Below, piece after piece: positions 1-64,000 of a stretch of DNA of 64,000 nt. Location: NCBI RefSeq assembly GCF_014196495.1, contig NZ_JACIDT010000001.1, positions 248,001 to 312,000 of the forward strand, read 5' to 3'. The notes beneath the pieces are model-generated. The model saw only the letters and a list, made by a program, of their open reading frames with translations, was not told the DNA's origin and did no database searches. Position 1 is the first letter of the stretch; each line of letters opens with the position of its first letter. A program made the translations under genes and the position numbers. Source of the stretch: Sphingobium jiangsuense (GTDB lineage: Bacteria; Pseudomonadota; Alphaproteobacteria; Sphingomonadales; Sphingomonadaceae).

Positions 1-2
1 AT

Positions 3-770
3 TTCCCGATCATCGCCGAAGGCGAGCTGCCGACCCGGTTCGAGCTGCCCGCCGAAACGCTGAAGCAGATCATCGACAAGACCCGCTTCGCCATCTCGAC
101 CGAAGAGACGCGCTATTATCTCAACGGCATCTTCTTCCATGTGTCGGACGACCCGCAGCCTGTGCTGAAGGCGGCGGCGACGGACGGCCACCGCCTCGCC
201 CGCGTCACCGTGGCGCGCCCCGACGGCGCGGAGGGCATGCCCGACATCATCGTGCCGCGCAAATGCATCGCGGAACTGCGCAAGCTGCTCGACGAGGTGG
301 AAGGCAGCGTGGACATCGCCCTTTCCGCCAGCAAGATCCGCTTCGGCATCGGCAATGCGATCCTGACCAGCAAGCTGATCGACGGCACCTTCCCGGATTA
401 CAGCCGCGTCATCCCGACCGGCAACGACAAGCTGCTGAAGATCGACCCGCGCAGCTTCGAGGAAGGCGTGGACCGCGTCGCGACCATCGCCACCGAAAAG
501 ACCCGCGCGGTCAAGATGGCGCTGGACCGCGACAAGATCACCCTGTCCGTCACCAGCCCGGAAAACGGCACCGCGGCCGAGGAAGTGCCCGGCGACTATG
601 ACGGCGAAGGCTTCGAAATCGGCTTCAACGCGCGCTATCTGCTCGACATCCTCCAGCAGATCGAGGGCGATACGGTGGATCTGCACCTCGCCGACCAGGC
701 CGCCCCGACGCTGATCCGCGAAAGCGATACCTCCCCCGCGCTCTACGTGCTGATGCCGATGCGCGTCTGA
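3..770 (+). CDS. dnaN: DNA polymerase III beta subunit (sliding clamp), 3' part
   Basis: This is the C-terminal part (255 residues) of the replicative sliding clamp, the ring that tethers DNA polymerase III to DNA. The reading frame is open from base 3, so the gene starts before the window. Visible family features are the segments reading TRFAISTEETRYYLNGIFF and ATDGHRLA in the middle domain, the FPDYSRVIP stretch, and a C-terminal end in VLMPMRV, which matches the usual (Y)VLMPMRL-type clamp terminus. Codon usage and GC are like the neighbours. A hairpin right after the stop probably ends the transcript. Confidence 0.95.
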   Translation, partial: FPIIAEGELPTRFELPAETLKQIIDKTRFAISTEETRYYLNGIFFHVSDDPQPVLKAAATDGHRLARVTVARPDGAEGMPDIIVPRKCIAELRKLLDEVEGSVDIALSASKIRFGIGNAILTSKLIDGTFPDYSRVIPTGNDKLLKIDPRSFEEGVDRVATIATEKTRAVKMALDRDKITLSVTSPENGTAAEEVPGDYDGEGFEIGFNARYLLDILQQIEGDTVDLHLADQAAPTLIRESDTSPALYVLMPMRV

Positions 771-796
771 CAGGTTCGGGATCGAAGAAAAACGGG

Positions 797-832
797 AAAG
801 CGGGTGGTCCGGTGGGATCGTCCGCTTTTCTT
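797..832 (+). terminator. Probable rho-independent terminator of dnaN
   Basis: AAAGCGG (797-803) pairs with CCGCTTT (822-828), and an inner GGTCC/GGATC pairing extends the stem. A TTTTCTT run follows at 826-832. It lies 27 bases after the dnaN stop and before the ribosome binding site of the next gene. Confidence 0.5.
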
Positions 833-854
833 ATGCCTGCAAGGAGGTGCACGC

Positions 855-1292
855 ATGTCCAAAGGCGCGCGTCCGGTCTGGATACTGGCGGCGATGATGT
901 TGGCCGGCTTTCCGGCGGCGAACGCCCTCTATTGGCCCGAACTCAAAAAGGCGGGTGTCCTGCCCGTGAATGCGGACAGCATCGGCCTGCCTATCTTCAG
1001 CAGCGTCATTCTGGCATTTCTGCTCTCGCCTCTTGTGCTGGGCGTTACCTGGCTTTGCCTGCGACGGTCCAACCCCGCCGCCCGGCCGAAGATATGGCGG
1101 AACGACCTTCCCTTTGCCAGCGCCCTTTCGCTGTTGATATTCGGCGGCGCGGCCGCGTTTCTGGCGGCGGGCGAGCTTATGGGCAACTATTTCGGCCAGC
1201 CATGGTATGAATATCTCTGGCCCGCCCACAGCTTGCTCTGCATTGCCTGGCTGCTGGCCCTGCATACAGCGGTGATGAAGAGAATGAGCTGA
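855..1292 (+). CDS. Small four-helix membrane protein, unknown function
   Basis: A 145-residue protein I do not recognise. It has four hydrophobic stretches, at about residues 8-26, 46-70, 84-108 and 118-138, with basic residues between the second and third, so it is very likely an integral inner-membrane protein. The ATG at 855 is chosen because AAGGAGG (841-847) lies 7 bases upstream. An in-frame start at 804 would fall inside the dnaN terminator hairpin and lacks such a site. It stands alone between dnaN and the ArsR pair, and nothing around it suggests a role. Confidence 0.65.
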   Translation: MSKGARPVWILAAMMLAGFPAANALYWPELKKAGVLPVNADSIGLPIFSSVILAFLLSPLVLGVTWLCLRRSNPAARPKIWRNDLPFASALSLLIFGGAAAFLAAGELMGNYFGQPWYEYLWPAHSLLCIAWLLALHTAVMKRMS

Positions 1293-1352
1293 GGGCGGCC
1301 GCGGACTCTCTCCACCGTTCTCGCCGCCGGCAAACCCGTTTTCCGACAGTCA

Positions 1353-1369
1353 TTAAACCGATCGGTTGA
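1353..1369. promoter_or_regulatory. ArsR-type operator, copy 1 (overlaps -35)
   Basis: A perfect 12-bp palindrome AACCGATCGGTT (1356-1367) sits in the context TAAACC-N4-GGTTGA. Its right end contains TTGACT (1366-1371), a good -35 element. GATAGT at 1388-1393 is a possible -10 after 16 bases. The same TAAACC-N4-GGTTGA pattern recurs at 1393-1408, which argues for a specific repressor site, presumably for the ArsR protein encoded immediately downstream. Confidence 0.6.
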
Positions 1370-1391
1370 CTTTTCCTCCATCAAGAGGATA

Positions 1392-1408
1392 GTAAACCAT
1401 ATGGTTGA
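1392..1408. promoter_or_regulatory. ArsR-type operator, copy 2 (spans the start codon)
   Basis: A perfect palindrome AACCATATGGTT (1395-1406) lies in the same TAAACC-N4-GGTTGA frame as copy 1, 39 bp downstream, so the two sites are not far from four helical turns apart. The ATG of the ArsR gene (1401) lies inside the palindrome. Binding here would block transcription start or early elongation. Confidence 0.6.
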
Positions 1409-1724
1409 TAATCGACTCGACGCCACCTTTACCGCGCTCGCGGATCCGACGCGGCGCGGGATGCTGGCGGCGCTGGCGGAAGGCGAGAAGGCGGTCAGCG
1501 AGCTTGCCGCCCCCTATCGGATGAGTCTGGCCGGTGCCGCCAAGCATGTGGGGGTATTGGCGCGCGCGGGCCTGATCGAACGGCGGAAGGTGGGACGGCG
1601 CCAGCTCTGCCGCATCAGGGCCGACCGGCTGAAGGATGCCAGCGAATGGCTGGCCCAGTGGGAACGGTTCTGGACCACCCGCCTCGACGCTCTGGAATCG
1701 GCGCTGAAGGAGGATCGAACATGA
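1401..1724 (+). CDS. ArsR-family winged-helix transcriptional repressor
   Basis: A 107-residue winged-helix regulator. The N-terminal stretch with ALADPTRRGMLAALAEGE and the recognition-helix region around MSLAGAAKHVGVLARAGLI are typical of the ArsR subgroup paired with SRPBCC/AHSA1 proteins. No cysteine metal-binding motif of the ELCVCDL type is seen, so it probably senses a non-metal signal. The stop overlaps the next gene by four bases (ATGA), giving a tight two-gene operon. Two near-identical palindromes over the promoter and start codon suggest autorepression. A purine-rich AAGAGGA (1383-1389) may serve as its ribosome site, but a near-leaderless mRNA is also possible from the promoter geometry. 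Confidence 0.88.
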   Translation: MVDNRLDATFTALADPTRRGMLAALAEGEKAVSELAAPYRMSLAGAAKHVGVLARAGLIERRKVGRRQLCRIRADRLKDASEWLAQWERFWTTRLDALESALKEDRT

Positions 1725-2248
1725 CGGACGCGGACAAGATTTCCACCGACACCCTGCGCTTCGAACGGCTGCTCGACGCGCCTGTCGAGAAGACATGGCG
1801 CTATCTCATCGATCCCGAATTGCGGGCGCGCTGGTTCATGGGCGGGCCGACCGATCCCAAGGTTGGCGGCGGGATCGGGCTGACCATGGACCATGACCGG
1901 CTTTCCGATGGCGAGGTGGCGACGCCCGAACGCTACCGCCCCTATATCGGCCACAGCTGGGAGGAACGCATCACCCGCATCGAGCCGCCCCATCTCCTGT
2001 CCTTCACCTGGGAGGGAGGCGAGGCAGGCGAGGTGACCTTCGAGCTGCATGAAGAAGACGGCAAGACCCGGCTCGTGCTCACCCACAGAGGCCTTCGCGG
2101 GCGTGACGACGCGATCAATTTCGGCGGCGGTTGGCACTCCCATCTCGCGGTGCTCGAACGCAGGCTGCGGGGCGACGCGGTGCCCGATTTCTGGGCGCTC
2201 CACGAACAGGCCGAAGCGGCAATGCGGGCTGCATTTGGCGGGGCGTGA
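1721..2248 (+). CDS. SRPBCC (AHSA1-like) domain protein
   Basis: A 175-residue protein of the START/AHSA1 ligand-binding superfamily. FERLLDAPVEKTWRYLIDPE at the start and the RWFMGGPTDPKVGG, TRIEPPHLLSFTWE and GGWHSHLAVLERRL segments are typical. Such proteins hold a hydrophobic ligand in a helix-grip fold, and the ligand is unknown here. The ATG at 1721 overlaps the ArsR stop and follows AAGGAGG (1707-1713). A longer in-frame start at 1646 would overlap ArsR and is unlikely. It is probably co-regulated by the ArsR protein. A shared terminator lies at 2555-2582. Confidence 0.85.
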   Translation: MTDADKISTDTLRFERLLDAPVEKTWRYLIDPELRARWFMGGPTDPKVGGGIGLTMDHDRLSDGEVATPERYRPYIGHSWEERITRIEPPHLLSFTWEGGEAGEVTFELHEEDGKTRLVLTHRGLRGRDDAINFGGGWHSHLAVLERRLRGDAVPDFWALHEQAEAAMRAAFGGA

Positions 2249-2340
2249 GCGGGCCGGTTTCCGATACAGGTCCCATGTGAACCTCGCTGCGGAATGGCGG
2301 ATGCGGGTGGTTAGCGGACATATCGTGCTGGAGTAGAAAG

Positions 2341-2484
2341 TTCACGCGGAGACGCGGAGGCGCGGAGAAGGACGTTCCGGGCCGCAGGCCCCATTTCATT
2401 CTCCTTGTGTCGGTTGCCGGGGTGAATGACGAGGGAAAGCGCTTCGCGCTACTATCTCTCCGCGTCTCCGCGCCTCCGCGTGAA
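2341..2484. repeat. Intergenic element with 28-bp inverted arms of GCGGAG units
   Basis: The left arm (2341-2368) and right arm (2457-2484) are 28-base inverted copies with two mismatches. Both are built from CGCGGAG-type steps and start or end in TTCACGCGGAG / CTCCGCGTGAA. The 88 bases between them hold no gene, only a small AGCG...CGCT hairpin. This resembles the short palindromic elements scattered between bacterial genes. The rest of 2249-2626 holds a terminator and a short tandem duplication. Confidence 0.65.
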
Positions 2485-2554
2485 ACCAATCTTCTACGTC
2501 CGCTTCTGGCCGCAACCTGCCATGCAGCGGTCCCGGTCATAGCGCCGCCAACAA

Positions 2555-2582
2555 AAAAGCCCCGGCGCGAACCGGGGCTTTT
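2555..2582. terminator. Bidirectional rho-independent terminator
   Basis: AAAAGCCCCGG (2555-2565) and CCGGGGCTTTT (2572-2582) form a perfect 11-bp stem with a 6-base loop. The A-tract before it and T-tract after it let it act on both strands. It separates the rightward SRPBCC gene from the leftward purH gene. Confidence 0.85.
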
Positions 2583-2623
2583 CCATATTCTCCGCTATCC
2601 GCTCCATATTCTCCGCTATCCGC
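2582..2623. repeat. Exact 21-bp tandem duplication
   Basis: Bases 2582-2602 and 2603-2623 are identical (TCCATATTCTCCGCTATCCGC) and head to tail, lying between the terminator and the purH stop codon. It is probably a slippage duplication with no clear function. Confidence 0.85.
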
Positions 2624-2626
2624 CGC

Positions 2627-4216
2627 TCAATGGCGGAAATGGCGCATGCCGGTGAAGACCATGGCGAGGCCCGCGTCGTCGGCGGCCTTGATCACCTCCT
2701 CGTCGCGCATCGAGCCGCCCGGCTGGATCACCGCCGTCGCGCCCGCCTCGACCGCCGCCAGCAGGCCGTCGGCGAAGGGGAAGAAGGCGTCCGACGCGAC
2801 CGAGCTGCCCACAGTGCGGGATGCTGCCCAGCCATAGGTCTCGGCGGCTTCCTTCGCCTTGGCGGCGGCGATGCGGGAGCTGTCGCGGCGGTTCATCTGG
2901 CCCGCGCCGATGCCCGCCGTCACGCCGTCCTTCGCATAGACGATGGCGTTCGACTTCACATGCTTGGCGACGGTCCAGGCGAACAGGCAGTCCTTCAGTT
3001 CCTGCTCGGTCGGCGCCCGCTTCGTCACGACCTTCAGCATGTCGCGCGTCACCACGCCGTTATCGCGATCCTGCACCAGCGCGCCGCCCGCGATGATCTT
3101 GGTCGTCTGGCCGGCGCGCGCCGGATCGGGCAGGCCGTTGGTCAGCAGCAGACGCAGGTTCTTCTTCTTCGCGAACGCCGCCTTCGCCGCTTCATCGGCG
3201 CCCGGCGCGACGACGACCTCGGTGAAGATTTCGGTGATCGCCTCGGCGGTGGGGCCGTCGAGCGGGCGATTGACCGCGATGATGCCGCCGAAGGCCGACA
3301 CGCTGTCGCATTCCAGCGCGTTCCTGTACGCCTCGGCCAGCGTTTCGCCGGTGGCGACGCCGCAGGGATTGGCGTGCTTGACGATCACCACGGTCGGCGG
3401 GCCGTCGCGGAATTCGGATACCAGCTCCAGCGCCGCGTCGGCGTCGTTGTAATTGTTGTACGACAGCTCCTTGCCCTGCACCTGCACCGCCTGCCCGATG
3501 CCCTGCACGGCGGGAACCTGCGGCACATAGAGCGCCGCGCGCTGGTGCGGATTCTCGCCATAACGCAGCATCGAGACGAGCTTCGTCGGCATCGAACGGC
3601 TTTCGGGATAATCGACGCCTTGGTCGACCTTGGCGAACCAGGCCGCGATCATGCCGTCATAGGCCGCCGTCGCCGCATAGGCCTTGGCCGCGCACAGGCG
3701 GCGGAAGTCGTAGCTGGTCGCGCCGCCCTTCGCGTCCATCTCCTCGATCAGCCGCGTATAGTCGGCCGGGTCGGTGACGATCGTGACGCTCTCGTGGTTC
3801 TTCGCCGCGCTGCGCACCATCGAGGGGCCGCCGATATCGATATTCTCGATGATCTCGTCGCGGTCCGCGCCCTTGGCCACGGTCTGCGCGAACGGATAGA
3901 GGTTGACGACGACCAGATCGATCGGCTCGATTTCATGCTCCCGCATGGAGCCGACATGCTCGGCATTGCCGCGCACCGCAAGCAGGCCGCCATGCACCTT
4001 CGGGTGCAGCGTCTTGACGCGGCCGTCCATCATTTCGGGAAAGCCGGTGAGGTCGGAAATGTCCGCCACGTCCAGCCCCGCGTCGCGCAGCGCCTTCGCC
4101 GTGCCGCCGGTCGACACCAGCGCCACCCCGTGCCGCGCCAGCGCCTGCCCCAGTTCGACAAGCCCCGTCTTGTCGGACACCGACAAAAGCGCCCGGCCGA
4201 TCTTCACGTCCGTCAT
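2627..4216 (-). CDS. purH: Bifunctional AICAR formyltransferase / IMP cyclohydrolase
   Basis: The 529-residue enzyme carries out the last two steps of purine synthesis: formylation of AICAR with 10-formyl-THF, then ring closure to IMP. The N-terminal IMP cyclohydrolase (MGS-like) domain shows [26 protein letters not shown] and [13 protein letters not shown]. The transformylase domain shows [26 protein letters not shown] with the catalytic Lys-His, and a terminal TGMRHFRH. The length is standard. It is the last gene of a leftward run (rsmB, rpe, heparinase-like, purH), 79 bases after the heparinase-like gene. Confidence 0.97.
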
Positions 4217-4295
4217 GATGTTCCTGCTTTCCTTCTGTTATAATGGCCCCTGCGGCGGCAATGCCGCACGAGATCACCCCTGTTCCTGGTTGCGC

Positions 4296-6047
4296 TTATC
4301 CCACCCGTTTCAGCAGCCAGCCGAGCGAGCTGCCGCCCGGCTCGGCTGTGGCGCTGACGACCAGCTGCTTCGTCCCGTGCGGGCGGCCGTCGCCGTCGAT
4401 CCAGACGCTGTCCTCTATGCCGAGCGTGCCCGCGCCGCAGCGGAACTGCCACAGCGCGCCCATGTCGATGCGCAGCAGCGCGCCCTGCCCGTCCGCCGTC
4501 AGCGAGGCGTCGATATGCGGCGCGAGGTGGAAGCGCAGCACATAGGGCGCGGCGACCGGCCGCTTGCGCCGCTGGGCGGGCAGCAGCATGTCCTCGCCCC
4601 GTATGTCGCGGCCGTCATTGCTGATTTGCAGCAGGCGGCGGTGCACATAGCCGAAGCGGCGGACATAGCCGTCATGGCTCAGTTCCAGGCGGCTGCCGTT
4701 TTCCAGCTCCTGCCGGTGCAGCTCCACCTCGGTAACGCCGCGGCCCAGCGTGCCGTCGGGCAGGATCGCGGTGGAGTTGCTGTCGTCGAGCGTCAGCGTG
4801 CTGTGCGCGGCGGTGGTGCGCAGGCCGCGCGCGAAATCGGCCGGGATCATCGGCCCGGCAAAGGCCGCGCCGCCGCAATTGACGATCAGCCGGTCGGCCC
4901 CGTCGCTGATCTCGATCGCGCCGGTCGAGGCGCATCCGGCCTCCGCCAGCTGGGCGACCGGCGGCGGAGCGGCGTCCACCAGCACCTGCGTCGATCCGGC
5001 GCTGATGCGCTGATAGCCCCAGTCGCGCGCCTGCCGCAGCGGACGGGTGCGCACGCCGGTCGCCGCGAGCAGCGTCTCGACCTGCGCCGCGTCGATCGCG
5101 CCCCCGCCCTGCCAGCTGCCGAGCCCGCCGTCGCCATGGGTAAGGCCGAGCAGCGCGGCAACGGTGCGGTTCAACGTTTCGGTGAGGAAGGCGGGCACCT
5201 CGACACGCACCGCGTCATAGGCGGCGCGCACCATCGTCAGCGCCTCTATGCCGCGCAGCTGGGCGAGCGGCGAGCGGCTGATCGTGCCGCCGTCGCTGTA
5301 GAAGGCATGCTCGATCGCGCGCTTGAGGCCGGTTTCGCCATAGGCCCGGCGCGGCGCCCCGCCCGGCAGCAGCAGCCCCGCCGTCACCACGCCGCACCAG
5401 GCGACGAGGCGGGGCAGGCCGACCGGCGCCTTGTCCGCGCCCCGGTCGAGATGCCGCGCGGTGCGGGCGAAGCAGTTCAACACCAGCGAGCGGTAGACCA
5501 GATCGCCGCTCGACAGGATCAGCGGCGCATAGGCGGCCCAGAACAGCAGACGCCACCCGGCATATTCGGCGCTCCATGCCGGTTCGCTCGGCTTTTCGGC
5601 ATGGGCGGCGAGCCAGCTTCGCATGATGCTTTCAGCCGACGGCGTCACCTGCTCGCGGCTGCCCACTTCGTTGAGATCGCGCAGCCAGCGGAAGCCGTGC
5701 AGATATTCGGCCCAGGCGGGCGACAGGGGCGGCGCTGTGAGATCGAGCCCGGCGATCGGCAGCTTGTGCCCGCGCAGCAGGAAATGCCCGGCGCGGATCG
5801 CCTTTCCGGCGCGCGCGTTGCCGGCGATCATGTCGCGCGGCACCGCCAGCAGCTTCAGCGGATATTTGCCCTTCAGCCGCATATTGTGCAGCGGCGTGCG
5901 CCAGGTCAGGCGATAGAAATGGCTGGAAATCCGCTCCGCCAGCGAGCTTCCCTTGTCGGTCGACAGGCGGATGAGGCGCTTGCCGTCTTCGATGCTGTCC
6001 GCTTCGTCCTGCGCGGGCGCATCAGGCCGGGGGGACAGGCTGTTCAT
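4296..6047 (-). CDS. Heparinase II/III family protein
   Basis: A 583-residue member of the heparinase II/III superfamily (alpha-toroid N-terminal domain, beta-sandwich C-terminal domain), which cleaves acidic polysaccharides by beta-elimination. Visible features are the N-terminal FYRLTWRTPLHNMRLKGKYPLKLL, the central HGDGGLGSWQGGG, and the C-terminal ADFARGLRTTAAHSTLTLDDSNST with the catalytic-site histidine region. No signal peptide is obvious. Its ATG overlaps the rpe stop by four bases (ATGA), so it is translationally coupled to rpe. The true substrate cannot be read from the sequence. Confidence 0.85.
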   Translation of the reverse strand: MNSLSPRPDAPAQDEADSIEDGKRLIRLSTDKGSSLAERISSHFYRLTWRTPLHNMRLKGKYPLKLLAVPRDMIAGNARAGKAIRAGHFLLRGHKLPIAGLDLTAPPLSPAWAEYLHGFRWLRDLNEVGSREQVTPSAESIMRSWLAAHAEKPSEPAWSAEYAGWRLLFWAAYAPLILSSGDLVYRSLVLNCFARTARHLDRGADKAPVGLPRLVAWCGVVTAGLLLPGGAPRRAYGETGLKRAIEHAFYSDGGTISRSPLAQLRGIEALTMVRAAYDAVRVEVPAFLTETLNRTVAALLGLTHGDGGLGSWQGGGAIDAAQVETLLAATGVRTRPLRQARDWGYQRISAGSTQVLVDAAPPPVAQLAEAGCASTGAIEISDGADRLIVNCGGAAFAGPMIPADFARGLRTTAAHSTLTLDDSNSTAILPDGTLGRGVTEVELHRQELENGSRLELSHDGYVRRFGYVHRRLLQISNDGRDIRGEDMLLPAQRRKRPVAAPYVLRFHLAPHIDASLTADGQGALLRIDMGALWQFRCGAGTLGIEDSVWIDGDGRPHGTKQLVVSATAEPGGSSLGWLLKRVG

Positions 6048-6706
6048 GCGCCGCGCAGCCCTCGGATATTGTCGGCATAGGCGGCCGGCCCGCCGCGGAA
6101 GGTCGCGGTGCCCGCGACCAGCACATCGGCCCCCGCCGCGATCACGCGCGGGGCGGTGGCGGCATCGACGCCGCCGTCGACCTCCAGATGGATGGGCTTG
6201 CCCAGCCGCTCGATCTTGGCGCGGATCGCCTCGATCTTGCGCAGCTGGCTGTCGATGAAGCTCTGCCCGCCGAAGCCGGGGTTGACGCTCATCACCAGCA
6301 CGAGGTCGATATCCTCCAGCACATAGTCGAGCGTGTCTTCATGGGTCGAGGGGTTGAGCGAGACGCCCGCCTTCTTTCCCAGCGCGCGGATGCGTTGCAG
6401 CGTGCGGTGCAGGTGCGGCCCGGCCTCCTGATGCACGGTGATGAGGTCGCTGCCCGCCTCGGCGAAGGCGTCGAGCATCGGGTCGACCGGGGTGATCATC
6501 AGATGCACGTCCATCAACTTCTGCGTATGCGGGCGCAGCGCCTTCACGACCATCGGGCCGATGGTGATGTTGGGCACATAATGGCCGTCCATCACGTCCA
6601 CATGCACCCAGTCGCAGCCCGCCTCGTCGATCGCGCGGACCTCCTCGCCCAGACGAGCGAAATCGGCGGAGAGGATGGAAGGAGAGATAAGGACAGGGCG
6701 GCTCAT
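6044..6706 (-). CDS. rpe: Ribulose-phosphate 3-epimerase
   Basis: A 220-residue TIM-barrel enzyme interconverting ribulose-5-phosphate and xylulose-5-phosphate in the pentose phosphate and Calvin routes. ISPSILSADFARLGEEV, VDVMDGHYVPNITIGP (metal-binding His-Asp), HLMI, MSVNPGFGGQSFI, and LEVDGGVDAATAP are all present and in order. It follows rsmB and is coupled to the heparinase-like gene. Confidence 0.97.
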   Translation of the reverse strand: MSRPVLISPSILSADFARLGEEVRAIDEAGCDWVHVDVMDGHYVPNITIGPMVVKALRPHTQKLMDVHLMITPVDPMLDAFAEAGSDLITVHQEAGPHLHRTLQRIRALGKKAGVSLNPSTHEDTLDYVLEDIDLVLVMSVNPGFGGQSFIDSQLRKIEAIRAKIERLGKPIHLEVDGGVDAATAPRVIAAGADVLVAGTATFRGGPAAYADNIRGLRGA

Positions 6707-6809
6707 GAACCCATGGCCTTAGCGAGGAGCGCCGGGCGGCGCAACAGCGCAGGCGCCCGTCCGCGCGTTATTTGCGATCTCTTTCCACAGGGATGCGGTC
6801 AGCCCCGCA

Positions 6810-8144
6810 TCAGCCTTGCTGGCGCACCAGCCGGGCGATGAAAAAGCCGTCCAGCCCGCCCCTGTCGGCCAGCATCGTGGGCAGGGTGCGCACATGGCCC
6901 ATAGCGTCGGCGGCAACCCCTTCGGGCAGCTCCCCGGCCTGCGGCGGGGAGAGCGCGAAACCGGCATGGCTCGCCAGGAAGCGGGCGATCTGGTCCTCCC
7001 CCTCGGCGCGCTCCAGCGAACAGGTGGCGTAGACCAGCAGCCCGCCCGGCTTCACCCAGTCGGCCGCGCGGTCGAGCAACTGCGCCTGTATTCCGGACAT
7101 CTCCGCGATCTGGCGGTCGCCGACGCGATGCATCACGTCCGGGTGGCGGCGGAAGATGCCGGTCGCGCTGCACGGCGCGTCGAGCAGCACGAGATCGGCG
7201 GGAGCTTCGGGCGCCCATGTCAGCGCGTCGCCCTGAACCACGCTCGCGGCAAAACCGCTGCGGGCGAGATTCTCGCCCATGCGCTCCAGCCGCTTCGCGC
7301 TTTTGTCCAGCGCCGTCACCGCCCAGCCTTGCGCGGCGAGCTGCATCGTCTTGCCGCCCGGCGCCGCGCACAGATCGAGCGCGGTGCGGCCCCGTCCCTC
7401 GCCCGCCAGCCGCGCGGGCAGGGAAGCGGCGAGATCCTGCACCCACCAGCGTCCTTCGGCATAGCCCGGCAGGCCCGGCACCGACACCTGATGGCCGATG
7501 CGGACATGGCCGGACATCAGCGTGTCGCCCGCCAGCACATCGTCGAAATGCGCGGTTTCGGCGGGGTCGGCGAGCGTCACGTCGATCGGCGCGCGGCGGG
7601 CGAGCGCTTGAGCCGAGGCCTCCACCACCGGCTCGCCCCATTGGGCACGCCAGCGCTGCGCCACCGCCTCCGGCACCGTCGGCACGTCGGGCAGGCGCGC
7701 CTCGCTGCGCAGCAGGGCGCCGAGCACGCCATGAACGAGGCGGCGCGGCCCGCCGTCGACCAGCGGCAGCGCGGTGGCGACCACCGCATGGGGCGGCGTG
7801 TCGAGCCGCAGCGCCTGCACCAGCGTGAGGCGCAGCACCATGCGCGCCTTCGCATCCTCCGGCAGCGGCTGCGGCGTCGCGCCGTCGATCAGCGCGTCGA
7901 GATCGGCGGTCCAGCGCAGCACATCGGCGGCGATCGCATGGGCGAGCGCCTTGTCGGCGCGGTCGGCCAGCCCCTGAGTCGCGGCATGGAGCGCGGTTTC
8001 CAGCGGTTCGCCGCGCCGCATCACGGCGTCGAGCAGGCGCAGCGCCGCCCGGCGCGCGTCGAGGCCGGGGACGGCGGGCGCGCCGCCGCTCCGGCGGGAT
8101 CCGGCTCGTCTGGTCCGATTCTGGTGGGAAGGGGGCTTTGCCAT
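6810..8144 (-). CDS. rsmB: 16S rRNA m5C methyltransferase (RsmB/Fmu family)
   Basis: A 444-residue fusion of an N-terminal NusB-like RNA-binding domain (about residues 20-150) and a C-terminal SAM-dependent RNA cytosine-C5 methyltransferase. LDLCAAPGGKTMQLA is the SAM-binding motif. LLDAPCSATGIFRRHPDV carries the conserved Pro-Cys, and LLVYATCSLERAEGEDQI has the catalytic TCS cysteine. It probably methylates C967 of 16S rRNA. The ATG at 8144 is chosen, because the frame stays open to 8285 but that extension runs into the upstream sdhAF4 promoter region. It is divergent from sdhAF4. Confidence 0.92.
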   Translation of the reverse strand: MAKPPSHQNRTRRAGSRRSGGAPAVPGLDARRAALRLLDAVMRRGEPLETALHAATQGLADRADKALAHAIAADVLRWTADLDALIDGATPQPLPEDAKARMVLRLTLVQALRLDTPPHAVVATALPLVDGGPRRLVHGVLGALLRSEARLPDVPTVPEAVAQRWRAQWGEPVVEASAQALARRAPIDVTLADPAETAHFDDVLAGDTLMSGHVRIGHQVSVPGLPGYAEGRWWVQDLAASLPARLAGEGRGRTALDLCAAPGGKTMQLAAQGWAVTALDKSAKRLERMGENLARSGFAASVVQGDALTWAPEAPADLVLLDAPCSATGIFRRHPDVMHRVGDRQIAEMSGIQAQLLDRAADWVKPGGLLVYATCSLERAEGEDQIARFLASHAGFALSPPQAGELPEGVAADAMGHVRTLPTMLADRGGLDGFFIARLVRQQG

Positions 8145-8277
8145 GGGAAACAGGGCTTTAACGTTTTTGCTGCACGGGTAAACCCCTGTACGGTAATGGG
8201 ACGAAGGAAGGCGCTTGTGCGCCGTCTTGACCCGGTTATACTTTCGCAGTTGCAATAAGACTTTCGGAGATATCTTC

Positions 8278-8439
8278 ATGGGCAAACGCCCCGATCATGT
8301 TCGCGCGCCGGACTATCTTTCCAAAAGTCCGCCCGTGCCGCAACCGGACCCGCTCGATACCGAGCCGAAGGTGACCGAGGAACTCAGCCCGACCCGCTAT
8401 GGCGATTGGGAGCGCAAGGGCATCGCCGTCGATTTCTGA
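8278..8439 (+). CDS. DUF1674 / succinate dehydrogenase assembly factor 4-like protein
   Basis: A 53-residue protein ending in GDWERKGIAVDF, the signature of DUF1674 (SdhAF4), which in mitochondria and alphaproteobacteria helps mature the FAD-bound succinate dehydrogenase subunit. The start is set by GGAGA (8266-8270) 7 bases before ATG 8278; a longer open frame upstream would overlap the promoter. A possible -10 TATACT is at 8237-8242. It is divergent from rsmB and upstream of galU. Confidence 0.85.
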   Translation: MGKRPDHVRAPDYLSKSPPVPQPDPLDTEPKVTEELSPTRYGDWERKGIAVDF

Positions 8440-8567
8440 AGGACAAGCGAAGGGGCGCGGCGGCATCCGGTCCGGCCGGATGCCGGGCCCGGCCATGCGC
8501 CGGCTCGCGCCCTTTCGGATGAACAGCTTTTTCCCGATCAACAGTTTTCCCGAATACAGGGGGTTTC

Positions 8568-9443
8568 ATGGCAGACAGGAAGATTCGCAAGGCCGTTTTC
8601 CCGGTGGCGGGGCTGGGCACCCGCTTCCTTCCCGCGACCAAGGCGGTGGCGAAGGAATTATTGCCGGTGATCGACCGGCCGCTGATCCAATATGCGGTCG
8701 ACGAGGCGCTGGAAGCCGGGATCGAGCAGATGATCTTCGTCAACGGGCGCGGCAAGGGCGCGATCGAGGATTACTTCGACATGGCCTTCGAGCTGGAGGC
8801 GACGCAGAAGGAACGCGGCAAGGACCTGTCCGCGCTGGAAGGCACGCGCCTCGCCCCCGGCAATGCGGTGTTCCTGCGCCAGCAGGAGCCGCTGGGCCTG
8901 GGCCATGCGATCTGGTGCGCGCGCGACATCGTCGGCGACGAGCCCTTCGCCATCATCCTGCCCGACGAGTTCATGCACGGAAAGCCCGGCTCCGGCTGCC
9001 TCAAGCAGATGGTCGACGCCTATGAGCAGACCGGCGGCAACCTCATCTGCGCGCTGGAGGTGCCGATGGAGCAGACGTCGAGCTACGGCATCCTCGATCC
9101 GGGCGAGCGCGACGGGCGGCTGACCGAGGTGAAGGGGCTGGTCGAAAAGCCCGCGCCGGGGACGGCCCCGTCGAACCTCATCGTCGCCGGGCGCTATATC
9201 CTCCAGCCGGAGGTGATGACGATCCTCGAAACGCAGGAAAAGGGCGCGGGCGGCGAGATCCAGCTTACCGACGCGATGGCGGCGCTGATCGGCAGGCAGC
9301 CGTTCCACGGCGTGACCTTCGAGGGCCAGCGCTTCGACTGCGGATCGAAAGCGGGCTATATCGAGGCCAATCTGGCGCTGGCGCTGGAACGTGAGGACAT
9401 CGGCCCGCATATCCGCGAATTCGCGCGGAAATTGGTGGGGTGA
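8568..9443 (+). CDS. galU: UTP-glucose-1-phosphate uridylyltransferase
   Basis: A 291-residue cytoplasmic nucleotidyltransferase making UDP-glucose from UTP and glucose-1-phosphate, the precursor for envelope polysaccharides. KAVFPVAGLGTRFLPATKAVAKELLPVIDRP carries the nucleotide-binding GxGTRxLPxTK motif (only part quoted in the family sense). IQYAVDEA, ILPDEF, GRYIL and the C-terminal GQRFDCGSKAGYIEAN are typical. The length is normal. It is followed by two intergenic repeat elements rather than a simple terminator. Confidence 0.96.
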   Translation: MADRKIRKAVFPVAGLGTRFLPATKAVAKELLPVIDRPLIQYAVDEALEAGIEQMIFVNGRGKGAIEDYFDMAFELEATQKERGKDLSALEGTRLAPGNAVFLRQQEPLGLGHAIWCARDIVGDEPFAIILPDEFMHGKPGSGCLKQMVDAYEQTGGNLICALEVPMEQTSSYGILDPGERDGRLTEVKGLVEKPAPGTAPSNLIVAGRYILQPEVMTILETQEKGAGGEIQLTDAMAALIGRQPFHGVTFEGQRFDCGSKAGYIEANLALALEREDIGPHIREFARKLVG

Positions 9444-9460
9444 CGGACTTTCCCTTATCG

Positions 9461-9536
9461 TCGCCCCAGCGCAGGCTGGGGCCTCAGGCCGTATCGCGCG
9501 CCGCCTCCTGAGATGCCAGCCTGCGCTGGCATGACG
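9461..9536. repeat. Dispersed repeat family A, copy 1
   Basis: A 76-bp unit with two hairpins: CCCCAGC-GCAG-GCTGGGG at its left and ATGCCAGC-CTGC-GCTGGCAT at its right. The cores CCAGCGCAGGCTGG and CCAGCCTGCGCTGG are inverse complements, so the unit can also fold as one long cruciform. An equally long copy with the same ends occurs at 42388-42463. Confidence 0.75.
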
Positions 9537-9565
9537 GGAAACGAAAAGGTTTAGGGTAGCACCAC

Positions 9566-9647
9566 CCCGTTCGGGCTGAGCGCGTCGAAGGGCTGTTCTT
9601 CCCCCTTTTAAGAAGGACAGGGCTTCGACAGGCTCAGCCCGAACGGG
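9566..9647. repeat. Dispersed repeat family B, copy 1
   Basis: Perfect 16-bp inverted arms, CCCGTTCGGGCTGAGC (9566-9581) and its complement at 9632-9647, flank a 50-bp centre containing GAAGGACAGGGCTTCGACA. Related copies lie at 25617-25718 and 42221-42330. It separates the convergent galU and nitrilase genes and may help terminate both. Confidence 0.75.
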
Positions 9648-9679
9648 TTACTTAGGTCAGGAATTGGCCGCCTCCGGCC

Positions 9680-11227
9680 TCACCCCTTGCGCCACTGCAC
9701 CCGGTAGAGGTCGAACCGCCGGTCGCGCAGGTTCTGCACCGCGCCGGACTGGCGGCTGGTGAGCAGGTCGTCGAGCGACAGGTCGGCGATCGCGATCGTC
9801 TCGGTGTTGGGCGCGGTGTCCGCCGCCACGCCGTCGCGCGCGAAGGGGAAGTCGCTGGGCGTCAGGATCGCGCTTTCGGCATAATGGATGTCCATATTCT
9901 CGACGTTCGGAATATTGCCCACCACGCCTGAGGTGATCACATAGCATTGATTCTCGACCGCCCGCGCCTGGCAGCAATAGCGCACGCGCAGATAGCCGCG
10001 CCGCTCGTCGGTGCAGAAGGGCACGAACAGCATCATCGCGCCCTGATTGACGAGATGCCGCGCCATTTCCGGAAATTCCGAGTCGTAACAGATCATCACG
10101 CCGATCGGGCCGCAATCGGTCGGGATCACATTGGCGCCATAGCCGCCCTTGATGTTCCACCAGCGCCGCTCCGACGGGGTCGGGTGCAGCTTTTCCTGCG
10201 TGTAGACGCCGCCATCGCGCAGGAAGATATAGCTGATGTTGCGGATGTCGCCATTGTCCATCCGCGTCGGGTGGGAGCCGCCGATGATGTTGATGTTGTA
10301 GCTGACGGCCAGCTTCTCCATGAAGGCGCAGAAGCGGTCGGTATAGTCGGCAACGCGCTCGATCGCCTGATCGGGGGCCAGCTTCTCCTCCCCGATCGAG
10401 AGCAGCTCCAGCGTGAACAATTCCGGGAAGGTGACGAAATCGGCCGAATAATCGGCGGCGACGTCGACGAAATATTCGACCTGTTCCTCGAACTCGTCGA
10501 TCCTGGCGATGCGCCGCATCTGGAACTGCACGGTCGCGACGCGCACCGAGGAGGGCAGGCGCTTCTGCCCGCGCGCCTTGCGGCCCGGCACCTGTTCGGG
10601 CGCGAGCGGATTGGGCCAGAACATCAGCACGGCGAGGCCGCCGCTGTCCCGGTCGGTCGGGTCGTAGCCGCGCAGCACGCCGCGCGCCTCGAAGCCCTGC
10701 ATCAACTGGAAGTTGATGACGGGATCGCGCACCTGCTTGTCCAGCACCGCGGCGAGATAATCCTCCGGGTTGGGGAACTGCTTCTGGCGCCGCTTGTAAC
10801 CGGGCATGCGCCCGCCGAAGACGATGCCCTTCAGCTCGAAATACTGGCACAGCTCCTGCCGCCGCCGGTAGAAGCGCTGGCCGATGCGCAGGCGGCGATA
10901 ATCCGGGTCCACGCACACTTCCATGCCGTAGAGTATGTCGCCGTCCGGATCGTGCCGGGTCGCGAAGCCGCCGCCGGTGATCTCTTCCCAGCTATGGGCT
11001 GCGAAGGCGAGGTCGGCGCCGACGATCTGCGTCGCGCAATGGCCGACGATCACGCCCTCATATTCGGCGACGAACTGGCCTTCGGGGAAATTGTTGATCT
11101 GCCCGCGGATCTGCGCGCCGGAAAAGGCGGTCGCCTTGCCGTAGACCTTGGTCGACAGCGCCGCGATCGCGCGCGCATCAGCGGGTTTCGCCTCGCGGAT
11201 GACGAGCTTCGCCTGAGTATCGGTCAT
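9680..11227 (-). CDS. GNAT acetyltransferase / carbon-nitrogen hydrolase fusion
   Basis: A 515-residue two-domain protein. Residues about 8-190 are a GNAT N-acetyltransferase-like domain (IREAKPADARAIAALSTKVYG, then VCVDPDYRRLRIGQRFYRRR for acetyl-CoA binding). Residues about 225-500 are a nitrilase-superfamily domain with the Glu-Lys-Cys triad visible in FPELFTLELL, EKLHPTPSE and MICYDSEFPE. The fusion is a recognised family but its substrate is unknown. It may be an amidase acting on an acylated or acetylated amine. It is a single gene, 17 bases after the ssb stop region and transcribed leftward. Confidence 0.88.
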   Translation of the reverse strand: MTDTQAKLVIREAKPADARAIAALSTKVYGKATAFSGAQIRGQINNFPEGQFVAEYEGVIVGHCATQIVGADLAFAAHSWEEITGGGFATRHDPDGDILYGMEVCVDPDYRRLRIGQRFYRRRQELCQYFELKGIVFGGRMPGYKRRQKQFPNPEDYLAAVLDKQVRDPVINFQLMQGFEARGVLRGYDPTDRDSGGLAVLMFWPNPLAPEQVPGRKARGQKRLPSSVRVATVQFQMRRIARIDEFEEQVEYFVDVAADYSADFVTFPELFTLELLSIGEEKLAPDQAIERVADYTDRFCAFMEKLAVSYNINIIGGSHPTRMDNGDIRNISYIFLRDGGVYTQEKLHPTPSERRWWNIKGGYGANVIPTDCGPIGVMICYDSEFPEMARHLVNQGAMMLFVPFCTDERRGYLRVRYCCQARAVENQCYVITSGVVGNIPNVENMDIHYAESAILTPSDFPFARDGVAADTAPNTETIAIADLSLDDLLTSRQSGAVQNLRDRRFDLYRVQWRKG

Positions 11228-11244
11228 CGCGGAAGCCGCTGCGG

Positions 11245-11820
11245 TCAGAACGGAACCTCGTCGTCGAGATCATTGTCGAAATTGGGCGCGGGCGCGCCGC
11301 GATCACGCACGCCGCCGGAAGAGGAGGAGGAACGCCCGCCGCCGCCGAAATCATCGTCGAAGGCGCCGGTCGAGCGGCCCCAGTCGTCGCCGCCCGAACG
11401 GCCGCCGCCGCTGCCGCCGCCGCTCCAGCCGCCGCCGGAACCGCCGCCACCGCCCTGACCGCCGCCGGGCGCGCCGTCGAGCATGGTCAGCACCGCGCCG
11501 GGGCCTTGCAGCACGACTTCGGTGGTGTAGCGGTCGTTGCCGTTATTGTCCTGCCACTTGCGGGTGCGCAGCTGGCCTTCGACATAGACCTTGCTGCCCT
11601 TGCGCAGATAGCGCTCGGCGACGCCGGCCAGCCCTTCGGAGAAGATGGCGACGCTGTGCCATTCGGTGCGGTCCTTGCGCTCGCCGGTCATGCGGTCCTT
11701 CCAGCTTTCGGACGTGGCGATGCGCAGATTGCAGACCTTGCCGCCATTCTGGAAACTGCGCACCTCCGGATCCGCACCCAGATTGCCGACCAGAATGACC
11801 TTGTTGACGCTGCCTGCCAT
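11245..11820 (-). CDS. ssb: Single-stranded DNA-binding protein
   Basis: A 191-residue SSB. The N-terminal OB fold ([19 protein letters not shown], then [22 protein letters not shown] and [10 protein letters not shown]) binds ssDNA as a tetramer. A glycine/serine-rich linker covers about residues 115-175. The acidic tip ends in DDEVPF, the docking peptide for repair and replication proteins. The ATG at 11820 is the conserved SSB start. The frame stays open upstream to 12003 but that stretch is not SSB-like. No LexA box is seen upstream. Confidence 0.95.
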
Positions 11821-11949
11821 GGAATGACTCTCCGAAACTGCTGGGGGCCGGGCGAGACTCCGGCCGGAAAAATCCGTGAAGGGATCACTTATAAGCTGGA
11901 TCGGGCAGCGTCCAGAGGATCTACCCGGATTCGGAAATATTGCACATGA

Positions 11950-12092
11950 AGGGCCGTTCGAGATTTCGTTCAGGTGGAGCCGAGAGGCGTGCCATTCGAG
12001 CATCGGAGCGCAGCGACCTAAGGGGTCGTAAGCACCGAAGCGCAGAATAGCGCGGTTCGCAGGCCCGCATGAGCGGAATCTCGAACGGCCCT
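11950..12092. repeat. 143-bp element bounded by a perfect 16-bp inverted repeat, 3' of feoB
   Basis: AGGGCCGTTCGAGATT (11950-11965) is exactly complementary to 12077-12092. Inside lies a smaller hairpin, CGACC-taag-GGTCG. The right arm overlaps the feoB stop codon (12091-12093), so on the feoAB mRNA this would form a large stem-loop immediately after translation ends. It may be a terminator or RNA-stabilising structure, or a miniature repeat element. Confidence 0.6.
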
Positions 12093-13950
12093 ACAATCCG
12101 GCAGCCACCGCCGTCCAATAGGTGATGCCCGCCGCGACATAGGCGATCGCGAACAGATAGCCGACCATGAAGGCGGGCCATTTCCAGCCGTTCGTCTCGC
12201 GCCGGGTGACGGCGATGGTGGAGATGCACTGCGGCGCGAACACGAACCAGACGAGGAAGGCGAGCGCGGTCGGCAGCGACCAGTTGTTCTTCAGCCGCTC
12301 GCCCAGCGACTGCTCCAGCTTTTCCTCGTCGTCGCCCGCGTCGATGCTGTAGGTGGTGGCGAGCGCCGACACCGCGACCTCGCGCGCCGCCATCGCCGGG
12401 ATGAGCGCGAGGGAGATGTCGCGGTTGAAGCCGATCGGCTCCATCACGACGTTGAGCACGGTGGCGATGCGCCCCGCCGCGCTGTAGCCGACCGGCGAAA
12501 CGTCGGACCCGGCGGGCGGCTTGGGGAAGCTGAGCAGCGCCCAGAGGATGATGGTCGAGACGAAGATGATCGTTCCTGCGCGCTTGAGGAAGATCATCGC
12601 CCGCTGCCACAGACCGAGCGCGATGTCCTGCCAGCGCGGCCATTGATATTTCGGCATTTCCATCAGCAGGCCGGCGCTCTGCCCCTTGGCCACGGTGCGG
12701 CGCAGGACGAGCGCGACCAGCATCGCGCCGACGATGCCGCCGACATAGAGGGCGAACAGCACCAGCCCCTGCAAGCCGACGCCGTAGCCGACCGAGCGCG
12801 CCGGGATGAACGCGCCGATGATCACTGCATAGACCGGCAACCGCGCCGAACAGGTCATCAGCGGGGCGATGAGGATCGTCGTCAGCCGGTCCTTCGGGTC
12901 GCTGATCGAGCGGGTCGCCATGATCCCCGGCACCGCGCAGGCGAAGGAGGAGAGCAGCGGAATGAACGCGCGGCCCGACAGGCCGACCTTCGCCATCAGC
13001 CCGTCCATCAGGAAGGCGGCGCGAGTCATGTAGCCGGTCGCCTCCAGCATCAGGATGAAGAAGAACAGGATGAGGATCTGCGGCAGGAACACCACCACCG
13101 ATCCCACGCCGTTGATCACGCCGTCGACGAGGAAGGAGCGCAGATAACCTTCCGGCGTCAGCGCCGTCGCCAGATCGCCCAGTTCCTCCGCCCAGCCCTC
13201 GATCATCGCGATCGGCGCTTCGGACCAGGCATAGACCGCCTGGAACATCAGGAACAGCAGCCCCAGCAGCAGCAGCGGGCCGAGGATCGGGTGCAGCGCC
13301 ACGCGGTCCACCGCCTGCGTCAGGCGGCGCGAGGGCGTTTCGCCGACGATGGCGATGCGCGCGAGGTCCCGCGCCTTCGCCCGCCGCTCGGCGAAGCTCA
13401 TGTCGCCGGTGGACGGACGCACCGGAACCGCGCCGCCGTCGATCAGGCCGGTCAGCTCGTGCAGCAGATGGTCGAGGCCGCGCTTGCGCACGGCGACGGT
13501 GGAGACGACCGGCACGCCCAGCGCCTCCGACAGCGCCTCCGGGCTGAGTTCGAGGCCGTCGCGCGCGGCGAGATCGACCATGTTGAGCGCGACCACCGCC
13601 GGCAGGCCGAGATCCAGCACCTCCAGCACGAAGCGCAGATGGTTTTCGAGATTCGACGCGTCGACCACCAGCACCAGCGCATCGGGCAGGCGTTCGCCCC
13701 GCTGCTTGCCGAGGATGACGTCGCGCGTCACCTCCTCGTCCGGGCTGGTCGGGGTGAGGCTGTAGGTGCCGGGCAGGTCGACCAGCTCGACCGGGCGCCC
13801 GTCCTCCAGCGCGAGGCGGCCTGATTTGCGCTCCACGGTGACGCCGGGATAATTGCCCAGCTTCTGGCGTGCACCGGTCAGCGCGTTGAAAAGGGCGCTC
13901 TTGCCGGCATTGGGATTGCCGACCAGCGCAACAAGCGGCTGTGCGGTCAT
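12091..13950 (-). CDS. feoB: Ferrous iron transporter B
   Basis: A 619-residue inner-membrane Fe(II) transporter. The N-terminal G domain has GNPNAGKSALFNALTG (G1, residues 11-18), DLPGTYSL (G3) and NMVD (G4). The membrane part contains two Gate-like repeats, with FLPQILILFFFILMLEATGYMTRAAFLMD and CAVPGIMATR typical of FeoB. It is shorter than the roughly 770-residue E. coli protein, as many alphaproteobacterial FeoBs are. It overlaps feoA by four bases (ATGA). Confidence 0.95.
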   Translation of the reverse strand: MTAQPLVALVGNPNAGKSALFNALTGARQKLGNYPGVTVERKSGRLALEDGRPVELVDLPGTYSLTPTSPDEEVTRDVILGKQRGERLPDALVLVVDASNLENHLRFVLEVLDLGLPAVVALNMVDLAARDGLELSPEALSEALGVPVVSTVAVRKRGLDHLLHELTGLIDGGAVPVRPSTGDMSFAERRAKARDLARIAIVGETPSRRLTQAVDRVALHPILGPLLLLGLLFLMFQAVYAWSEAPIAMIEGWAEELGDLATALTPEGYLRSFLVDGVINGVGSVVVFLPQILILFFFILMLEATGYMTRAAFLMDGLMAKVGLSGRAFIPLLSSFACAVPGIMATRSISDPKDRLTTILIAPLMTCSARLPVYAVIIGAFIPARSVGYGVGLQGLVLFALYVGGIVGAMLVALVLRRTVAKGQSAGLLMEMPKYQWPRWQDIALGLWQRAMIFLKRAGTIIFVSTIILWALLSFPKPPAGSDVSPVGYSAAGRIATVLNVVMEPIGFNRDISLALIPAMAAREVAVSALATTYSIDAGDDEEKLEQSLGERLKNNWSLPTALAFLVWFVFAPQCISTIAVTRRETNGWKWPAFMVGYLFAIAYVAAGITYWTAVAAGL

Positions 13951-14270
13951 GAAGCGGTGATGGCCTGAGCGGAAGGATGTGCGGAAGAAGGCGCGGAAGA
14001 GGAAGCGACCGCCGTTTCGGGCGTCGCCGCCGGGTCAGTGCGCACATGGATCGCATCGCCATGGGCATGGCGCATGGCGACGGTCATGCGGCCGATGCGG
14101 CAGGCGAGCGCGCCCCGGCCCAGCAGTCCGGCGCGGTGCAGCACCTCTACCGTCGCCCCTTCCTCCACGCCGAATTCGCGCAGGCGCTGGGCCTCGCCCA
14201 TGGAGAGGCGATCCCATTCGACCCTGTCGATCCAGGCCGGGCGGCCCAAAGGTAGCTGGTGGAGGTGCAA
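13947..14270 (-). CDS. feoA: Ferrous iron transport protein A
   Basis: A 107-residue protein whose first 75 residues form the SH3-like FeoA domain (LHQLPLGRPAWIDRV, RLREFGVEEGATVEVLH, RMTVAMRHAHGDAI). The tail is Ala/Ser/Pro-rich and disordered. It supports FeoB at the cytoplasmic face. The start appears to be TTG at 14270, since no ATG precedes the domain and AGGA lies about 5 bases before the TTG. A Fur-like sequence lies just upstream. Confidence 0.85.
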   Translation of the reverse strand: MHLHQLPLGRPAWIDRVEWDRLSMGEAQRLREFGVEEGATVEVLHRAGLLGRGALACRIGRMTVAMRHAHGDAIHVRTDPAATPETAVASSSAPSSAHPSAQAITAS

Positions 14271-14299
14271 GGCGTCCTGTTCCGGTAATCTTGCGAACG

Positions 14300-14313
14300 G
14301 CTATCATTATGCG
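14300..14313 (-). promoter_or_regulatory. Possible Fur site upstream of feoAB
   Basis: On the minus strand this reads CATAATGATAGCC, sharing ATAATGATA with the Fur consensus, 30 bp before the feoA start. It is similar to the clearer Fur site before the siderophore receptor at 62655-62672. The match is partial. Confidence 0.4.
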
Positions 14314-14442
14314 TCCGGGGATGCCAGCCCTTTTTGCCGCTCCGCCGCGCGCGACGGCGGAAAGGAGCGGGCGGCGGAGCGGCGCACATAGGGGGCGCAT
14401 AGGGGCTGGCCTTGCTCTTCTTATGCGGCCATAGGGAGGGGC

Positions 14443-15726
14443 ATGCACTCCGATAGACAGAAGAATCATCCCCATGGCCCGCCCGCAGGCATGGGCAATC
14501 TGGAATTCGTCATCATGATGGCGGCGCTGATGTCGATCACCGCGCTGTCGATCGACACCATGCTGCCCGCCCTGCCGCAGATCGGCGCCGACCTGCATGT
14601 CGCCGATGCCAATGACCGGCAGAATATCATCACCATCTTCCTGCTGGGCCTTGGCATCGGCTCGCTGGTCTACGGCCCGCTGTCGGACCGATTCGGCCGC
14701 CGCCGCATCCTGATGGTCGCGGCCTGCCTGCAGATCGTCTCGACGCTGATCTGCGCGCTGGCGACGAGCTTCCCCATCCTGCTCGGCGCGCGGCTGCTCG
14801 CCGGGCTGAGCGTCGCCTCCTGCCGCGTCGTCGCGATGAGCATCGTGCGCGACTGCTTCCGTGGCGACGCGATGGCGCGGGTGATGTCGCTCATCATGGT
14901 CACCTTCGTCATCGTGCCGGTGCTGGCGCCCAGCGTCGGCGCGCTGGTGCTGCTGGTCGCGCCGTGGCGCTGGATCTTCGGCCTGCTGCTGCTGCTCATC
15001 GCGGTGCTGGCGGTGTGGCAATTCCTGCGCCTGCCCGAAACCCTGCCGCCCGAAAGCCGCAGCGCCATCGGCCCGCGCGACCTGTGGACCACCTTCGTGC
15101 AGGTGGTCACCAACCGCAATTCCATCGGCCATATGCTGGCGAGCGGCATCATGATGGGCGGCCTCATCGGCTTTCTGGTGTCGATCCAGCAGATTTTCTT
15201 CGACGTGTTCGACGCGGGCGAATATTTCTCGATCGGCTTCGCCGCAATCGCGATCTGGATGGGCGTGGGCAGCCTGATGAACAGCCGCCTGGTCGAGCGA
15301 TTCGGCGCCCGCCGCCTCAGCCAGAGCGCGGTGCTGGTGCTGGTGGCGGTGTCGCTGCTGCATTGCGCGATCATCCTCACCGGCTATGAGCATCTGCTGG
15401 TGTTCATCGTCATCCAGAGCATCACGACGACCTGCTTCTCCTTCTCCGGCGCGAATTTCAGCTCCATCTCGCTGGAGCCGTTCACCAGAGGCGCGGGGCT
15501 GGCGGCGTCGGTGCAGGCGGCGCTGACGACGCTGCTCTCCACCGTGCTGGGCGGGCTGGTCGGCGCGGCCTTCGACGGCACGGTGCTGCCGATGTCGCTG
15601 GGCTTCCTCGCCTTCGGCGCGACCGCGCTGCTGCTGATCGCCTGGGCGGAGCGGTGGAAACTGTTCAAGCGCCCCGGCCTGTCGGCACTGCGCGAGGGAA
15701 AATATATCTTCTCCGACCGGGGTTAA
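14443..15726 (+). CDS. MFS drug-resistance transporter, Bcr/CflA type
   Basis: A 427-residue major facilitator with about twelve membrane segments. ALSIDTMLPALPQIGADL in helix 1, GPLSDRFGRRRILM in loop 2-3, and the motif-C-like RVMSLIMVTFVIVPVLAPSVGALVLL are those of the DHA1 Bcr/CflA group, which exports drugs or small metabolites by proton antiport. It is divergent from feoA. Its stop codon overlaps the convergent cysQ stop codon. An in-frame ATG at 14491 is an alternative start. Confidence 0.88.
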   Translation: MHSDRQKNHPHGPPAGMGNLEFVIMMAALMSITALSIDTMLPALPQIGADLHVADANDRQNIITIFLLGLGIGSLVYGPLSDRFGRRRILMVAACLQIVSTLICALATSFPILLGARLLAGLSVASCRVVAMSIVRDCFRGDAMARVMSLIMVTFVIVPVLAPSVGALVLLVAPWRWIFGLLLLLIAVLAVWQFLRLPETLPPESRSAIGPRDLWTTFVQVVTNRNSIGHMLASGIMMGGLIGFLVSIQQIFFDVFDAGEYFSIGFAAIAIWMGVGSLMNSRLVERFGARRLSQSAVLVLVAVSLLHCAIILTGYEHLLVFIVIQSITTTCFSFSGANFSSISLEPFTRGAGLAASVQAALTTLLSTVLGGLVGAAFDGTVLPMSLGFLAFGATALLLIAWAERWKLFKRPGLSALREGKYIFSDRG

Positions 15727-16529
15727 AGAGTATCCCGGTCGTTCATTCCCAATATCCGCCGGGCGCGCCCGGACAGGCGTTCGACCGCCGCCTCGTGGAG
15801 GCCCGGCGCGCAGCATAATATGCCGAACGCCACCGGATCGGGCCGGTTGAACAGCAGCGGCTGGCCCAGCGCGTCGCTGACCGTCGCGCCCGCCTCGCGC
15901 GCGATCAGCGCGGCGGCGGCGACATCCCATTCATTGCCCCAGCGCACCGTCGCGACCAGATCGGCCTCGTCCGCCGCCACCATCGCCATGCGCAGCGCGA
16001 TGCTGTTGGGGCGCGGCACCATGCGCAGGTCCGCGTCCTCATGGGGCAGCGCCTCGGCGGGCACGCGCGCGCCCGCGAGCACCCGGCGGTCGCCCGCGCG
16101 CAGCAGCCTGCCGTTGCGGCGCGCGCCCTCGCCCGCATGCGCGATCCAAAGCTCGTTGCGGGCGGGGGCCGCCAGCACGCCGATCACCGGCTCGCCCCGC
16201 TCCACCAGCGCGACCGACACCGCCCAGCCGCTCCGGCCCGCGATATAATCCTTGGTGCCGTCGATCGGGTCGACGATCCACAGCCGCTCCGCATCCTGCC
16301 GCGCGGCGCTGTCGACGCTTTCCTCGGAGAGCCAGCCCGCATCCGGCGCGATCCGCATCAGTTCCTCGCGCAGCATGTGGTTGACGGCAATGTCGGCGTC
16401 GCACACCGGCTGGCCCGGTTCCTTCTCCCAATGCCGCACCTGCGTCCGGCCGACCGCCCATTGCTCCAGCGCAAGGTCGGCCGCCCGCGCGACCGCATCG
16501 ACGACGGGGCGGAGCGCCCGGTCAGCCAC
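15723..16529 (-). CDS. cysQ: 3'(2'),5'-bisphosphate nucleotidase / inositol monophosphatase family
   Basis: A 268-residue Mg-dependent, Li-sensitive phosphatase. Metal ligands are visible in WLSEES and in LWIVDPIDGTKDYI, with the second-lobe WDVAAAALIAREAGA. The DGTKDY form (rather than DGTxNF) favours CysQ, which hydrolyses 3'-phosphoadenosine 5'-phosphate from sulfate activation, although other members of the superfamily cannot be excluded. The start is GTG 16529, overlapping the pmbA stop by 8 bases. Confidence 0.85.
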   Translation of the reverse strand: MADRALRPVVDAVARAADLALEQWAVGRTQVRHWEKEPGQPVCDADIAVNHMLREELMRIAPDAGWLSEESVDSAARQDAERLWIVDPIDGTKDYIAGRSGWAVSVALVERGEPVIGVLAAPARNELWIAHAGEGARRNGRLLRAGDRRVLAGARVPAEALPHEDADLRMVPRPNSIALRMAMVAADEADLVATVRWGNEWDVAAAALIAREAGATVSDALGQPLLFNRPDPVAFGILCCAPGLHEAAVERLSGRARRILGMNDRDTL

Positions 16530-17868
16530 CCGCCACCGTCATCCCGTCTATCCGCAGCGTCGGCACGTTGATCGCGTAGCGGAAGGCGAGGTCGCTGGCG
16601 GGGATCATCGCCGCGAACATCTCCTTCAGCGATCCGGCGATGGTGATTTCCGACACCGCATGCGACACCGCGCCATTCTCGATCAGGAAGCCCGACGCGC
16701 CCCGGCTGTAATCGCCGGTCACCATGTTGACGCCCATGCCGATCAACTCGGTCACATAGATGCCGCGTTCGATCCCGCTCATCAGGTCGCCGGGGGAAAG
16801 CGTGCCCGGCTCTATATGCACATTGGTCGCGGACACGCCCGGCGAGCCGCTGGTGCCCCGGCTGGCATGGCCGGTCGGCTCCAGCCCAAGCTGCCGCGCC
16901 GAGGCCGAATCGAGCAGCCAACCGGTCAGCACCCCCCGGTCGATCAGCGCGCGCCGCTGCGTCGGCAGCCCCTCGCCGTCGAACGGGCGGGAGCGCAGGC
17001 CGCGCTTGCGGTGCGGATCGTCCATGATCGTCACGCCGCTGTCGAACAGCCGCGCGCCCAGATCGTCGAGCAGGAAGCTCGACCGGCGGGTGATCGCCGG
17101 GCCTGCGATCGCGCCGATCAGATGACCGACGAGGCTGCCGCCGATGCGCGGGTCGAAGATCACCGGCATCACGCCGCTCGCCACCTTTTCCGGGTGCAGG
17201 CGGGCCACCGCGCGCTGCCCGGCGCGGCGGCCGATATGCTCGGCATCGTCCAGATCCTTGAGATGACGGGCGCTGTGGCTGGCGGAGTCGCGCTGCATCC
17301 CGCCGCCCTCGCCCGCCAGCACGCTGGCCCATGTACCGTGGATGGTCGCCGCATAGCTGCCCGCGAAGCCATGGCTGGTGGCGAGCGCGATCTGCGTGCG
17401 GCCCATGCTCGCGCCGCCGCCTTCGCTGTTGGTGATGCCGGGGATGGAGCGGGCGGCGTCCTCCGCCGTCAGCGCGCGCTCCTTGAGCGCGGCCGGGTCC
17501 ACCTCGTCCGCATCGACCAGATCGAGCACGGGCGGCTTGCCGCGCAGCAGCCGCGCCTCGGGGGCGAGCACCGCATAGGGATCCTCCGGCGCTTCCCGCG
17601 CCATGGCGAGGCAGCGATCGACGAGGGCCGAGAGCGAGGCCCGCTCCAGATCCGAGGCCGAGACGGTGGCGGAGCGCTGGCCCACGAAGATGCGCAGGCC
17701 GATCTCCTCGCCTTCGGATTGCTCGACATCCTCCATCTCGCCCAGCCGCACCGAAACGCCGGTGGAGGCGTTGCAGACATAGAGGGCGTCGGCCGCGTCG
17801 GCGCCCGCCCGGCGGGCCTCGTCCACCAATGCCTGCGCGCGATCCTGAGCCTGCGAGAGTGAAAGCAT
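16522..17868 (-). CDS. pmbA: TldE/PmbA-family metalloprotease subunit
   Basis: A 448-residue PmbA (TldE) protein, partner of TldD in a peptidase that processes modified peptides. NSEGGGASMGRTQIALATSHGF, LFDPRIGGSLVGHLIGAIAG, and the C-terminal EIGMG-like GMGVNMVTGDYSRGASGFLIENG segments are family hallmarks. TldE carries no HExxH, so catalysis would be by TldD, which is not in this window. It is operon-like with cysQ downstream. Confidence 0.92.
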   Translation of the reverse strand: MLSLSQAQDRAQALVDEARRAGADAADALYVCNASTGVSVRLGEMEDVEQSEGEEIGLRIFVGQRSATVSASDLERASLSALVDRCLAMAREAPEDPYAVLAPEARLLRGKPPVLDLVDADEVDPAALKERALTAEDAARSIPGITNSEGGGASMGRTQIALATSHGFAGSYAATIHGTWASVLAGEGGGMQRDSASHSARHLKDLDDAEHIGRRAGQRAVARLHPEKVASGVMPVIFDPRIGGSLVGHLIGAIAGPAITRRSSFLLDDLGARLFDSGVTIMDDPHRKRGLRSRPFDGEGLPTQRRALIDRGVLTGWLLDSASARQLGLEPTGHASRGTSGSPGVSATNVHIEPGTLSPGDLMSGIERGIYVTELIGMGVNMVTGDYSRGASGFLIENGAVSHAVSEITIAGSLKEMFAAMIPASDLAFRYAINVPTLRIDGMTVAGG

Positions 17869-17960
17869 GGAAGAGCGGTCCCGATCTGATCCTGTGGATG
17901 CCAGCCCAGCGCCATAGCCGCCCCCATCGTCCGGCGCAATGTCGGGGCGGGGGCCGCAAC

Positions 17961-18869
17961 CTAAGGACGGGTCGCCATTCCGTCCAGCCAGTGCACCAGC
18001 AACCAGCGCGCAACCGCCATCGACGGCGGCGCCACGAAGGGCGCGTCCTCTTCCCCATCGAGGGCGGCGCGCACCCCGGCGGCATCGACCCAGAAGGCGT
18101 CCTCCAGCTCGGTATGATCGACGGTCAGGCGATCGTCCTCCGCCCGCGCTGTGCAGGCGATCATCAGCGAGGACGGAAAAGGCCAGGGCTGGCTCATCAC
18201 ATAGCGCACGTCGCGGACGCGGATGCCCGCCTCCTCGAACAGTTCGCGCGCGACCGCGCCCTCGATCGTCTCGCCCGGCTCGACGAAGCCGGCGAGCGCG
18301 GAATAGCGGCGCGGCGGGAAGCGCGGCTGGCGGGCGACGAGGACGCGGCCTTCATATTCGGCCAGCATGATGACGACCGGATCGACGCGCGGGAAATGCT
18401 CCGCCGCGCAGGCGGTGCAGGCCCGCGCCCAGCCGCCCTTGGCGACGACCGTCGCGCCGCCGCACACCGCGCAGAAGCCGTGCCGCGCATGCCAGTCGAC
18501 AAGGCTGCGCGTGCCGCCATAGAGCGCCAGTTCGCCCGGCTCCAGCTCGGTCGCGGCCTCCCACACGCGCGGCGCATAGGTGGCGCCATGCGGAATATCC
18601 CGCCGCAATTCGGCGAACAGCGGCACGCCGTCGCTTTCCCGCCCCAGCAGGATATGGGCGGCGGGGTCGGCACCGGCGGGCATCGGCTCGCGCACCAGCC
18701 TGCCGCCGTCGAGCAGCGGGTCGAGGCCGTCGAGCACCAGCCGCCGCGCCCGCGGATCGGCATAGGCCTTGGCGAGCAGCGCAGGGTCGGCGCGCGTCTG
18801 ATCCCAGCGATCGATGGGTGCGGGCGCGGCGAAACCGATGGGCAATGCGTTCTTGTCCTGCATCTTCAT
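17961..18869 (-). CDS. nudC: NAD(+)/NADH pyrophosphatase (RNA deNADding-type NudC)
   Basis: A 302-residue Nudix hydrolase. A zinc ribbon (CAVC at about 132 and CTAC) is followed by the Nudix box GFVEPGETIEGAVARELFEEAGI and the NudC-specific SQPWPFPSS motif, which sets NADH/NAD specificity. It cleaves NAD(H) and can remove NAD caps from RNA. ATG 18869 overlaps the mutY stop (ATGA). ATG 18863, six bases after AAAAGGG, is an equally good start. Confidence 0.94.
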   Translation of the reverse strand: MKMQDKNALPIGFAAPAPIDRWDQTRADPALLAKAYADPRARRLVLDGLDPLLDGGRLVREPMPAGADPAAHILLGRESDGVPLFAELRRDIPHGATYAPRVWEAATELEPGELALYGGTRSLVDWHARHGFCAVCGGATVVAKGGWARACTACAAEHFPRVDPVVIMLAEYEGRVLVARQPRFPPRRYSALAGFVEPGETIEGAVARELFEEAGIRVRDVRYVMSQPWPFPSSLMIACTARAEDDRLTVDHTELEDAFWVDAAGVRAALDGEEDAPFVAPPSMAVARWLLVHWLDGMATRP

Positions 18870-19957
18870 CCCTTTTCCGTCATGCGGTGAACGACCTTGG
18901 CGAAGACGGTGGGCAGCCCCGCCTCACCGATCCGGGCGAGCGGCCACCATTGGCCCTCGCCATCGGGCAGGCATGCAGCCCCGACCACCTGCCGCCGCAC
19001 CGACAGCAACAGGCGGAAATGGGTGAACACATGCTCCACCCCGGCATTGAGCGCGATCCAGTCGCCCGGCACCGGCGGCTCCCCGCCCTGCGCACCGCCG
19101 CGCGCATCCCATGCGGTGCCGGGCAGGCCCGCCATGCCGCCCAGCATGCGCTTGTCGCCGCGCCGCTCGATCCAGACATGGCTGTCCTCCCGCTCCAGCC
19201 ACCAGATCAGCCCTTCGCGGGTCGGCTTTTCCTTCTTCGGCGGCTTGACCGGATAGACCTCCGCCCGCCCCTCGGCATGGGCGGCGCATTGCGGGCGCAG
19301 CGGGCAGAGCAGGCATTGCGGCGTCTTCACCGTGCAGACGGCCGACCCCAGGTCCATCATCGCCTGCGCGAAATCCCCGGCGCGCGCGTCCGGCGTGATG
19401 CGGTCGGTCGCCTCGCGAATTGCGCCCCGTCCCTGCGGCAACGGCGTGGCAATCGCGAACAGACGGGCGACGACGCGCTCGACATTGGCGTCGACCACCA
19501 CCGCGCGGCGGCCGAAGGCGATCGCGGCGATCGCGGCGGCGGTATAGGCGCCCACGCCCGGCAGCGCGAGCAGCCCCTCCTCGCTATCGGGGAAGCGCCC
19601 GCCCAGCTCGTCGGCCACCACCCGCGCGCAGGCGATGAGGTTGCGCGCCCGCGCATAATAGCCCAGCCCCGCCCAGGCGGCCATCACCTCCGCCTCGTCG
19701 GCATGGGCGAGCGCGGCGACATCCGGCCAGCGCGTGGTGAATTTCTCGAAATAGGGGATGACGGCGGCCACGGTCGTCTGTTGCAGCATGATCTCCGACA
19801 GCCAGACGCGATAGGGGTCCGCCCTTTCCGACGCGCCGGGCGGGATTCGCCAGGGCAGGCGGCGGGCGTGGGCGTCGTAATGGCGCAAAAGCGCGTCCGC
19901 CACGCTTTCGGACGGGGCGGCGCCGGGCGCGCCTGCAGGGGACCTCTTTGCCAACAT
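18866..19957 (-). CDS. mutY: A/G-specific adenine glycosylase
   Basis: A 363-residue repair enzyme that removes adenine opposite 8-oxoguanine. EIMLQQTTVAAVIPYF contains the catalytic Glu region. LPGVGAYTAAAIAAIAFG is the helix-hairpin-helix, and VVDANVERV holds the catalytic Asp. CTVKTPQCLLCPLRPQC gives the Cys-x6-Cys-x2-Cys-x5-Cys [4Fe-4S] cluster. A C-terminal Nudix-like 8-oxoG sensor domain follows. ATG 19957 is taken; the frame opens further to TTG 19984, which would overlap dciA's start. Confidence 0.95.
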   Translation of the reverse strand: MLAKRSPAGAPGAAPSESVADALLRHYDAHARRLPWRIPPGASERADPYRVWLSEIMLQQTTVAAVIPYFEKFTTRWPDVAALAHADEAEVMAAWAGLGYYARARNLIACARVVADELGGRFPDSEEGLLALPGVGAYTAAAIAAIAFGRRAVVVDANVERVVARLFAIATPLPQGRGAIREATDRITPDARAGDFAQAMMDLGSAVCTVKTPQCLLCPLRPQCAAHAEGRAEVYPVKPPKKEKPTREGLIWWLEREDSHVWIERRGDKRMLGGMAGLPGTAWDARGGAQGGEPPVPGDWIALNAGVEHVFTHFRLLLSVRRQVVGAACLPDGEGQWWPLARIGEAGLPTVFAKVVHRMTEKG

Positions 19958-19983
19958 CGCGCCGCTATGGCATGGAGCGGACA

Positions 19984-20547
19984 ATGACGGAACCTGCGAA
20001 ACCGAAATCCGCGCGCAAATCGCGCAAGGCCGCCCCCAATGCCTCCGGGGAGCGGGCCGGGGCGGAGCGCATCGGCGGCCCGCGCGCGATCGCGGACCTG
20101 ATGCCGCGAATCGGCGGCGCGGCCTTCCGCCGCTTCGGCTTCGTGCAGTCGAGCGTCGTCACGCGCTGGGCGGAGATCGTCGGCGAGCGCTATGCCGCGC
20201 TCTCCGCGCCCGAATCCATCCGCTTCCCGGCGGGCAAGAAGGAAAAGGGCACGCTGTCCCTCACCGTGATGAGCGGGCAGGCGACGATCATCCAGCATGT
20301 GCTGCCCGAGATCATCGAGCGGGTGAACCGCTTCTTCGGCTATGAGGCGATCGTCAAGGTCGCGATCCGCCCCGGCGAGGTCGCCCGGCGGGAGCCGGAA
20401 CGCCGCCCGCCCCCGGCCACTTTGCGCCCGGTGCCGACCGAGCTGGGCGAGTCGCTGCGCGACATCGGCGACCCGGAACTGCGCGCCGTGCTGGAGGCGA
20501 TGGCGCAGGGGCTTGCCAATACCCGGCCCATCGGCAAGATCAGCTGA
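19984..20547 (+). CDS. DUF721 protein (DciA-like)
   Basis: A 187-residue DUF721 protein. The conserved GFVQSSVVTRWAEIVGERYAALSAPE and GTLSLTVMSGQATIIQHVLPEIIERVNRFFGYEAI match the DciA domain, which in bacteria lacking DnaC helps load the replicative helicase. The N-terminus is basic and the C-terminus Pro/Arg-rich. ATG 19984 follows GGAG (19974-19977) with 6-base spacing. Only 26 bases separate it from the divergent mutY start, so the two promoters must overlap. Confidence 0.85.
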   Translation: MTEPAKPKSARKSRKAAPNASGERAGAERIGGPRAIADLMPRIGGAAFRRFGFVQSSVVTRWAEIVGERYAALSAPESIRFPAGKKEKGTLSLTVMSGQATIIQHVLPEIIERVNRFFGYEAIVKVAIRPGEVARREPERRPPPATLRPVPTELGESLRDIGDPELRAVLEAMAQGLANTRPIGKIS

Positions 20548-20548
20548 G

Positions 20549-21280
20549 ATGTTCCCGACAACCAGAGTCGCCCCGCCCGTGAAACCGCTCCGCTTCCTGC
20601 TCCTCGCGCTCGGCGCGCTGGCGCTTTCGCCCGTCCTGCTTGCCCCCGCGGCCCTCCACGCCCGCGCCGCCCCGGCGAAGGACTGGACCCGCACCGTCAC
20701 CCGCACGGCCGAGGGCGCCCATGTGCTCGGCAACCCGGCGGCAAAGCACCGGCTCGTCGAATATGTGAGCTATACCTGCCCGCATTGCGCCCACTTCGTC
20801 GCCGAGGGCACCGGCCCATTGAAAAGCGGCTGGATCGCCAGGGGCACGCTCGCGGTCGAGGTGCGCAATCTGGTGCGCGACCGGTTCGACATGACGGCGG
20901 CGCTGCTCGCCCGCTGCGGCGGGGCGGCGCGCTTCTTCGGCAATCATGAGGCGCTGTTCGCCAATCAGGACGCGTGGCTGGACAAGGCGCGCGCCTATAA
21001 GCCCGCCCTGCCCGCCAACGCCTCGCAGGCGGCGGCGATGGCGGACATCGCCGACAGGACCGGCCTTTTCGCGCTGATGGAGAAGCGCGGCGTCACCCCG
21101 GCGCAGGGCCGCGCCTGCCTCGCCGACGCGGCGGCGCTGGAACAGGTGCTGGCGATGACCAGGCGCGCGGTGGAGCAGGACGGCGTGCAGGGCACCCCAT
21201 CCTTCCTCGTCGACGGCAAGCTGACGCAGGCGCATGACTGGGCCGGGTTGCGCCCTCTGTTGCCCGCCACCCCGAACTGA
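20549..21280 (+). CDS. DsbA-family periplasmic thiol-disulfide protein (first of two)
   Basis: A 243-residue secreted thioredoxin-fold protein. A hydrophobic signal sequence is followed by the CxxC site CPHC in YVSYTCPHCAHFVAEG, and the cis-Pro loop is in GTPSFLVDG. It starts one base after the dciA stop at ATG 20549; GTG 20579, giving MKPLRFLLLALGALAL, is a plausible alternative with a cleaner signal peptide. It forms an operon with dciA, the second dsbA-like gene and probably smc. Confidence 0.88.
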   Translation: MFPTTRVAPPVKPLRFLLLALGALALSPVLLAPAALHARAAPAKDWTRTVTRTAEGAHVLGNPAAKHRLVEYVSYTCPHCAHFVAEGTGPLKSGWIARGTLAVEVRNLVRDRFDMTAALLARCGGAARFFGNHEALFANQDAWLDKARAYKPALPANASQAAAMADIADRTGLFALMEKRGVTPAQGRACLADAAALEQVLAMTRRAVEQDGVQGTPSFLVDGKLTQAHDWAGLRPLLPATPN

Positions 21281-21331
21281 TTTAAACCGCCCTATCTTCG
21301 TTTCGCCCTTTAGTTTTCGGAGCTGCCCCGC

Positions 21332-22075
21332 GTGAAAAAGTCCCTCGCTCTCCTCACCGCCGCCTGTCTCGCGCTCGGCCTCGCCGCCTGCGGCGACAAG
21401 GACAAGACCGGCGGCGACGTGCCGAAGGTCGCGGCGGGCGAGACCGTGCCGCCGCCCGCGGGCAAGACGTGGAGCGGCGTGGTCGTCGCCACCGAAAAGG
21501 GCGGCTATCTGATGGGCAACCCCGATGCGGCGATCAAGGTGGCCGAATTCGGGTCCTACACCTGCCCGCATTGCGCCGATTTCACGCAGCAATCGGACGA
21601 AGACGTGCGGAAAATGGTCGATACCGGCAAGATGAGCTTCGAATTTCGCCCGTTCGTGCGCGATCCCGTAGACATGACGATGGCGCTGATCGCCGGGTGC
21701 AACGGCGCGGAGACCTATTTCCCGCTGTCGCACCAGCTGTTCGCCAACCAGGCCGCGCTGTTCCAGACCATTCAGGGCAAGGGCGACGCCGCCTACAGCC
21801 AGGCGATGAACGCCGCGCCGAAGGACCGCTTCATCGCGCTCGCCGAGCTTGGCGGCCTCATCGATTTCGCCAAGCAGCGCGGCCTGACCGAGGACAAGGT
21901 GAGGCAATGCCTGTCCGACGGCAAGGCGGCCGAAACCATCGCCGCCCATGTTCAGGAGGCGACCGCCACCTACAACATCACCGGCACGCCGACGCTGCTG
22001 ATCAACGACAAGGTGGTGGAAAACGCCGCGACCTGGGACGTGCTGAAGGCCCGGCTGACGGAGGCCGGCCTCTGA
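21332..22075 (+). CDS. DsbA-family lipoprotein (second of two)
   Basis: A 247-residue thioredoxin-fold protein with a lipoprotein signal ending in LGLAAC, so it is likely anchored in the membrane by Cys-20. The active site is CPHC in FGSYTCPHCADF, and the cis-Pro loop is in GTPTLLINDK. It is a diverged paralogue of the upstream gene. The start is GTG 21332 with GGAG (21319-21322) 9 bases upstream. The pair may provide two isoforms of disulfide chemistry for envelope proteins. Confidence 0.88.
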   Translation: MKKSLALLTAACLALGLAACGDKDKTGGDVPKVAAGETVPPPAGKTWSGVVVATEKGGYLMGNPDAAIKVAEFGSYTCPHCADFTQQSDEDVRKMVDTGKMSFEFRPFVRDPVDMTMALIAGCNGAETYFPLSHQLFANQAALFQTIQGKGDAAYSQAMNAAPKDRFIALAELGGLIDFAKQRGLTEDKVRQCLSDGKAAETIAAHVQEATATYNITGTPTLLINDKVVENAATWDVLKARLTEAGL

Positions 22076-22137
22076 CCGGGCGGGCCGCCTCGCTTTCCCT
22101 TTCCTCCTTCCTCCGCGCGATCGCAGGATAGGCGCGG

Positions 22138-25100
22138 ATGGAAATTCGCCGCCTCAAGCTGTCCGGCTTCAAGAGCTTCGTCGACGCGACGGAACTGCGG
22201 ATCGAGCCCGGCCTGACCGGCATCGTCGGCCCCAATGGCTGCGGCAAGTCCAACCTGCTGGAGGCGATCCGCTGGGTGATGGGCGAATCCAGCGCCCGCT
22301 CGATGCGCGGCGGCGGCATGGAGGACGTGATCTTCGCGGGCACCGCCACCCGCCCCCGCCGCGATTTCGCCGAGGTGATGCTGCACGCCAGCGCGCCGCC
22401 GGGCGACATCACCCCCGCCATCGAAGCGGGAGCCGACGGAGAGCTGGAGATCGTCCGCCGGATCGAGCGCGGCGCGGGCAGCGCCTATCGCGCCAACGGC
22501 CGCGACGTGCGGGCGAAGGACGTCGCGCTGCTGTTCGCCGACGCCGCGACTGGCGCGCACAGCCCGGCGCTCGTCAGCCAGGGCAAGATCGCCGCCGTCA
22601 TCGCCGCCCGACCGCAGGAACGGCGCGCGATGCTGGAAGAGGCGGCGGGCATCGCCGGCCTGCATGTGCGCCGCAAGGATGCCGAGCAGAAGCTGCGCGC
22701 GGCCGAAGCCAATCTCGCCCGGCTCGATGAAATCCTCGCCGACATGGACCTGCGCGCGGCCGCGCTGCGGCGGCAGGCCAAGGCGGCGGAGCGCTATACG
22801 AAGCTGTCCGAGGCGATCCGCGTGGCCGAAGCGCGCGCGCTCTTCGCCCGCTGGCGCGAGGCGGACGCGACCGCGACCTCGGCGCAGAACGAGGCTAAGG
22901 CGCGGGAGGCCGCCGTGCTCGCCGCGATGGAGGCGCAACAGGCCGCCTCCGCCCATGCCGAGGCGGCGACGCAGGCGCTGGCGCAGGCCCGCTCCGCCGC
23001 GCAGACCGCGCGCGACGCCGCCAGCGAGGCCGGACATCGCCTCGCCGCGCTCAAGGCCCGGCAGGAAGAGGCGGTGCGCCGCCTCGCCGATCTCGACGCG
23101 CAGGACCGCCGCCTTGCCGAGGACCGCGAGCGGGAGGACGCGCTCGCCCATGATGCGGCCGACGCCATCGCCCGGCTGGGCGAGGAAGTGGCGTCGCTCA
23201 AGGAACGGATTGCGGAGGGCGAGGCGCGCGCGCCTGCGCTGGCCGCCCGCATCGCCGAGGCGCAGGAGCAGGCGCGCGCCGCCGAGCTGGATCTGGCGAA
23301 GGCGATGGCGCGGCAGGCGAGCGAGCAGGCGGAACTGAAGGTCGCGCAGGCCGCGCTGTCCACCGCGCAGGGCCGGGTCGACCGCGCCCGCCGCGACGCG
23401 CAGCGGCTTCAGGACGAACTCGCCGCCCTGCCGCAGGCCGCGCCGCTGGAGGCGCAGCGCGACGAGGCCGCCTCCGCGATCGAGACGGCGCAGGCCCGGC
23501 AGATGGAGGCCGAGGCGGCGCTGGCGCGGGCCGAGGGCGAGCGCGACGAGGCCGCCCGGCTGCGCGCGGAGGCGGAATCCGCGCTTTCCGCCAGCAAGGC
23601 CACGCTTTCGGCGCTCGACAGCGAGGCGCAGGCGCTGCGCCGGGCGCTGGGCAGCGGCGCCGCCTCCGGCGGGGACCGGCTGATCGACAGGCTGCGCGTC
23701 GCGCCGGGCTATGAGCTGGCGCTGGCCGCAGCGCTGGGCGACGATCTGGAGGCGGGCCTCAGCGACACCGCGCCGCGCCATTGGGCGGGCGCGCAGGCAC
23801 TGCCCGGCGACCCCGCGCCGCCGGAGGGAACCGAAGCGCTCGCCGCCCATGTGACCGCGCCGCCCGCGCTCGCCCGCCGCCTCGCGCAGATCGTCGTGGC
23901 GGAGCGGGACGAGGGCCAGCCGCTCGCCGCCGGGCAGCGGCTGGTGACGCGCGACGGACAGGTCCGCCGCTGGGACGGGCTGGTCGCGCGGGGCGGCGAG
24001 GAAGCGGCGGGCGCGGCGACCGCGCAAAGGCTGATCCGCGCCAATCGGCTCGACGCGCTCGACGCGCAACTGCCCGCCACCCGCGCCGAGGTGGAACGGG
24101 CGCAGGCCGCGCTCGCCGCTGCGAATGAGCGCGCTACTGCCGCCACGCAGGCGATCGCCACGCTGCGCGCCGATCTGGCGACGGCCGAGCGTGACGGGGC
24201 GGCGGCGGCGCGACGGCGCGACGACGCGATCGCGCAGATCGACCGCCTCGCCGCGCGGCGCGGCGACGTCTCCGTCCGCGCCGAAGAGGCGGCGGCGGAT
24301 CTGGCCGCCGCGCAGGCGGAGCTTCAAACGGCCGAAGCCGCGCTCGGCCAGATGCCGGACGGCAGCGAGACGCGCGCGCTGGTCGCCGATCTTTCCGCCC
24401 GCAGCGAGGCCGCCCATGCCCGCGCCAGCCAGTTGCAGGCCGACGCGGCGCTGGGCGAACGGGCGCTCGACGCCGACCGCCGCAGGCTGGGCGATGCCGA
24501 GGGCGATATCCGCCGCTGGCGCAGCCGGTCCGGCGAGGCGGGCAAGCGCCTTGCCGACATGACCGCGCGCGGGCAAGCCATTGCGGAGGAGCGCGCCATC
24601 CTCGCCGGGCGGCCGGAGGCGCTGGCGGCGGAGGCGCAAACCCTTTCCGCCGAGAGCCTGACGCTGGCCGAACGGGCGCGGGAAGCGCAAGGCGAGGAAA
24701 GCGCCGCCGAGGCCGCGCTGCGCCGGGCCGAAGCGACGCTCGCACAGGCGGGCGAGGCGCTGTCGGTCGCGCGCGAGGCGCGCGCCGGGGCCGCCGCCCG
24801 CGCCGAGGCGGCGATCGCCCATCGCAGCGAAACCAACCGGCTGTGCGGCGAGCGCTTCGAATGCCCGCCGCCGGTGCTGCCCGAAAAACTGGGTTTCGCC
24901 GCCGCCGACACCGGCACCGCGCCGGGCGAGCAGGCCGAGCTGGACCGGCTGACGGCGGAGCGGGAACGGATCGGCCCGGTCAACCTGATCGCCGCGCAGG
25001 AACTGGCGGAGCTGGAGCAGCGGCAGGAGACGAGCCGCGCCGAAAGCGCCGAGATCACCCAGGCGATCCACCAGCTGCGCGGCTCGATCGGCAGCCTCAA

Positions 25101-25596
25101 CCGCGAGGGCCGCGCGCGGTTGCTCGCCGCGTTCGAGGCGGTGAACGGCCATTTCCAGCGCCTCTTCACCGCGCTGTTCAACGGCGGTCAGGCGCATCTG
25201 GAGCTGATCGACAGCGACGACCCGCTGGAAGCGGGGCTGGAGATCATGGCCCAGCCACCGGGAAAGAAGCTCTCCACGCTGACGCTGCTGTCGGGCGGCG
25301 AGCAGGCGCTGACCGCGGTGGCGCTGATCTTCGGCCTGTTCCTCACCAACCCCGCGCCGATCTGCGTGCTCGACGAGGTGGACGCGCCGCTGGACGACGC
25401 CAATGTGGAGCGCTTCTGCGACCTGCTCGACCAGATGGTGAAGGACACGCGCACCCGCTATCTGATCGTCACCCACAATGCCGTGACGATGAGCCGCATG
25501 CACCGCCTGTTCGGCGTGACGATGGTGGAACGCGGCGTGAGCCGCCTCGTCTCGGTGGACCTCGGCGGCGCGGAGCAATTGCTGGCGGCGGAATAG
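22138..25596 (+). CDS. smc: Chromosome segregation SMC ATPase
   Basis: A 1152-residue condensin ATPase. Walker A GPNGCGKS is at residues 31-38. Long Ala/Arg/Glu-rich coiled coils (about 170-490 and 650-930) flank a hinge around residues 500-640. The signature LSGGEQAL is near 1049 and Walker B CVLDEVDAPLDD near 1074. It loads onto DNA with ScpAB to organise and segregate chromosomes. The coiled coils are so Ala- and Glu-rich that the opposite strand is open for over 1200 codons, which is a composition artefact. Confidence 0.97.
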   Translation: MEIRRLKLSGFKSFVDATELRIEPGLTGIVGPNGCGKSNLLEAIRWVMGESSARSMRGGGMEDVIFAGTATRPRRDFAEVMLHASAPPGDITPAIEAGADGELEIVRRIERGAGSAYRANGRDVRAKDVALLFADAATGAHSPALVSQGKIAAVIAARPQERRAMLEEAAGIAGLHVRRKDAEQKLRAAEANLARLDEILADMDLRAAALRRQAKAAERYTKLSEAIRVAEARALFARWREADATATSAQNEAKAREAAVLAAMEAQQAASAHAEAATQALAQARSAAQTARDAASEAGHRLAALKARQEEAVRRLADLDAQDRRLAEDREREDALAHDAADAIARLGEEVASLKERIAEGEARAPALAARIAEAQEQARAAELDLAKAMARQASEQAELKVAQAALSTAQGRVDRARRDAQRLQDELAALPQAAPLEAQRDEAASAIETAQARQMEAEAALARAEGERDEAARLRAEAESALSASKATLSALDSEAQALRRALGSGAASGGDRLIDRLRVAPGYELALAAALGDDLEAGLSDTAPRHWAGAQALPGDPAPPEGTEALAAHVTAPPALARRLAQIVVAERDEGQPLAAGQRLVTRDGQVRRWDGLVARGGEEAAGAATAQRLIRANRLDALDAQLPATRAEVERAQAALAAANERATAATQAIATLRADLATAERDGAAAARRRDDAIAQIDRLAARRGDVSVRAEEAAADLAAAQAELQTAEAALGQMPDGSETRALVADLSARSEAAHARASQLQADAALGERALDADRRRLGDAEGDIRRWRSRSGEAGKRLADMTARGQAIAEERAILAGRPEALAAEAQTLSAESLTLAERAREAQGEESAAEAALRRAEATLAQAGEALSVAREARAGAAARAEAAIAHRSETNRLCGERFECPPPVLPEKLGFAAADTGTAPGEQAELDRLTAERERIGPVNLIAAQELAELEQRQETSRAESAEITQAIHQLRGSIGSLNREGRARLLAAFEAVNGHFQRLFTALFNGGQAHLELIDSDDPLEAGLEIMAQPPGKKLSTLTLLSGGEQALTAVALIFGLFLTNPAPICVLDEVDAPLDDANVERFCDLLDQMVKDTRTRYLIVTHNAVTMSRMHRLFGVTMVERGVSRLVSVDLGGAEQLLAAE

Positions 25597-25616
25597 CCTG
25601 CCCACTTCGCCTGCCT

Positions 25617-25718
25617 CCGTTCGCCCTGAGCTTGTCGACCCGAAGGGCGGGCGAAGCCCAACGGCTGTTTTCTTTTATTTCAAGGAAGTACAGGGCTTCG
25701 ACGGCTCAGCCCGAACGG
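25617..25718. repeat. Dispersed repeat family B, copy 2
   Basis: CCGTTCGCCCTGAGCTTGTCGA at the left is mirrored by GGCTTCGAC-GGCTCAGCCCGAACGG at the right, with a T-rich centre (TTTTCTTTTATTTC). It lies between the convergent smc and ubiA genes. The other copies are at 9566 and 42221. Confidence 0.75.
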
Positions 25719-25743
25719 AAGTATAGTTCCGGCTCCGATCACC

Positions 25744-26658
25744 TCAACTCGCCCCCACCACCACGCAGGCGGCGAACATCAGCAGCCCGGCGAAGCGGTT
25801 GGAGCGGAACTTGACCAGCGGGTCCATGCCGTCCGCTTCCTTCAGCGTGCCCACCTGCCAGCAGAGATGCGCCGCCATCGGCAGCAGCGCGGCCAGCGCC
25901 AGCGGCGTCGGGCGGATCAACCAGACCGCCCCGCCCCACAGCAGCAGCGCCGCCGCGTAGAACCCCGTCACCCCCGCGCGCACATGGGCGCCCATCGCCC
26001 GCGCGCTGGACTTGATGCCGACCAGCGCGTCGTCCTCGCGATCCTGCAACGCGTAGATGCTGTCATAGCCGATCACCCAACAGATGACGCCCGCATAGAG
26101 CAGCAGCCCCGCCGCATCGATGCCGCCGGTCATCTGCACCCAGCCGGTCGGCGCGGCCCAGCTGAACACCAGCCCCAGCCACGCCTGCGGCCACCAGGTA
26201 ATGCGTTTCATGAACGGATAGGCGGCGACCAGCACCAGGCTGGACAGCGCGACCACCTGCGCCTCGACCCGCAATTGCAGCAGCACGACGAGGCCGATCA
26301 GGCAGAGCAGCCCCAGCCACGCGCCCGCGAGCGTCATCGACACCGAGCCGCTGGCGAGCGGGCGGACGGCGGTGCGCGCGACCTGCCGGTCGAGGTCGCG
26401 GTCGACCATGTCGTTCCACACGCACCCCGCCCCGCGCATCGCGATGCTGCCGACGAGGAACCAGAGGATCATGTCCCATCGTTCGAGGCCGTTGCCCGCC
26501 AGCGCGATCGCCCAGGCGCCCGGCCAGAACAGCAGCCACCAGCCGATGGGGCGGTCGAACCGCGCCAGCAACGCCAGATCGCGCGCGCGGCGAGGCAGGC
26601 GGGCCATCAGCCCGTGCGCTTCGCTGTCGGGCACGACGAAGGGGGTAAGGTCGGTCAT
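25744..26658 (-). CDS. ubiA: 4-hydroxybenzoate polyprenyltransferase
   Basis: A 304-residue membrane prenyltransferase with about eight helices that attaches the polyprenyl tail to 4-hydroxybenzoate in ubiquinone synthesis. The first Asp-rich motif is in GCVWNDMVDRDLDRQVARTAVRP and the second in YALQDREDDALVGIKS, both Mg-diphosphate binding. RFDRPIGWWLLFWPGAW at the start is typical. It is a single gene, convergent with smc. Confidence 0.95.
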   Translation of the reverse strand: MTDLTPFVVPDSEAHGLMARLPRRARDLALLARFDRPIGWWLLFWPGAWAIALAGNGLERWDMILWFLVGSIAMRGAGCVWNDMVDRDLDRQVARTAVRPLASGSVSMTLAGAWLGLLCLIGLVVLLQLRVEAQVVALSSLVLVAAYPFMKRITWWPQAWLGLVFSWAAPTGWVQMTGGIDAAGLLLYAGVICWVIGYDSIYALQDREDDALVGIKSSARAMGAHVRAGVTGFYAAALLLWGGAVWLIRPTPLALAALLPMAAHLCWQVGTLKEADGMDPLVKFRSNRFAGLLMFAACVVVGAS

Positions 26659-26739
26659 GGAGGGTTAGTAGGCGATTTTGGCAGGGGATGGGAAGCGGGA
26701 ATGATTTGGCCGGATTTGGGGTGATCAGGCGACATCAAG

Positions 26740-26845
26740 CCCTTCCCCTTCAGGGGAGGGGTTGGGGTGGGGTTCTGCCTCGAATCCGGCACCTGCGCCT
26801 AGCGGCACGCCTCCATCCCTCGGTCCCTCTCCTAAAGGGGAGGGG
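26740..26845. repeat. Paired GC-rich palindromic element upstream of ubiA
   Basis: Two hairpins, CCCTTCCCC-TTCA-GGGGAGGGG (26740-26761) and a similar CCCTCTCC-TAAA-GGGGAGGGG (26825-26845), are separated by 63 bp. This is the layout of a REP pair. It lies between dnaE2 (ends at 26876) and the ubiA start. Confidence 0.55.
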
Positions 26846-26875
26846 AGGATTATCATTCGTCATCGGCAATCCCCC

Positions 26876-29800
26876 TCAATGGAAATCCCGCGAGCGGGGC
26901 AGCAGGCGGACGTTGCGCGGGTGGGTCGAGGTGCGTTTCGGGGGCAGGGTATCGGACGGAGCGGCAGGGGCCGGGATGCCGGTCAGCGCCCCCAGCGCGT
27001 CGGAACGGTCGAGGATGCGCGACGCCATCACATGGATCACCCCTTGGGGGCTGCGCTGCACCACGCCTTCGACCAGCATCAGCCGCGCCGCCATCACCTC
27101 CCGCCGGAAGCGCTCGAACCGGCGCGCCCACAACACGATATTGGCAATGCCGCCCTCATCTTCCAGCGTGAGGAAGATCGCATTGCCCTTGCCGGGGCGC
27201 TGGCGCACCAGCACCACGCCCGCGACGCGCACCCGCGCGCCGCCCTTGCACCCGCGCAGCGCCGCGCAGGAGGTGACGCCCTCCGCGTCGAAGAGCGGGC
27301 GCAGCAACGTCATCGGATGCTCCTTCAGCGAAAGGCGCGTCATCTGGTAATCGGCGACGACATGCTCGCCCAGCGTCATCGGGCGCAGCGCGACCGCCGG
27401 TTCCGGCCCCAGTTCCCGCGCCTGCATCGCGGCGAAGAGGGGAAGCTCCCCCTCCGGCGTGCGCCGCGCTTCCCACAGCGCCGCGCGCCGGTCCAGCCCC
27501 AGCGAGCGGCACGCGTCGGCATCGGCCAGCAGGCGCAGCGCGCGGGCGGGCAGGGCCGCGCGGCGCGCCAGCTCCTCGACGGTGCGGAACGGCCCAGCGG
27601 CGGCGCGGGCGGCGGTCATCGCCCCGGCCCAGTCCTCGCGAAAGCCGCCGATCTGCCTCAGCCCCAGCCGCAGCGCCAGCGCGCCGTCCGCCCGCCGCTC
27701 CAGCGTCGAATCCCAGTCGCTGCGATTGGCGTCGGCGGGGCGCACCTCCACCCCATGTTCGCGCGCGTCGCGCACCAGCTGGGCGGGCGCGTAGAAGCCC
27801 ATGGGCTGACTGTTCAGCAGCGCGCAGGCGAACACCGCCGGATGATGGCATTTGATCCACGCCGACACATAGACCAGCCGCGCGAAGCTCTGCGCATGGC
27901 TTTCGGGGAAGCCATAGCTGCCGAAGCCTTCGATCTGGCGGAAGCAGCGCTCGGCGAAATCCTTGTCATAGCCGCGCGCGACCATGCCGCCGACCATCTT
28001 CTCGCGGAAATTGTCGATGGTGCCGACATTGCGGAAGGTCGCCATCGCCCGCCGCAGACCGTTCGCCTCCTCGTCGGAGAAGCCGGCGGCGGTGATGGCG
28101 AGGTTCATCGCCTGCTCCTGAAAGATCGGCACGCCGTAGGTCTTGCCGAGCACATCGACCAGTTCGTCCTGCGGATAATCGGGACCGGGAGAAGGATATT
28201 CGGGTTTCTCCTTCCCCTCCCGCCGCCGCAGATAGGGATGCACCATGTCGCCTTCGATCGGGCCGGGGCGGACGATCGCCACCTGCACCACCAGATCGTA
28301 GAACTCGACCGGCCGCAGGCGCGGCAGCATGTTCATCTGCGCACGGCTCTCCACCTGAAACACGCCGATGCTGTCGCCCCGGCACAGCATCTCATAGACC
28401 GCCGGATCGTCGGCTTCGAGTTCCAGCCGCAACGAATGATCCCCCAGCCCGTGCAGCCGCATCAGGTCGAAGCTCTTGCGGATGCAGGTCAGCATGCCCA
28501 GCGCCAGCACATCCACCTTCATGATGCCGAGCGCGTCGATATCGTCCTTGTCCCATTCGATGAAGGTGCGGTCCTCCATCGCCGCATTGTGGATCGGCAC
28601 CGTCTCGTCGAGCCGCCCCTCGGTTAGCACGAAGCCGCCGACATGCTGCGACAGATGGCGCGGGAAGTTCACGAGCTGGCCCACGAAATGGTTGAGTCGG
28701 GCGATTTCCGGGTTGTCGGGATCGAACCCGCCCTCCCGCGCCCGTTTGCCGTCATGTTTCGATGCGTAGCTGCCCCAGACCGTGCCGGAAAGCCGCGCGG
28801 TCACATCCTCGCTCAGCCCCAGTGCCTTGCCGACCTCGCGCACCGCGCTGCGCGGGCGGTAATGGATGACGGTGGCGGCGATCCCGGCGCGTTCCCGCCC
28901 GTAGCGGCGATAGATATATTGCATCACCTCCTCGCGCCGCTCATGCTCGAAATCCACGTCGATATCGGGCGGCTCCTTGCGTTCGGACGACATGAAGCGG
29001 GAAAAGAGCAGGTCGTGGATCATCGGATCGACCGAGGTGACGCCCAGCAGGAAGCAGACGATGCTGTTCGCCGCGCTGCCCCGGCCCTGACAGAGTATCC
29101 CCTGGCTGCGCGCGAAGCGGACGATATCGTGCACGGTCAGGAAATAGCAGGCGTAATTCTGTTCGCGGATCAGCTTCAGCTCCTTGTCGATCAGGCCGCG
29201 CGCCTTGTCCGGCAGCACGTCGCCATAGCGCTTGCGCGCGGCCTCCATCACCAGATGCTCCAGCCATGGCTGCGGCTCCCACCCATAGGGCACCGGCTCG
29301 TGCGGATATTCGTAGCGCAGGTCGTCGAGCGAGAAGGCGATGCGGTCCATCAGCCGCCGCGTCTCCGCCAAGGCTTGCGGGCAGGCGGCGAACAGGCGCG
29401 CCATTTCGGCGGGGGGCTTCAGATGCCGCTCGGCATTGGCGAGGAGATCCCTGCCGGCAGAGCGGACCTCCCGATGCAGGCGGATGGCGGTCAGCACATC
29501 CTGCACCGGCCGCTGCTCCGGCGCGGCATAAAGCGCGTCATTGAGCGCGATCAGCGGCACCCCCGCCCGCACCGCCTGCGCCTGCGCGCGGGCGAGCAAC
29601 CGCGCGTCGCGCCCGGCCCGGTGCATCGCCGCGCCCAGCCAGACGCGGCCCGGCGCGGCATCCTGCAACCGGGCGAGCGTGGAACCGTCCGCACCGGGCA
29701 GAGCGATCAGCAGCAGGTCGTCGGCATATTCGATCAGGTCGGGCAGACCGAGGATGCAATCGCCTTTTTTCGCGCGCAGATTGCCCACCGTCAGCAGCCG

Positions 29801-30109
29801 CGTCAGCCTGCCCCAGCCGTGGCGCGTCGCGGGATAGGCGATGATGTCGCCGGTGCCGTCGGCAAAGCAGAGCCGCGCGCCCACCACAAGGCGGAAGCCA
29901 TCGGGCAGCAGCTTCTGCTCCTTCGCGTCGCGCATCGCGACATGGGCGCGCACCACGCCCGCCACCGTGTTGCGGTCGGCGATGCCGATGCCGCCCATGC
30001 CGAGCGAGATCGCAGTCAGCACCATTTCATGCGGGTGCGACGCGCCGCGCAGGAACGAGAAATTGGTCGCCGCCGCCAGTTCGGCGTAAAAGGGCGCCGA
30101 CGCGTTCAT
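26876..30109 (-). CDS. dnaE2: Error-prone DNA polymerase DnaE2 (ImuC)
   Basis: A 1077-residue C-family polymerase for lesion bypass. An N-terminal PHP domain (FSFLRGASHPHEMV) is followed by the catalytic palm with PPDIDVDFEHERREEVMQYI and GRGSAANSIVCFLLGVT, then a fingers/HhH region and an OB domain near the C-terminus (RVAGVVLVRQRPGKGNAIF). It is the third gene of the SOS mutasome imuA-imuB-dnaE2, with each gene overlapping the next by four bases. Confidence 0.96.
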   Translation of the reverse strand: MNASAPFYAELAAATNFSFLRGASHPHEMVLTAISLGMGGIGIADRNTVAGVVRAHVAMRDAKEQKLLPDGFRLVVGARLCFADGTGDIIAYPATRHGWGRLTRLLTVGNLRAKKGDCILGLPDLIEYADDLLLIALPGADGSTLARLQDAAPGRVWLGAAMHRAGRDARLLARAQAQAVRAGVPLIALNDALYAAPEQRPVQDVLTAIRLHREVRSAGRDLLANAERHLKPPAEMARLFAACPQALAETRRLMDRIAFSLDDLRYEYPHEPVPYGWEPQPWLEHLVMEAARKRYGDVLPDKARGLIDKELKLIREQNYACYFLTVHDIVRFARSQGILCQGRGSAANSIVCFLLGVTSVDPMIHDLLFSRFMSSERKEPPDIDVDFEHERREEVMQYIYRRYGRERAGIAATVIHYRPRSAVREVGKALGLSEDVTARLSGTVWGSYASKHDGKRAREGGFDPDNPEIARLNHFVGQLVNFPRHLSQHVGGFVLTEGRLDETVPIHNAAMEDRTFIEWDKDDIDALGIMKVDVLALGMLTCIRKSFDLMRLHGLGDHSLRLELEADDPAVYEMLCRGDSIGVFQVESRAQMNMLPRLRPVEFYDLVVQVAIVRPGPIEGDMVHPYLRRREGKEKPEYPSPGPDYPQDELVDVLGKTYGVPIFQEQAMNLAITAAGFSDEEANGLRRAMATFRNVGTIDNFREKMVGGMVARGYDKDFAERCFRQIEGFGSYGFPESHAQSFARLVYVSAWIKCHHPAVFACALLNSQPMGFYAPAQLVRDAREHGVEVRPADANRSDWDSTLERRADGALALRLGLRQIGGFREDWAGAMTAARAAAGPFRTVEELARRAALPARALRLLADADACRSLGLDRRAALWEARRTPEGELPLFAAMQARELGPEPAVALRPMTLGEHVVADYQMTRLSLKEHPMTLLRPLFDAEGVTSCAALRGCKGGARVRVAGVVLVRQRPGKGNAIFLTLEDEGGIANIVLWARRFERFRREVMAARLMLVEGVVQRSPQGVIHVMASRILDRSDALGALTGIPAPAAPSDTLPPKRTSTHPRNVRLLPRSRDFH

Positions 30110-31638
30110 GCGAACAGGCCGTGCACATACCAGCGCGGGTCGCTCGTCTCGCGCTCGTAAAGGCCGTGGCGGAACAGCCAGAAGCGGTGGCCGCTGTCCG
30201 CCTCCGCCCGGTAATAGTCGCGGGAGAGGCCGGGATTGCCGTCATGCCCGTCCGCGCGCCGCCACCATTCCGGCGCGATCCGCTCCGGCCCTTCCTGCCG
30301 CACGATGCGCCATGCCCGGTCCCGCCAGCGGAAAAGGCGCGGCGGGCCGTCGGGGACGGAGGCCAGCACCTCCACCTGCTGCGGCGGATCGAGCAGCAGC
30401 AGCGGCCGCGTGGGCGGCTCCCCCGCTTGCGGCGGCGGCGGATCGAACGGCGTTTCCGCGCGATAGGGGGCGAGATGCCCGGCCCGTTCCGGCACATGGC
30501 TGTCCTCCCCGGCGAGGCGCAGGATCGCGCCCGCGCCATGGCGCACCGCCAGCCGATCGAGCAGCGCCGCCATATCCCGCTCCGCCGGGTCCGCCTCCTG
30601 CGTCAGGCCCTGCTGCCGCTCCTCCAGCCGGTCGGCCCTCGGCACGACAAGGTCGATGCTGTCATAGCCGAAGCCGGGGTCGAGCGGATCGGCGAGGCTG
30701 TCGATCCTTTCCCGCAGCAGGCGCAGCAGCAGCGCCGGATCGCGCGTCGGCGCGCCGGTTTCGACGGTGAGGCGCGCGACATGGCCGTCGCTGCGGTGGA
30801 GGCGCACGGCAAAGGCGCGCCCGCCCTCGCCGCGCCGCGCCAGCAGCAGCGCCGCCTGCCCGGCCAGCGCCTCGATCGCATCGAGCACGTCGCCGGTGCG
30901 GCCGACCGGCTCGGCAAAGCGCATCTCCGCCCGCACCGGATCGGGCGGGCGGTGGGGCGTCATCGGCTTGCCCTCTTCGCCCGCCAGCCGCGCGAGCAGG
31001 CGCACCAGCTCCGCCCCGAAACGCGCGGCGAGCGGCGCGGAGGGCTGCGCCATCAACTCGCCCAGCGTGCGGAAGCCCGCGCGGGCGAGCGCGACGCGCA
31101 CATCCTCCCCGGCCGCCAGTGCCTCTATGGGGAGCGCGCGCACATCCTCGCCGCCGAAGCGCGCCAGCGCCAGCGCCGCCTCGCCCGTTGCGGCAAGCGC
31201 GACCCGCACGCTCAGCCCCAGCGCCCCGACCCGCCGCGCCGCTTCCGCGCGCAGGGCCTCCTTCCCGCCGAAAAGATGCGCGCAGCCGGTCATGTCGCAC
31301 AGCACGCCGGCGGGCGGATCGGGCGCGGCCATCGGCGTGAAATCGCCGCACAGCCGCACCACCTTGCCGAGCAGCGCGGCGTCGGCCTCCGGCGCATGAG
31401 GCAGCGAGACCAGTTCCGGCACGCGCGCCCGCGCATCGGCCAGCGGCAGCCCCGGCGTCAGGCCGAGCCGGGCCGCCCGCCGGTCCACCGCCACCAGCCG
31501 CAGCGCGCCACGCTGCTTCTCGATCAGGGCGAAGGGGACATCGGGCGCCACCGCCTGCGCCAGCAGCGCCCGTTCGGACGGCAGCCACGGCAGGAACAGC
31601 GCCATGTGGAGCGGGGCGGAAGCGAGGGGCATCATCAT
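30106..31638 (-). CDS. imuB: ImuB, catalytically inactive Y-family polymerase homologue
   Basis: A 510-residue Y-family-like protein that serves as the hub linking ImuA, DnaE2 and the beta clamp. The usual N-terminal catalytic DxD motif is replaced by LFLPWLPSERALL, as in known ImuB proteins, so no polymerase activity is expected. LGLTPGLPLADARARVPEL and LPIEALAAGEDVRVALARAGF correspond to palm and HhH parts. It overlaps dnaE2 and imuA by ATGA. The start run MMM allows several equivalent initiation codons. Confidence 0.92.
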   Translation of the reverse strand: MMMPLASAPLHMALFLPWLPSERALLAQAVAPDVPFALIEKQRGALRLVAVDRRAARLGLTPGLPLADARARVPELVSLPHAPEADAALLGKVVRLCGDFTPMAAPDPPAGVLCDMTGCAHLFGGKEALRAEAARRVGALGLSVRVALAATGEAALALARFGGEDVRALPIEALAAGEDVRVALARAGFRTLGELMAQPSAPLAARFGAELVRLLARLAGEEGKPMTPHRPPDPVRAEMRFAEPVGRTGDVLDAIEALAGQAALLLARRGEGGRAFAVRLHRSDGHVARLTVETGAPTRDPALLLRLLRERIDSLADPLDPGFGYDSIDLVVPRADRLEERQQGLTQEADPAERDMAALLDRLAVRHGAGAILRLAGEDSHVPERAGHLAPYRAETPFDPPPPQAGEPPTRPLLLLDPPQQVEVLASVPDGPPRLFRWRDRAWRIVRQEGPERIAPEWWRRADGHDGNPGLSRDYYRAEADSGHRFWLFRHGLYERETSDPRWYVHGLFA

Positions 31639-32417
31639 CCCGCCTCCCGCCAGTCATTGGCGGCGACGGGGTGGAAAGGCCGGGATGCGGGCGCCTGCCC
31701 ATCTTCCCGCCCTTGCGCATCGCAGAACAGGCCGCCGTCCCGATCCCATGCGAGGGTGCAGGCAAGGCCGTCCCGCCCGCCGCGATGACGCAGCAAGGTC
31801 AGGGCGAAGGCCGGGGCGTCGGGCATATTCCCCTCCCGCGCGGGGGAAGGGGCCGCCGCGACCTCCCATCGGCTGTGCGCTGCGCTGGGGGCGGGTCGCG
31901 CGCCGCCGCGCGCCAGCAGCACCATCGTCCCCGTCTCTTCCGCCGCCAGAGCAAGACGGCGGCTGGCCGTGAGGTCGAGCAACGGGCACGGTCCCTGCAT
32001 GTCCAGCAGCACCACGCCCGGCGCGCCCGAACGGACGGCATCCAGCCCGGCGCGCAGCAGCGCCTTGCCGTCGGGCAGCAGCAGCAGCGTCAGCTGCCGG
32101 GGCGAGAGCCCCAGTTCCGCCAGCCCCGGCCCATAAGGCAGCGCCCGCGCGGCGGGCCCCTTCGACAGGCGCAGCCAGAGCAGCGGACGGCCATCCTGCG
32201 CCTGCCTGCGCGCGGCCACGCCCAGCGCGAAGCCGAGCGCGCTGATGCCGTCCTCGCCCCGCGCCGCGTAGAATTCGTGCAGCCCGTCGCCCTTCAGCCC
32301 GCCGCCAAGCTCCGCATCCACCCGCTCCGCGCCCAGCGCCAGCAGGACGGAAGGCACGGGGGCACCCGCCCCCCGCTTATCCTTCGATGGGATCGCCAGA
32401 ATCGAATCGCTGCGCAT
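31635..32417 (-). CDS. imuA: ImuA, SOS mutasome accessory protein
   Basis: A 260-residue RecA/SulA-like protein, first gene of the damage-inducible mutasome. LGGGLKGDGLHEFYAARGEDGISALGFALG and PLLWLRLSKG are typical of ImuA. The Walker A is degenerate. A perfect LexA box starts three bases upstream of the ATG (between it and the box lie only two bases), so translation probably begins on a very short or leaderless transcript. Confidence 0.9.
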   Translation of the reverse strand: MRSDSILAIPSKDKRGAGAPVPSVLLALGAERVDAELGGGLKGDGLHEFYAARGEDGISALGFALGVAARRQAQDGRPLLWLRLSKGPAARALPYGPGLAELGLSPRQLTLLLLPDGKALLRAGLDAVRSGAPGVVLLDMQGPCPLLDLTASRRLALAAEETGTMVLLARGGARPAPSAAHSRWEVAAAPSPAREGNMPDAPAFALTLLRHRGGRDGLACTLAWDRDGGLFCDAQGREDGQAPASRPFHPVAANDWREAG

Positions 32418-32419
32418 AT

Positions 32420-32434
32420 GTTCACTTTATGTTC
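32420..32434 (-). promoter_or_regulatory. LexA (SOS) box of the imuA operon
   Basis: GTTC-ACTTTAT-GTTC matches the alphaproteobacterial LexA site GTTC-N7-GTTC exactly. It directly abuts the imuA ATG (32415-32417 on the complement). No other such box was noticed in the window. Confidence 0.85.
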
Positions 32435-32573
32435 TAATGCACGAAAGAACCAGAGAGCAGAAAGACCGATCGGATCAATCGATGACAAGAGCGTCATCCT
32501 CTGCCGAATTTTCGGGAGTCGCGCGCACCGTTCAGGGAACATACACTCTTCCCCTATAAGGGACGGATTCGAC

Positions 32574-33566
32574 ATGACGCGCGCGCTCATCACCATCGAC
32601 ACCGAATTGTCCGCCGGACGGCAGGCGCAGGGCATGGCCGTCGATGCCAATTACGACAGCAGCTTCGCCGGGTTGATCGACGGAAAAAGCTTCGGCGTCG
32701 GCTGGCTGATGGAGCGCATGGCCGCCCATGGGATAAAAGGCGTGTTCATGGTCGATCCCATGCCCGGCCTCGTCCACGGCCCCGAAATCGTCGAGCGCAT
32801 GGTGCAGCCGATCCTGGCGGGCGGCCATGACGTGCAGCTCCATATCCACACCGAATGGCTGGAATGGGCGAAGGAGTCGCCGGTCGAAGGCCGCACCGGA
32901 CGCAATATCGGCGATTTCTCGCTGGAGGATCAGGTGGCGCTGATCGGCTGGGCGCGCGATGCGCTGGTGCGGGCGGGGGCGCCTGCGCCCAACGCGTTCC
33001 GCGCGGGCAATTTCGGCGCCAATGACGATACGCTGCGCGCGCTGGAACGGCTCGGCCTGCAATGGGACAGCAGCTTCAACGCCGATTATGCCGGACGCGA
33101 ATGCCGCATCGCCCTGCCCCGCGCGATGATCGACCCCGTGCTGGCGGGCCGCGTGGCCGAGGCGCCCGTCGCCGGCATATTCGACCGGCCCGGCCATTTC
33201 CGCCCGGCGCAGATCTGCGCACTGTCCGCCGCCGAGATGGTGCAGGCGCTGGACCATGCCGCCGCCACCGGCGCGCACAGCTTCGTCACCGTCACCCACA
33301 GCTTCGAGATGATGTCGCGCGACCGCACCCGTCCCAATCTGGCGGTGATGAAGCGATGCGAGGCGCTGTGCCGCGCCATCGCCGACCATCCGGGGGTGCG
33401 CCCCGCGCTGTTCGCCGACCTGCCCGTCCCCCCCGCGCGGGACGGGATAAGGGAGGGAGCCGGGCTGCCGACGCGCCTTCCCCCCAACCGGCTGCGCACC
33501 TGGTCGCGCATGGCGCAGCAGGCCTGGGCCAATTGGCGGTACGAAAGGGCGCTGCCGCTTTTATGA
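32574..33566 (+). CDS. Polysaccharide deacetylase-like (NodB-fold) protein
   Basis: A 330-residue protein related to polysaccharide deacetylases. ALITIDTELSAG takes the place of the TFDDG metal motif. LHIHTEW supplies the histidines of motif 2, and FRAGNFGANDDTLRALERLG resembles motif 3. The last 40 residues are Pro/Arg-rich. No signal peptide is present, so it would act in the cytoplasm or be recruited to the membrane. ATG 32574 follows AAGGGA (32558-32563). It overlaps the ATP-grasp gene by four bases. The substrate is unknown. Confidence 0.78.
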   Translation: MTRALITIDTELSAGRQAQGMAVDANYDSSFAGLIDGKSFGVGWLMERMAAHGIKGVFMVDPMPGLVHGPEIVERMVQPILAGGHDVQLHIHTEWLEWAKESPVEGRTGRNIGDFSLEDQVALIGWARDALVRAGAPAPNAFRAGNFGANDDTLRALERLGLQWDSSFNADYAGRECRIALPRAMIDPVLAGRVAEAPVAGIFDRPGHFRPAQICALSAAEMVQALDHAAATGAHSFVTVTHSFEMMSRDRTRPNLAVMKRCEALCRAIADHPGVRPALFADLPVPPARDGIREGAGLPTRLPPNRLRTWSRMAQQAWANWRYERALPLL

Positions 33567-34801
33567 AAGCCTCCCCCTCCCTCCCCCCGGCGATCGTGCT
33601 GGGGGGAGATTCCGCGATCGCGCTGACGGTCATCCGCGAGCTGGGGCGTCATGGCGTGCCGGTTATCGCCGTCGACCAGGCCGCCCATGCGCTCGCCCGC
33701 CGGTCCCGCTTCGTCCGGCAATTCGTCCAGCCCCCGGCGGACGGCACGCCGCTGGAGCAATGGCTGCCGCCTCTCATCCGGCAGAGCGGCGCGAAAGTGC
33801 TGTTCGCCATCGGCGAAAAGACGCTGCTCAACCTGTCGGAGCTGCCCGACATCATCGACGGCTGCCGCATATCGACGCCGCGCCGGGATCAGCTCGCCGT
33901 CGTTCTCGACAAGACCCGCACGCTGGAGATTGCGCGGGCGCTCGGCCTGTCGACCCCCGATTGCTGGCAACCCCGCAAGGGCGAGGATTTCGCGGCGGAG
34001 GCGGCCGGGCTGAGCTATCCGGCGGTGCTGAAATGGAGCGACCCGCCCGCCATCTGGGCGCTGCTCAAGGATGCGGGCCTGCCCTTCCTCAAGGCCGAAT
34101 ATGCCGAGGACTCGCAGGGATTGCTCGGCCTGCTGTCCCGCTATGACGCGCTCGGCCGATGGCCGATGGTGCAGAGCTGGTGCGGCGGATACGGCATGGG
34201 GCAGATGCTGCTGATGGAACAGGGCCGCGCGCTGCTGCGCTTCCAGCACCGGCGGCTGCGCGAATATCCGGCGACCGGCGGCATATCGACGCTGTGCGCC
34301 GCCGTGCCGCCGGGCGAACATGCCGAACAGATGCGCCTGTCCGAGGCGCTGCTCGCCGCGCTCGGCTGGCGGGGCAGCGCGATGGTCGAATATCGCCATG
34401 ATCCCGAAACCGGCCGCTACTGGCTGATGGAGGTCAACGGCCGCTTCTGGGGCAGCATGGCGCTGGCCAGCCAGTGCGGCGTCTGCTTCGCGTGGGAGGA
34501 ATATCGCCGCGCGCTCGACCCCGACGCCGAGGAAGCGCCGCAGCCGCCCTATCCGCCACGCCGCGCCCGCTTCGTCGTGCCCGACACCAAGAGGCTGGCG
34601 CGGATCTGGCGATCCCCGGCATCGGGCGCCCTGTCCGGCCGCGCGCGCTTCAGCCGCTGGCGCGAGACGCTGTCCTACCTCTCGGACTTCTTCGACCGCG
34701 CGACCGGCTATTATATCTGGGACCGGAACGATCCGATGCCGTTCTTCACCGACATGCTGGCGATCCTCAGGCGCGAACGGCACCGGGATAGCGCCGCCTG
34801 A
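33563..34801 (+). CDS. ATP-grasp domain ligase, unknown substrate
   Basis: A 412-residue ATP-grasp enzyme. AIVLGGDSAIALTVIRELGRHGVPV forms the pre-ATP-grasp Rossmann part. LSYPAVLKW carries the ATP-binding lysine, and YWLMEVNGRFWGSM is the ExNxR metal site. ATP-grasp ligases join a carboxylate to an amine or thiol through an acyl phosphate. The C-terminal 90 residues are Arg/Tyr-rich and unassigned. It is coupled to the deacetylase-like gene. Its 3' end overlaps the convergent phosphatase gene by 35 bp. Confidence 0.82.
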   Translation: MKASPSLPPAIVLGGDSAIALTVIRELGRHGVPVIAVDQAAHALARRSRFVRQFVQPPADGTPLEQWLPPLIRQSGAKVLFAIGEKTLLNLSELPDIIDGCRISTPRRDQLAVVLDKTRTLEIARALGLSTPDCWQPRKGEDFAAEAAGLSYPAVLKWSDPPAIWALLKDAGLPFLKAEYAEDSQGLLGLLSRYDALGRWPMVQSWCGGYGMGQMLLMEQGRALLRFQHRRLREYPATGGISTLCAAVPPGEHAEQMRLSEALLAALGWRGSAMVEYRHDPETGRYWLMEVNGRFWGSMALASQCGVCFAWEEYRRALDPDAEEAPQPPYPPRRARFVVPDTKRLARIWRSPASGALSGRARFSRWRETLSYLSDFFDRATGYYIWDRNDPMPFFTDMLAILRRERHRDSAA

Positions 34802-35330
34802 GCACCGGTATCGCGCTTTCGATCCGGCGCAGGCAGGCGAGGGTATAGGCGTCGCTCAGCCGATAGGGGTCGTGCAGATGCGGCACCGGCGGGCGGCAGT
34901 GCAGGCCCAGCAGGCCGCGCGGCAGAGGCGCGAACCGGGGATGCCGCGCCAGCAGGCGCAGGTGGCGGGTCTCCATCGCCAGCAGCAGGTCGCCGTCCAG
35001 CGGCTCATAATCCTCCTGCGCGGTGGAAAGATGCGCGGAAAGATCGTGCCCCCGGCCGGCCGCGAGCGCCGCGAGCGGCGGATGGGCGGGCTTGCCGCTC
35101 GCCGTCGACAGGCCGAAGGACGCCGCCGCCATACCCGCGTCGCGCGCCAGCCTTTCGGCAAAGGCGCTGCGGCAGATATTGCCGTGGCAGACGAACACCA
35201 GCCGCCGCACCTGCTCCGGCTCGCCCGCCCGGACGGCCCCCAGCCCCAATCCCAGCTCGGCATAGGCCAGCGTCAGGCGGACAAGGCCGCGCGCCGTTCC
35301 GAAGCGGGAGGAGAGGAAGCTGTCGCGCAC
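34767..35330 (-). CDS. Low-molecular-weight protein tyrosine phosphatase-like protein
   Basis: A 187-residue protein with the P-loop VCHGNICRSAFAE (Cys-x5-Arg) and a DPYRLSD loop that may supply the general acid. This family often dephosphorylates tyrosine kinases controlling capsule or exopolysaccharide export. GTG 35330, eight bases after AGGA on the minus strand, is preferred over ATG 35411, whose extra N-terminus does not look like protein. It is convergent with, and overlaps, the ATP-grasp gene. The shared genomic spot suggests a cell-surface glycan role. Confidence 0.75.
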   Translation of the reverse strand: MRDSFLSSRFGTARGLVRLTLAYAELGLGLGAVRAGEPEQVRRLVFVCHGNICRSAFAERLARDAGMAAASFGLSTASGKPAHPPLAALAAGRGHDLSAHLSTAQEDYEPLDGDLLLAMETRHLRLLARHPRFAPLPRGLLGLHCRPPVPHLHDPYRLSDAYTLACLRRIESAIPVLRRRYPGAVRA

Positions 35331-35895
35331 CGGTGTTTTCCTGTGAAAGCAAGGGCACCCGTCATGCCGGGCGCGGGCGGGGTAGCGCATTTCCCGACCG
35401 GATGGAACCATCGCGGCGCTGTAACCGGCCGCCGAAGGCCGTCGCGGCGCGATCCTGACGGATGGCGCGACCGCACCTTCGGCGACCGGGCCGTCCGGTT
35501 CCCCCCGAAACCGGACGTCAGGGCAAGGGATCGCCGCCCGCCGCGCGAGGCCCGGCCGGCCACGAGTCCGCCCCGCCCCGCGCGCGAACGCACAGGTAGC
35601 GGCGGCGGAAGGACCGCATTCCGGCCAAGGACGGATTCAACCCGGCAACCGGCATTTCTCATGATAACCCCCACCCGGCGAGCGCGGCGGCGCCCCATTT
35701 CCCTGCCGCCACGTTCACCTTGTTCCCGCGATACACCAGAAGGGGGCCGTTCTTCAAATCATTCCGCTGTCGCCGCTTCGCCATCAGGGCGAGAGGAATA
35801 TCGGGCCATCGGCATATTGGGTGGTTGACGGACGCGCACCTATATGTCTACTTTTTTGATTATATTAATCAGACGACCCGAAGGAACCGAATCCC
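35331..35895. other. 565-bp stretch without a convincing gene
   Basis: The left two thirds are GC-rich with no ORF that has both a ribosome site and protein-like content. An open frame from 35720 would run into cysK out of frame and is dismissed. The last 80 bases turn AT-rich and form the cysK control region. Confidence 0.6.
35825..35871 (+). promoter_or_regulatory. cysK promoter region with TGATTA-TAT-TAATCA dyad
   Basis: TTGACG (35825-35830) and TCTACT (35847-35852, 16-bp spacing) form a possible promoter. A perfect 6-3-6 dyad TGATTATATTAATCA (35857-35871) follows at or just after the predicted start, 25 bp before the cysK ATG. AAGGA before the ATG is the ribosome site. Confidence 0.45.
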
Positions 35896-36825
<930 letters not shown>

Positions 36826-36840
36826 GCAAAGGAAAACAGC

Positions 36841-38202
36841 GTGAGCGGCGGCAAGACGATCGTCATAACGGGGGCCGGGTTCAGCGGCACCCTGCTGGCG
36901 ATCAACCTGCTGCGCCAGCCGGACGTCCGCGTGATCCTGATCGAGCGGGACGGCGCACGGCTGGCGCGGGGCACCGCCTACGGCGCCTCGTGCCCGGAAC
37001 ATCTGCTCAACGTCCGCACCTCGAACATGAGCGCCTATCCCGACGATCCCGGCCATTTCCAGCGCTGGATCGGGGAGGAAGGCGACAGGGACGGCGGCAT
37101 CCGCTTCGTCCAGCGCTCCACCTATGGCCGCTATCTGGCCGAGGAGCTGGCGGCGAACGCGCAGCGCGCCGGGGCGGACCGGCTGCGCATCATCGTCGGC
37201 GAAGCGGTGACGGCGGATCGGCGCGATCCGGCGGGTTTCGACGTGACGCTGGGCGACGGCGCCACGATCGCCTGCGATATCCTCGTCCTCGCGCAGGGCA
37301 ATCTGCCGCCCGCCGACATTCCCGAATTGAGCGCTCTTGGCGAGGGCCTCTATCATGCGGACCCATGGGGCCGGGACTGGCTGACCGGCCTTGCCGCCAC
37401 CGATCATGTGCTGCTGCTCGGCACCGGGCTGACCGCCGTGGACGCGATCCTCTCGCTCGACCGCGCGGGATTCCGGGGGAAGGTTACCGCCCTGTCGCGG
37501 CGGGGCCTGAAGCCGCAGGCCCATCTCGACAGCGGCCCGTGCACGGAAAGGACGGACCGGCCGCCGGTCGACGGCTCCCTGCTGGTCCGCCATGTGCGGC
37601 AGCGCGCGCAGGACGTCGGCTGGCACGCGGCAGTGGATGAGCTGCGCCCGCATATGCAGGACCTTTGGCGCAGGCTGGACGCGCAGGCGCAGAGGCGATT
37701 CCTGCGCCATCTGCGCCCCTATTGGGACATTCACCGCCACCGCATCGCCCCTTCGGTCGCCCGCCGCCTTCAGGACTGGATGGACGAGGGCCGGCTCGAC
37801 TTCGAGGCGGGCAAGCTGGTCGGCGCGCTCGCGCACCGGGACCGCGCCGTCGTCGAATGGCGCGTCAGGGGAAGGGAAGAGCGGCGGCGGATCGACGTGG
37901 CGCGGATCGTCAACTGCACCGGCCCGCAGGGCGACATCAGCACCTGTCCGGACGCGCTGCTGCGCCATCTCTGTGCGCGGGGAACGATCCGGCCGGACGT
38001 CCATCGCCTCGGCATCGACGTCGACCGCTTCGGACGGGCGGTAGGCAGCGACGGCGCACCCCGGCTCGATCTCTATGCGGTCGGGCCGCTGACCAAGGGC
38101 GAGGCATGGGAAATCGTCGCCGTGCCCGACATAAGGCGACAGGTCTGGGACATAGCGCGCGCCCTCTCCCATGCCCATTGGGTGGGCGGCGAAGGGCTTT
38201 AG
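36841..38202 (+). CDS. FAD/NAD(P)-binding protein (NAD_binding_9 type)
   Basis: A 453-residue flavoprotein-like protein. IVITGAGFSGTLLAINLL is a GxGxxG dinucleotide-binding fold at the N-terminus. GTAYGASCPEHLLNVRTSNMSAYPDDPGHFQRWI is the conserved early block (partly quoted), and VLLLGTGLTAVDAILSL is the second nucleotide site. This family occurs next to sulfur and siderophore genes, with no firm reaction known. A redox role in sulfur assimilation is inferred from position only. The start is GTG 36841 after AAGGA. It is probably co-transcribed with cysK. Confidence 0.75.
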   Translation: MSGGKTIVITGAGFSGTLLAINLLRQPDVRVILIERDGARLARGTAYGASCPEHLLNVRTSNMSAYPDDPGHFQRWIGEEGDRDGGIRFVQRSTYGRYLAEELAANAQRAGADRLRIIVGEAVTADRRDPAGFDVTLGDGATIACDILVLAQGNLPPADIPELSALGEGLYHADPWGRDWLTGLAATDHVLLLGTGLTAVDAILSLDRAGFRGKVTALSRRGLKPQAHLDSGPCTERTDRPPVDGSLLVRHVRQRAQDVGWHAAVDELRPHMQDLWRRLDAQAQRRFLRHLRPYWDIHRHRIAPSVARRLQDWMDEGRLDFEAGKLVGALAHRDRAVVEWRVRGREERRRIDVARIVNCTGPQGDISTCPDALLRHLCARGTIRPDVHRLGIDVDRFGRAVGSDGAPRLDLYAVGPLTKGEAWEIVAVPDIRRQVWDIARALSHAHWVGGEGL

Positions 38203-38428
38203 CCGGCTGCCGGGGGCGGCCTCCACCCGATGCGGCGAAGCCCTTCCATTCCCCCGGCGAATCGTCCCCATCGCGCCTCCATGCCCGCTTTTCCGGCCGG
38301 ACCAAGCCGCGCGCCCACCCCGCCCGCGTCCCCGTTCCGCCAACCGCATCGGCGTGAAAAGGCGGCTTTTCGTGGCGCGCGGCGGCGAAAGCGGATAGGA
38401 GAGCTTTAGCGACAGCCATCCCAAATTT

Positions 38429-38458
38429 ATTGTCAATCGAATTACTTGATTTTATAGG
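38429..38458 (+). promoter_or_regulatory. Sulfur-type promoter of sbp-cysTWA
   Basis: TCAATCGAATTACTTGA (38433-38449) followed after three bases by TATAGG (38453-38458). The left end also forms ATTGTCAAT (38429-38437). A closely related 17-mer plus TATAGG stands before the thiol dioxygenase operon (minus strand, 54833-54809). The predicted start near 38465 leaves an 18-base leader to ATG 38484. Confidence 0.6.
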
Positions 38459-38483
38459 TCGGCCATTATCCGGGAGAATGACA

Positions 38484-39503
38484 ATGCAGCGCCGCCCCCT
38501 CATCACCGCCATCATGGCCACCCTGGTGCTGGGCATCGCCGCATGTTCCGGCTCCGGCGGCAACAAGGCGAACTCGGTCCAGATCACCAACGTTTCCTAC
38601 GATCCGACGCGGGAGCTGTATCAGGCGATCAACCCCGCCTTCGCCACCTATTGGAAGCACAAGACCGGGCAGGACGTCACCTTCCGCATGAGTCATGGCG
38701 GGTCCGGCAAGCAGAGCCGCGCGATCATCGACGGGCTGGAGGCCGACGTCGCCACGCTGGCGCTGGGGTACGACATCGACGCGATCGCCGAGCGGGCGAA
38801 GCTGCTGCCGCAGGACTGGCAGAAGGCGCTGCCCGACAACAGCGCGCCCTATACCTCGACCATCGTCTTCCTCGTCCGCAAGGGCAATCCCAAGGGCATC
38901 AGGGACTGGGGCGATCTGGTGAAGCCGGGCGTGCAGGTCATCACCCCCAATCCCAAGACCAGCGGCGGCGCGCGCTGGAATTTCCTCGCCGCATGGGTCT
39001 ATGGCCGCAAGGCGGGCGGATCCGACGCCGCCGCCGAAGCCTATGTGAAACGCCTGTTCACGCAGGTGCCGGTGCTCGACAGCGGCGCGCGCGGCTCCAC
39101 CACCACCTTTGTCGAGCGCGGCATCGGCGACGTGCTGCTGGCGTGGGAGAATGAGGCGTTCCTCGCCGAAAAGGAACTGGGCGCGGGCAAGTTCGAGATC
39201 GTCATGCCGTCCATCTCCATCCTTGCCGAACCCCCGGTGGCGGTCATCACCGCCAATGCGAAGAAGCACGGCACGGAAGAGGTCGCCAAAGCCTATCTGG
39301 AATATCTCTATACCCCCGAAGCGCAGACCGCGATCGCGCATAATTTCTACCGCCCGCGCAACCCGGAGGTCGCCGCCCAGTTCAAAAAGCAGTTCCCGGA
39401 CATCAATCTGGTGACCGTCGACGAGGCGTTCGGCGGCTGGGCCAAGGCCCAGAAGCAGTTTTTCGACGATGGCGGGGTGTTCGACCGCATATACGGGAAA
39501 TAA
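38484..39503 (+). CDS. sbp: Sulfate ABC transporter substrate-binding lipoprotein
   Basis: A 339-residue periplasmic sulfate/thiosulfate-binding protein. A signal peptide ending LGIAAC suggests a lipoprotein. [48 protein letters not shown] (partly quoted), [16 protein letters not shown] and the C-terminal YRPRNPEV are Sbp hallmarks. The start at 38484 is preferred to 38478 because GGAG (38473-38476) is then 7 bases away. It is followed by the two permeases and the ATPase. Confidence 0.95.
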
Positions 39504-39545
39504 GCGGACCATCCCCACCTCCTTCTATCGAGCAGGCCTCTGCAG

Positions 39546-40397
39546 ATGACTTCACTTTCCCTCTCGCGCGGGCGCTGGCGCCAGCCTTCCGTGCTCCCCG
39601 GTTTCGGATTGACCTTTGGGGTTTCGGTGATCTGGCTGTCGCTGATCGTCCTCATCCCGCTCGCCACCATCTTCCTCCGATCGGCGGGAATGGGCTGGTC
39701 GGATTTCGTCGCGGCGGGCTTTTCCGACCGGGCGCTGGCCGCCTACAGGCTCAGCTTCGGCACCGCCGCCGCCGCAGGGCTGGTCAATGTCGTGTTCGGC
39801 CTGCTCATCGCCTGGGTGCTGGTGCGATACAGCTTCCCCGGCAAGCGGGTGATCGGCGCGCTGGTCGACCTGCCCTTCGCGCTGCCCACCGCCGTCGCGG
39901 GCATCGCGCTGACGACCATCTACGCGCCCAGCGGCTGGATCGGCCAGTTCCTCGACCCGCTGGGGGTGAAGGTGGCGTTCACGCCGCTCGGCATCACCAT
40001 CGCGCTCATCTTCATCGGCCTGCCCTTCGTCGTCCGCTCGGTGGAGCCGGTGCTGGCCGACATGGGGCTGGAGGTCGAGGAAGCGGCCGCGACGCTGGGC
40101 GCGGGGCGCGCGCAGACCTTCTTCCGCATCATCCTGCCCTCGATCCTGCCCGCGCTTATCACCGGCTTCGCGATGGCGTTCGCGCGCGGCGTCGGCGAAT
40201 ATGGGTCGGTCATCTTCATTTCCGGCAACATGCCCGGCAAGACGGAGATCGCGCCGCTGCTCATCGTCACCCAGCTGGAGCAATATGCCTATGACGGGGC
40301 GACCGCGATCGCGACGGTGATGCTGGTCGTGTCCTTCGCGATCCTGCTGCTGCTGAACGGCTATCAGACGCTTCGCCGCAGGAGGATGGGCGCATGA
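39546..40397 (+). CDS. cysT: Sulfate ABC transporter permease CysT
   Basis: A 283-residue inner-membrane permease with about six helices and the EAA loop [24 protein letters not shown] that docks the ATPase. [14 protein letters not shown] and [19 protein letters not shown] are typical of CysT/CysU. It overlaps cysW by four bases (ATGA). Confidence 0.95.
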
Positions 40398-41229
40398 GCA
40401 TTCATCGCTCCACCACCGAAAGGCGCGCGACCCGGATATTGCTGATCCTCGTCGCGCTCGCCTTCCTCGCCTTCTTCCTGCTGCTGCCGCTGATCGCCGT
40501 GTTCGGGGAGGCGCTGAAGCAGGGCATCGGCGGCTTCGCCAATGCGGTGACGGACCCGGACGCGCAATCCGCGATCCGGCTGACGCTGATGGTCGCGGCG
40601 ATCAGCGTGCCGCTCAACATGGTCTTCGGCGTCGCGGCGAGCTGGGCGATCAGCAAATACGACTTCAAGGGCAAGAGCCTGCTCGTCACCCTGATCGACC
40701 TGCCCTTTTCGGTGTCGCCGGTCGTGTCCGGCCTCATCTTCGTGCTGCTGTTCGGCGCGCAAGGCTATCTGGGACCGTGGCTGGCCGATCATGGCATCCG
40801 GGTGATCTTCGCCGTGCCGGGGATCCTCCTCGCCACCATCTTCATCACCTTCCCCTTCGTCGCGCGGGAGCTGATCCCGCTGATGCAGGAACAGGGCCGC
40901 GCCGACGAGGAAGCCGCGCTGTCGCTCGGCGCGAGCGGCTGGCAGACCTTCTGGCGCGTGACGCTGCCCAATATCCGCTGGGGGCTGCTCTACGGCGTGC
41001 TGCTCTGCAATGCGCGGGCGATGGGCGAATTCGGCGCGGTGTCGGTGGTGTCCGGCCATATCAGGGGCGAGACGAACACCATGCCGCTGCATGTCGAGAT
41101 CCTCTACAACGAATATAATTTCGTCGGCGCCTTCGCGGTCGCCTCGCTGCTGGCGCTGCTGGCGCTGGTAACCCTCGTCGCCAAAAGCGTTCTCGAATGG
41201 CGCTTCGACCTCCACTCGGGAGCCAAGCA

Positions 41230-41233
<4 letters not shown>
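40394..41233 (+). CDS. cysW: Sulfate ABC transporter permease CysW
   Basis: A 279-residue permease pairing with Cys[21 protein letters not shown], the EAA loop [24 protein letters not shown], and [18 protein letters not shown] mark it as CysW. The stop overlaps the TTG start of cysA (TTGA). Confidence 0.95.
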
Positions 41234-42180
<947 letters not shown>

Positions 42181-42220
42181 AGAGCGCGGCACACCGTGCT
42201 ATAAAGAACCAACGGCCCCC

Positions 42221-42330
42221 AACCGTTCGCCCCGAGCTTGTCGACCCGAAGGGCGACCAAGGGTCAACGGCTGCTTTTCTCTTGGGGCTAGAAGAAGGAC
42301 AGGGCTTCGACAAGCTCAGCCCGAACGGTT
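42221..42330. repeat. Dispersed repeat family B, copy 3
   Basis: The arms start AACCGTTCG and end CGAACGGTT, with CGAGCTTGTCGA near the left end and TCGACAAGCTC near the right forming a long imperfect palindrome. The centre contains GAAGAAGGACAGGGCTTCGACA, shared with copy 1. It lies directly after cysA and 57 bp before repeat A copy 2. Confidence 0.75.
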
Positions 42331-42387
42331 TGCTTGTGTCAGTTTTGGAGAGGAAGCATGAGCGGCATATGGCCGCAGCCCCCTTTG

Positions 42388-42463
42388 TCGCCCCAGCGCA
42401 GGCTGGGGCCGCTGGCCATGTCGCGCTCCATCTCCTGAGATGCCAGCCTGCGCTGGCATGACG
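42388..42463. repeat. Dispersed repeat family A, copy 2
   Basis: A 76-bp unit identical at both hairpin ends to 9461-9536 and similar in the middle (CTCCTGAGATGCC shared). As at 9.5 kb, it is next to a family B repeat, here in the opposite order. Confidence 0.75.
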
Positions 42464-42574
42464 TGATGGGCCGAAGGCGATCGCCCACCCCAAAAGAAAA
42501 GCTTCACCCGCCGCAAAGAAGGATTGCGAGACATTTGACAACCGATTGAGTAGAGAAATCACAGGCACCCGCCT

Positions 42575-42671
42575 CGCGGCTTTTGATTCATGTCAGCTTG
42601 CTCCGCGTCACCAACGGCTAAAGCGCACGAATCCCTCGCGACAACGCCGGCTTCGTGTTCCGCACAAGGAG
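42575..42671 (+). ncRNA. Candidate structured leader RNA (SAM-II-like core)
   Basis: CGCGG (42575-42579) pairs with CCGCG (42603-42607) around a 23-base loop that contains TTTTGATT and ends in GCTTGCT. It is followed by ACCAACGGCTAAAG (GCTAAAG at 42617-42623). The order stem, TGATT-containing loop, GCTTGC, stem, CAA, GCTAAA is that of SAM-II riboswitches as I recall them. A second hairpin, CACGAA/TTCGTG (42626-42631, 42652-42657), sits between this core and the AAGGAG of the next ORF. The loop differs in detail from SAM-II and the distance to the ribosome site is longer, so the class is uncertain. Confidence 0.4.
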
Positions 42672-42678
42672 AATACGA

Positions 42679-42834
42679 ATGACCCGATCCGCCCCCCGAC
42701 GTCCCCGCGCCAACGCCGTTCCCCCGCGCGCGGCGCCCTTGCCTCATCCCTCATGGCTCCGGTACAACCCGGACGCGCCCTCCCCTGCGCAGGCCATCAG
42801 GGCCGATGAATTCTGGGCAAGGCTGGGCATATGA
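42679..42834 (+). CDS. Small 51-residue protein of the sulfur cluster
   Basis: An ORF with a strong ribosome site (AAGGAG 42666-42671, 7-base spacing) 30 bp before the nitroreductase gene. The protein begins MTRSAPRRPRANAV, has a Pro-rich middle (PLPHPSWLRYNPDAPSPAQ) and ends IRADEFWARLGI. It has no signal or membrane segment. The balanced, motif-like C-terminus suggests a real protein rather than a mere leader peptide. Function is unknown. Confidence 0.6.
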   Translation: MTRSAPRRPRANAVPPRAAPLPHPSWLRYNPDAPSPAQAIRADEFWARLGI

Positions 42835-42864
42835 TTCCCCCTTTATCATAAAAGGACATCCCAT

Positions 42865-43470
42865 ATGAGCACCCATCTCCGCTCGACGCCCTTCGCCGTC
42901 GATCCGCTGTTTCTGGAACGCTGGTCGCCGCGCGCCTTCGACGGGACGTCGATCGACGAAGAGCAGCTGCTGACCCTGTTCGATGCCGCGCGCTGGGCGC
43001 CGTCGGCCTTCAACTACCAGCCGTGGCGGTTCGTCTACGCACAGCGCGACAGCGCCGTGTGGCAGGAGTTCCTCGACCTGCTGCTGCCGTTCAACGCCGC
43101 CTGGGTGAAGGATGCCGCCGCGCTCATCTTCGTGCTGTCCGACACGCTGATCGTGCCGCCCGGCAAGTCGGAGGCGCAGCCGGCGACCAGCAACAGCTTC
43201 GACGCGGGCGCCGCATGGGCGCTGCTGGCGTTGCAGGCGCGGCGCCTCGGCCTTCACACCCATGCGATGGCCGGGTTCGACCAGGCGAAGGCACGCGGCT
43301 ATTTCGACCTGCCGGACCGCTACCGGATAGAGGCGGCGATCGCCGTCGGCCATCTGGGCGACAAGGGCAAATTGCCGGAAGCCTTGCAGGCGCGCGAAGT
43401 GCCGAGCGACCGCCTGCCCGTCGAGGCGCTGGCGTTCCGCGACGGCCTGCCGGACGATCTCGCCGGGTAG
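42865..43470 (+). CDS. Nitroreductase-family flavoprotein
   Basis: A 201-residue FMN-dependent NAD(P)H oxidoreductase. FLERWSPRAFDGTSIDEEQLLTLFDAARWAPSAFNYQPWRF (partly quoted) contains the conserved RSxRxF-like start and the SxxNxQPW FMN site. ALQARRLGLHTHAMAGFD is the later family block. It could supply reduced flavin to the two monooxygenases further along, or reduce a sulfur compound; either is inference. It precedes epsC by 7 bases. Confidence 0.82.
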   Translation: MSTHLRSTPFAVDPLFLERWSPRAFDGTSIDEEQLLTLFDAARWAPSAFNYQPWRFVYAQRDSAVWQEFLDLLLPFNAAWVKDAAALIFVLSDTLIVPPGKSEAQPATSNSFDAGAAWALLALQARRLGLHTHAMAGFDQAKARGYFDLPDRYRIEAAIAVGHLGDKGKLPEALQAREVPSDRLPVEALAFRDGLPDDLAG

Positions 43471-43477
43471 TGCCAGG

Positions 43478-44458
43478 GTGGAGGGCTATTTCGATCTCGA
43501 TCCGATCGTCGCGCGGCTCAGCACCATTCGCCGGAACTGGCGGTCGGTGCAGGCCCATCATGGCGAATATGGGGAAGACAGCTTCCCCTCGCGCGGCGAT
43601 CTCGGCAAAATCATGGGGGCACTGTGCGGGGCGCTGTTCCCGCTGCGCCTCGGCCCGGCCTTCGTCCGGCTGCACAATGAGGACGCCTTCGTCGCGCAGA
43701 CCCTCCAGACCGCCTTGTCGCGCCTCTACGGGCAGATCCGGCTGGAGCTGATCTATGCGGCCAGCGACATCTCCCACAGCGCGATCGACAGCCAGGCCGC
43801 GCAGATCATCGCCGATTTCGCGCAGGCGCTGCCCGATCTGCGCCTGCTGCTCGACACCGATGTGGAGGCCGCCTTCCTCGGCGACCCGGCGGCGCGCAGC
43901 GTCGATGAGGTGCTGATCTGCTACCCCTCGATGCTGGCGATCATCCACCACCGGCTCGCCCACCATCTCCACGGGCTGGGCGCGCCGCTGGTCGCCCGCA
44001 TCATCTCCGAGCTTGCGCACGGCAAGACCGGCATCGACATCCACCCCGGCGCGCGGATCGGCGAAGGCTTCTTCATCGACCACGGCACCGGCGTGGTGAT
44101 CGGCGAAACGGCGATCGTCGGCAAGCGGGTCCGGCTCTATCAGGGCGTGACGCTGGGCGCGCGCAGCCTGCGGCTCGGCACGGACGGCGTGACGGGACGG
44201 GGCGAGCGCCGCCACCCGGTCATCGAGGACGATGTCGTCATCTATGCGGGCGCGACGATATTGGGCCGCATCACCATCGGGCAGGGGTCGGAGATCGGCG
44301 GCAATGTCTGGCTGACCAGCAGCGTGCCGCCCGGCAGCCGCATCACCCAGGCCCATGTCGAAAACCGCGTCACCGCGATCAGGATGAACGGCAGGCAGGC
44401 CCCGGCCGCCTCCGTGACCGCGGCGGTTCCCGGCCCGAAGGACCAGCCGCCCGGCTGA
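43478..44458 (+). CDS. epsC: Serine O-acetyltransferase, EpsC type
   Basis: A 326-residue enzyme making O-acetylserine from serine and acetyl-CoA, the acceptor for sulfide in cysteine synthesis. The N-terminal helical part (ALFPLRLGPAFVRL) is followed by the left-handed beta-helix, with GIDIHPGARIGEGFFIDHGTGVVIGETA (partly quoted; catalytic His-Asp) and YQGVTLGARSL. The long N-terminus marks the EpsC rather than E. coli CysE form. The start is GTG 43478. A strong terminator follows. Confidence 0.93.
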   Translation: MEGYFDLDPIVARLSTIRRNWRSVQAHHGEYGEDSFPSRGDLGKIMGALCGALFPLRLGPAFVRLHNEDAFVAQTLQTALSRLYGQIRLELIYAASDISHSAIDSQAAQIIADFAQALPDLRLLLDTDVEAAFLGDPAARSVDEVLICYPSMLAIIHHRLAHHLHGLGAPLVARIISELAHGKTGIDIHPGARIGEGFFIDHGTGVVIGETAIVGKRVRLYQGVTLGARSLRLGTDGVTGRGERRHPVIEDDVVIYAGATILGRITIGQGSEIGGNVWLTSSVPPGSRITQAHVENRVTAIRMNGRQAPAASVTAAVPGPKDQPPG

Positions 44459-44481
44459 GGCCGGTTCCACGCCGGAACGGA

Positions 44482-44512
44482 AAAGGCCCGGTTCGACCTG
44501 AACCGGGCCTTT
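44482..44512. terminator. Rho-independent terminator after epsC
   Basis: AAAGGCCCGGTTC (44482-44494) and GAACCGGGCCTTT (44500-44512) form a perfect 13-bp stem with a 5-base loop. A and T runs on either side make it usable for both the rightward epsC and the leftward ABC operon that ends at 44556. Confidence 0.88.
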
Positions 44513-44555
44513 CGCGTTTTAAGGGCCGCCGGACGGTTCCCGGCGATCGCGCGCT

Positions 44556-45356
44556 TCACAATATGTCGGAATGGCCGACGACTTCCAATATGCGCCGCCG
44601 CAACTCCACGAAATGCCGGTCGTCGCGGTGGCGCGGATAGTCCAGCCCGACCTCGAAGGAGGCAGCGATCCGCGCCGGGCGGGGCGTGAAGACCAGCACC
44701 CGCTGGGCCAGCAGCAGCGCCTCCTCCACATCATGCGTGACCAGCAGCGTGGTGAAGCCCGCATTCTGCCACAGCCGCAGCAGCTCGGCCTGCATCGTCA
44801 TCCGGGTGAGCGCATCGAGCTTGCCCAGCGGCTCGTCCAGCAGCAGCAGGCGCGGGTCGTTGACCAGCACGCGCGCCAGCGCCGCCCGCTGCGCCATGCC
44901 GCCCGACAGCTGGTTGGGATAGGCGTCGGCGAAGCCGTCCAGCCCGACGAGATGCAGCACCTCGTCCACCCGGCGCGCGCGATCGGCGATGCCGCGCGCC
45001 TCCAGCCCCAGCCCCACATTCTGCCGCACCGTCCGCCACGGATAGAGCGTCGGATCCTGGAACACGAGCAGGCGCGACGGGTCCGGCCCGACGATCCGTA
45101 CGCCGTCGGCGCCGATCTTGCCCCGGCCGGGCTGTTCGAGCCCGGCGAGCAGGCGCAGCAGCGTGGACTTGCCGCAGCCGCTCGGCCCCAGCAGCGCGAC
45201 GCACTCGCCCGGCTCGACGGTGAATGTCACATCGTCGAGGACATGGAGCAACCCGCCGCCCGGCGTCGGGTAATGATGGCTGACGCCGCGTATCTGCGCG
45301 CGGATGCCGACCGGGGACGGCGCCTCGCGCGTCAGGGGAACCGTCACCGCGCTCAC
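44556..45356 (-). CDS. SsuB/TauB-type ABC transporter ATPase
   Basis: A 266-residue ATPase of the nitrate/sulfonate/taurine importer family. Walker A is GPSGCGKST, the signature LSGGMAQRAALARVL, Walker B LLLLDEPLGKLD and the H-loop VTHDVEEAL. VFQDPTLYPWRTVRQNVGLGL is typical of SsuB. GTG 45356 overlaps the permease stop (GTGA). It is the last gene of a leftward permease-coupled operon. Confidence 0.9.
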   Translation of the reverse strand: MSAVTVPLTREAPSPVGIRAQIRGVSHHYPTPGGGLLHVLDDVTFTVEPGECVALLGPSGCGKSTLLRLLAGLEQPGRGKIGADGVRIVGPDPSRLLVFQDPTLYPWRTVRQNVGLGLEARGIADRARRVDEVLHLVGLDGFADAYPNQLSGGMAQRAALARVLVNDPRLLLLDEPLGKLDALTRMTMQAELLRLWQNAGFTTLLVTHDVEEALLLAQRVLVFTPRPARIAASFEVGLDYPRHRDDRHFVELRRRILEVVGHSDIL

Positions 45357-46372
45357 CACCGCACCAGCTCCTTCTGCCAGGCGAGAACCCTGTCGCGCAC
45401 GAGGAACAGCAGGGAGATGAGGCCGGAAAACAGCAGCGCCATCAGGATGAGGACGCCGTAGAGATTGGCATAGGCGGCCCACCCTTGCGCCCATTGCAGG
45501 TAGAAGCCCAGCCCGGCCTTCACCCCCATCATCTCCGCGACGATCAGCACCGCGAAGGACGCGCCCAAACCCATGAACAGGCCGACGAACACGCTGGGCA
45601 GCGCGGCGGGAATGGCGATGCGGGCGATCAGGAAACGCTCATTGGCGCCGAGCGTGCGGGCGATGTCGTAATAGGCGCTGTTGACGCCGCTGATGCCCGA
45701 CGCGGTCAGCACCGCGACCGGAAAGCCCGTCGACAGCGCGATCAGGAAGATGCTGGCGCTGTTGGCCGACGGGAAGAAGAAAAAGGCGACCGGCAGCCAG
45801 GCCGTTGCGGGCAGCGGGCCGACGATGCGCAGGATCGGGTGTCCCCAATAATGAACGGTGCGCGACCAGCCGATCGCCACCCCCGCGCCGAAGCCGGCAA
45901 GCGCCCCGGCGACGAAACCGGGCACCAGCAGCCAGGCGGAATACCAGAGGCTTTCCAGCAGCCGCGCATAATCGTCGGTATAGACTTCCAGTATCGACTG
46001 CGGCGGCGGGAAGAAAGGCAGGGGCAGCAGCGCGGTCTTGGCGGTGAGGACGACCCACACCGTCAGCAGCGCGCCCAGCGCCACCAGCCAGCGGCCCGCC
46101 GGATGGAAATAGCGCACCTGCCGCGTCCGCCCGCCGAATATCGCCGCGCCCAGCAGCAGCACGCCCAGCGCGCCCTGCGCCATGGCGAGCAGCGGCGTGC
46201 GCGCCCAGGGGGAGAGATCCGGCCAATGATAGTTGATCGCCGACCCCGCCAGCCACACCGTCGCGGCCACCGCGCCGGTGGTCCAGAAGGGCGGGGCTTC
46301 CCTCGCGGCCGGCCAGTCGGCGGTGGCGGCGATCGCGGGAAGGTCGGGGGCATGATGCGCAATGTCGTTCAT
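45353..46372 (-). CDS. SsuC/TauC-type ABC transporter permease
   Basis: A 339-residue permease. It has an N-terminal extension of about 90 residues with two extra hydrophobic segments before the usual six-helix SsuC core. SILEVYTDDYARLLESLWYSAW, the EAA-type DIARTLGANERFLIARIAIPAALP and WAAYANLYGVLILMALLFSGL are family blocks. It starts 26 bases after the binding-protein stop. Substrate: probably an organosulfur compound, given the neighbours. Confidence 0.9.
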   Translation of the reverse strand: MNDIAHHAPDLPAIAATADWPAAREAPPFWTTGAVAATVWLAGSAINYHWPDLSPWARTPLLAMAQGALGVLLLGAAIFGGRTRQVRYFHPAGRWLVALGALLTVWVVLTAKTALLPLPFFPPPQSILEVYTDDYARLLESLWYSAWLLVPGFVAGALAGFGAGVAIGWSRTVHYWGHPILRIVGPLPATAWLPVAFFFFPSANSASIFLIALSTGFPVAVLTASGISGVNSAYYDIARTLGANERFLIARIAIPAALPSVFVGLFMGLGASFAVLIVAEMMGVKAGLGFYLQWAQGWAAYANLYGVLILMALLFSGLISLLFLVRDRVLAWQKELVRW

Positions 46373-46398
46373 GATGGGGCCCTTCGGCTGGAACGGGA

Positions 46399-47472
46399 TC
46401 AGGTGAAGAGATTCTGGACGGTGCGCTCGGCGAAGCGTTGCGGGTCGGTATCCGCCTTCATCACCCCGATGTCGCGCAGTTCCCCGGCGTACAGGGCGAT
46501 ATCGCCGATCAGGTCGGTGCCGACCGGGTGCACGCCATGGGTCTGCGTGCGCAGCACCCCGGCAATATCCTCGACGCTCGCCTTCGCATAGGGCGCGAAC
46601 AGGCGGGCGGTCTGCTCCGGGTCGCCCTGGCACAGCTTCGCGGCCTGCACCAGCGAGGAAGCCAGCGCGCGGGCGCTTTCCGGGTCGTCCCGCAACAGCG
46701 ATCCGCCCGCCCCCACCACGCAGCAGACGCGGCGGTCCCACGGCTTGGTCAGGTTGCTCAGCACCTCGACCAGATCGCCGCGCGAATCCTGCTCCATCTT
46801 GTAGAGGATCGGGTCGGAATCGGCGATCGCCTGCACCTCGCCCTTGCGGATCGCCTCGCCCAGCAGCGGCTGGGGATAGGCGCGCCACTCGACGTCGCGC
46901 TTGGGGTCGAGCCCGTGATATTTCAGCAGCACCGCGAAGGTGTTGAACGCCGCGCCGTTGATGTCGGACAGACCGATCACCTTGCCCGCAAGGCTCTTCG
47001 GATCGGGCGTGACGCCCGCCGCGCGCGACCCCGACATGCGGATGCACCCGCCATGCGTGCCCGCGATCAGCCGCACGTCGAACCCCTGCTCCAGCGGCTT
47101 GATCCAGCGCATGATCATGCCGATCCCCGCATCCGCCTTGCCGGTGGAGAGCGCCTCCAGCATCTGGTCGGTCGGCCCGGCGAAGTTGAACAACTCGACC
47201 TCCAGCCCATGGTTGCGGAAGATGCCGAGTTCCTTCGCCAGCAGCACCGGGGCGAGGCAGATCGCATTGGCGTTCCACGCGAGGGTCAGCTTGCGCAGCC
47301 CGTCGGCGGTATAGGCGCGTTCGGGCGCGCGGCGTGCGAGGCCGACGCCCAGCGCCCCCGCCGCCAGCGCCACGCCCCCGCCGATGAGCAGCGCGCGCCG
47401 CCCCGTCAAAGCGCGCGCGGCGAGCGGCGGCGGTTCGGCTATGTCGTCGGGCACATGCTGTATCTCGGTCAT
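46399..47472 (-). CDS. SsuA/TauA-type ABC transporter substrate-binding protein
   Basis: A 357-residue periplasmic binding protein. An N-terminal TGRRALLIGGGVALAAGALG looks like a Tat-type (twin-arginine) signal. KLTLAWNANAICLAPVLLAKELGIFRNHGLEVELFNFAG (partly quoted) and STGKADAGIGMIMRWIKPLEQG match the NMT1/SsuA-like fold. It heads the importer operon. The ligand is not readable; sulfonates or sulfate esters are likely from context. A 9-bp tandem repeat (GGAGCGAAA twice, 47517-47534) sits upstream. Confidence 0.88.
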   Translation of the reverse strand: MTEIQHVPDDIAEPPPLAARALTGRRALLIGGGVALAAGALGVGLARRAPERAYTADGLRKLTLAWNANAICLAPVLLAKELGIFRNHGLEVELFNFAGPTDQMLEALSTGKADAGIGMIMRWIKPLEQGFDVRLIAGTHGGCIRMSGSRAAGVTPDPKSLAGKVIGLSDINGAAFNTFAVLLKYHGLDPKRDVEWRAYPQPLLGEAIRKGEVQAIADSDPILYKMEQDSRGDLVEVLSNLTKPWDRRVCCVVGAGGSLLRDDPESARALASSLVQAAKLCQGDPEQTARLFAPYAKASVEDIAGVLRTQTHGVHPVGTDLIGDIALYAGELRDIGVMKADTDPQRFAERTVQNLFT

Positions 47473-47567
47473 CGAACGATCCGGCCAGAGGGTCCTGCGC
47501 CAGCGATGCTAGTGCAGGAGCGAAAGGAGCGAAAATTGGCTTTGCTCATATGGATATCCGCAACGCT

Positions 47568-47593
47568 CATCGGGAATGCGGCCCTTCCCGATG
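47568..47593. other. Perfect 9-bp hairpin between the TonB and importer genes
   Basis: CATCGGGAA-TGCGGCCC-TTCCCGATG lies 25 bp downstream of the TonB receptor stop (47618, leftward). No T run follows, so it may stabilise or attenuate rather than terminate. Confidence 0.5.
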
Positions 47594-47617
47594 GCGATGC
47601 CCCTTGGGTATGGGCAC

Positions 47618-49915
47618 CTAGCGGAAGGTCTTGCTGAGGGTGATATTCACCATCCTCGGCAGGTTGTAGGCGGCATAATGGTTGGGATAGACGCCCGAAT
47701 TATTGGGCGTGTAGGTTAGCATCTGCGCCCGCCGCAGGTCGAACAGGTTGGTCACGTAGAGCCCGGCCGCCCAGTCCCCGTCCTCGCTGGTGTAGTTGAT
47801 CGTCCCGTTGACGAACAGCTGCTTCTGGATCCGCGTCTGCGCGGTGTTGTAGATGTCGGACCAGCGCGCCGATTCATATTGCGCGTCCAGTCCGATCCGC
47901 CACGCGCCCTCGACGCGCAGCGGCAGCCGGTAATTGACCGCCACCGAGGACTGCCAGCGCGGCGCCAGCGGGAATTCCAGCCCGACGAGCGTGGTGCGGC
48001 CCGGCAGGTTGGCGGGCAGCACGGCGGAGAAATTCTTGTAGGCGGTCTTGAGCCAGGCGGCGGACGCATCGATGCGCAACCCGTCGAACGGCAGCGCCGA
48101 CAGCTCGAACTCCGCCCCGTAGGTCTCGCCGCTGGCGGCGTTCAATATGCCGCTGAACGACGGGGTCGTCGGCGTCGCGGGCGATGTCGCGCGGACCTGC
48201 AAATCCTTGATCGCATTGTGGAAGACGGAAAGGTTCGCGGTCAGGTTGCCGCCCGCCAGCGTCGATTTGAGGCCGGTTTCCCATGTCGTGATGACCTGCG
48301 GCCGATAAGGCTGGGACGATCCGACCAGCGAACTGGAGCGCAGGTCGAAGCCGCCGCTCTTGAACCCCTTGGACCAGGACAGATACTGGAACAGCTCCGA
48401 CGCCCATTGCGCCTGCAAACCGACCTTGGGCGAGAAGTTGGAGAAGCTGCGCCGTTCCGGGCGGACATCGTAATTATTCTGGAACGGACCGAACAGGTCG
48501 GCATAGACGCGCGGGTCGTAATCCCATTCCTGCGGATGGTGGAGCGGCACGCTGACGCTGGTGCTGATCAGCGAGCGGAAGCCGCGCCGGTCCTGCGTCC
48601 AGCGCCCGCCCAGCGTCAGCGTGAAGCGGTCGTCGAACGCGTATTTGGCCTGCCCGAACACCGAATAGCTGGTGGTCCGCAGCCAGTTCTGGACCGCCGA
48701 CACCGACCCCACATTGTCCACCGTCGACCCCGCCGCCTGGCTCAGGCGATCGTTCATGAAATATTCGTAGAAATAATAGAAGCCGAGGACGAAGTTCAGC
48801 TTCTCATATTCGCCGTTCAGGTTGAGTTCCTGCGTTTTCTGATATTGCCGGAAACCGGCATGGCTGTCGCCCTTGATCGCCTGCACGCCGTCATTGTCGT
48901 AATAAATGGGGCCGTCGAGGCCGCGATAGGCCGTCACCGACTTCAGCACGAGATGATCGTCCACCTCGTATCGCAGGGTCAGCGATCCGCCATAGGCGTT
49001 GGTGTAGTTATAGGGCAGGGTGTTCGACCAGGTGAGGTCGGGATCGGTCCGGTTGCCCGTGCCCGTCACGCCGTCGGGCTGGTTGATCGGCGTATAATAG
49101 CTCTGCGTCGAGCGGTCGAACATCGCATCGGCGGAAAGGGTGACCGTCAGCCGGTCGGTCAGCCGCGACTTCAGCTTGCCGCGCAGCACCCAGAGATCGA
49201 GATCGTTCACATCGCGGTTGAGGGGGACGCTCCAAGTCCAGCCGTCGCGGACATGGCGGATCACCGAAAGCGAACCGTTGAGCTTGTCATCGGCGAGAAT
49301 CCCGCCATTGGCCCGCAATTTCAGGTTCACATTGTCGAACGAGCCATAGCTGCCGCTGACGTAAAGCTCCGGTTCGGCGGTCGGATCCCTGGTGATGAAG
49401 CGGATCGCGCCCGCGCTGGAATTGCGGCCGTAGAGCGTGCCCTGCGGACCGCGCAGCACCTCCACCCGCTCCAGGTCCGGCGCATCGTAGAGCGACCCCA
49501 CGGTGCGGGCGAGATAGACATCGTCGACATAGACCGCGACCGTCGGTTCGGGATAGGTGTCGGTTTCGCCGATGCCGCGGACGGCGTAGGTCTGCGTCGT
49601 GTAGGCGGTGGAGCGCTTGGGCGCGAGCAGGCCCGGAATCCGGCCGGAGAGATCGCGGAAGGTCGCGACCTGCTGCTGCTCTATGCCGTCGGAGGTCAGC
49701 GCCGTCACCGCGATCGGCGTACGCTGCACGCTTTCCTCGCGGCGGGAGGCCGTCACGATGATGTCCAGCCCGCCCGAAGCCTTTTCCGCATCGGCCAGCG
49801 GCTGCTCCGCCACGGCATCCGCCACCTCTTCCGCCGCCAGCGCTGGCGCCGCGAGCAATGCACCGATACCTGCCCCGGCCAGCCACCGGACCATCAGCCT
49901 TTTCGAATATATCAT
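47618..49915 (-). CDS. TonB-dependent outer-membrane receptor (organosulfur island)
   Basis: A 765-residue receptor. A signal peptide ends at about ALAAEE. The plug begins DIIVTASRREESVQRTPIAV, with VRGIGETDTYPEPTVAVYVDDVYLAR and VLRGPQGTLYGRNSSAGAIRFITRDP (partly quoted). A 22-strand barrel follows, ending VNITLSKTFR. A canonical TonB box is not obvious. The position between an SsuABC-like importer and sulfur monooxygenases suggests it imports a sulfur compound, not iron. ATG 49915 has a weak ribosome site; ATG 49894 is possible. Two AT-rich dyads lie over the promoter. Confidence 0.92.
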   Translation of the reverse strand: MIYSKRLMVRWLAGAGIGALLAAPALAAEEVADAVAEQPLADAEKASGGLDIIVTASRREESVQRTPIAVTALTSDGIEQQQVATFRDLSGRIPGLLAPKRSTAYTTQTYAVRGIGETDTYPEPTVAVYVDDVYLARTVGSLYDAPDLERVEVLRGPQGTLYGRNSSAGAIRFITRDPTAEPELYVSGSYGSFDNVNLKLRANGGILADDKLNGSLSVIRHVRDGWTWSVPLNRDVNDLDLWVLRGKLKSRLTDRLTVTLSADAMFDRSTQSYYTPINQPDGVTGTGNRTDPDLTWSNTLPYNYTNAYGGSLTLRYEVDDHLVLKSVTAYRGLDGPIYYDNDGVQAIKGDSHAGFRQYQKTQELNLNGEYEKLNFVLGFYYFYEYFMNDRLSQAAGSTVDNVGSVSAVQNWLRTTSYSVFGQAKYAFDDRFTLTLGGRWTQDRRGFRSLISTSVSVPLHHPQEWDYDPRVYADLFGPFQNNYDVRPERRSFSNFSPKVGLQAQWASELFQYLSWSKGFKSGGFDLRSSSLVGSSQPYRPQVITTWETGLKSTLAGGNLTANLSVFHNAIKDLQVRATSPATPTTPSFSGILNAASGETYGAEFELSALPFDGLRIDASAAWLKTAYKNFSAVLPANLPGRTTLVGLEFPLAPRWQSSVAVNYRLPLRVEGAWRIGLDAQYESARWSDIYNTAQTRIQKQLFVNGTINYTSEDGDWAAGLYVTNLFDLRRAQMLTYTPNNSGVYPNHYAAYNLPRMVNITLSKTFR

Positions 49916-49976
49916 AGGATATCAAGCCCCCGATTTCATCAAACAGGGGGAACAATAGGAGGCAAATGCGCGGCTC

Positions 49977-49991
49977 GATATTGACAATATC
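49977..49991. promoter_or_regulatory. ATATTGNCAATAT operator, copy 1
   Basis: GATATTG-A-CAATATC is a perfect 7-1-7 dyad, centre 49984, 69 bp upstream of the TonB receptor ATG. It touches a TATAAG box (minus strand, 49996-49991), so it would cover the transcription start. Confidence 0.6.
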
Positions 49992-50005
49992 TTATAGCGG
50001 CAGGA

Positions 50006-50018
50006 ATATTGCCAATAT
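50006..50018. promoter_or_regulatory. ATATTGNCAATAT operator, copy 2
   Basis: ATATTG-C-CAATAT is a perfect 6-1-6 dyad, centre 50012, exactly 28 bp from copy 1. On the minus strand it contains TTGGCA, which could act as a -35 element. The rest of 49916-50259 is very AT-rich up to 50100, then holds a terminator. Confidence 0.6.
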
Positions 50019-50130
50019 AGTTTGAAATATTCATATATTCCTTCGTCTATATATTTAAATCTCATAATATATCTTCATTCCAAATAAGCATATATATCCG
50101 GCGATGATCTTCACCGTCCGCAACGAAAAT

Positions 50131-50163
50131 GGGCCCGCCTTTCCGACCGGGAAAGACAGGCCC
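50131..50163 (-). terminator. Probable terminator of the monooxygenase operon
   Basis: GGGCC (50131-50135) pairs with GGCCC (50159-50163) and CTTTCC with GGAAAG, with a 3-base internal mismatch. On the minus strand the stem is followed by CATTTTCG. It lies about 100 bp after the DszA/NtaA-type gene. Confidence 0.5.
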
Positions 50164-50259
50164 TTTTCCTCATCTGTCAGCAGTCATAATTTGACGCCGA
50201 TCCCATAGTAAAAGCCGCCACGCGCGCGGATGGGACGCCTTCCGGCATCCTGCCGCCCG

Positions 50260-51594
50260 TCAGGCCGCGCTGCGGCGGCTACGGGCGAGGGTATGGCGGT
50301 TTTCCGGCTTGGGCAGGCCCAGCGTGTCGCGGAAGGTGCCGCCCGGATAGTCCTGCTTGTAGATGCCGCGTTTCTGGAGGATCGGCACCACCTGATCGAC
50401 GAAGAGGTCGAGCTGTCCGGGCAGCGGTTCGAACAGGTTGAAGCCATCCGATCCCCGTTCCTCCAGCCAGTTCTGGAACCGGTCGGCGATCTGCTCCGGC
50501 GTGCCGACGAACTGGCCTCGCGGGGTCGCGAGGCGCAGCGCGATCTCGCGCAGCGGCAGGCCCTGCCGGGCCAGCTCCAGCACGCGGGCGGAGCCGCTCT
50601 GGTTGCTCTTCAGCCCCTCGGCGGCGACCTCCTGCGGAAAGGGGCCGTCCGGGTCATATTGGCTGAAATTATGGTCGTTGAACGACCGGCCGAGCGCCCG
50701 CAGCGCATTTTCCAGCGTGACGAGGCTCGCCAGTTCCTGATGCTTCGCCTCGGCCTCCGCTTCGGTCGAGCCGATCACCGGACGCGCGCCCGGCACGATG
50801 AACAGCTGTTCGGGATCGCGCCCGAAGCCCCGCGCCCGCGCCTTCACGTCGGCGTAAAAGAGCTTCGCCTCCTCCAGATCATTCTGGTGGGTGAAGATCG
50901 CCTCCGCATGCTTCGCCGCATAGCTGCGGCCGTCCTCGGACGATCCGGCCTGAAAGATCACCGGCTGCCCCTGCGGCGAGCGGGAGATGTTGAGCGGCCC
51001 CTTGACCGACAGGAATGCGCCCTTGTGGTTCAGCTCATGCAGCTTGTCGGGATCGAGGAACTGCCCCGTTTCCTTGTCGCGGACCAGCGCATCGTCCTCC
51101 CAGCTGTCCCACAGCCCCTTGACGACCTCCAGATATTCCTCGGCGAGGCGATAGCGCACGTCATGCGCCAGATGCTCTTCCTTGCCGAAATTGGCGGCGC
51201 TGCCTTCCAGCCAGGACGTCACCACGTTCCACCCCGCCCGGCCGCCGCTGATATGATCGAGCGAGGCGAACTGCCGCGCCAGGTTGAAAGGCTCGGTATA
51301 GCTGACCGTCGCCGTGCCGACGAGGCCGATATGCTCGGTCACCGCCGCCAGCGCCGACAAGATGGTCAGCGGCTCGAACCGGTTGAGATAATGCGGCGAG
51401 GAACGGGCGTTGATCGACACGCTGTCCGCGACGAACAGATAGTCGAACTTGCCGCGCTCGGCCGTCTGCGCCTGCCGCTTGTAGAAGGAAAGGCTGGTGC
51501 TGGCGTCGACCTGCGCATCGGGATGGCGCCAGTCGTCCCAGCCGGGGCCGACGCCGTGCAGGATGAAGCCCAGTTTCAGTTGGCGCTGTGTCAT
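50260..51594 (-). CDS. FMN-dependent monooxygenase, NtaA/SnaA/DszA family
   Basis: A 444-residue luciferase-like (bacterial LLM) monooxygenase that uses reduced FMN and O2. LKLGFILHGVGPGWDDWRHPDAQVDAS, FDYLFVADSVSINARSSPHYLNRFEPLTILSALAAVTEHIGL (partly quoted), ISGGRAGWNVVTSWLEGSAANFGKEEHLAHDVRY and QAGSSEDGR are those of the family acting on NTA, sulfones or sulfides. A sulfone or sulfide substrate is inferred from the sulfur genes nearby. No flavin reductase is adjacent. The leader ACGGGAGACTT is shared with the ssuD-type gene. Confidence 0.9.
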   Translation of the reverse strand: MTQRQLKLGFILHGVGPGWDDWRHPDAQVDASTSLSFYKRQAQTAERGKFDYLFVADSVSINARSSPHYLNRFEPLTILSALAAVTEHIGLVGTATVSYTEPFNLARQFASLDHISGGRAGWNVVTSWLEGSAANFGKEEHLAHDVRYRLAEEYLEVVKGLWDSWEDDALVRDKETGQFLDPDKLHELNHKGAFLSVKGPLNISRSPQGQPVIFQAGSSEDGRSYAAKHAEAIFTHQNDLEEAKLFYADVKARARGFGRDPEQLFIVPGARPVIGSTEAEAEAKHQELASLVTLENALRALGRSFNDHNFSQYDPDGPFPQEVAAEGLKSNQSGSARVLELARQGLPLREIALRLATPRGQFVGTPEQIADRFQNWLEERGSDGFNLFEPLPGQLDLFVDQVVPILQKRGIYKQDYPGGTFRDTLGLPKPENRHTLARSRRSAA

Positions 51595-51705
51595 TCAAGT
51601 CTCCCGTGAAAGTGGTCCCGCCCACAGTGCGACCGGCACCGGGGCGGGTCCAATTGGAAGGGCTGAACTGCTGCTGAGTAATGCTTGACTGGGACCGTCC
51701 GGCAC

Positions 51706-52794
51706 TCAGCCCGCCAGCGCGACCGGGGCGGCGCCGCGCTCCGCGACCTTCCGCCGCACCAGCGGGATGAGATCGCGGCCGTAGCCGATGGCGTCGCCCA
51801 GCGGGTCGAAGCCCCGGATCAGGAAATGGTCGATGCCGACCGCGACATAATCGAGCAGCGCGTCGGCCACCTGTTCGGGCGTGCCGACCAGCCCGGTGCT
51901 GTTGCCCTGCGCGCCGGTGAGCGCGGCCACCCCGGTCCACAGCCGGCTGTCGCGCCGGTTGCTGCTGGCGGTTTCGAGCAGGCGCAGCGACCCGGCATTG
52001 GGCGGGCGATGGCCGCTGAGCGGCAGGCCCGCCGCCTCGCGCCGGGCGCGCACCTGATCCTCTATCTCCTTCGCGCGCTTCCACGCGGCTTCCTCGGTAT
52101 CGGCGATGACCGGACGCAGCGACAGCGAGAAGCCGGGGTTGCGCCCGTGCCGCGCCGCCGCCTGCCGCACGCGCCGCACATTGTCCGCGACCTGTTCCAG
52201 CGTCTCGCCCCAGAGCGCATAGACATCGGCATGGCGCCCGGCGACCTCAATCGCCTCCGGTGAGGAGCCGCCGAAGAACACCGGCAGATTGACCGGCTTC
52301 ACCGCGCTCGACCCCTGCTTCACCTCGTAGAAGCGGCCCTTGTGGTCGAAGGGGCGCACCGCGCTCCATTCCTGCTTCACGATGTCGAGATATTCGTCGG
52401 TGCGCGCATAGCGATCCGCCTTGGTGGTCGCGGTGTCGCCGTCGCGCGCCATTTCCTCGTCCGCCCCGCCGGTGATGATGTGCACCGCGACGCGCCCGCC
52501 CGACAGCTGGTCCAGCGTCGCGAGCTGGCGCGCGGCCAGCGTGGGCTGGGTGAAGCCGGGGCGATGGGCGACCAGGAAGCCCAGCTTCGTGGTGATCGCG
52601 GCGGCGTGGGCGGCGACGATCTGGCTTTCCGGCGTGGACGATCCGAACGGGATCAGCACCCGGTCGAACCCGCCTTCCTCCTGCGCTCGCGCCGCCGCCT
52701 CGACATAGTCCTTGTCGAGCGCGCGGTCGCGCGCGCCGCCATGGATTTCCGAGCTGTTGTTGAAGCCGATATAGCCGATGAAACGGACGGTCAT
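51706..52794 (-). CDS. SsuD-type FMN-dependent alkanesulfonate monooxygenase
   Basis: A 362-residue LLM monooxygenase close to SsuD, which splits R-CH2-SO3 to an aldehyde and sulfite with FMNH2 and O2. DRVLIPFGSSTPESQIVAAHAAAITTKLGFLVAHRPG (partly quoted), LDQLSGGRVAVHIITGGADEEMARDGD and FFGGSSPEAIEVAGRHADVYALWGE are SsuD-like blocks. ATG 52794 follows GGAG with 7-base spacing. It is 20 bases downstream of the rhodanese stop, and 111 bp before the second monooxygenase. Confidence 0.92.
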   Translation of the reverse strand: MTVRFIGYIGFNNSSEIHGGARDRALDKDYVEAAARAQEEGGFDRVLIPFGSSTPESQIVAAHAAAITTKLGFLVAHRPGFTQPTLAARQLATLDQLSGGRVAVHIITGGADEEMARDGDTATTKADRYARTDEYLDIVKQEWSAVRPFDHKGRFYEVKQGSSAVKPVNLPVFFGGSSPEAIEVAGRHADVYALWGETLEQVADNVRRVRQAAARHGRNPGFSLSLRPVIADTEEAAWKRAKEIEDQVRARREAAGLPLSGHRPPNAGSLRLLETASSNRRDSRLWTGVAALTGAQGNSTGLVGTPEQVADALLDYVAVGIDHFLIRGFDPLGDAIGYGRDLIPLVRRKVAERGAAPVALAG

Positions 52795-52814
52795 GATAAG
52801 TCTCCCGTTATGGA

Positions 52815-54047
52815 TCAGATGACGAAAAAGCCGTGGGTGCCGTCCCGCGCCAGTTGCGCGACGAGGCCATATTCCCATTCCAGATAGGCCTGCATGGCGG
52901 CGGCGCGGTTGTCGGTGCCCTCATAGGGCCGCTTGTAGCGCCCCTCCGGCCCGCGCGGCGGCGGCGCGGCGTCCCGCCCGGTTTCCAGCTCGCCGTCGAA
53001 ACCGGCGTCGAGCACCAGCACCTCCCAGCCCATTTGCGCCAGCCAGGATGCGGTCATGTCCGCACCGACGCCCCGGTCGTCCGACAGGACGATCCGCGCG
53101 CCGCGCACCGGCGCATAATGGTCGGTTTCCTGCACCAGCTGCCCGCCCTGCGCATTGCGGAAGCCCGGCAGATGCCCCGCCTCATAGCGATCGGGCAGGC
53201 GCACGTCGTAGAGATAGAGGGTGCGCGACGCATCGGCCTTCAGATAGGCCAGCTCTTCCGTGGAGATGCGCCGCACGCCCGCGCGATAGGCGACATTGCG
53301 CGCCCGCTCGCGCGCGTCGCCGGCGCCTTCGATCTCGATTTCCGGCGCGATCCTCTGCTGCCCCGTGTCGAGGCTCTGCCCGGCCAGCGTCCAGCCGATC
53401 GTGCCGTTGCGGAGGGCGAAGACGCGGTTGGCCACGCCCGCGTTGATGAGGGACTGGGTGCCGATGATGCTGCGCGTGCGGCCCGCGCAATTGACGATGA
53501 TCGTCGTTTCCGGGTCCGGCGCCGCCGCCGCCGCGCGCAACACCAGCTCCGCCCCCGGCGCGCTCTGCCCGGTCGGGATGCTCATCGTCGCATATTCGTC
53601 GAACCGCCGCGCGTCGAGAACGACGATATCCGCCTGCTCCTCGATCAGCGCCTGCACCTGCTCGGCCGGAAGGGACGGGGTGTGGCGCCGATGCTCGACC
53701 AGCTCGCCGAACGCCTTGGAATAGCTGTTCACATCCTCGAACAGCTCATATCCGGCATCGCGCCAGCCACCCAGCCCGCCTTCCAGTTCCCGCACATTGC
53801 TGTAGCCCAGCGCGGCGAAGCGGACGGCGGCCTTGAGCGCCAGCCCCTCGCCATCGTCATAGACGACGACCGGCGTGTCGCGGCGGGGGATGCGCCAATG
53901 CGCCTCCGCCTCTATCCGCGCCAGCGGGATCTGCGCGGCGAAGAGCGGATGGCCGCGGGCGAACGCGTCCTCCGTCCGCACGTCGATCAACGCTATTTCC
54001 TCGCGCGCCAGCAGCGCCTTGCGAACATCTTGCGGCGACAGGCTCAT
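52815..54047 (-). CDS. Three-domain rhodanese-like sulfurtransferase
   Basis: A 410-residue protein with three tandem rhodanese folds at about residues 8-100, 125-235 and 260-370. Only the second has the active-site cysteine, in IIVNCAGRTRSI (about residue 186). The corresponding loops of domains one and three read VVYDDGEGL and VLSDDRGVG and lack it. Related four-domain proteins are longer. It may transfer or oxidise sulfane sulfur released from thiols by the coupled dioxygenase, whose stop it overlaps (ATGA). Confidence 0.88.
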   Translation of the reverse strand: MSLSPQDVRKALLAREEIALIDVRTEDAFARGHPLFAAQIPLARIEAEAHWRIPRRDTPVVVYDDGEGLALKAAVRFAALGYSNVRELEGGLGGWRDAGYELFEDVNSYSKAFGELVEHRRHTPSLPAEQVQALIEEQADIVVLDARRFDEYATMSIPTGQSAPGAELVLRAAAAAPDPETTIIVNCAGRTRSIIGTQSLINAGVANRVFALRNGTIGWTLAGQSLDTGQQRIAPEIEIEGAGDARERARNVAYRAGVRRISTEELAYLKADASRTLYLYDVRLPDRYEAGHLPGFRNAQGGQLVQETDHYAPVRGARIVLSDDRGVGADMTASWLAQMGWEVLVLDAGFDGELETGRDAAPPPRGPEGRYKRPYEGTDNRAAAMQAYLEWEYGLVAQLARDGTHGFFVI

Positions 54048-54661
54048 AGGGATTTGGACCTGTCCCAGATATTGGGCACGACATCATTGGCGTAGCCGGA
54101 GATGAAAGGCCTGGCGGTTCCGTCGAGGTCGAACACCGCACGCTCCACCGCGCCGATATTCGCGCCATAGACATGGATCGACACCGACACCGCGTGGGGC
54201 AGCCCGTTCGACACGCGGTGGACATCCCCGATGCGCGGCGAGAGGATATCGACCTCGCCGGGCCGCAGGCGCTGGACTTGGCCCACCCGCGCCAGCCGCC
54301 CGTCCTCGTCGCGCTCGAACTTCTCGACCAGCTCCTCGCCGCGCAATATGCCGACAAGGCCCCAGACGCGGTGGTCATGGATCGGCGTCGATTGCCCCGG
54401 TCCCCAGATGAAGGCCACGACGCTGAACCTTTCCCGGCTGTCGCAATGCAGCAGATATTGGCGATAATAATCGGGATGGGGAATGGCGAAGGCCGCCGGA
54501 AGCCAGTCGTCATGGGCGACCAGATCGGCGAGCAGCCCGCTGCCGCGCACCAGGATCAGGTCCTCGTCGTCGGTCTCCGACAGCACGGTGCCCAAGGCGG
54601 TGACGAAATGGCGCAGCGGCGAGATATCCACCGCCTTGGGAAAAGCGAGGGCAAGGCTCAT
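54044..54661 (-). CDS. Cysteine dioxygenase-family thiol dioxygenase, probably Gln-type
   Basis: A 205-residue cupin that adds O2 to a thiol to give a sulfinate. GPGQSTPIHDHRVWGLVGILRGEE carries the iron His-x-His, and a third histidine is in GDVHRVSNGLPHAVSVSIHVYG. The Gln in GPGQ sits where bacterial 3-mercaptopropionate-type enzymes have Gln rather than the Arg of mammalian CDO, so the substrate may not be cysteine. ATG 54661 is chosen over longer starts because the region upstream is a separate coupled ORF. Confidence 0.85.
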   Translation of the reverse strand: MSLALAFPKAVDISPLRHFVTALGTVLSETDDEDLILVRGSGLLADLVAHDDWLPAAFAIPHPDYYRQYLLHCDSRERFSVVAFIWGPGQSTPIHDHRVWGLVGILRGEELVEKFERDEDGRLARVGQVQRLRPGEVDILSPRIGDVHRVSNGLPHAVSVSIHVYGANIGAVERAVFDLDGTARPFISGYANDVVPNIWDRSKSL

Positions 54662-54774
54662 GCGCCGCCTCCCACGTTGCGCGGCGGCGGCGCGCCGTCG
54701 CGATGAGCGGCGATGGCGGGTGACGGCCAGCGCGATCGTCTTGTCGAAAGGAAGGTTCGGCGAGCCCGGCTCAT
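54658..54774 (-). CDS. 38-codon upstream ORF coupled to the thiol dioxygenase
   Basis: ATG 54774 has GGAGG (54780-54784) five bases upstream, a stronger site than that of the dioxygenase itself. The peptide begins MSRARRTFLSTRRSRWP and ends in PRNVGGGA, is Arg-rich and has no Cys. Its TGA overlaps the dioxygenase ATG (ATGA), so its translation would deliver ribosomes to the dioxygenase. It may be a regulatory leader peptide or a small protein. Confidence 0.45.
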   Translation of the reverse strand: MSRARRTFLSTRRSRWPSPAIAAHRDGAPPPRNVGGGA

Positions 54775-54808
54775 ATCTGCCTCCGATTGATGAGGCGGAC
54801 AGAGAAAA

Positions 54809-54833
54809 CCTATATCTCAATCAATTCAATTGA
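54809..54833 (-). promoter_or_regulatory. Sulfur-type promoter of the dioxygenase-rhodanese-monooxygenase operon
   Basis: On the minus strand, TCAATTGAATTGATTGA (54833-54817) is followed two bases later by TATAGG (54814-54809). Fourteen of 17 positions match the sbp site at 38433. Flanking CTCAAT/ATTGAG (54816-54834) forms a dyad. The predicted start near 54802 gives a leader of about 140 bases, which holds the 38-codon ORF. Confidence 0.6.
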
Positions 54834-54840
54834 GTTTTCT

Positions 54841-55123
54841 CCGGCCATTGATGACCGCCGCTCATAATCCGCGCCAGGCGTGGCGCGGCGCAGGCATCCG
54901 CAGGCACGGTATTTCCTGCCCTTCCGCCGGGAATCCACGTGAACCGCCGCTTCGCCGTTCGCGCCGGAGGATAAAGAAGGGGTTCAGCCGCCCGCAGGAA
55001 AATTATCTACCAATTTAATTGACAAATATGCGGCCGGATCATTTTAATATGGGCAAGACTGGTTCCACCGTCACCAGCGGCGATCCTCCCTTCCCTGCCC
55101 CGAAGAGATAGTCAGGACACGTC
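54841..55123 (+). other. Divergent control region before the LysR gene
   Basis: No gene is seen here. CAATTTAATTG (55011-55021) is a 5-1-5 dyad continuing into ATTGACAAATATG, related to the other sulfur-island sites. A 20-codon frame from 55050 lacks a ribosome site and is not called. AGGA before ATG 55124 is the LysR ribosome site. Confidence 0.5.
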
Positions 55124-55957
55124 ATGCCGGTAAATCTTCCGACCAATCTGCTGCGCAGCTTCGTCGCCATCGTCGATACGGGATCGATGCTCAACGCATC
55201 CGAACAGGTGTTCGTCACCCAATCCGCGCTCAGCCTGCAAATCAAGCGGCTGGAGGAACTGCTCCAGAAATCGCTGTTCCACCGCGACGGGCGGCGGCTG
55301 TCGCTGACGGCGGCGGGCGACCTGCTGCTCGATTATGCGCGCAAGGTGCTGGCGCTGCATGACGAGGCCGTCTCCGCCGTCACCGAAGGGCGCTTCACCG
55401 GCCCCGCGCGCGTCGGCATGGTGCAGGATTTCGCCGAAACCATGCTGTCCGGGCTGCTCGCGCAGTTCGCCGACCTGCACCCCGATGCGCAGATCTTCGC
55501 GCGCGTCGCCGGGACGGCCGAACTGCTGGAGCTGCTGGAGCGGCGGGAGCTGGACATCGCGCTGGGCTTCGCGGCGATCAACGATCCCAACGCGGTCAAC
55601 CGCGCGCCGATGGGCTGGTTCGGCAAGGCCGAGCTGCTGCGGCGCGACATCATCCCGCTGGCGGTGCTGGAGCCGCCCTGCCGCTTTCGCGAGGCGGCGA
55701 TCCGCGCGCTGGAGGACAGCGGCCGGTCCTACCGCATCGCAGTCGAGACCCCCAATCTCACCACCTTGCGCGCGGCGGTGGACGCCGGGCTGGGCATCAC
55801 CTGCCGCACCCAGATCTTCCTGAAGGAAAATCCGCTGGAATCGCCGCTGCTGCCGCCCCTGCCGCAGGTCGCCTGCATCCTGCGGGTCGCGCCCAATCTG
55901 GAAGGGGCGACGAAGCAGCTGGCGGAGCTGACCTCGAAAACGGTGACGAGCCTGTAG
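55124..55957 (+). CDS. LysR-family transcriptional regulator
   Basis: A 277-residue LTTR. The N-terminal winged helix (LPTNLLRSFVAIVDTGSMLNASEQVFVTQSALSLQIKRLEELL, partly quoted) and the effector domain from about residue 90 are both complete. It is a good candidate to sense sulfur status or an organosulfur inducer and to act on the AT-rich promoters of this island. It is divergent from the dioxygenase operon. The usual LTTR length is about 300; this is slightly short. Confidence 0.92.
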   Translation: MPVNLPTNLLRSFVAIVDTGSMLNASEQVFVTQSALSLQIKRLEELLQKSLFHRDGRRLSLTAAGDLLLDYARKVLALHDEAVSAVTEGRFTGPARVGMVQDFAETMLSGLLAQFADLHPDAQIFARVAGTAELLELLERRELDIALGFAAINDPNAVNRAPMGWFGKAELLRRDIIPLAVLEPPCRFREAAIRALEDSGRSYRIAVETPNLTTLRAAVDAGLGITCRTQIFLKENPLESPLLPPLPQVACILRVAPNLEGATKQLAELTSKTVTSL

Positions 55958-56058
55958 GGCCGCCTATTTCAAACATTCATCAGCGCTTCAACCCTTCTCA
56001 ATTTCCACGCCCTTCACGGCTGGTAGGTTCGCACCAGTTCCACTGAAAGGCCGTGACG

Positions 56059-56730
56059 ATGACGCAAAAAGGACTGAACCAGCGCTTTGCCGAACTGGAT
56101 GCAGAGCGCAAACGGAGCTGGACGCCCGAAGCCTATGCCCGCAACGCCGGCCAGCGCGAGGCGCTGGTGAAGGCCTATGCGCCCGAAAACCATGCGCAGG
56201 CGGGCGACCGGATCGCGCCTTTCACGCTGATCGATGCGGAAGGGAAGCCGCTGACCGACCGGCATCTTCTCGCCACCGGCCCGGCGGTGCTGATCTTCTT
56301 CCGCTTCGGCGGCTGCCCGGCCTGCAACATCGCGCTGCCCTATTATAACGAGACGCTCTGGCCCGCGCTGCGCAAGGCGGGCATCCCGCTGGTGGCGGTC
56401 AGCCCGCAGACGCCGGTCGATCCCGGCCCGGCCGAACGGCACCGGCTCGGCTTCCCGATCGCCAGCGATCCCGGCTATGCGCTGGGCCGCGCGCTGGGGA
56501 TCACCTTCCTGCCGGAGGAGCAGCCCAAGATCGCGCCCGGAGACGCCTGGATCGGCGCGACGCTGGGGACGGACAGCTATGAGCTGCCGCAGCCGACGGT
56601 GGTCGTCCTCAACCGCGACGGGACGATCCGCTTCATAGACGTCAGCCCGGACTGGCTGATCCGCACCGAAAGCACGGAGATATTGGCGCAGCTGCCCGAA
56701 GCGGACATCGCAGGCGACGAGGCGGCCTGA
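56059..56730 (+). CDS. Peroxiredoxin-like (AhpC/TSA) protein with CxxC
   Basis: A 223-residue thioredoxin-fold protein. An N-terminal helical region (about residues 1-40) precedes FRFGGCPACNIALPYYNETLWPALRKAGI, where CPAC is the likely redox centre, and LPQPTVVVLNRDGTIRFIDVS. It may reduce peroxides or sulfinic/sulfenic intermediates made by the oxygenases. ATG 56059 with AAAGG 8 bases before is preferred to GTG 56053. It follows lysR by about 100 bp and is ended by a strong terminator. Confidence 0.85.
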   Translation: MTQKGLNQRFAELDAERKRSWTPEAYARNAGQREALVKAYAPENHAQAGDRIAPFTLIDAEGKPLTDRHLLATGPAVLIFFRFGGCPACNIALPYYNETLWPALRKAGIPLVAVSPQTPVDPGPAERHRLGFPIASDPGYALGRALGITFLPEEQPKIAPGDAWIGATLGTDSYELPQPTVVVLNRDGTIRFIDVSPDWLIRTESTEILAQLPEADIAGDEAA

Positions 56731-56790
56731 CCGCGCAAGCGCCCTCTTTCCCATCTATCCCTATCCCCATCCCCAAGCCCGCCCCCTTGA

Positions 56791-56817
56791 CCTCCGCCTT
56801 CCCGGCGGAGGTTTTTT
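56791..56817 (+). terminator. Rho-independent terminator after the peroxiredoxin-like gene
   Basis: CCTCCGCC (56791-56798) and GGCGGAGG (56804-56811) form an 8-bp GC stem with a 5-base loop, followed by TTTTTT (56812-56817). It separates the convergent acyl-CoA-dehydrogenase-like gene. Confidence 0.9.
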
Positions 56818-56833
56818 CTTTGGGGCAAGAGCC

Positions 56834-58030
56834 TCAGATGGCCAGCCCGGCCCGCCCGGCGCCGACCAATATCGTGTCCGCCTGAGGCGAGTGGATCCGG
56901 CTGCACAGCACGTCGCGATAATGCCGCTCCAGCGGATTGTTGCGGCTGATGCCGGGGTTGCCGGTCAGTTCCAGCCCGATCTCCACCGCCTTGATGGCAT
57001 TGGCGTTCGCGACATGCTTGATGAGATTGGCGTCGGTGGCCGAGGGCAGCTCGCCCAGGTCGGCGGCGCGCGCAGCCTCGCCGATCAGCACCCGGTTGGT
57101 ATGGAGCAGCGCCTCGATCTCGCCGAATTTCTCCTGCACGCGCGGCAGGCTGGCGAGCGGCGCGCCGAGATTGGCCGGGACCCGCTGGTTGAGATAGGTG
57201 GCGAGCCAGTCGCGCGCGGCCCGCGCGACGCCGTCATAGATGGTCGAGATGGCCAGGGCGTTCCACAGCCCCTGCCGGCTGTCGGCCTGCGGCCCCGCGA
57301 CCCATTCCTCCGGCTTGCGCACATCGACCGCATGATCGAAAGGCAGCGGCGCGCAGTCGAACACCACCTTGTGGCTGACCGTCGCGCGCATGCCCAGATG
57401 GTCCCATTCCGGCTCGATGCGGATGCCGGGGCTGGACGGTTCCAGCAGGAACAGCCCCAGCGCCGGGTCGTCCCCCTCCGTCCGCGCCCAGACGGCGAAC
57501 CAGTCCAGCCCGGTAGATCCGGTCGAATAGATTTTCTCGCCGGTGATTTCCCAGCCCTGCTCCGTCCGGCGGGCGACGGTCTTGGGCAGGCCGCCCCTGA
57601 CCGGCGTGCCCAGTTCCGGCTCCACCCGGAAGGTGCCGATCAGCCCGCCCCCGGCAACCGCCTGCCGCGCCAGCCGCTCGTAGATCGCCTTCGGCCAGCG
57701 CAGGTTGCGGTCCGGCGAGGCATGGAACGCATAGGTCATGAACAGGATGAGCGCGGTGGAAGGCTCTCCCTTCGCCACCGCCGCCAATACCCGCAACGCG
57801 TCGACATAGCCCGCGCCGCGCCCGCCCAGGCGACGATCGACCGTCAGGCCGATCAGCCCTTCGCGGCCGAGCAGGTCGAAATTCGCCTGCGGAAACGCGC
57901 CGCTGCGGTCATAGCTTTCCGCCGTTTCCGCCAGCCGGGCGGTGATCCCGGCCAGCCAGGCGTCGGTAAGCGGCGGCGGGTCGCGACGATCCGGCTCCCC
58001 GCTGGCGGCAGGCGATAGCAATGTGGCCAT
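56834..58030 (-). CDS. Acyl-CoA dehydrogenase-like flavoprotein (SfnB/DszC-like)
   Basis: A 398-residue protein of the acyl-CoA dehydrogenase fold. GLIGLTVDRRLGGRGAGYVDALRVLAAVAKGEPSTALILFM (partly quoted), WEITGEKIYSTGSTGLDWFAVWAR, and the C-terminal GNPGISRNNPLERHYRDVLCSRIHSPQ are present. The RNNPLERHYRD end and the sulfur context point to the SfnB/DszC-type subfamily used in organosulfur oxidation or acquisition rather than to fatty-acid oxidation. A TATAGG box lies only 9 bases upstream of the ATG, with no clear ribosome site. Confidence 0.85.
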   Translation of the reverse strand: MATLLSPAASGEPDRRDPPPLTDAWLAGITARLAETAESYDRSGAFPQANFDLLGREGLIGLTVDRRLGGRGAGYVDALRVLAAVAKGEPSTALILFMTYAFHASPDRNLRWPKAIYERLARQAVAGGGLIGTFRVEPELGTPVRGGLPKTVARRTEQGWEITGEKIYSTGSTGLDWFAVWARTEGDDPALGLFLLEPSSPGIRIEPEWDHLGMRATVSHKVVFDCAPLPFDHAVDVRKPEEWVAGPQADSRQGLWNALAISTIYDGVARAARDWLATYLNQRVPANLGAPLASLPRVQEKFGEIEALLHTNRVLIGEAARAADLGELPSATDANLIKHVANANAIKAVEIGLELTGNPGISRNNPLERHYRDVLCSRIHSPQADTILVGAGRAGLAI

Positions 58031-58038
58031 ATGGCCCC

Positions 58039-58044
58039 CCTATA
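58039..58044 (-). promoter_or_regulatory. TATAGG box of the acyl-CoA-dehydrogenase-like gene
   Basis: On the minus strand AGATATAGG is identical to the end of the dioxygenase operon promoter. The predicted start would fall at or next to the ATG, implying a near-leaderless mRNA or a different upstream promoter. Confidence 0.35.
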
Positions 58045-58177
58045 TCTGGACGAAAGGACATGGGGACGGCGTTTCGCGCGGCGAGGCGCGCCTTCATCAT
58101 GGCGTCGCCGCCATGCTCCATCCCGGCAGCCCCAGTCCTAATGGACCGCTCCCCGCCCCTCAATCGAGTTTTACCGC

Positions 58178-58202
58178 AGGCTTATGAGCAGCGCTCAAGC
58201 CT
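58178..58202. other. Hairpin between the iron and sulfur loci
   Basis: AGGCTT-at-GAGC-agc-GCTC-AAGCCT folds into a stem broken by a two-base bulge. It follows the DUF3325 stop (leftward operon) by about 17 bases. There is no T run, so it is at best a weak terminator. Confidence 0.4.
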
Positions 58203-58218
58203 GCACTGGCGCGTGGGG

Positions 58219-58503
58219 TCAACGCTTCGCCGACGGGCGGGCGGCGATCCGGCTCAGGGTCAGGAGGACCAGCGCGGCGGCGAGCGAGAGCAGGCCGAAC
58301 CAGAGGATGCTGCCCATCGCCGCGCCCCAGGAGGCCACCGTCAGCGCATAGGACAGCACCAGCCCAGCCCAGCCGGCGATGCGGAAGGCGCGGCGGTCGC
58401 GCGGCAAGGGCCGCTTCTTCAGCAGGTCCTGATGATGCTTTTCCATCGAGAGCGCCAGCGACGCGAAGGCCGCGACGGCGACGAGCAGGGCGAGCAGCGT
58501 CAT
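58219..58503 (-). CDS. DUF3325 small membrane protein
   Basis: A 94-residue protein with three hydrophobic segments (about residues 2-18, 42-62 and 66-84) of the DUF3325 type, found beside siderophore receptors and PepSY proteins. It overlaps the PepSY gene by four bases. Role in iron uptake is inferred from context. Confidence 0.75.
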   Translation of the reverse strand: MTLLALLVAVAAFASLALSMEKHHQDLLKKRPLPRDRRAFRIAGWAGLVLSYALTVASWGAAMGSILWFGLLSLAAALVLLTLSRIAARPSAKR

Positions 58504-60086
58504 TCGGCGGCCTCCAGCATCGCCTGCGCCTCAGGCGCCTTCGGGACCTTGCGCGCCCTCTTCGCCTTGGGCCGGTAGCGGTGCACCTTTTGCGCCATCA
58601 GCAGGAACGCGCCGCCCAGAACGAGAAGGGTCAGGTTCATCGCCACCATCCGCATGTCCCCGGCCATGCCCGCGCCGATCAGCCCGCGACCGCCGGCAAG
58701 GTCATGCAGCGGCAGCGCGATCAGCGCCGCGCCGGTCAGCGCGAACTGCTCCACCCAGGCCCGCTTCGCCGGCCGCAGGAACCCCGCCAGCAGCGCCGCG
58801 CCCCAGACGAGGAACATCGCATGGATTTCCCAATCCGCGCGGCCCTCCATCTCCACCGGCAGCAGGCGGTTGGCCCAAAGATAGCCCGTCATCGCCAGCG
58901 GCAGGCCCGCGACGAAGCCGATGTTGAGCCGCTCGACCAGCCGGAAGCCGAAATGCGGGCGCATCGGATCGGACAGCTTCTCCCGCCGCTTGACGGTCCA
59001 GAGCACGAGGCCGCTGCCGACCATCACCGTGCCGCCGATGCCGCTCAGGAAATAGAGCCAGCGCAGCAGATCGGGCGCATAGCGCCCCGCATGCAGGCCG
59101 ATCATCACCCCGGCGGCCTCGGCGGCGCTCTGCGCGCCGTCCGATTGCCAGATCACCCGGCCGGTCGCGCCGAAATAGGCGATGCTGGGGGTGCGCACCG
59201 AAATGCTGTCGGTCTGGCTCGCGGTGATCGTGACGCGCGCGGCGGCGTCGCCCGGCTCGGCGACCCGGATCGTGCCGATCTCCCGCCCGCCCCAGCGCGC
59301 GCGGGCATCGCGCATCAGCGGCACCAGATCGACCAGCGGCGCGGGCTTTTCGGCGCGGACGACCTCCCCCGCCGAAGGGAAGAGTGCGTCGAACAGCTTG
59401 TCGGTCTGGCTGTAATTGGCCACCGCCGCCCAGGGCATGTAGAGCGTCATCAGCGTGACCAGCCCGGTATAGGTGATCATCAGGTGGAACGGCAGCGCGA
59501 GCACCGCCGTCGCATTATGCCCGTCCAGCCAGGTGCGCTGGCCCTTTTCCCGGCGGAAGGTGAAGAAATCCTTGAAGATCTTCTTGTGGGTAATGACGCC
59601 GGAGATGATCGCCACCAGCATCGCCATCGCACAGAAGCCGACGAACCAGCGCGCCCAGATCACCGGCACATAATGCAGGTCGAAATGGAAACGGTAGAAG
59701 AATTCGCCGCCGCGCGTGTCGCGCGCGTGCAGCGGCTGGCCGTCCGCGCCGACCAGCGCCTGCGTGTCGCGGCGGCCGCGCCGGGGCGGCTGGCCCTCGA
59801 CCGGCCGGGGCTGCCAGAACAGCGAGGCGCCCGCCTCATGCTTGCCCGGCACGGAGATGAACCAGTTCTTCGCATCGGGCGCCTTGTCCCGCAGATAGGC
59901 GACGGCGCCCGCAACGACCTGCTCTGGCCGCTCGGCGCCCGCAAGCTCCGGCCGCATCCAGCGGTTGATGTCCTCCCGCCAGTAGCTGACCGTTCCCATC
60001 AGGAAGATGGTGAACAGCACCCAGCCGACGATCAGGCCGGACCAGGTGTGCAGCGAGGATTGCGACTGGCGGAACCCGGCGCTCAC
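58500..60086 (-). CDS. PepSY-associated transmembrane protein
   Basis: A 528-residue membrane protein with four or more helices. SLHTWSGLIVGWVLFTIFLMGTVSYWREDINRWMRPE (partly quoted) is the classical PepSY_TM N-terminus, and YTGLVTLMTLYMPW and GLHAGRYAPDLLRWLYFLSGIGGTVMVGSGLVLW (partly quoted) are further family blocks. Such proteins accompany TonB siderophore receptors and are proposed to reduce ferric siderophores. GTG 60086 overlaps the DUF3649 stop (GTGA). Confidence 0.9.
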   Translation of the reverse strand: MSAGFRQSQSSLHTWSGLIVGWVLFTIFLMGTVSYWREDINRWMRPELAGAERPEQVVAGAVAYLRDKAPDAKNWFISVPGKHEAGASLFWQPRPVEGQPPRRGRRDTQALVGADGQPLHARDTRGGEFFYRFHFDLHYVPVIWARWFVGFCAMAMLVAIISGVITHKKIFKDFFTFRREKGQRTWLDGHNATAVLALPFHLMITYTGLVTLMTLYMPWAAVANYSQTDKLFDALFPSAGEVVRAEKPAPLVDLVPLMRDARARWGGREIGTIRVAEPGDAAARVTITASQTDSISVRTPSIAYFGATGRVIWQSDGAQSAAEAAGVMIGLHAGRYAPDLLRWLYFLSGIGGTVMVGSGLVLWTVKRREKLSDPMRPHFGFRLVERLNIGFVAGLPLAMTGYLWANRLLPVEMEGRADWEIHAMFLVWGAALLAGFLRPAKRAWVEQFALTGAALIALPLHDLAGGRGLIGAGMAGDMRMVAMNLTLLVLGGAFLLMAQKVHRYRPKAKRARKVPKAPEAQAMLEAAE

Positions 60087-60376
60087 AACCGGCCTCCGCT
60101 GGCGATGGAAAGCCATGTGATGCCGCCGCCCAGCGCGGCCAGCGCCAGCGTGACGAAAAACGCCTTGCGCGCGCTGGACGCCGCGAAGACATAGACGATC
60201 AGCGCGGCGTAGATGCCGAAGGACAGCAAGGTCGCCAGCACCGTCGCCTGCGCGCGGTCACCGGGCAGCAGGCGCGCGAGCGCCATCACCAGCAAGCTGG
60301 TCGCCGCATAGCCGAGGGGGACGGCGGTCACGATCCGCCCCCACACCGACAGCCTGGCCGCACGCGCCGGCTTCAT
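60083..60376 (-). CDS. DUF3649 small membrane protein
   Basis: A 97-residue protein with three hydrophobic segments (about residues 14-36, 42-64 and 68-88) and a basic N-terminus (MKPARAARLSVWGR), of the DUF3649 type. It lies 4 bases after the receptor stop and overlaps the PepSY gene, so all four form one operon. Confidence 0.78.
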   Translation of the reverse strand: MKPARAARLSVWGRIVTAVPLGYAATSLLVMALARLLPGDRAQATVLATLLSFGIYAALIVYVFAASSARKAFFVTLALAALGGGITWLSIASGGRL

Positions 60377-60380
60377 CTCC

Positions 60381-62597
60381 TCACCACTTGTAACGGAGCG
60401 AGGCGACGACCGTGCGCGGCGCGCCGAACCAGCACCAGTTGGTGGACAGGCAGCTGGTCACATGCCGCTTGTCGAACAGGTTGCTGGCATTGACCGCAAC
60501 GTTGAAGCCTTCCAGCCCGCCGCCCAGACGGCCCAGATCGTAACCGAGCACCGCGTCGACCAGCGTATAGCCGCTGGTGCGGAACCGGGTCAGCGTCGTG
60601 GCAGGCGTCGTGTTGGTCGCCAGCGTGTAGATGCCGTCCGATCCGCCGACATAGCGCACGCCCGCGCCGATGGTCAGGCCGCCGATCGGCCCGGTGATCG
60701 CCTCGTTCTTCGACAGGTCGTAGGAGAGGAAGGACGAAGCGGTCCATTTGGGGATGGCGAGCGGCCGCGTGCCGGTGACGCCCGATTGCTGCGCGCCGTT
60801 GACGACGTTGGTGGCGGGCGGATTGCCGCGCGCGAACTCGGCATCCATATAGGTACCCGCGAGGCTGAACTCCAGACCGGGGCGGATCGACCCCCGGCCT
60901 TCCAGCTCGATGCCCCGCGTCTTGGTTTCGCCGACCTGAACCGAATATCCGGGATTGTTGGGATCGGAAACCGGCACGTTCTGGCGCGCCAGATCATAGA
61001 CCGACAGGGTCAGGATCGTGTCCGTGCCGGGCGGCTGGAATTTCAGCCCCGCCTCATATTGCCGCCCGGTGACGGGCACGAAAAGCTGGCCCGTCACGCT
61101 GACGCCGCTCTGCGGCTCGAACGAGGTCGAATAGCTGAAATAGGGCGAAAGGCCGAATTTGAACGCATAGAGCGCGCCTGCCCGATAGGTCGTCTTCGAC
61201 TGCTGGAGCACGGTGCTGGTGCCCGAGGTGGTCGACCGCTGCCGGTACCAGTCCTTGCGGATGCTGCCGATCAGGTTGAGGCCGCCGATGCGCAGCTGAT
61301 CCTGCGCGTAGACGCCGGTCTGGCCGCGCCGGGTGTAGGTCGGCGGCACGCCCGCGAGCACGTCGGGAATGGCGACGAAATAGACCGGCGCATAGATATC
61401 CAGATTGGGGATGCCGTTCGCGGCGCCGGTCACGAAGCGCTGATAGCCGGTGCCCTCATTGTGGATGAAGTCCAGGCCCGCCAGTATCTCATGCTCGATC
61501 GGGCCGGTCGCGACCTTCGCCGCGATATTGTTGTCGAAGGTGAAGGTCTGGAACTCCTCGTCCGACCCGCCGCCGCCGCGCACGATCGTCCGCAGGTCGG
61601 GCAGCATGCTGCTGTTGTAGACCGAGCGGTAATGCTGCTTCACCTTGATGTAGCGGGCATTGGCACGATAGCGGACCGCCTCGTTGAAATCGCGGCGGAA
61701 CAGCGCCGACAGCGAATATTGCTTGCGGTCGAACGCTTCGTAGCTCGGCTCGCCGTCATAGAAATCGGTGGGAATCTGGCCGTTGGGGTTGGTCACGGCC
61801 GAACCGATCGGCGGCACCGAGCCGTAGGAACCGCCCTTGGGATCGCGCTGATAGGCGGCGATCAGCGTCAGCGAGGTCGCCGCGTCGGGGACGAAGCTGA
61901 TCATCGGACTGAAATAATAGCGCTCATTCTCGGCATAATCGACGAAGCCGTCGCTCTTTTCCGCGCCGCCGATGATGCGATAGAGGAAGCGCCCCTGGCT
62001 GTCGATCGGGCCGGTGCTGTCCACCGCGCCGCGCAGCAGGTCGAAATTGCCGGCCGCCACTTCGATCGAGCCCGCCGCCTCGGCCTGCGGCACCTTGCTC
62101 GTCATGTTGACGAGGCCGCCCGGCGTCGAGTTGCCGTAGAGCACCGAGGCCGGGCCCTTGATGACGTCGACCGATTCGATGCGGTGGAAGTCGATCTGCG
62201 GCGAGGAATAAGTGCCGCCCTGAAGGCGCATGCCGTCGAGGAAAGTCGCGGGCGAGAAGCCGCGAATGGTCAGCTGGTCGTAGCGGACGGCGACATTGCC
62301 GCGCTGGTTCGGCCCGACGCCCGCCACATAGGTCAGCGCCTGATTGATCGACAGCGCGTTGCGCAGGACCAGCTCGTCATTGTCGATGACGGTGATGCTC
62401 TGCGGCGTTTCGATCAACGGCGCCTGCGTCTTGGTGCCGCTGATCGAGGCGACCGAGGTAAGCTGGCCGTTGACGACGATCGTCGCCTTGCGATCATCAT
62501 CGGCGACAGCCGCAGGCGCTTCCGCCTCGGCGGCCATCGCAGCGACGGCCGGCATCATCAACGCGGCCAAGGATACGCCCCAATATGCGAGTCTCAT
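60381..62597 (-). CDS. TonB-dependent siderophore receptor
   Basis: A 738-residue FhuA/FpvA-type receptor. A signal peptide ends near VAAMAAEAEA. The plug begins ATIVVNGQLTSVASISGTKTQAPLIETPQSITVID (partly quoted), with RGFSPATFLDGMRL and KGPASVLYGNSTPGGLVNMTSK. The barrel ends ASLRYKW with the terminal aromatic residue. ATG 62597 follows GGGGA; the frame opens to 62651 without a better start. A Fur-like site lies upstream. Confidence 0.94.
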   Translation of the reverse strand: MRLAYWGVSLAALMMPAVAAMAAEAEAPAAVADDDRKATIVVNGQLTSVASISGTKTQAPLIETPQSITVIDNDELVLRNALSINQALTYVAGVGPNQRGNVAVRYDQLTIRGFSPATFLDGMRLQGGTYSSPQIDFHRIESVDVIKGPASVLYGNSTPGGLVNMTSKVPQAEAAGSIEVAAGNFDLLRGAVDSTGPIDSQGRFLYRIIGGAEKSDGFVDYAENERYYFSPMISFVPDAATSLTLIAAYQRDPKGGSYGSVPPIGSAVTNPNGQIPTDFYDGEPSYEAFDRKQYSLSALFRRDFNEAVRYRANARYIKVKQHYRSVYNSSMLPDLRTIVRGGGGSDEEFQTFTFDNNIAAKVATGPIEHEILAGLDFIHNEGTGYQRFVTGAANGIPNLDIYAPVYFVAIPDVLAGVPPTYTRRGQTGVYAQDQLRIGGLNLIGSIRKDWYRQRSTTSGTSTVLQQSKTTYRAGALYAFKFGLSPYFSYSTSFEPQSGVSVTGQLFVPVTGRQYEAGLKFQPPGTDTILTLSVYDLARQNVPVSDPNNPGYSVQVGETKTRGIELEGRGSIRPGLEFSLAGTYMDAEFARGNPPATNVVNGAQQSGVTGTRPLAIPKWTASSFLSYDLSKNEAITGPIGGLTIGAGVRYVGGSDGIYTLATNTTPATTLTRFRTSGYTLVDAVLGYDLGRLGGGLEGFNVAVNASNLFDKRHVTSCLSTNWCWFGAPRTVVASLRYKW

Positions 62598-62654
62598 ATA
62601 ATCCCCTGTGAAATTTTGCGCGCCGATACCGCTTCCGGGGAATTGTTGCAAGTC

Positions 62655-62672
62655 ATTATCATTACTATTAGT
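62655..62672 (-). promoter_or_regulatory. Fur box of the siderophore receptor operon
   Basis: On the minus strand three tandem hexamers read ACTAAT-AGTAAT-GATAAT, the (G/A)xTAAT repeat form of a Fur site, 58 bp before the ATG. Confidence 0.7.
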
Positions 62673-62819
62673 AAATAGCGATATGGCAAAAAACGCACCA
62701 CACGGCTTACCCGCCCGCTGATCGCGGGCTGCAAGGGATTGTTTTTTCAGGTATTGCAGGAACGGCGAATGGCCGACGCCCTCGAAGGCCGCCGATCATG
62801 AGAGACATGCGCCGAAAAG

Positions 62820-62837
62820 TTGGTGACCCCTACGGGA
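62820..62837. repeat. Possible attachment-site core resembling a tRNA 3' end
   Basis: TTGGTGACCCCTACGGGA reads, on the other strand, like the T-arm and acceptor end of a tRNA ending in CCA. No tRNA body is present. It also forms a small hairpin, ACCCCT-ACGGG-AGGGGT, so it could be something else. It marks the point where base composition drops and accessory-type genes begin. Confidence 0.35.
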
Positions 62838-63045
62838 GGGGTTGACAGCCCCTCTTAGGGCACCATTTTTCAAGCACTTAGGCGTGTCTGGTAGCTGGCT
62901 TGTATCACAACATTGTTGCCCATGCCAGTGGATTTTCATAGTGATGAGGGGCCTCGAATAACTGCCGATCCAAACGAAAATCCAGAAGAATTGATTAACT
63001 GGGCGGTGCTAAGATGGGGTTCTTTCAAACGAGTAGGGAATTAAG
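62838..63045. other. Lower-GC stretch without a gene
   Basis: No convincing ORF. Base composition is clearly lower in GC than in the island before it. GGGA 7 bases before ATG 63046 is the ribosome site of the next gene. The region 62598-62819 upstream holds the receptor promoter and nothing else recognised. Confidence 0.5.
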
Positions 63046-63216
63046 ATGTCGAACGACAGCACGCGCAAATGGGCGCAAGAACAACGTAAGCGCGAAGAAC
63101 GCCAGCGGCAATCGGGTCCGGGATACGCGACATGCCTGCATTGCGGAAATCCGTTCCCCGTCTCGCAGGGGACAGTCACTAGCGATGCTGCCATTTGCGA
63201 CGTGTGCAACGGCTAA
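63046..63216 (+). CDS. Small zinc-ribbon protein
   Basis: A 56-residue protein: a charged N-terminal helix (KWAQEQRKREERQRQ) followed by two Cys pairs, C30-x2-C33 (TCLHCGN) and C51-x2-C54 (ICDVCNG), likely binding one zinc. GGGA precedes the ATG by 7 bases. Function is unknown; its lower GC and position next to an HNH nuclease gene suggest accessory DNA. Confidence 0.65.
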   Translation: MSNDSTRKWAQEQRKREERQRQSGPGYATCLHCGNPFPVSQGTVTSDAAICDVCNG

Positions 63217-63233
63217 TAGTTGGAGGGTAGCAG

Positions 63234-64000
63234 TTAGGGCCGCCCCGCGTCGTTCCACGCCCGAAGCTCCATCAGGTCATAGGGCAGCATCCGGTTCGGG
63301 CTGCGATGGGCACGGCGATGACATACGGGGCACAGGACGATCAGGCTGTATGCCCGCGTCATTCTCGGCCCCGCCGCTATAGGATGCGGGTGGTGGGCGT
63401 CGAACATGGCGCGGTCCGAATGCTGAAAGCCGCAAGCCTCACAGACATGGACGCCCCCATGAGCTTCAGCGTTCTTCGCCAGCGCGGCCTTCGCGATGCG
63501 GGAACTGCGCTCCACCTTCCGTTGCATCTGCCACGTTGCTTCACCTTCCGGGGACGCGGCAAAGGCAACAATCTGGCCGGTGTCCACGTCTCCGATAATG
63601 GCATGGTCGCTCCGGTAGGCGTATCGTGCCCATGCAACCCAGCCGTTATCCCATTGGATTTTCAGGGTGCCCCGATGCTCCCGGAAAGTGTCCAGCAGGG
63701 TTAGATGATACAGGTCGGCTTCGCGGCCTTTATCCGCCCCCGGTGGCATCCCGGTCATCGGGCAATCCCAGTCGATTTCTGCCCGGTCCCCAAGGCTGGC
63801 TGAATACAGCCCGACGAACAGCGTTTCATTCGCCGGGTTGGATACGAAGCTGGCCCAATAGGGCGATTGGAACAGGGCTTTGCCGGGGGCTTGGGTGCTC
63901 TGGTATCTGTCAAATGAGCCATCGCGCCGCTGCCATAGGTCATAAGGGGTGATGCCTAGACGCGCCCTGCCGCTATGGCGCAGCAAGGTTACTTGCGCCG
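63234..64000 (-). CDS. HNH endonuclease, cut by the window end
   Basis: The frame stays open to base 64000, so the N-terminus is missing. At the C-terminus, CEACGFQHSDRAMFDAHHPHPIAAGPRMTRAYSLIVLCPVCHRRAH (partly quoted) is an HNH/McrA-type nuclease domain with a CxxC...CxxC zinc site and the HH and H catalytic residues. The preceding region (SPYWASFVSNPANETLFVGLYSA, IQWDNGWVAWARYAYRSDHAIIG) is an unassigned domain. Such fusions are often modification-dependent restriction enzymes; that is inference. Confidence 0.8.
   Translation of the reverse strand, partial: AQVTLLRHSGRARLGITPYDLWQRRDGSFDRYQSTQAPGKALFQSPYWASFVSNPANETLFVGLYSASLGDRAEIDWDCPMTGMPPGADKGREADLYHLTLLDTFREHRGTLKIQWDNGWVAWARYAYRSDHAIIGDVDTGQIVAFAASPEGEATWQMQRKVERSSRIAKAALAKNAEAHGGVHVCEACGFQHSDRAMFDAHHPHPIAAGPRMTRAYSLIVLCPVCHRRAHRSPNRMLPYDLMELRAWNDAGRP

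Follow-up and report, generated by a model that had tools for sequence, protein, structure and literature searches.

The window analysed here, a 64,000-nucleotide stretch of the 4.8 Mb genome of Sphingobium jiangsuense, contains a structured leader in front of a 51-aa small-protein ORF, a nitroreductase gene and epsC, which raises the question whether these genes lie behind a riboswitch of the SAM-II type or behind another sulfur-responsive RNA. An earlier note, made from the sequence alone, had favoured a divergent SAM-II. By direct reading of the sequence, all pieces named in that note could be located (Table 1), and they follow one another in the order of the SAM-II core. In our reading, to which we assign a probability of about 75%, the leader is a compact translational variant of SAM-II, in which a pseudoknot would bind SAM and an exchange between the hairpin H3 and an anti-Shine-Dalgarno (anti-SD) pairing would lower the translation of the first ORF.

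Table 1. Coordinates of the features at the leader locus. Positions are those of the window, except for the last row, in which the locus is given with the position.
Feature	Position	Strand	Evidence
Possible transcription-factor site, degenerate match to the 21-bp palindrome TCTCAAC-N7-GTTGAGA	42536..42556	+	By eye
Putative compact SAM-II-type aptamer core	42574..42626	+	Model R1, 72.6 bits, E 5.3e-15, the window sequence itself being one of the 43 model sequences; blastn conservation
P1 5′ strand CGCGG	42575..42579	+	P1 covariation
TTTTGATT	42581-42588	+	Sequence
UUU, equivalent of the SAM-V third-strand U8-U10	42582..42584	+	UUUG in 76/76 compact rows; SAM-V contacts as given in excerpts of PMC6061858
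P2a 5′ strand	42593..42594	+	Inner pair standard in 99/99 rows, outer pair broken in 17/99
P2 5′ strand GCUUGC (DNA GCTTGC)	42596..42601	+	Alignment to RF00521 and R1
P1 3′ strand CCGCG	42603..42607	+	P1 covariation
Loop 3, 9 nt (Rfam consensus: 11)	42608..42616	+	Sequence, alignment to the Rfam consensus
CAA	42612-42614	+	Sequence
P2 3′ strand GCUAAAGC including the SAM-contact letters UAAA	42617..42624	+	GCUAAA in 137/137 distinct cores, partly demanded by the search pattern
GCTAAAG	42617-42623	+	Sequence
Hairpin H3 5′ arm GCACGAA; first two bases double as P2a 3′ strand	42625..42631	+	Pairing analyses
Hairpin H3 3′ arm UUCGUGU, common to the anti-SD pairing	42652..42658	+	Pairing analyses
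Anti-SD arm UUCGUGUUC, complement of GAAUACGAA at 42671-42679	42652..42660	+	Predicted pairing
Shine-Dalgarno AAGGAG	42666..42671	+	Sequence; ATG at 42679
51-aa small protein, conserved family PLPHPSW ... FWxRLG-L/I	42679..42834	+	Without Pfam or NCBIfam family
Nitroreductase-family protein	42865..43470	+	PF00881, E 8.3e-24
Serine O-acetyltransferase EpsC	43478..44458	+	NF041874, 161.6 bits against a cut-off of 150
65-69-aa small proteins	L159:4293-4493, L161:4192-4401, L162:4256-4453, L165:4246-4443		By eye

The genes upstream of the element (38430-42180) encode, according to Pfam, an ABC ATPase with two permeases and a solute-binding protein, and these transporter genes are presumably of the sulfate type. 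Past epsC, the minus strand (44556-49915) carries a TonB-dependent receptor gene (47618-49915, Pfam) and, by eye, ABC-transporter-like ORFs. Visual inspection of 42224-42330 and 42390-42459 further showed two GC-rich palindromes of the CCCAGCGCAGGCTGGGG type, together with an inverted pair around TTCGACAAGCTCAGCCCGAACGG; they look like dispersed intergenic repeats, and the palindromes gave sub-threshold CRISPR-repeat matches. A sigma-70 promoter scan returned no promoter. A leader ORF starting at ATG 42590 within the variable loop was rejected, as most relatives do not have that ATG.

The search with the SAM-II and SAM-V models that had been proposed as a check yielded no hit: with the Rfam models nothing was found in the window at gathering scores, and for 42300-42900 neither SAM-II nor SAM-V nor any other SAM family was listed at E<=10. 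The Rfam SAM-V model gave no match at E<=2 across 12 loci, and RF00521 was above its cut-off in none of 149 Sphingomonadaceae genomes. The alignment to RF00521 holds letter by letter, the core pairing off with the alphaproteobacterial SAM-II consensus of Rfam as CCGUGGuGAUUUG..GGCUUGCAgCCACGUUAAAcAAgUCGCUAAAgAGGCC against CCGCGGcUUUUGA..CAGCUUGCuCCGCGUcAcCAAcgGCUAAAGCGC, and the pieces UUUG, GCUUGC, CCRCG, CAA and GCUAAAG have the identical order in the Rfam SAM_alpha consensus. The idea that the loop order is altered was therefore dropped; spacing and the 3′ extension are what differ. The extra hairpin described between GCTAAAG and the ribosome site is present and is referred to as H3.

A blastn search with a 181-base query detected 29 places (E<=3.6e-6) in 22 of the 149 Sphingomonadaceae genomes, six of which carry two or three copies each. 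The matches fall chiefly within 42575-42661 of the window, and the remaining ones (E 0.01-1) look like chance. One of the 29 places, L037, is missing from the hand listing; R1 scores it at 67.5 bits. With a degenerate 29-letter pattern, at least 120 stretches of named genomes were matched; among the matches listed, Sphingomonadaceae predominate, accompanied by Microvirga, an Acetobacteraceae strain and Hwanghaeella. The pattern also occurs in 23 plasmid records, 13 of them from Azospirillum and others from Sphingobium, Roseomonas, Sphingomonas, Novosphingobium, Niveispirillum and Tistrella, and it had no match in the phage records searched. One locus of the pattern set, L064, is incomplete. 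Since the pattern fixed the P1 3′ strand and most of GCUAAAGC, the conservation of both is partly circular in this set and less so in the hits of the covariance model R1. This model was built with P1 as its sole structure from 43 cores, picked by hand for diversity from 138 parsed, the window among them. At 39 bits or more, R1 identified 87 places in 69 of 385 Alphaproteobacteria genomes, covering 37 families; strong hits were obtained in 22 of the 149 Sphingomonadaceae genomes and a hit of 28 bits in one further genome. Of 299 genomes from the phylum, 12 matched R1 at E<=0.001, every one in the class of the window. Within the window's genome R1 found no second copy, so that 42574-42626 is the sole one. 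The conservation is far beyond chance, and GCTAAA is kept across the leaders, as the earlier note had expected.

Single-sequence folding could not have revealed the element, because the fold has a z of 0.38 against shuffles and the minimum-energy structure contains neither P1 nor the pseudoknot. In the alignment A3 of 107 matches (99 distinct), which also takes in canonical SAM-II rows that raise the covariation, every P1 cell is paired, with changes on both sides in four of the five pairs. Over the whole structure, 54 cells show two-sided changes; shuffles gave 7.2 and sliding never more than 7, and the P1 covariation was not equalled in any of 500 shuffles. The 76 distinct compact rows, computed separately, contain three P1 pairs with two-sided exchanges (in 3, 4 and 4 rows) and no broken cells. 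P2, formed by GCUUGC with GCUAAAGC, is nearly invariant, so that covariation speaks neither for nor against it and P2 is assigned by homology; of the covariation expected for both stems, the part concerning P1 was thus confirmed. The inner pair of P2a varies by one C-G to U-A change, and the outer pair is broken in the window because its bases are U-C. A pseudoknot formed from the 5′ GGCUUU and AAAGC was rejected, as its 5′ side is not kept (L013, L020), whereas GCUUGC is. P1 and P2 make up an H-type pseudoknot in the SAM-II letter order, supported by covariation for P1 and by homology only for P2, and comparison of the sequences shows both the pseudoknot and P1 to be homologous to those of SAM-II.

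The equivalents of the nucleotides that contact SAM, namely the third-strand UUU, the UU of P2 (42598-42599) and the UAAA (42619-42622), were tested and are retained; UUUG is found in 135 of the 137 distinct cores. In SAM-V, a U:A.U triple favours SAM over SAH according to excerpts of PMC6061858. Since these contacts are kept, SAM is the expected ligand, and the gene context points to it as well.

Nine first genes behind R1 copies were run against NCBIfam. MetX, MetZ, MetY, MetE, CysG and a sulfate-binding protein were above the curated cut-off, and MetA, MetF and a nitrite/sulfite reductase matched below it. The Azospirillum copies are located upstream of metQ-metN-metI-metQ (metN is not listed in one record). 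Clusters of the ORFs behind 175 instances were built by script and their families checked on single members with Pfam and NCBIfam; the commonest are TonB receptors (47), glutamine amidotransferases (20), MFS/GPH transporters (16, mostly second in line), EpsC (13), MetQ (11), MetY (11) and TauD-type dioxygenases (10). Several small clusters (c8-c12) look like antisense ORFs and were left out, and a sulfatase-like member stayed below its NCBIfam cut-offs. Copies of the element are located upstream of methionine and sulfur genes. In the window, epsC may be controlled by the element, and the suggested tie to the supply of O-acetylserine would run indirectly or via the operon, because the 51-aa ORF directly behind the switch and the nitroreductase gene precede epsC.

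The strict form of the palindrome given in Table 1 was found in 20 of 174 related upstream regions, counted without weighting for relatedness, compared to 0.1 in mononucleotide shuffles. It sits 44-82 nt before P1 and is probably the operator of a sulfur regulator; the site of the window fails the strict pattern. At L005 and L016, ORFs on the opposite strand near the element resemble Rrf2-type regulators by eye, and these would be candidates for the protein acting at the palindrome.

In many leaders the main gene does not come first after the element; its place is taken by a conserved small protein of about 50 aa, as in the window, by a very short ORF, or by a peptide whose cysteine codons crowd just ahead of the stop. 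The family of the 51-aa protein has 41 distinct members with PLPHPSW and a C-terminal FWxRLGL, and its codons vary synonymously, including serine TCN/AGY. In the 149 genomes, all seven strong hits to this protein (E<=4.3e-10) lie directly behind an R1 element, compared to none of the six weaker hits (E>=3.9e-5), and a PDB profile search with it gave no match. In Azospirillum, Roseomonas and Tistrella the element is followed by a second type of small protein, 65-69 aa long, noticed by eye; three of these tested with Pfam had no match save a sub-threshold one to DUF6894 for one of them.

In the non-sphingomonad set, 51 of 101 distinct leaders (one of the 101 being the window) open with an ORF of 3-45 codons, and 42 of these 51 ORFs contain cysteine. 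Counted without weighting for related sequences, cysteine accounts for 94 of the 485 residues (19%) encoded by the last ten codons, compared to 13 of 715 (2%) in the remainder, and the cysteine share is 8.9% in frame, 5.4% in the +1 frame and 1.7% in the +2 frame. Ahead of TonB receptors the first ORF usually has 5-11 codons. NCBIfam assigned no family to six leader peptides. Leader peptides with cysteine codons clustered right before the stop were also seen in the stretch that separates the element from metQ or another gene, e.g., at L158 and L159 (both from 4095), L160 (from 4090) and L165 (from 4073), among others. From these sequences a two-input leader can tentatively be proposed, in which the SAM aptamer would control initiation on an ORF that reads the cysteine supply, and in which this ORF would have become the protein of about 50 aa in sphingomonads. 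If this is true, a single leader weighs SAM and cysteine.

For the switching, SAM would, as it does in SAM-II and SAM-V, bind to the H-type pseudoknot of P1, P2 and the UUU third strand and would stabilize P2 together with the short P2a, which would occupy bases at the foot of H3. H3 would thereby be weakened, and its 3′ arm would pair with the SD and start region instead, so that less of the first ORF would be translated. High SAM would then mean less of the small protein and perhaps, via the operon, also less nitroreductase and EpsC. The 3′ arm of H3 (CACGA...UCGUG) doubles as the partner of the SD/start-codon pairing. Of the 175 instances, 170 had an SD and start usable for the pairing analyses and 168 for SD openness. 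Pairing within an instance was 8.01 for H3, compared to 7.04 (sd 0.11) with partners permuted, and 7.43 for the anti-SD, compared to 6.72 (sd 0.10), all 100 permutations being below the observed value in each case; related sequences are unweighted here, and kinship may inflate the result. In shuffles of single instances, the anti-SD pairing reached p<=0.05 in 19% of the 170, with a median of 0.3. G42625-C42626 are contested by P2a and H3. Of the 168 instances, 35 lost more than 0.05 of predicted SD openness when the P2a bases were blocked, and 9 gained; the leader of the window went from 0.41 up to 0.55, contrary to the repression model. The exchange between H3 and the anti-SD, as modelled, has statistical support, and its coupling to SAM via P2a may be suggested. 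Repression by SAM is the best guess because of the gene context.

The same fold could also act in the opposite direction: SAM would turn the first ORF on by stacking of H3 on P2, which would expose the SD, and the main gene would be lowered as the leader ORF is translated. H3 directly adjoins P2, and blocking the P2a bases in the window leaves the SD unclosed, as this would predict. It would, however, make the copies directly before MetY, MetX, MetE and MetZ SAM-induced, and both SAM-II and SAM-V are OFF switches according to excerpts of PMC1273637 and PMC6061858, so that we consider an ON switch rather improbable. It is very unlikely that SAH, methionine, cysteine or O-acetylserine takes the place of SAM in the pseudoknot; the cysteine genes EpsC and CysG do occur among the contexts beside methionine genes, but the equivalents of the triple by which SAM-V prefers SAM over SAH, as described in excerpts of PMC6061858, are kept. 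The very high sequence conservation and the palindromic site upstream of some copies would also suit a leader that is read by a protein or acts as a DNA site. Given the compensatory changes in P1 and the homology to a proven aptamer, we regard this as extremely unlikely.

The leader could still be simply a drifted SAM-II riboswitch of the usual kind that deserves no name of its own. The core letters and their order are identical, and intermediates exist under both models: weak R1 hits that overlap Rfam SAM-II places include G227:C89:78251, G207:C14:68534 and G278:C1:737593, and strong R1 places scoring as weak or marginal SAM-II are G282:C1:194272 (36.8 bits at a cut-off of 36) and G333:C205 (37.9). 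In the genomes up to G333, two of 44 strong R1 places are above the Rfam cut-off. Mere drift is nevertheless unlikely, as the 5-bp P1, the 9-nt loop 3 and the absence of a long P2a recur across 37 families and tandem loci hold compact beside canonical-like copies. The divergent SAM-II of the earlier note is borne out by the alignment to RF00521, the intermediates, the P1 covariation, the SAM-contact letters and the gene context, which support the assignment of the element as a compact variant of the SAM-II riboswitch at the sequence level.

Using Rfam models, a survey of 2014 found SAM_alpha only in Rhizobiales and Rhodobacterales, as far as excerpts of PMC4239095 state. It covered 7 genomes of Sphingomonadales and 9 of Rhodospirillales, with SahR regulons in 7 of each, and according to the same excerpts many methionine genes were without a known regulator. 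A SAM-II-type switch in Sphingomonadaceae was previously not on record there, and no report of the compact variant was found in the open-access literature searched. The variant, which the standard model mostly misses, fills part of the gap left by the survey; it would link sulfur scavenging by way of TonB receptors, TauD-type dioxygenases and serine acetyltransferase to SAM in sphingomonads, and it places small ORFs behind a riboswitch. As a comparative finding the variant is sound; SAM is its expected ligand, and its switching is uncertain.

With SAM-II (RF00521, SAM_alpha) the element shares the order and letters of the core, the P1-P2 pseudoknot, the SAM-contact nucleotides and the methionine and sulfur genes. 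SAM-II has a P1 of 6 bp, a loop 3 of 11 nt and a longer P2a helix, whereas the element has 5 bp, typically 9 nt and 2 bp; unlike SAM-II, it carries the hairpin H3 ahead of the SD and is mostly below the Rfam cut-off. SAM-V, as described in excerpts of PMC6061858, PMC9481103 and PMC2704228, resembles the element in its short 2-bp P2a, which most rows of the element have, its place behind SAM-II in tandem and its ligand contacts, and the element may likewise exert control near the ribosome site. It differs by a P3 stem-loop between P1 and P2, which is absent from the element with its 9-nt loop 3, and by an SD in P2a instead of behind H3, and the element has no listed Rfam SAM-V match.

For 14 of 84 strong copies, a weaker SAM-II-like R1 hit starts 120-233 nt upstream on the same strand. 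Among 16 loci scanned, an upstream copy was above the Rfam cut-off in five and the compact copy in none. According to excerpts of PMC9481103, SAM-II/SAM-V and double SAM-II leaders combine termination first with ribosome-site control second, and by analogy the compact form would fit as the translational partner in tandems. The 44 tandem SAM-II riboswitches counted in these excerpts likewise have two SAM-II-type aptamers per leader; here the second is the compact form. Cysteine leader peptides such as the uORFC-8-2 motif, as presented in excerpts of PMC8632094, share a short ORF, clustered cysteine codons and a following sulfur-related gene. The leaders described here differ from that motif in that the small ORF of the window is free of cysteine and the SD of the peptide would lie inside the expression platform of a SAM-type aptamer.
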